NCBI GenBank assembly: GCA_021822115.1
Contig: JAJZSA010000090.1
Location: forward strand, 1-8,173
From: Pseudomonadota bacterium
GTDB lineage: Bacteria; Pseudomonadota; Gammaproteobacteria; Burkholderiales; Gallionellaceae
Length of the DNA stretch: 8,173 bases
Reading direction: 5' to 3'
Shown here piece after piece: positions 1 to 8,173 of the stretch. The notes under the pieces were generated by a model, which worked only from the letters and a program-made list of their open reading frames with translations, was not told the origin of the DNA and made no database searches. The position numbers were made by a program, and so were the translations under genes. The first letter of the stretch is position 1. Each line of letters starts with the position of its first letter.

Positions 1-395
1 ATCGCGCGGTAGCGGGCGACCTCAAGCTGGCCTATGCGCAGTTCGAGGAGCTGGAGACCTTCGCGCGTTTCGGCACGCGGCTGGACGAACACACGCGCAA
101 GATCATCGAGCACGGCCAGCGCATCCGCGCCTGTCTCAAGCAGGGCGAGTTCGCGCCCGCCACGCTCACCGAGCAGGTGCTCGTGCTGCTGTCCCTGACT
201 GGTCGCCTGTTCGACGCGGTGCCGCTGGCACGCATGCGCGAGGCCGAAAAAGCGCTGCGCAAAGCGGCGCGCGACATTCCGGGCGAGGTGGTGCAACGCC
301 TCGCCACGGCGGACACGCTGCCGGATGAGGATCGCACGATCATCCTGCAAGCCGCACGCACGGCGCTGACCGCGTGGCAGGCGCAGCATGAGTGA
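1..395 (+). CDS. atpA: F1F0 ATP synthase subunit alpha, C-terminal part (alternate/N-type ATPase), 5' truncated by the window
   Basis: The alpha subunit is the non-catalytic nucleotide-binding partner of beta in the F1 head of the rotary ATPase. The open frame starts at base 3 and gives about 130 residues. It begins RAVAGDLKLAYAQFEELETF, the conserved stretch at the start of the alpha C-terminal helical domain. The nucleotide-binding core lies outside the window. The tail (REAEKALRKAARDIPGEV and on) is divergent from housekeeping AtpA. Together with gamma as the directly following gene, without delta or beta/epsilon after it, this matches the N-ATPase operon order, where atpA-atpG close the cluster. 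The stop codon (393-395) lies inside the start of atpG, so the two are translationally coupled. Family assignment is firm; the N-type subclass is inferred from gene order. Confidence 0.93.
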   Translation, partial: RAVAGDLKLAYAQFEELETFARFGTRLDEHTRKIIEHGQRIRACLKQGEFAPATLTEQVLVLLSLTGRLFDAVPLARMREAEKALRKAARDIPGEVVQRLATADTLPDEDRTIILQAARTALTAWQAQHE

Positions 396-1266
396 GTCGC
401 TGGAGAGCCTGCACCACAAGATCGGCAGCGCGGTCGAGCTGGGCTCGGTGGTGCGCACCATGAAGGCGCTGGCCGCTTCCAGCATCACGCAATACGAACG
501 CGCCGTGCATTCGCTCGACGATTACTACCGCACGGTGGAACTGGGCCTGATCGCCTGTCTGCGCCAGTCCGGCACGCAGCTGCCACGCAGCGCGGCACAC
601 CAGCCGGTGACGCTGTGCGCCGTGGTGTTCGGTTCCGATCAGGGGCTGGTGGGGCAGTTCAACGAAGTGCTCTGCGAATATGCCCTGCAACAGTTGCAGC
701 CGCTGCCGGGCGAGCGGCGCATGCTGGCGGTGGGCGAGCGCGTGCAGGGGCATCTGGCGGCGCAGGGGCAACAGGTCGTCGGACGCGAGGCGGTGCCCAA
801 TGCCATCGCCGCCATCACCGCCACGGTGGCCAACCTCCTCGTCACGCTGCAAGCGCAACGTGAAGCCGGGCGCGAGTTGCGGGTGTACCTGTTCCACAAT
901 CGCCCGCGCGCCGCCGCCTCCTATGCGCCGACCATGCAATGCCTGTTGCCGCTGGATAGGGCCTGGCAGCAGGGCCTCTCGGATACGAAATGGCCGACCG
1001 GCAACTTTCCGCAAGTGATCGGCCCGGTGACGCAGACGCTGGAAGAGCTGCTGCGCGAATACCTGTTCATCTCGCTGTTCCGCGCCTGCACCGAATCGCT
1101 GGCGAGCGAGAACGCCAGCCGCCTCGCCGCCATGCAGCGCGCGGAAAAGAACATCGATGAACTGCTGGAAAGTTTGCAGCGCGACTACCATCGCCAGCGC
1201 CAGAGCAACATCGATGCGGAACTGTTCGACGTGCTGGCCGGCTTCGAGGCGTTGAACCGCACTTAG
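388..1266 (+). CDS. atpG: F1F0 ATP synthase subunit gamma (alternate/N-type ATPase)
   Basis: Gamma is the central rotor shaft that couples the membrane c-ring to the alpha/beta head. The 292-residue product has the two conserved coiled-coil ends of the family. The N-terminal helix contains IGSAVELGSVVRTMKALAA (residues about 12-30). The C-terminal helix (about 215-285) has SLFRACTESLASENASRLAAM followed by an N-I-D-rich segment. A middle Rossmann-like region has FGSDQGLVGQFN where housekeeping gamma has SDRGLCGGLN. The ATG at 388 overlaps the alpha stop by 8 bases (ATGAGTGA); no strong Shine-Dalgarno is visible, so coupling to alpha translation is likely. It is the last gene of the operon: the next gene is on the other strand, ending 7 bases away. 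No canonical intrinsic terminator is evident between them. Confidence 0.93.
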   Translation: MSESLESLHHKIGSAVELGSVVRTMKALAASSITQYERAVHSLDDYYRTVELGLIACLRQSGTQLPRSAAHQPVTLCAVVFGSDQGLVGQFNEVLCEYALQQLQPLPGERRMLAVGERVQGHLAAQGQQVVGREAVPNAIAAITATVANLLVTLQAQREAGRELRVYLFHNRPRAAASYAPTMQCLLPLDRAWQQGLSDTKWPTGNFPQVIGPVTQTLEELLREYLFISLFRACTESLASENASRLAAMQRAEKNIDELLESLQRDYHRQRQSNIDAELFDVLAGFEALNRT

Positions 1267-1273
1267 CTGCGCA

Positions 1274-2470
1274 TCAGGCGGGGGCGCTCACCCACTGCAC
1301 GGGGTCCAGTCCCCATTTCTCGAACGACTCATGCGACTCCACCTTGTCGTCGGCCTCAGCCAGATCGATCACTTCAGGCGGGATGAGACAGGCGCGCGTG
1401 CAGTCGAAGATTAGCTGCACCACCGGCTGCAACAGTTTCTCGGAAGAGACATGGCGCACGATGCCCAGCCTGCCGCTCTGCATGCGCACCAGCGAGCCGG
1501 CCGGATAGATGCCGATGCCCTTGATGAAGGCATGCACCAGGCGCGTGTTGAAATGCGAGCCGGCGCCTTCCATCAGACGGCGCAGCGCCTCGGTGGGCGG
1601 AATGGGTTTGTGGTACACGCGCAGCGAGGTGAGCGCGTCATACACATCGACGATGGCCATCATCTGGCCGTGCAGGCTGATCTGTTCGCCTTGCAGCCGT
1701 TGCGGATAGCCGCTGCCGTCATAGCGCTCGTGATGCTGGCTGGCAGCGTTGAAGGCGACCTCGCTGAGGCCGGCGTCCTGGAGCAGATGAGCGGTGTGGC
1801 TGGCATGGTCGCGCATCACCACGAACTCGTCGTCGGTCAGCTTGCCCGGCTTGTTCAGGATGTGGCCCGGCACCTTGGCCTTGCCCACATCGTGCAGGAA
1901 GCCGCCCAGCGCCGCCTGGCCGATCTCGTCGCGCGGCAGGTCGAGCACGCGGCCGAAAGCCACCGTCAGCGCCGCCACCGACACCGAATGCTGGAAGGTG
2001 TATTCATCCTTGCTCTTGATCTGCGCCAGCGGCAGCAAGGCCGAGGGCAGATTGAACATGGAATCGACGATATGCTCGATCATCGGCTCGCAGCGGTCGA
2101 TGCGCAGCTGCTTGCCCAGACGCACATCGTGCATCATGTTCTGCATCAGCTTGCTGGCATCGGCGTAGACCTTCTTCGCGCGCTGGTATTCCTCGGTGGG
2201 CGAGAGTGCCGCGAGGCGGCCGGGCAGGGTGGAGAGTTCGCATTGCGGCGACGTATCGGCGGGCTGGTCCGGGGCTGCGGCCGGCACATCGAGACCGCGC
2301 GCGGTGTCGATGCTCAATTCGCGGATACCCGCCTGCAGGATCTTCTGCCGGGTGGCTTCGTCATCGATCAGGAACTGGCTGCGAAAGAAAGGATGGTCCA
2401 TCCACCCGCAATGCAGGTCGTGCACGTACATGCCGACGCATAACTGCGTCACCGCTATCTTTTTGATCAT
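1274..2470 (-). CDS. HD-GYP domain cyclic-di-GMP phosphodiesterase with DUF3391-type N-terminus
   Basis: Predicted cytosolic enzyme that hydrolyses the second messenger c-di-GMP. From the ATG at 2470 it is 398 residues. Residues 1 to about 120 (MIKKIAVTQLCVGMYVHDL...) look like the DUF3391 domain that often precedes HD-GYP. The catalytic domain spans about 155-330. It has His161 in QHSVSVAAL, the metal-binding HD pair in FLHDVGK (193-194), a downstream His at 222, and a complete HHERYDGSGYP signature (246-256), so it is likely active. A small C-terminal domain follows (about 325-370). An in-frame ATG at 2521 would add 17 residues, but 2470 is preferred because AGGGGA sits 5 bases upstream and the alignment-like core begins there. 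No membrane segment or phosphoreceiver domain is seen. The same-strand neighbour rlhA has no obvious functional link. Confidence 0.93.
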   Translation of the reverse strand: MIKKIAVTQLCVGMYVHDLHCGWMDHPFFRSQFLIDDEATRQKILQAGIRELSIDTARGLDVPAAAPDQPADTSPQCELSTLPGRLAALSPTEEYQRAKKVYADASKLMQNMMHDVRLGKQLRIDRCEPMIEHIVDSMFNLPSALLPLAQIKSKDEYTFQHSVSVAALTVAFGRVLDLPRDEIGQAALGGFLHDVGKAKVPGHILNKPGKLTDDEFVVMRDHASHTAHLLQDAGLSEVAFNAASQHHERYDGSGYPQRLQGEQISLHGQMMAIVDVYDALTSLRVYHKPIPPTEALRRLMEGAGSHFNTRLVHAFIKGIGIYPAGSLVRMQSGRLGIVRHVSSEKLLQPVVQLIFDCTRACLIPPEVIDLAEADDKVESHESFEKWGLDPVQWVSAPA

Positions 2471-2504
2471 GCTGTTCCCCTGAGCAGCGTGGCCTCTCCG
2501 TTTG

Positions 2505-2534
2505 CCGGCGGGGTCTCTCATCTCCCGCAGCCGG
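2505..2534 (-). promoter_or_regulatory. Stem-loop in the predicted 5' leader of the HD-GYP mRNA
   Basis: On the minus strand CCGGC (2534-2530) can pair with GCCGG (2509-2505), and the inner GGG (2526-2524) with CCC (2512-2510), across a 3-base bulge and an 11-base loop. It lies about 35 bases before the ATG and encloses the alternative in-frame ATG at 2521. It does not match the c-di-GMP GEMM aptamer consensus I know. A regulatory role is speculative. Confidence 0.3.
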
Positions 2535-2559
2535 ATGGCCGTATATTTTATGGGGGCGA

Positions 2560-2588
2560 ATGCTACAGGCGGATGCCGCCGTGCTCAA
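2560..2588 (-). promoter_or_regulatory. Candidate sigma70 promoter of the HD-GYP gene
   Basis: Read on the minus strand, TTGAGC (2588-2583) is followed after exactly 17 bases by TAGCAT (2565-2560). That would start RNA near 2553 and give a leader of about 83 bases before the ATG at 2470. The -10 matches 4 of 6 consensus bases, so this is a moderate prediction. The upstream edge of the -35 touches the inverted repeat at 2588-2605. Confidence 0.4.
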
Positions 2589-2605
2589 TAGGCCAGATGG
2601 CCTAT
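2588..2605. repeat. Perfect 7-bp inverted repeat, possible operator
   Basis: ATAGGCC and GGCCTAT are separated by AGAT. The palindrome lies in the rlhA/HD-GYP intergenic gap, immediately upstream of the predicted -35 of the HD-GYP gene and 37 bases downstream of the rlhA stop. There is no T-run on either side, so a transcription-factor site is more likely than an intrinsic terminator. The binding protein is unknown. Confidence 0.45.
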
Positions 2606-2641
2606 ATATGTAGACAGAAAGATATAGATCGGGCGGTCGCC

Positions 2642-4720
2642 TCAGCGGTGCGGGTGGAAGGTGATGGGCACCACGGAAGGCGGCGGCGACTGCAGGATGT
2701 GCTTCTTCGCCTTGCCCATCACGTGCATCTCGCACTTGCGGCAATCGAATTCCAGACGCAGCTTCTCGCTGCCGTTGACCAGCGTCATCGGCTCGGCGCG
2801 CACCTGGCCTTGCACACCGATCACGCCCCTGGCCTGTTTCGGGCACAGGCTCAACGAATAGCGGATGCAGTGGCGCGTGATCATCAGCGGCACTTCGCCC
2901 GCTTCCTCGTGCGCCTCGTAGGCGGCGGCGATCAGCTTCACGCCGTGCTGTGCGTAGAAGTCGCGCGCGGCGCTGTTGTAAACGTTGGCGAGGAAGGACA
3001 GCGTCTCTTCCGGATATTGCGCGGGCGGCTGCACCGCCGCCTTGCGCGGCAGCGGCACATAGGCGGCGAGGCGCGCGGCTTCCAGTCTCTCTACTGCCTC
3101 GCGGCGCAGGGTGTTGAGCAGCGAAGTGGGGATGAACTGCGGCTGTGACCAAAGCACGTCCGCCGCTTCCAGCTCGAAGTCGGTGTTGCCCAGTCGGGCG
3201 AGTTGCGCGCGCACAGCGTCTTCCGCGCCTTCGGGTTGCTTGGCGGGCTGCTTGTCGAAGTCGGCGCTCGCGCTGACTTCGATGTCGTCCTCGTCGCGCA
3301 AGGTCAGCGTGTAACCCGTCGCCGTTTCTGCCAGCGTGGCGTGCACGCCGATCTTGCGCTCTGCCGATTTCTTGCTGAGCGCCAGCTCCCACGCATGGTC
3401 GCTGTTGCGGTTGATGGTGAGGCCGACGCGCAGGCCGATGAGTTCGGCGATCTTCTCGTTCGGCCACACACGCCAAACGCTTTGACTAGCCTGCTGCGCA
3501 GCCAGATCGCCGCGTTGCGCGGTGCTCGCTTCCTCGCCTACCCCGCTTGGTATGTCTCGTCGCTCCGCTCCGTGCGCCTTGCGCTCTGGCTGCTCGCGAC
3601 GGCTATTCAAAGCGTTACTCATATTTTTTACCGTGTTGGCGCGCAGGCCGCGCGTCTCGCGTTTGTGCAGGTAGTTGAGGCCGTCGCCGTTGGCGAGCGT
3701 CTCGCTGGTCTCGATCTCGAACCAGTCCGGCCCGAGCTTGCTGATGCTGCCCAGCGGCAGGCCGACGAAGCTGGGCGCGTCGAACGCGCCGATGTCGATC
3801 TGGCGGCCGTTGGCGAAATAGTCGGTCGCGCCGCGGTGGAAGGTCTTGTCCGGGTCGGGCGTGAAGAACAGTTTGGTGCTGCCGCTGGAAGCCGCGTGCA
3901 GGTCGTGGCGGTTCTCCAGGATCTCGTCCAGTAGGCGGCGGTAATGGCCGGTGATGTTCTTCACATAGGGCGCATCCTTGTAGCGCCCCTCGATCTTGAA
4001 GCTGCGCACGCCGGCCTTGACCAGCGCGCGCAGGTTCGCGCTCTGGTTGTTGTCCTTCACCGACAGCAGATGTTTCTCGAAAGCGACCACGCGCCCCTGT
4101 TCATCTTCCAGCGTGTAAGGCAGGCGGCAGGCCTGCGAACAATCGCCGCGGTTGGCCGAACGGCCGGTGTGCGCATGGCTGATGTTGCACTGGCCGGAAT
4201 AGGCCACGCACAGCGCGCCGTGGATGAAATGTTCGATCACCGTGTCGCTGGGCACCGCCGCGCGCACGGCGGCGATCTCTTCCATGGTCAGCTCGCGCGC
4301 CAGCACCAGTTGCGAGAAACCCACCTCGGCCAGGAACTTCGCCTTCTCCGGCGTGCGGATGTCGCACTGCGTGGAAGCGTGCAGGTCGATGGGCGGCAGG
4401 TCGAGTTGCAGCAAGCCCATGTCCTGCACGATCAGCGCATCCACCCCGATGTCGTAACAATCCTGCGCCAGCTTGCGCGCAGGCGCCAGCTCCGCATCGT
4501 GCAGGATGGTGTTCAGCGTGACATAGACCTTGGCGTGGAAGCGATGCGCATAACGCACCAGCTCTGCGATGTCGGCGATGGCATTGCCTGCCTTGTCGCG
4601 CGCGCCGAAAGAAGGCCCGCCGATATACACCGCATCCGCCCCATGCGAGATCGCCTCGCGTGCGATGGCGACGGTCTTGGCGGGGGCGAGCAGTTCGAGG
4701 GATGAAAGGGGGGTAGGCAT
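2642..4720 (-). CDS. rlhA: U32 family protein, RlhA-type 23S rRNA 5-hydroxycytidine synthase, with an in-frame 47-residue insert
   Basis: RlhA (formerly YdcP) in E. coli makes 5-hydroxycytidine at 23S rRNA C2501, probably using prephenate-derived metabolism and an Fe-S cluster. The 692-residue product starts LELLAPAKTVAIAREAI, the typical U32 N-terminus. It carries the U32 signature EHFIHGALCVAYSGQC (163-178), followed by SANRGDCSQACRLPY with Cys194 and Cys198; these cysteines, with 171 and 178, are candidate cluster ligands. A second cysteine set near the C-terminus (618, 626, 660, 663; RHCIRYSLSLCPK and DCRKCEMHV) is also RlhA-like, unlike the shorter TrhP/YegQ. Normal family length is about 650, so the excess is explained by residues 369-415, encoded by the repeat element at 3476-3616. 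The frame stays open and the sequence resumes with WRVWPNE. The protein may still work because the insert falls between domains. Confidence 0.9.
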   Translation of the reverse strand: MPTPLSSLELLAPAKTVAIAREAISHGADAVYIGGPSFGARDKAGNAIADIAELVRYAHRFHAKVYVTLNTILHDAELAPARKLAQDCYDIGVDALIVQDMGLLQLDLPPIDLHASTQCDIRTPEKAKFLAEVGFSQLVLARELTMEEIAAVRAAVPSDTVIEHFIHGALCVAYSGQCNISHAHTGRSANRGDCSQACRLPYTLEDEQGRVVAFEKHLLSVKDNNQSANLRALVKAGVRSFKIEGRYKDAPYVKNITGHYRRLLDEILENRHDLHAASSGSTKLFFTPDPDKTFHRGATDYFANGRQIDIGAFDAPSFVGLPLGSISKLGPDWFEIETSETLANGDGLNYLHKRETRGLRANTVKNMSNALNSRREQPERKAHGAERRDIPSGVGEEASTAQRGDLAAQQASQSVWRVWPNEKIAELIGLRVGLTINRNSDHAWELALSKKSAERKIGVHATLAETATGYTLTLRDEDDIEVSASADFDKQPAKQPEGAEDAVRAQLARLGNTDFELEAADVLWSQPQFIPTSLLNTLRREAVERLEAARLAAYVPLPRKAAVQPPAQYPEETLSFLANVYNSAARDFYAQHGVKLIAAAYEAHEEAGEVPLMITRHCIRYSLSLCPKQARGVIGVQGQVRAEPMTLVNGSEKLRLEFDCRKCEMHVMGKAKKHILQSPPPSVVPITFHPHR
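3476..3616 (-). mobile_element. 141-bp MITE/REP-like element inserted in frame inside rlhA
   Basis: The segment is bounded by 16-bp inverted repeats, AACGCTTTGACTAGCC at 3476-3491 and GGCTATTCAAAGCGTT at 3601-3616, which pair at 15 of 16 positions. A second 9-bp complementary block lies further in (3498-3506 with 3585-3593), so most of the element could fold into one long imperfect hairpin. Its length is 47 codons exactly, and read on the rlhA strand it has no stop. It adds a hydrophilic, Arg/Glu/Ala/Gln-rich peptide (NALNSRREQPERKAHG...) between ANTVKNMS and WRVWPNE. No target-site duplication is obvious at the borders. No transposase lies inside, so it would be non-autonomous. No second copy was seen in this window. 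The family name is not known to me. Confidence 0.7.
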
Positions 4721-4728
4721 GGGGGCGG

Positions 4729-4734
4729 ATTATA
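4729..4734 (-). promoter_or_regulatory. -10 element of rlhA promoter, possibly giving a leaderless mRNA
   Basis: A perfect TATAAT (minus strand, 4734-4729) lies 8 bases before the rlhA ATG at 4720. RNA would start at or a base or two before the ATG. No Shine-Dalgarno is present in the C-rich stretch between them, which fits leaderless translation. A convincing -35 at 16-18 bases was not found. Confidence 0.5.
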
Positions 4735-4773
4735 CCGATAGGGGGTGGGTTCCACTGTGCTTTACGCAGGGTT

Positions 4774-4795
4774 GCTTGCTCGGTCGAGTCGGCCG
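4774..4795 (+). repeat. Left copy of an imperfect 22-bp direct repeat flanking the toxin-antitoxin island
   Basis: This segment matches 7429-7450 at 19 of 22 positions in the same orientation, with the shared framework GCTTGCT.GGTCGA.TC.GCCG; the first copy has C, G, G at positions 8, 15 and 18, and the second has T, T, A. The two copies sit just outside the first and last toxin-antitoxin genes. Similarity of this level could arise by chance in a window this size, so an attachment-site or recombination role is a hypothesis. Confidence 0.35.
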
Positions 4796-4803
4796 TAGAG
4801 GCT

Positions 4804-4837
4804 GGAGGCGTATCAGCCCCAGAGCGGGCAAGCCTCC
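4804..4837. repeat. Inverted repeat in the rlhA/higB divergent intergenic region
   Basis: GGAGGC (4804-4809) and GCCTCC (4832-4837) can pair with a 22-base loop. This is the only further structure I see in the 176-base gap 4721-4896 besides the two promoters and the direct-repeat copy. There is no T-run, so it is not a clear terminator. Confidence 0.25.
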
Positions 4838-4860
4838 GTTAGTTCGCTCCAAATACGGCC

Positions 4861-4889
4861 TTGCGGATATGTCAGTTCGGACATACACT
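4861..4889 (+). promoter_or_regulatory. Promoter of the first toxin-antitoxin operon
   Basis: TTGCGG (4861-4866) is followed after exactly 17 bases by TACACT (4884-4889). The toxin ATG is 7 bases past the -10, and no Shine-Dalgarno lies between, so transcription probably begins at or next to the start codon (leaderless). The spacer contains the inverted repeat at 4868-4885. Confidence 0.5.
4868..4885. promoter_or_regulatory. Operator-like inverted repeat in the first toxin-antitoxin promoter
   Basis: TATGTC (4868-4873) and GACATA (4880-4885) are perfect inverted arms with a 6-base centre that has one further G/C pair. The site fills the -35/-10 spacer and overlaps the first bases of the -10, the usual position for autorepression by an XRE antitoxin of the HigA type. 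The binding protein is inferred to be the product of 5245-5559. Confidence 0.5.
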
Positions 4890-4896
4890 GCTCGCC

Positions 4897-5229
4897 ATGA
4901 GCAAACAGCATAAACCGCTGGTATGGCTGCATGGCGAAGTCAAAACACCGCCATTCTCTGCTGCCGCGAGGATCGAAGCCGGTGTGTATCTGCGACAGCT
5001 ACAGGCCGGGGTCAACATAGCGCTGCCGCACTCAAGGCCAATGCCTAGCATCGGTCGTGGATGCAACGAATTAAGGATTCCTGACGAGAATCGAACATGG
5101 CGTATCGTGTACTACGTCGATGTGGTCGCCATCGTGATCCTTGAAGTGTTCGCCAAGACGACCAGACAAACGCCGCAACCGGTGATCGATGTTTGCAAGG
5201 CGAGATTGAAGCAGTACAAAGCGATTTAA
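4897..5229 (+). CDS. Type II toxin, HigB-like RelE superfamily (phage Gp49-like)
   Basis: The 110-residue protein resembles the Gp49/HigB branch of RelE-fold mRNA-interferase toxins. Matching features are KPLVWLHGEVKTPPFSAAAR near the N-terminus, LRQLQAGVNIALPHSRPMPSI in the middle, then CNELRIPDENRTWRIVYYVD and ILEVFAKTTRQTP, the typical RelE-like strand with basic residues. In this family cleavage of translated mRNA is the known activity; here it is inferred. An upstream in-frame TTG at 4861 would place the start inside the promoter; the ATG at 4897 is preferred because family similarity begins there. There is no ribosome binding site, consistent with a leaderless message. The next gene, 15 bases downstream, is its XRE antitoxin, giving the toxin-first order characteristic of higBA. 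Confidence 0.85.
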   Translation: MSKQHKPLVWLHGEVKTPPFSAAARIEAGVYLRQLQAGVNIALPHSRPMPSIGRGCNELRIPDENRTWRIVYYVDVVAIVILEVFAKTTRQTPQPVIDVCKARLKQYKAI

Positions 5230-5244
5230 CAGGAGGGTGATGTG

Positions 5245-5559
5245 ATGAAGACCAATAAATTGGAACGCCTGAAGGCCGCGGGGTGGGAAGCAGGAAACGC
5301 CGAGGATTTTCTGCAATTGAGCGATGAAGAAGCAAAGCTCGTCGCGCTGAAACTCGCGCTGATCAGCGCGGTGAAAAAATCGCGTATCAAACACAAACTC
5401 TCGCAAACCGATCTCGCGCAGCGCATGAAATCCAGTCAATCGCGCATCGCAAAGATCGAAGCGGGCGACGCTTCCGTTTCGCTGGACTTGGTCGTGCGCG
5501 CACTCATCGCCAGCGGCGCAACGACGCGCGATATTCAGGCGGCGTTCACGGCACAGTAG
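5245..5559 (+). CDS. XRE-family HigA-like antitoxin
   Basis: A 104-residue DNA-binding protein that should neutralise the upstream HigB-like toxin and repress the operon. The N-terminal 40 residues (KLERLKAAGWEAGNAEDFLQ) are typical of small antitoxins paired with Gp49-type toxins. A Cro/C1-type helix-turn-helix covers about 42-90, with KLSQTDLAQRMKSSQSRIAK as the recognition helices and IEAGDASVSLDLVVRAL after it. A strong Shine-Dalgarno, AGGAGG at 5231-5236, lies 8 bases before the ATG at 5245. A GTG at 5242 is in frame but too close to be favoured. The good ribosome site here, against none for the toxin, would keep antitoxin in excess. The likely operator is the inverted repeat at 4868-4885. 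Confidence 0.85.
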   Translation: MKTNKLERLKAAGWEAGNAEDFLQLSDEEAKLVALKLALISAVKKSRIKHKLSQTDLAQRMKSSQSRIAKIEAGDASVSLDLVVRALIASGATTRDIQAAFTAQ

Positions 5560-5660
5560 TTGGGAATTTGTGGAAGCCTGAGTGCGGAATGTCGTAATGC
5601 AAGACCTGACCTCGATCCTCTACTCCGACTCCGATTGTTTTCTACTAAAGGACACTTGAT

Positions 5661-6389
5661 ATGGATGCATCTACAATTGTATTTATCCATGAACATTTGA
5701 CTGAGTATTTTGCCGATAAGGATGACCCCATAAGTCCACCTGGAGTAAAAAACATGGAGACGGTCGAATCGGCCGCCGCAAGGCCAATTGCTACTGTTGG
5801 TGGTCGCGATGCATATCCTACGGTCTTCTTAAAGGCAGCATCACTCTTTCATAGCATTGCCTGCAATCATTCTTTTCACAATGGAAACAAGCGCACTGCC
5901 CTTTTATCGACCCTTTATTACTTGGGTGAACACGGCTATTGGCTTGATCGATGCGATGATGATGAGATGTATGAGTTCACTCGAAAAATGGCGGCGCATG
6001 AAATCACTGAAGATCGCCGGGATGAAGTGAAGGTAATCGCCGACTGGCTTGAGCATAACGCAAGAAAACAACAAAAAGGCGAGAGGCAATTAAAACTTGT
6101 AGATCTTCGGGAAGCACTTGGCCGGTTTGGATTTGAACTTCGTGAAAATGGCCAAACTTTACAGATTATTAAGGATGATTCCGTTGTTGAAACGATTCGA
6201 AAGAAAGGCACACAGGGCTTCGAGGATTACGACCACCAATATATTGCTGAGCTTCGTAAACGATTGCATCTTACAGTTGAGGATAATGTTGATAGTGCGC
6301 GGTTCTACGGTCAAAAAGGGATATCAGAAGACTTAAATCAGTTTATGCAGCTTCGACTGGAAGTCATGAAACGGTTGGCAAAAATTTGA
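5661..6389 (+). CDS. Doc/Fic-family toxin-like protein with a C-terminal extension of about 100 residues
   Basis: The N-terminal 135 residues match the death-on-curing (Doc) branch of the Fic fold. The Fic loop is HSFHNGNKR (70-78), with the lysine-containing NKR ending of Doc rather than the GNGR of AMP-transferring Fic proteins. Upstream, METVESAAARP (32-42) corresponds to the segment that precedes the active site in Doc. Phage P1 Doc phosphorylates EF-Tu; the same activity is plausible here but not shown. Doc is about 126 residues; this protein is 242, and residues about 143-242 (VDLREALGRFGFELREN..., ending LRLEVMKRLAKI) form an extra domain I do not recognise. AAAGGA lies 8 bases before the ATG. 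No Phd-type antitoxin lies on either side. The gene is visibly AT-richer than its neighbours, suggesting transfer. Confidence 0.82.
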   Translation: MDASTIVFIHEHLTEYFADKDDPISPPGVKNMETVESAAARPIATVGGRDAYPTVFLKAASLFHSIACNHSFHNGNKRTALLSTLYYLGEHGYWLDRCDDDEMYEFTRKMAAHEITEDRRDEVKVIADWLEHNARKQQKGERQLKLVDLREALGRFGFELRENGQTLQIIKDDSVVETIRKKGTQGFEDYDHQYIAELRKRLHLTVEDNVDSARFYGQKGISEDLNQFMQLRLEVMKRLAKI

Positions 6390-6429
6390 ACAACGAATGC
6401 CTGCCAAGGGCCGAAAACTCGCCGTTACG

Positions 6430-6576
6430 GGGAGTGTCAGAAATTCTGTGTGTGAGGCGGGTTGAGACGTTCCCACATCAGGTTCGCCTGGATTCATTTT
6501 ACCGGACTGTCCGAACAAAGCGATCATCGTACAGAATCGCGAACTGATTCATCGCCTCCTTCCAGTCCCTGGCCGC
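6430..6576 (-). mobile_element. Decayed end of an IS256-family insertion sequence
   Basis: The left part (about 6430-6456) begins GGGAGTGTCAGAAATTCTGT, the style of IS256-family termini. Inward from it lies the 3' end of a transposase gene on the minus strand (6499-6576). Only about 150 bp remain; homology stops at a TAG at 6577-6579. No other part of the element is seen in the window. The intergenic stretch 6390-6633 contains this remnant and otherwise no gene I can support. Confidence 0.65.
6499..6576 (-). pseudogene. C-terminal remnant of an IS256 (Mutator-type) transposase
   Basis: The last 25 codons and stop of a Mutator-type transposase survive. The minus-strand translation is AARDWKEAMNQFAILYDDRF followed by VRTVR and a TAA stop (6501-6499). 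The W-K-x-A-x-N-Q-F-A-I-x-Y motif is diagnostic of the IS256-family C-terminus. The DDE catalytic domain is gone, so it cannot function; it marks an old insertion followed by deletion. Confidence 0.8.
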
Positions 6577-6633
6577 CTAAACAAAAGGTACCGGAGTGGA
6601 ATTGCTGTATTACTCAATTGAAAATGGATACGC

Positions 6634-6966
6634 TCAAACGAGCACTTCCAGCCCATGCTTCTCCACCACGCTCAACAGTCGCAAGGCCATCCCGCTCGGG
6701 CGCTTCTGGCCGGTTTCCCATTTCTGGACGGTGGATTCGCTGGTGTTCAGGTAACGCGCGAAAACGGGTTGGCTGACGTGGGCGTGTTCGCGGATGCGTT
6801 TGATGTCTTCGGCCTTGAACTCGGGTACGGCATCCAGGCAGAGGGCATCGTATTCGCGCAGCGTGGTTTTGGTGATGGCGCCTGCGCGGTGTAATCCGCT
6901 GGCGGCACTATGGATGGCAGCGAAGGCGTCGCTCTTGGGTTGGGTTTTTGCGGTTTTAGTCGTCAT
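6634..6966 (-). CDS. XRE-family antitoxin (HigA/NadS-like), second toxin-antitoxin operon
   Basis: The 110-residue product has a long N-terminal arm (1-50) and a C-terminal helix-turn-helix (about 52-102). The core is IKRIREHAHVSQPVFARYLN, then TSESTVQKWETGQKRPSGMA, typical of the NadS/HigA-like antitoxins found after RelE-type toxins. It should bind the toxin and repress the shared promoter through the inverted repeat at 7341-7359. The ATG at 6966 overlaps the toxin stop by 11 bases; GGAG lies 8 bases upstream within the toxin gene, so translation is coupled but independently primed. It shows little similarity by eye to the first antitoxin (5245-5559) outside the helix-turn-helix, so cross-neutralisation is unlikely. 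Confidence 0.87.
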   Translation of the reverse strand: MTTKTAKTQPKSDAFAAIHSAASGLHRAGAITKTTLREYDALCLDAVPEFKAEDIKRIREHAHVSQPVFARYLNTSESTVQKWETGQKRPSGMALRLLSVVEKHGLEVLV

Positions 6967-7333
6967 GGCATATCTCCAGTAATTCCTTGTCTTTCAACAG
7001 TGCGGCGATCTTGGCTTCGCCTACGCTCGCATAGTCTTTTGCCAGTTTCTTGAAGGCGGTCAATTCATTCGGCGTGATGTTCGCCCTGTCTTTCTTCGCG
7101 TAAAGGTAGGCATATATCCAGTGCTTGCCTGCCTTGGCCAGAATGATCGCGCGGTGCAGGTTGTCGTTCAGGCGTTTCTTGAACACCCCGCCGCCCAGAT
7201 CATCGGCCTGTCCTTGCATGACTTGCCGGATGGCCCGGCATAAATCGCTGTCGGCGATCTTCGTTTTGCGGGCTTCCTTGGCAAACCACGCCGTTTTGAA
7301 TGCGCGAACTGTGATTTGTGGCTTGTTGGTCAT
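6956..7333 (-). CDS. RelE/HigB-type toxin of the second toxin-antitoxin operon
   Basis: The 125-residue protein belongs to the RelE-like family often paired with NadS-type antitoxins. Recognisable segments are VRAFKTAWFAKEARKTKI (9-26), SDLCRAIRQVMQGQADDLGG (29-48), VFKKRLND (50-57), then RAIILAKAGKHWIYAYLYAK (61-80) and a basic, Leu-rich C-terminus. The K/R-rich middle with Tyr residues fits a ribonuclease-type toxin; activity is inferred. The ATG at 7333 is preferred over an in-frame GTG at 7348, because the GTG falls inside the operator. No Shine-Dalgarno lies before the ATG. The antitoxin gene overlaps its 3' end. Confidence 0.85.
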   Translation of the reverse strand: MTNKPQITVRAFKTAWFAKEARKTKIADSDLCRAIRQVMQGQADDLGGGVFKKRLNDNLHRAIILAKAGKHWIYAYLYAKKDRANITPNELTAFKKLAKDYASVGEAKIAALLKDKELLEICHDD

Positions 7334-7338
7334 GGCGC

Positions 7339-7367
7339 ATGGTAGCACTTGGTGCTACCGCGCTCAA
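7339..7367 (-). promoter_or_regulatory. Promoter of the second toxin-antitoxin operon
   Basis: On the minus strand, TTGAGC (7367-7362) is followed after 17 bases by TACCAT (7344-7339), which ends 5 bases before the toxin ATG. Transcription would begin at about the A of the ATG, giving a leaderless toxin message. The same TTGAGC hexamer occurs in the predicted HD-GYP promoter. Confidence 0.5.
7341..7359. promoter_or_regulatory. Operator-like inverted repeat of the second toxin-antitoxin operon
   Basis: GGTAGCAC (7341-7348) and GTGCTACC (7352-7359) are perfect 8-bp arms around TTG. The site overlaps the -10 and most of the spacer of the predicted promoter, so binding of the XRE antitoxin would block RNA polymerase. 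This is the strongest palindrome in the window. Confidence 0.6.
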
Positions 7368-7406
7368 CCGGGGAGAAGAGACTGGATTAGGGGTTTCGCA
7401 GGATAA

Positions 7407-7429
7407 CCTGCCACCCAGTGCGTGGCAGG
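7407..7429. terminator. Strong hairpin between the toxin-antitoxin operon and the synthetase remnant
   Basis: CCTGCCAC (7407-7414) and GTGGCAGG (7422-7429) form a perfect 8-bp stem with a 7-base loop. It lies 34 bases past the stop of the acyl-CoA synthetase remnant on the minus strand, where a terminator for that gene would be expected. Only a weak T-stretch follows on the minus strand (TTATCC), so it may be an inefficient terminator or an RNA-stabilising hairpin. Confidence 0.4.
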
Positions 7430-7450
7430 CTTGCTTGGTCGATTCAGCCG
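7429..7450 (+). repeat. Right copy of the imperfect 22-bp direct repeat flanking the toxin-antitoxin island
   Basis: Partner of 4774-4795, same orientation, 19 of 22 identical. It lies between the hairpin at 7407-7429 and the stop of the synthetase remnant, 96 bases from the second toxin gene. If real, the two copies bracket about 2.65 kb holding all the toxin-antitoxin genes and the insertion-sequence remnant. Confidence 0.35.
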
Positions 7451-7457
7451 ATCATCT
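7446..7457 (+). repeat. 12-bp direct repeat, copy 1
   Basis: AGCCGATCATCT is repeated exactly at 7824-7835. The two copies flank the synthetase fragment, the second lying inside the last codons of the TPR-protein gene. This may be a footprint of the recombination that removed most of the synthetase gene, or chance. Confidence 0.35.
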
Positions 7458-7462
7458 TCTTG

Positions 7463-7741
7463 CTACGCAGCGTCATCGATGATCTCGTTGATCACACCCG
7501 GATCATCGATGGTCGAAGGCACGTTATACGGCTTGCCGTTGACGATGCCGTTCAGCGTCTTGCGCAGTGTCTTGCCGGAGCGGGTCTTGGGCAGGCGTTT
7601 CAATATCACGGTGTCCTTGTAGCAGGCGATGGCGCCGATGTGTTCGCGGATGCGGGCGATGAGTTCTTTCTGCAACGCTTCTTCTTCCACGCTGACGCCG
7701 GACTTGAGCACCACCAGCCCCTTCAGCTCAAAGTGGTCAGC
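7463..7741 (-). pseudogene. prpE: C-terminal fragment of a propionyl/acetyl-CoA synthetase gene
   Basis: The minus-strand frame gives about 92 residues from the C-terminal domain of AMP-forming acyl-CoA synthetases. It contains GLVVLKSGVS, ELIARIREHIGAIACYKDTV, RLPKTRSGKTLRKTL with the catalytic (acetylatable) lysine in PKTRSGK, and VPSTIDDPGVINEIIDD, the TIDDP ending being typical of propionyl-CoA synthetase. The roughly 500-residue N-terminal adenylation domain is missing. Upstream of about 7741 the sequence no longer resembles the family, and the frame meets a TAG near 7779-7781. The fragment therefore cannot activate acids. ELKG directly followed by LVVL also looks like an internal shortening compared with relatives. 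It is a deletion relic, with the intact gene presumably lost or elsewhere. Confidence 0.82.
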
Positions 7742-7812
7742 TTCGAATGATTTTCTTGCCGCGATTGCAATGTGCCGCTAGCCGACTGCCCTAGTAAGTC
7801 TTGTAAAGAACC

Positions 7813-8173
7813 TTAATGTTGAGAGCCGATCATCTGATCGTTGTTTAGCCATGCCATCGCTTCGCGCTGGTCTGCGGTGTCGGTTCCTGCGGCGAATTTC
7901 GCGCAGGTTCCGCTCAGCAGTGCGTGCGCATCGGCGCTGCGGCCTTGCTGCAACCATAGCCGGGCCAGGCTGGTTGCGGCGCGCAGTTCCAGTGCGGGGG
8001 CTTGCTGGTCGCGGCTGAGTGTCAGGGCTTGTGCGAAGCGGTCGGCGGCGTAGGTGACATCCTGCGCATCCAGCATCAGGTGATATTCGCCTTGCAGCCT
8101 GAGTATCTCGCTCTCCCAGAAGCGGTTGTCCTTCTCGTGGCAGGAGGCCAGTGCCTGGTCCAGCGTGCGTATG
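7813..8173 (-). CDS. TPR-repeat protein, C-terminal part (cyclase/AAA-ATPase-type signalling protein), truncated by the window
   Basis: The minus-strand frame is open from the window edge to a stop at 7813-7815, about 119 residues. It reads as tetratricopeptide helices: ALASCHEKDNRFWESEILRL, then LQGEYHLMLD, RFAQALTLSRDQQAPALELR, AATSLARLWLQQGRSADAHALL and TDTADQREAMAWL. The ELRAATSLARLW and DTADQREA motifs are characteristic of the C-terminal end of large bacterial proteins that join a winged-helix or adenylate-cyclase domain, an AAA/ATPase domain and TPR repeats. The N-terminal domains lie outside the window, so the effector type is unknown. An internal ATG at 8076 is not the start. The last residues (NNDQMIGSQH) depart from the usual acidic/leucine-rich ending, so the 3' end may have been replaced. 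The stretch 7742-7812 between this gene and the synthetase remnant holds no gene. Confidence 0.75.
   Translation of the reverse strand, partial: IRTLDQALASCHEKDNRFWESEILRLQGEYHLMLDAQDVTYAADRFAQALTLSRDQQAPALELRAATSLARLWLQQGRSADAHALLSGTCAKFAAGTDTADQREAMAWLNNDQMIGSQH
7824..7835 (+). repeat. 12-bp direct repeat, copy 2
   Basis: Exact copy of 7446-7457 (AGCCGATCATCT). It encodes part of the odd terminal tail DQMIGSQH of the TPR protein on the minus strand, so that tail may derive from the rearrangement. Confidence 0.35.

Follow-up and report, generated by a model that had tools for sequence, protein, structure and literature searches.

A dispersed palindromic repeat of Gallionellaceae, open in frame in rlhA and five further conserved gene families

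The window analysed here, a stretch of 8,173 nucleotides from a member of the Gallionellaceae, an iron-oxidising family (contig JAJZSA010000090.1), holds an RlhA-type gene within which a 141-bp segment bounded by inverted repeats is read in frame. Whether this segment is a native loop of the protein, a mobile element, or a nucleic acid with a function of its own is the question raised by the locus. The initial annotation, made from the sequence of the window, took it for a mobile palindromic element of exactly 47 codons, domesticated as peptide. We assign a probability of roughly 0.85 to the reading that it is a copy of a mobile, hairpin-forming Gallionellaceae repeat, usually intergenic, which would be translated as a spacer where frame and protein loop permit. 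The features of the window on which the argument draws are as follows.

2642..4720, minus strand: RlhA-type gene, 692 aa, Peptidase_U32 and DUF3656 domains, frame open across the insert
3476..3616, minus strand: copy of the dispersed palindromic repeat, codons 369-415 of the 692-aa open reading frame
3601..3616, minus strand: 5' terminal inverted-repeat arm (gene orientation), 16 nt
3476..3491, minus strand: 3' terminal inverted-repeat arm (gene orientation), 16 nt
3498..3510, no strand assigned: one side of the inner stem, pairing with 3581-3593 at 12/13 positions
3581..3593, no strand assigned: other side of the inner stem, pairing with 3498-3510 at 12/13 positions
3491..3601, minus strand: conserved core of 111 nt, among the 26 copies behind search model R1
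3482..3616, minus strand: DNA missing in empty orthologues by locus comparison, 135 bp (45 codons)
3617..3705, minus strand: left part of a probable recombination tract, where the window matches locus L002 and not its nearest DNA relative, L001

The repeat in rlhA and its empty sites

The inverted-repeat segment is real as annotated: its 16-bp arms (3476-3491 and 3601-3616) are complementary at 15 of 16 positions, and the whole is in frame and stop-free. One inverted repeat of this quality (16 nt, at least 15/16, within 220 nt) occurs in the gene, and such a repeat turns up in 24 of 1000 dinucleotide shuffles of it; the arms alone are therefore no more than moderately unlikely, and it is the comparative evidence that carries the case. 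Folded as RNA, as had been proposed, the segment reaches -66.7 kcal/mol (z -4.5), and folding is strong as RNA on both strands and as DNA on the coding strand. Two of the 120 RlhA homologues listed carry the source name '23S rRNA 5-hydroxycytidine C2501 synthase'. No solved structure with a sequence match to the window's protein was found, and in an AlphaFold2 model that is poor as a whole (mean pLDDT 61.5), insert residues 371-411 have pLDDT below 50. Toxin-antitoxin-like genes follow rlhA in the window, at 4861-5559 (Gp49/HTH pair), 5661-6389 (Fic/DOC) and 6634-7348 (RelE/HTH).

Thirty-four related rlhA loci were compared with the window, 20 of them readable at the insert point and 14 missed by the motif. 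In 15 of the 20, two conserved blocks are separated by 99 nt, versus 234 in the window, an excess of exactly 135 nt (45 codons); L002 is filled (234 nt), while L023 and L024 have 114 nt and L033 has 111 nt at this point. In L019, whose betaproteobacterial rlhA is more distant, 207 nt separate the blocks and a further repeat-like insert occupies this site. The two codons that empty genes do have here are matched by the right-hand AGCGTT (SV before WRVW; window 3476-3481), and these six nucleotides are probably part of the original gene. The figure of 47 codons thus holds for the inverted-repeat segment, whereas the extra DNA amounts to 135 bp. Similarly, the expectation that close relatives would lack the insert residues is borne out for most of them, with a deficit of 45 rather than 47 codons.

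At the protein level, the insert residues are absent from most of 120 RlhA homologues; P0014 and P0021 have a related insert of 49 codons (147 nt) at the same place, and P0070 and P0111 a different sequence at the insert point. That the segment is a native, lineage-specific loop of RlhA, and no mobile element, might be argued from its presence in L002/P0006 with 95% DNA identity and identical boundaries. However, the window's nearest RlhA relatives, P0002-P0005, lack the insert, and the same core recurs between genes at many unlinked positions and within five other gene families, which makes a native loop very improbable indeed. Conservation of the 47 residues across orthologues and absence of any other DNA copy, either of which the initial annotation had named as pointing to such a loop, were both looked for, and neither holds.

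Over most of its length the window's rlhA resembles the insert-free L001 more closely than it does L002; the neighbourhood of the insert is the exception. The best run of sites common to the window and L002 spans gene nt 1016-1272 and is reached in 0 of 20,000 permutations, a few of its sites lying in gap-adjacent columns. Of the alleles departing from the majority of nine outgroup loci, L002 shares ten with the window in the left flank and L001 one, and the respective counts elsewhere in the gene are 29 and 134 (Fisher p 1.1e-6, the region having been chosen after inspection). In the RlhA protein tree, drawn without P0001 (99% identical to the window), the window is placed among empty relatives. 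As these shared sites suggest, the copy in the window probably came into rlhA through recombination with another lineage and not by transposing itself. Since P0005, which is empty, has some of the same left-flank residues as the window, some of this signal may stem from change in L001. Repeated precise loss of the insert is the alternative history, recombination transfer being the simplest reading.

Dispersal, insertion unit and mobility

With the 141-bp segment as query, copies are detected in 13 of 16 relatives (E 1e-5). A sequence-only model of the 111-nt core, R1, built from 26 copies with their flanks left out, matches in 73 of 100 genomes of the family, with up to 30 copies each (E 1e-6), and in 45 of 200 genomes of the order; the family of the 100 genomes was called Gallionellaceae after the rlhA loci. 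By record title, carrier loci belong to Gallionellaceae, Sideroxydans, Gallionella and Nitrosomonadales, and not to Rickettsiales. No match to the repeat was found among phages, and plasmids gave one weak Nitrosomonas match. The dispersed copies that the initial annotation proposed to look for are therefore plentiful and, together with empty sites in rlhA and at intergenic loci, they support its proposal of a mobile palindromic element.

The repeat comprises a conserved core of ~111 nt and terminal inverted repeats of ~16 bp, which differ in sequence between copies. Flanks were studied for 138 copies, drawn from the loci returned and from 80 regions at the top of the list. The left and right arms of the same copy match with a score of at least 10 in 72 of the 138, versus 2.25% of 4000 mismatched pairs; among these 72, the matching stops 15-18 nt away from the core in 51 copies. 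The remaining 66 score below 10, many of them with a terminal match of just ~5 nt. Each copy's flanks thus match each other and often not those of other copies, so an inverted target duplication, in which the repeat would copy its target in inverted form, was first considered. It was dropped when empty sites placed both arms within the inserted DNA. A better account of the arm matching is that the two terminal repeats of a copy change in concert, through either compensatory selection or template-switch correction.

Empty orthologues were sought for five intergenic loci, three of which gave clean comparisons (L116 and L200 did not). At these three, exactly 147 bp, arms and core together, are inserted in 8 of 12 pairwise realignments; three relatives of L189 give 148-150 bp, and one relative of L184 (L231, with other sequence there) gives 120 bp. 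TTTA flanks the L184 insertion on both sides, and 4-bp direct repeats stand beside 10 of 59 copies versus 6.0% of mismatched pairs, a modest enrichment by which a target-site duplication would be weakly supported. Two frequent terminal sequences, searched for in ten genomes, occur singly or paired less than 250 bp apart, and no gene-sized pair and no transposase were found there. As far as its sequence tells, the repeat is in outline a MITE of ~143 bp. At orthologous places in L087 versus L156 and L188, and in L152 versus L172, the repeat is flipped relative to its flanks, through either inversion in place or separate insertion events.

Most of the copies sampled lie between genes. In a sample drawn blind to genes, recognisable genes account for 3 of 137 copies (two loci), namely rlhA (the window and L081) and a Methyltransf_32 gene in L086; these are the three counted among 28 long frames over copies in that sample, the others being judged spurious by eye. 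Among 129 copies, and as counts that have no random control, the start codon lies 16-20 nt outward of the core edge in 49 of the 103 arms followed by an open one and at 10 nt in 14 more, and stop codons are concentrated 15-17 nt from the core edge (34 of 147). GAGGT is frequent in the terminal repeats, as if the end of the element were a ribosome-binding site.

Copies in frame in other genes

Translated searches covered 158 genomes and 40 regions; they favour long open frames, such that frame-breaking insertions fall outside their scope. Eleven of 29 long frames from the 40 regions were counted (MoeA six, Lnt three, Mfd and FolC one each), and in-frame copies occur in moeA, mfd, folC, lnt and the Methyltransf_32 gene besides rlhA, six gene families in all. 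MoeA, Lnt, Mfd and FolC were named by NCBIfam, except that MoeA L308 and L310 were assigned by similarity to L309 (90% and 66%). A further candidate host, lipA (L316), was dropped, as the repeat falls outside the matched part.

L308-L311, L313, L323: MoeA hosts, six loci
L328, L333, L334: Lnt hosts, repeat read antisense
L317: Mfd host, insert of 49 codons (147 nt)
L315: FolC host, insert of 49 codons (147 nt)
L086: Methyltransf_32 host, domain match split into two stretches

The insert is found in 20 of 120 MoeA homologues, with an 18-residue short form in 99 and an intermediate of 26 residues in one, and a 41-residue insert is found in 4 of 120 homologues of the methyltransferase. Among best-matching loci, Mfd has 49 residues more than 29 of 29 relatives; FolC has 49 more than the 24-residue form, which 10 of 29 loci have, 19 having longer forms; and Lnt has 36 more than its commonest form (10 of 28 readable loci, of which two have the same insert; L374 was unreadable). 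Insert sizes in Mfd, FolC and the methyltransferase were taken from protein comparisons. All in-gene cases studied are stop-free and differ from short forms by a multiple of three, and the reading phases differ: RlhA uses one, MoeA and the methyltransferase share another, and the first half of the Mfd insert and the antisense Lnt copies differ again. In-frame copies in five further conserved families uphold the likeness in principle to the Rickettsia palindromic elements that the initial annotation had drawn. In contrast, its phrase 'domesticated as peptide' finds no support, since the frame in which the repeat is read varies from host to host and can be antisense, and synonymous sites in the repeat are conserved beyond those of the host genes, as set out below.

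The strong hairpin, and the conservation of nucleotides rather than peptide, would also suit removal of the insert before or during protein synthesis, as by an intron, intein or translational bypass element, with no peptide made. Yet the in-gene cases are stop-free and step in multiples of three (as found by searches that favour open frames), the repeat matches no intein model, and Rfam gives no match in the window at its gathering threshold; we consider removal improbable.

Several host loops also accept other sequences. RlhA has a second insertion point at residue 517 (consensus residue 472; window ~3170-3172), where the window has no insert and 28 of 120 homologues carry varied inserts of at least 13 residues, requiring 20 changes on the tree as against four at the first point. 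Several of these second-point inserts look like translated repeats (PFDKLRANG-type, SPARGRG-type). Methyltransferases P0154, P0175 and P0197 have an unrelated sequence of 29-31 residues at the repeat's point, and FolC (L379-L407) and Lnt (L350-L377) have varied extra sequences in the loop where the repeat lies. Such variety at a single point suggests permissive loops rather than a favoured peptide. The Lnt of L376 has a short extra segment that looks, by eye, like what a truncated Lnt insert would leave behind.

Dispersed copies, empty sites, open frames in six gene families and several reading frames are thus on record, and the preferred reading, a mobile repeat tolerated as a spacer, would join them as follows. 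The repeat may move as a MITE aided by an enzyme in trans; where it enters a protein loop tolerant of extra residues, the gene would survive, and an inserted length of 147 nt, sometimes less by a multiple of three, would keep the frame, shorter inserts presumably having been trimmed after insertion. It would then be read as a spacer, hydrophilic and probably disordered in RlhA, and RlhA with the insert would be made and would work. An allele that already carried the repeat would have passed it to the window's rlhA through homologous recombination, the core being held afterwards by selection on DNA or RNA and not on peptide.

What is conserved, and relation to known repeats

In MoeA (six genes, 15 non-independent pairs), fourfold-degenerate sites have a mean identity of 93% in the insert versus 58% elsewhere, and third positions 91% versus 58%. 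Along the gene, third-position identity runs from 0.54 in the 15 codons before the insert through 0.88 and 0.92 inside it and 0.66 straddling its end to 0.57 after it. Variable columns at the three codon positions number 7, 6 and 5 in 31 insert codons versus 107, 71 and 231 in 306 codons outside (Fisher p 0.027). RlhA fourfold sites reach 95% in the insert versus 70% elsewhere, and those of Lnt 93% versus 55% (L333-L328) and 85% versus 56% (L334-L328), whereas the close pair L333-L334 goes the other way (87% versus 93%). The MoeA pattern points to a constraint on the nucleic acid. That the high insert identity in MoeA and Lnt instead reflects recent lateral transfer would accord with the recombination tract at the rlhA insert, but the third-position rise in MoeA is limited to the insert, and recombination would have brought flanks along. 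Moreover, for each MoeA insert the five others are its nearest copies in the sample, so that overwriting from other copies is unlikely; we regard lateral transfer as rather unlikely to account for this identity.

Among all 35 same-orientation orthologous pairs with both flanks matched, a set that replaces 24 hand-picked pairs (21 of 24), core identity exceeds that of the better flank in 29; counted by site, the window's included, it does so in 17 of 19 (Wilcoxon p 0.0008), the other two going the opposite way. Random pairs of copies have a mean core identity of 71%. In the arms of the MoeA inserts, 91.2% of cells are paired versus 37-51% when slid (since one of the six supplied the pairing scheme, the comparison is biased towards the unslid state), with both-sided changes at 4 of 17 pairs, a pattern that fits either structural selection or templated correction of the arms.

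These observations, namely the excess of core over flank, the MoeA third-position conservation confined to the insert, the paired changes in both arms, and the uncontrolled concentration of start codons where the terminal repeat ends, 16-20 nt off the core edge, would be expected of a structured regulatory RNA or protein-binding DNA module that functions at each site and whose presence in genes is incidental. Against such a module, copies lie in both orientations relative to genes and are flipped at two orthologous sites, two of the 19 sites show the opposite trend, and the MoeA inserts come and go, with 8 changes on the tree, at least 3 of them forced by well-supported branches. Nor does the repeat match an Rfam family at the gathering threshold; in ten other repeat-bearing loci, Rfam finds just a tRNA and anti-hemB, both away from the repeat. 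We view function at each site as possible but unlikely. Doubtful too, in our estimation, is the broader proposal that the repeat is a structured nucleic-acid module kept by selection on DNA or RNA wherever it lands, housekeeping genes included, the peptide being a by-product of a conserved hairpin and the repeat not a decaying selfish element.

The Rickettsia palindromic elements (RPEs) were reportedly described by Ogata et al. in 2000 and 2002. According to PMC10969869, they are palindromic, ~150 bp long and in frame in unrelated genes, with one conserved peptide and one reading frame, and copies in open reading frames are described for conorii. The present repeat is likewise a palindrome of about 150 bp found in frame in six unrelated gene families, but it uses several reading frames including antisense, with no single conserved peptide, and 3 of 137 copies in the gene-blind sample lie in recognisable genes. 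Its hosts are Gallionellaceae and not Rickettsiales, and the likeness drawn here is one of description. MITEs, as given in PMC3733652, measure 70-300 bp with terminal inverted repeats of 15-30 bp. Like them, the repeat is dispersed, of this size and without coding capacity of its own, with occupied and empty sites, and about half of the copies have terminal inverted repeats of ~15-30 bp; unlike in MITEs, these are a variable part and the core is conserved. No parental insertion sequence was found (two terminal sequences, ten genomes), and target-site duplication is weakly supported. REPs, according to PMC3733652, measure 20-40 bp, some lie within coding regions, and the families treated are tagged GTAG or CGTC. 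As in REP/BIME systems, the Gallionellaceae repeat is palindromic, mostly extragenic and at times in genes, but it forms one unit of ~143 bp. With in-frame RPEs and REPs in coding regions described in PMC10969869 and PMC3733652, the kind of element is known; in the literature on Gallionella and Gallionellaceae MITEs, palindromic repeats and in-frame MITE hotspots, judged partly from titles and the opening lines of abstracts, we found no report of this family.

The best-known in-frame palindromic elements are those of Rickettsia, and here another bacterial lineage has a family of them, open in frame in at least six conserved gene families, in different frames, and with a natural insertion step of 147 nt (49 codons). 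The loops of RlhA, FolC, Lnt and the methyltransferase, which also accept unrelated sequences, offer a natural map of insertion tolerance in enzymes. With conservation at synonymous sites, it becomes possible to test whether repeats of this kind are remnants of selfish elements or nucleic acids with a function.
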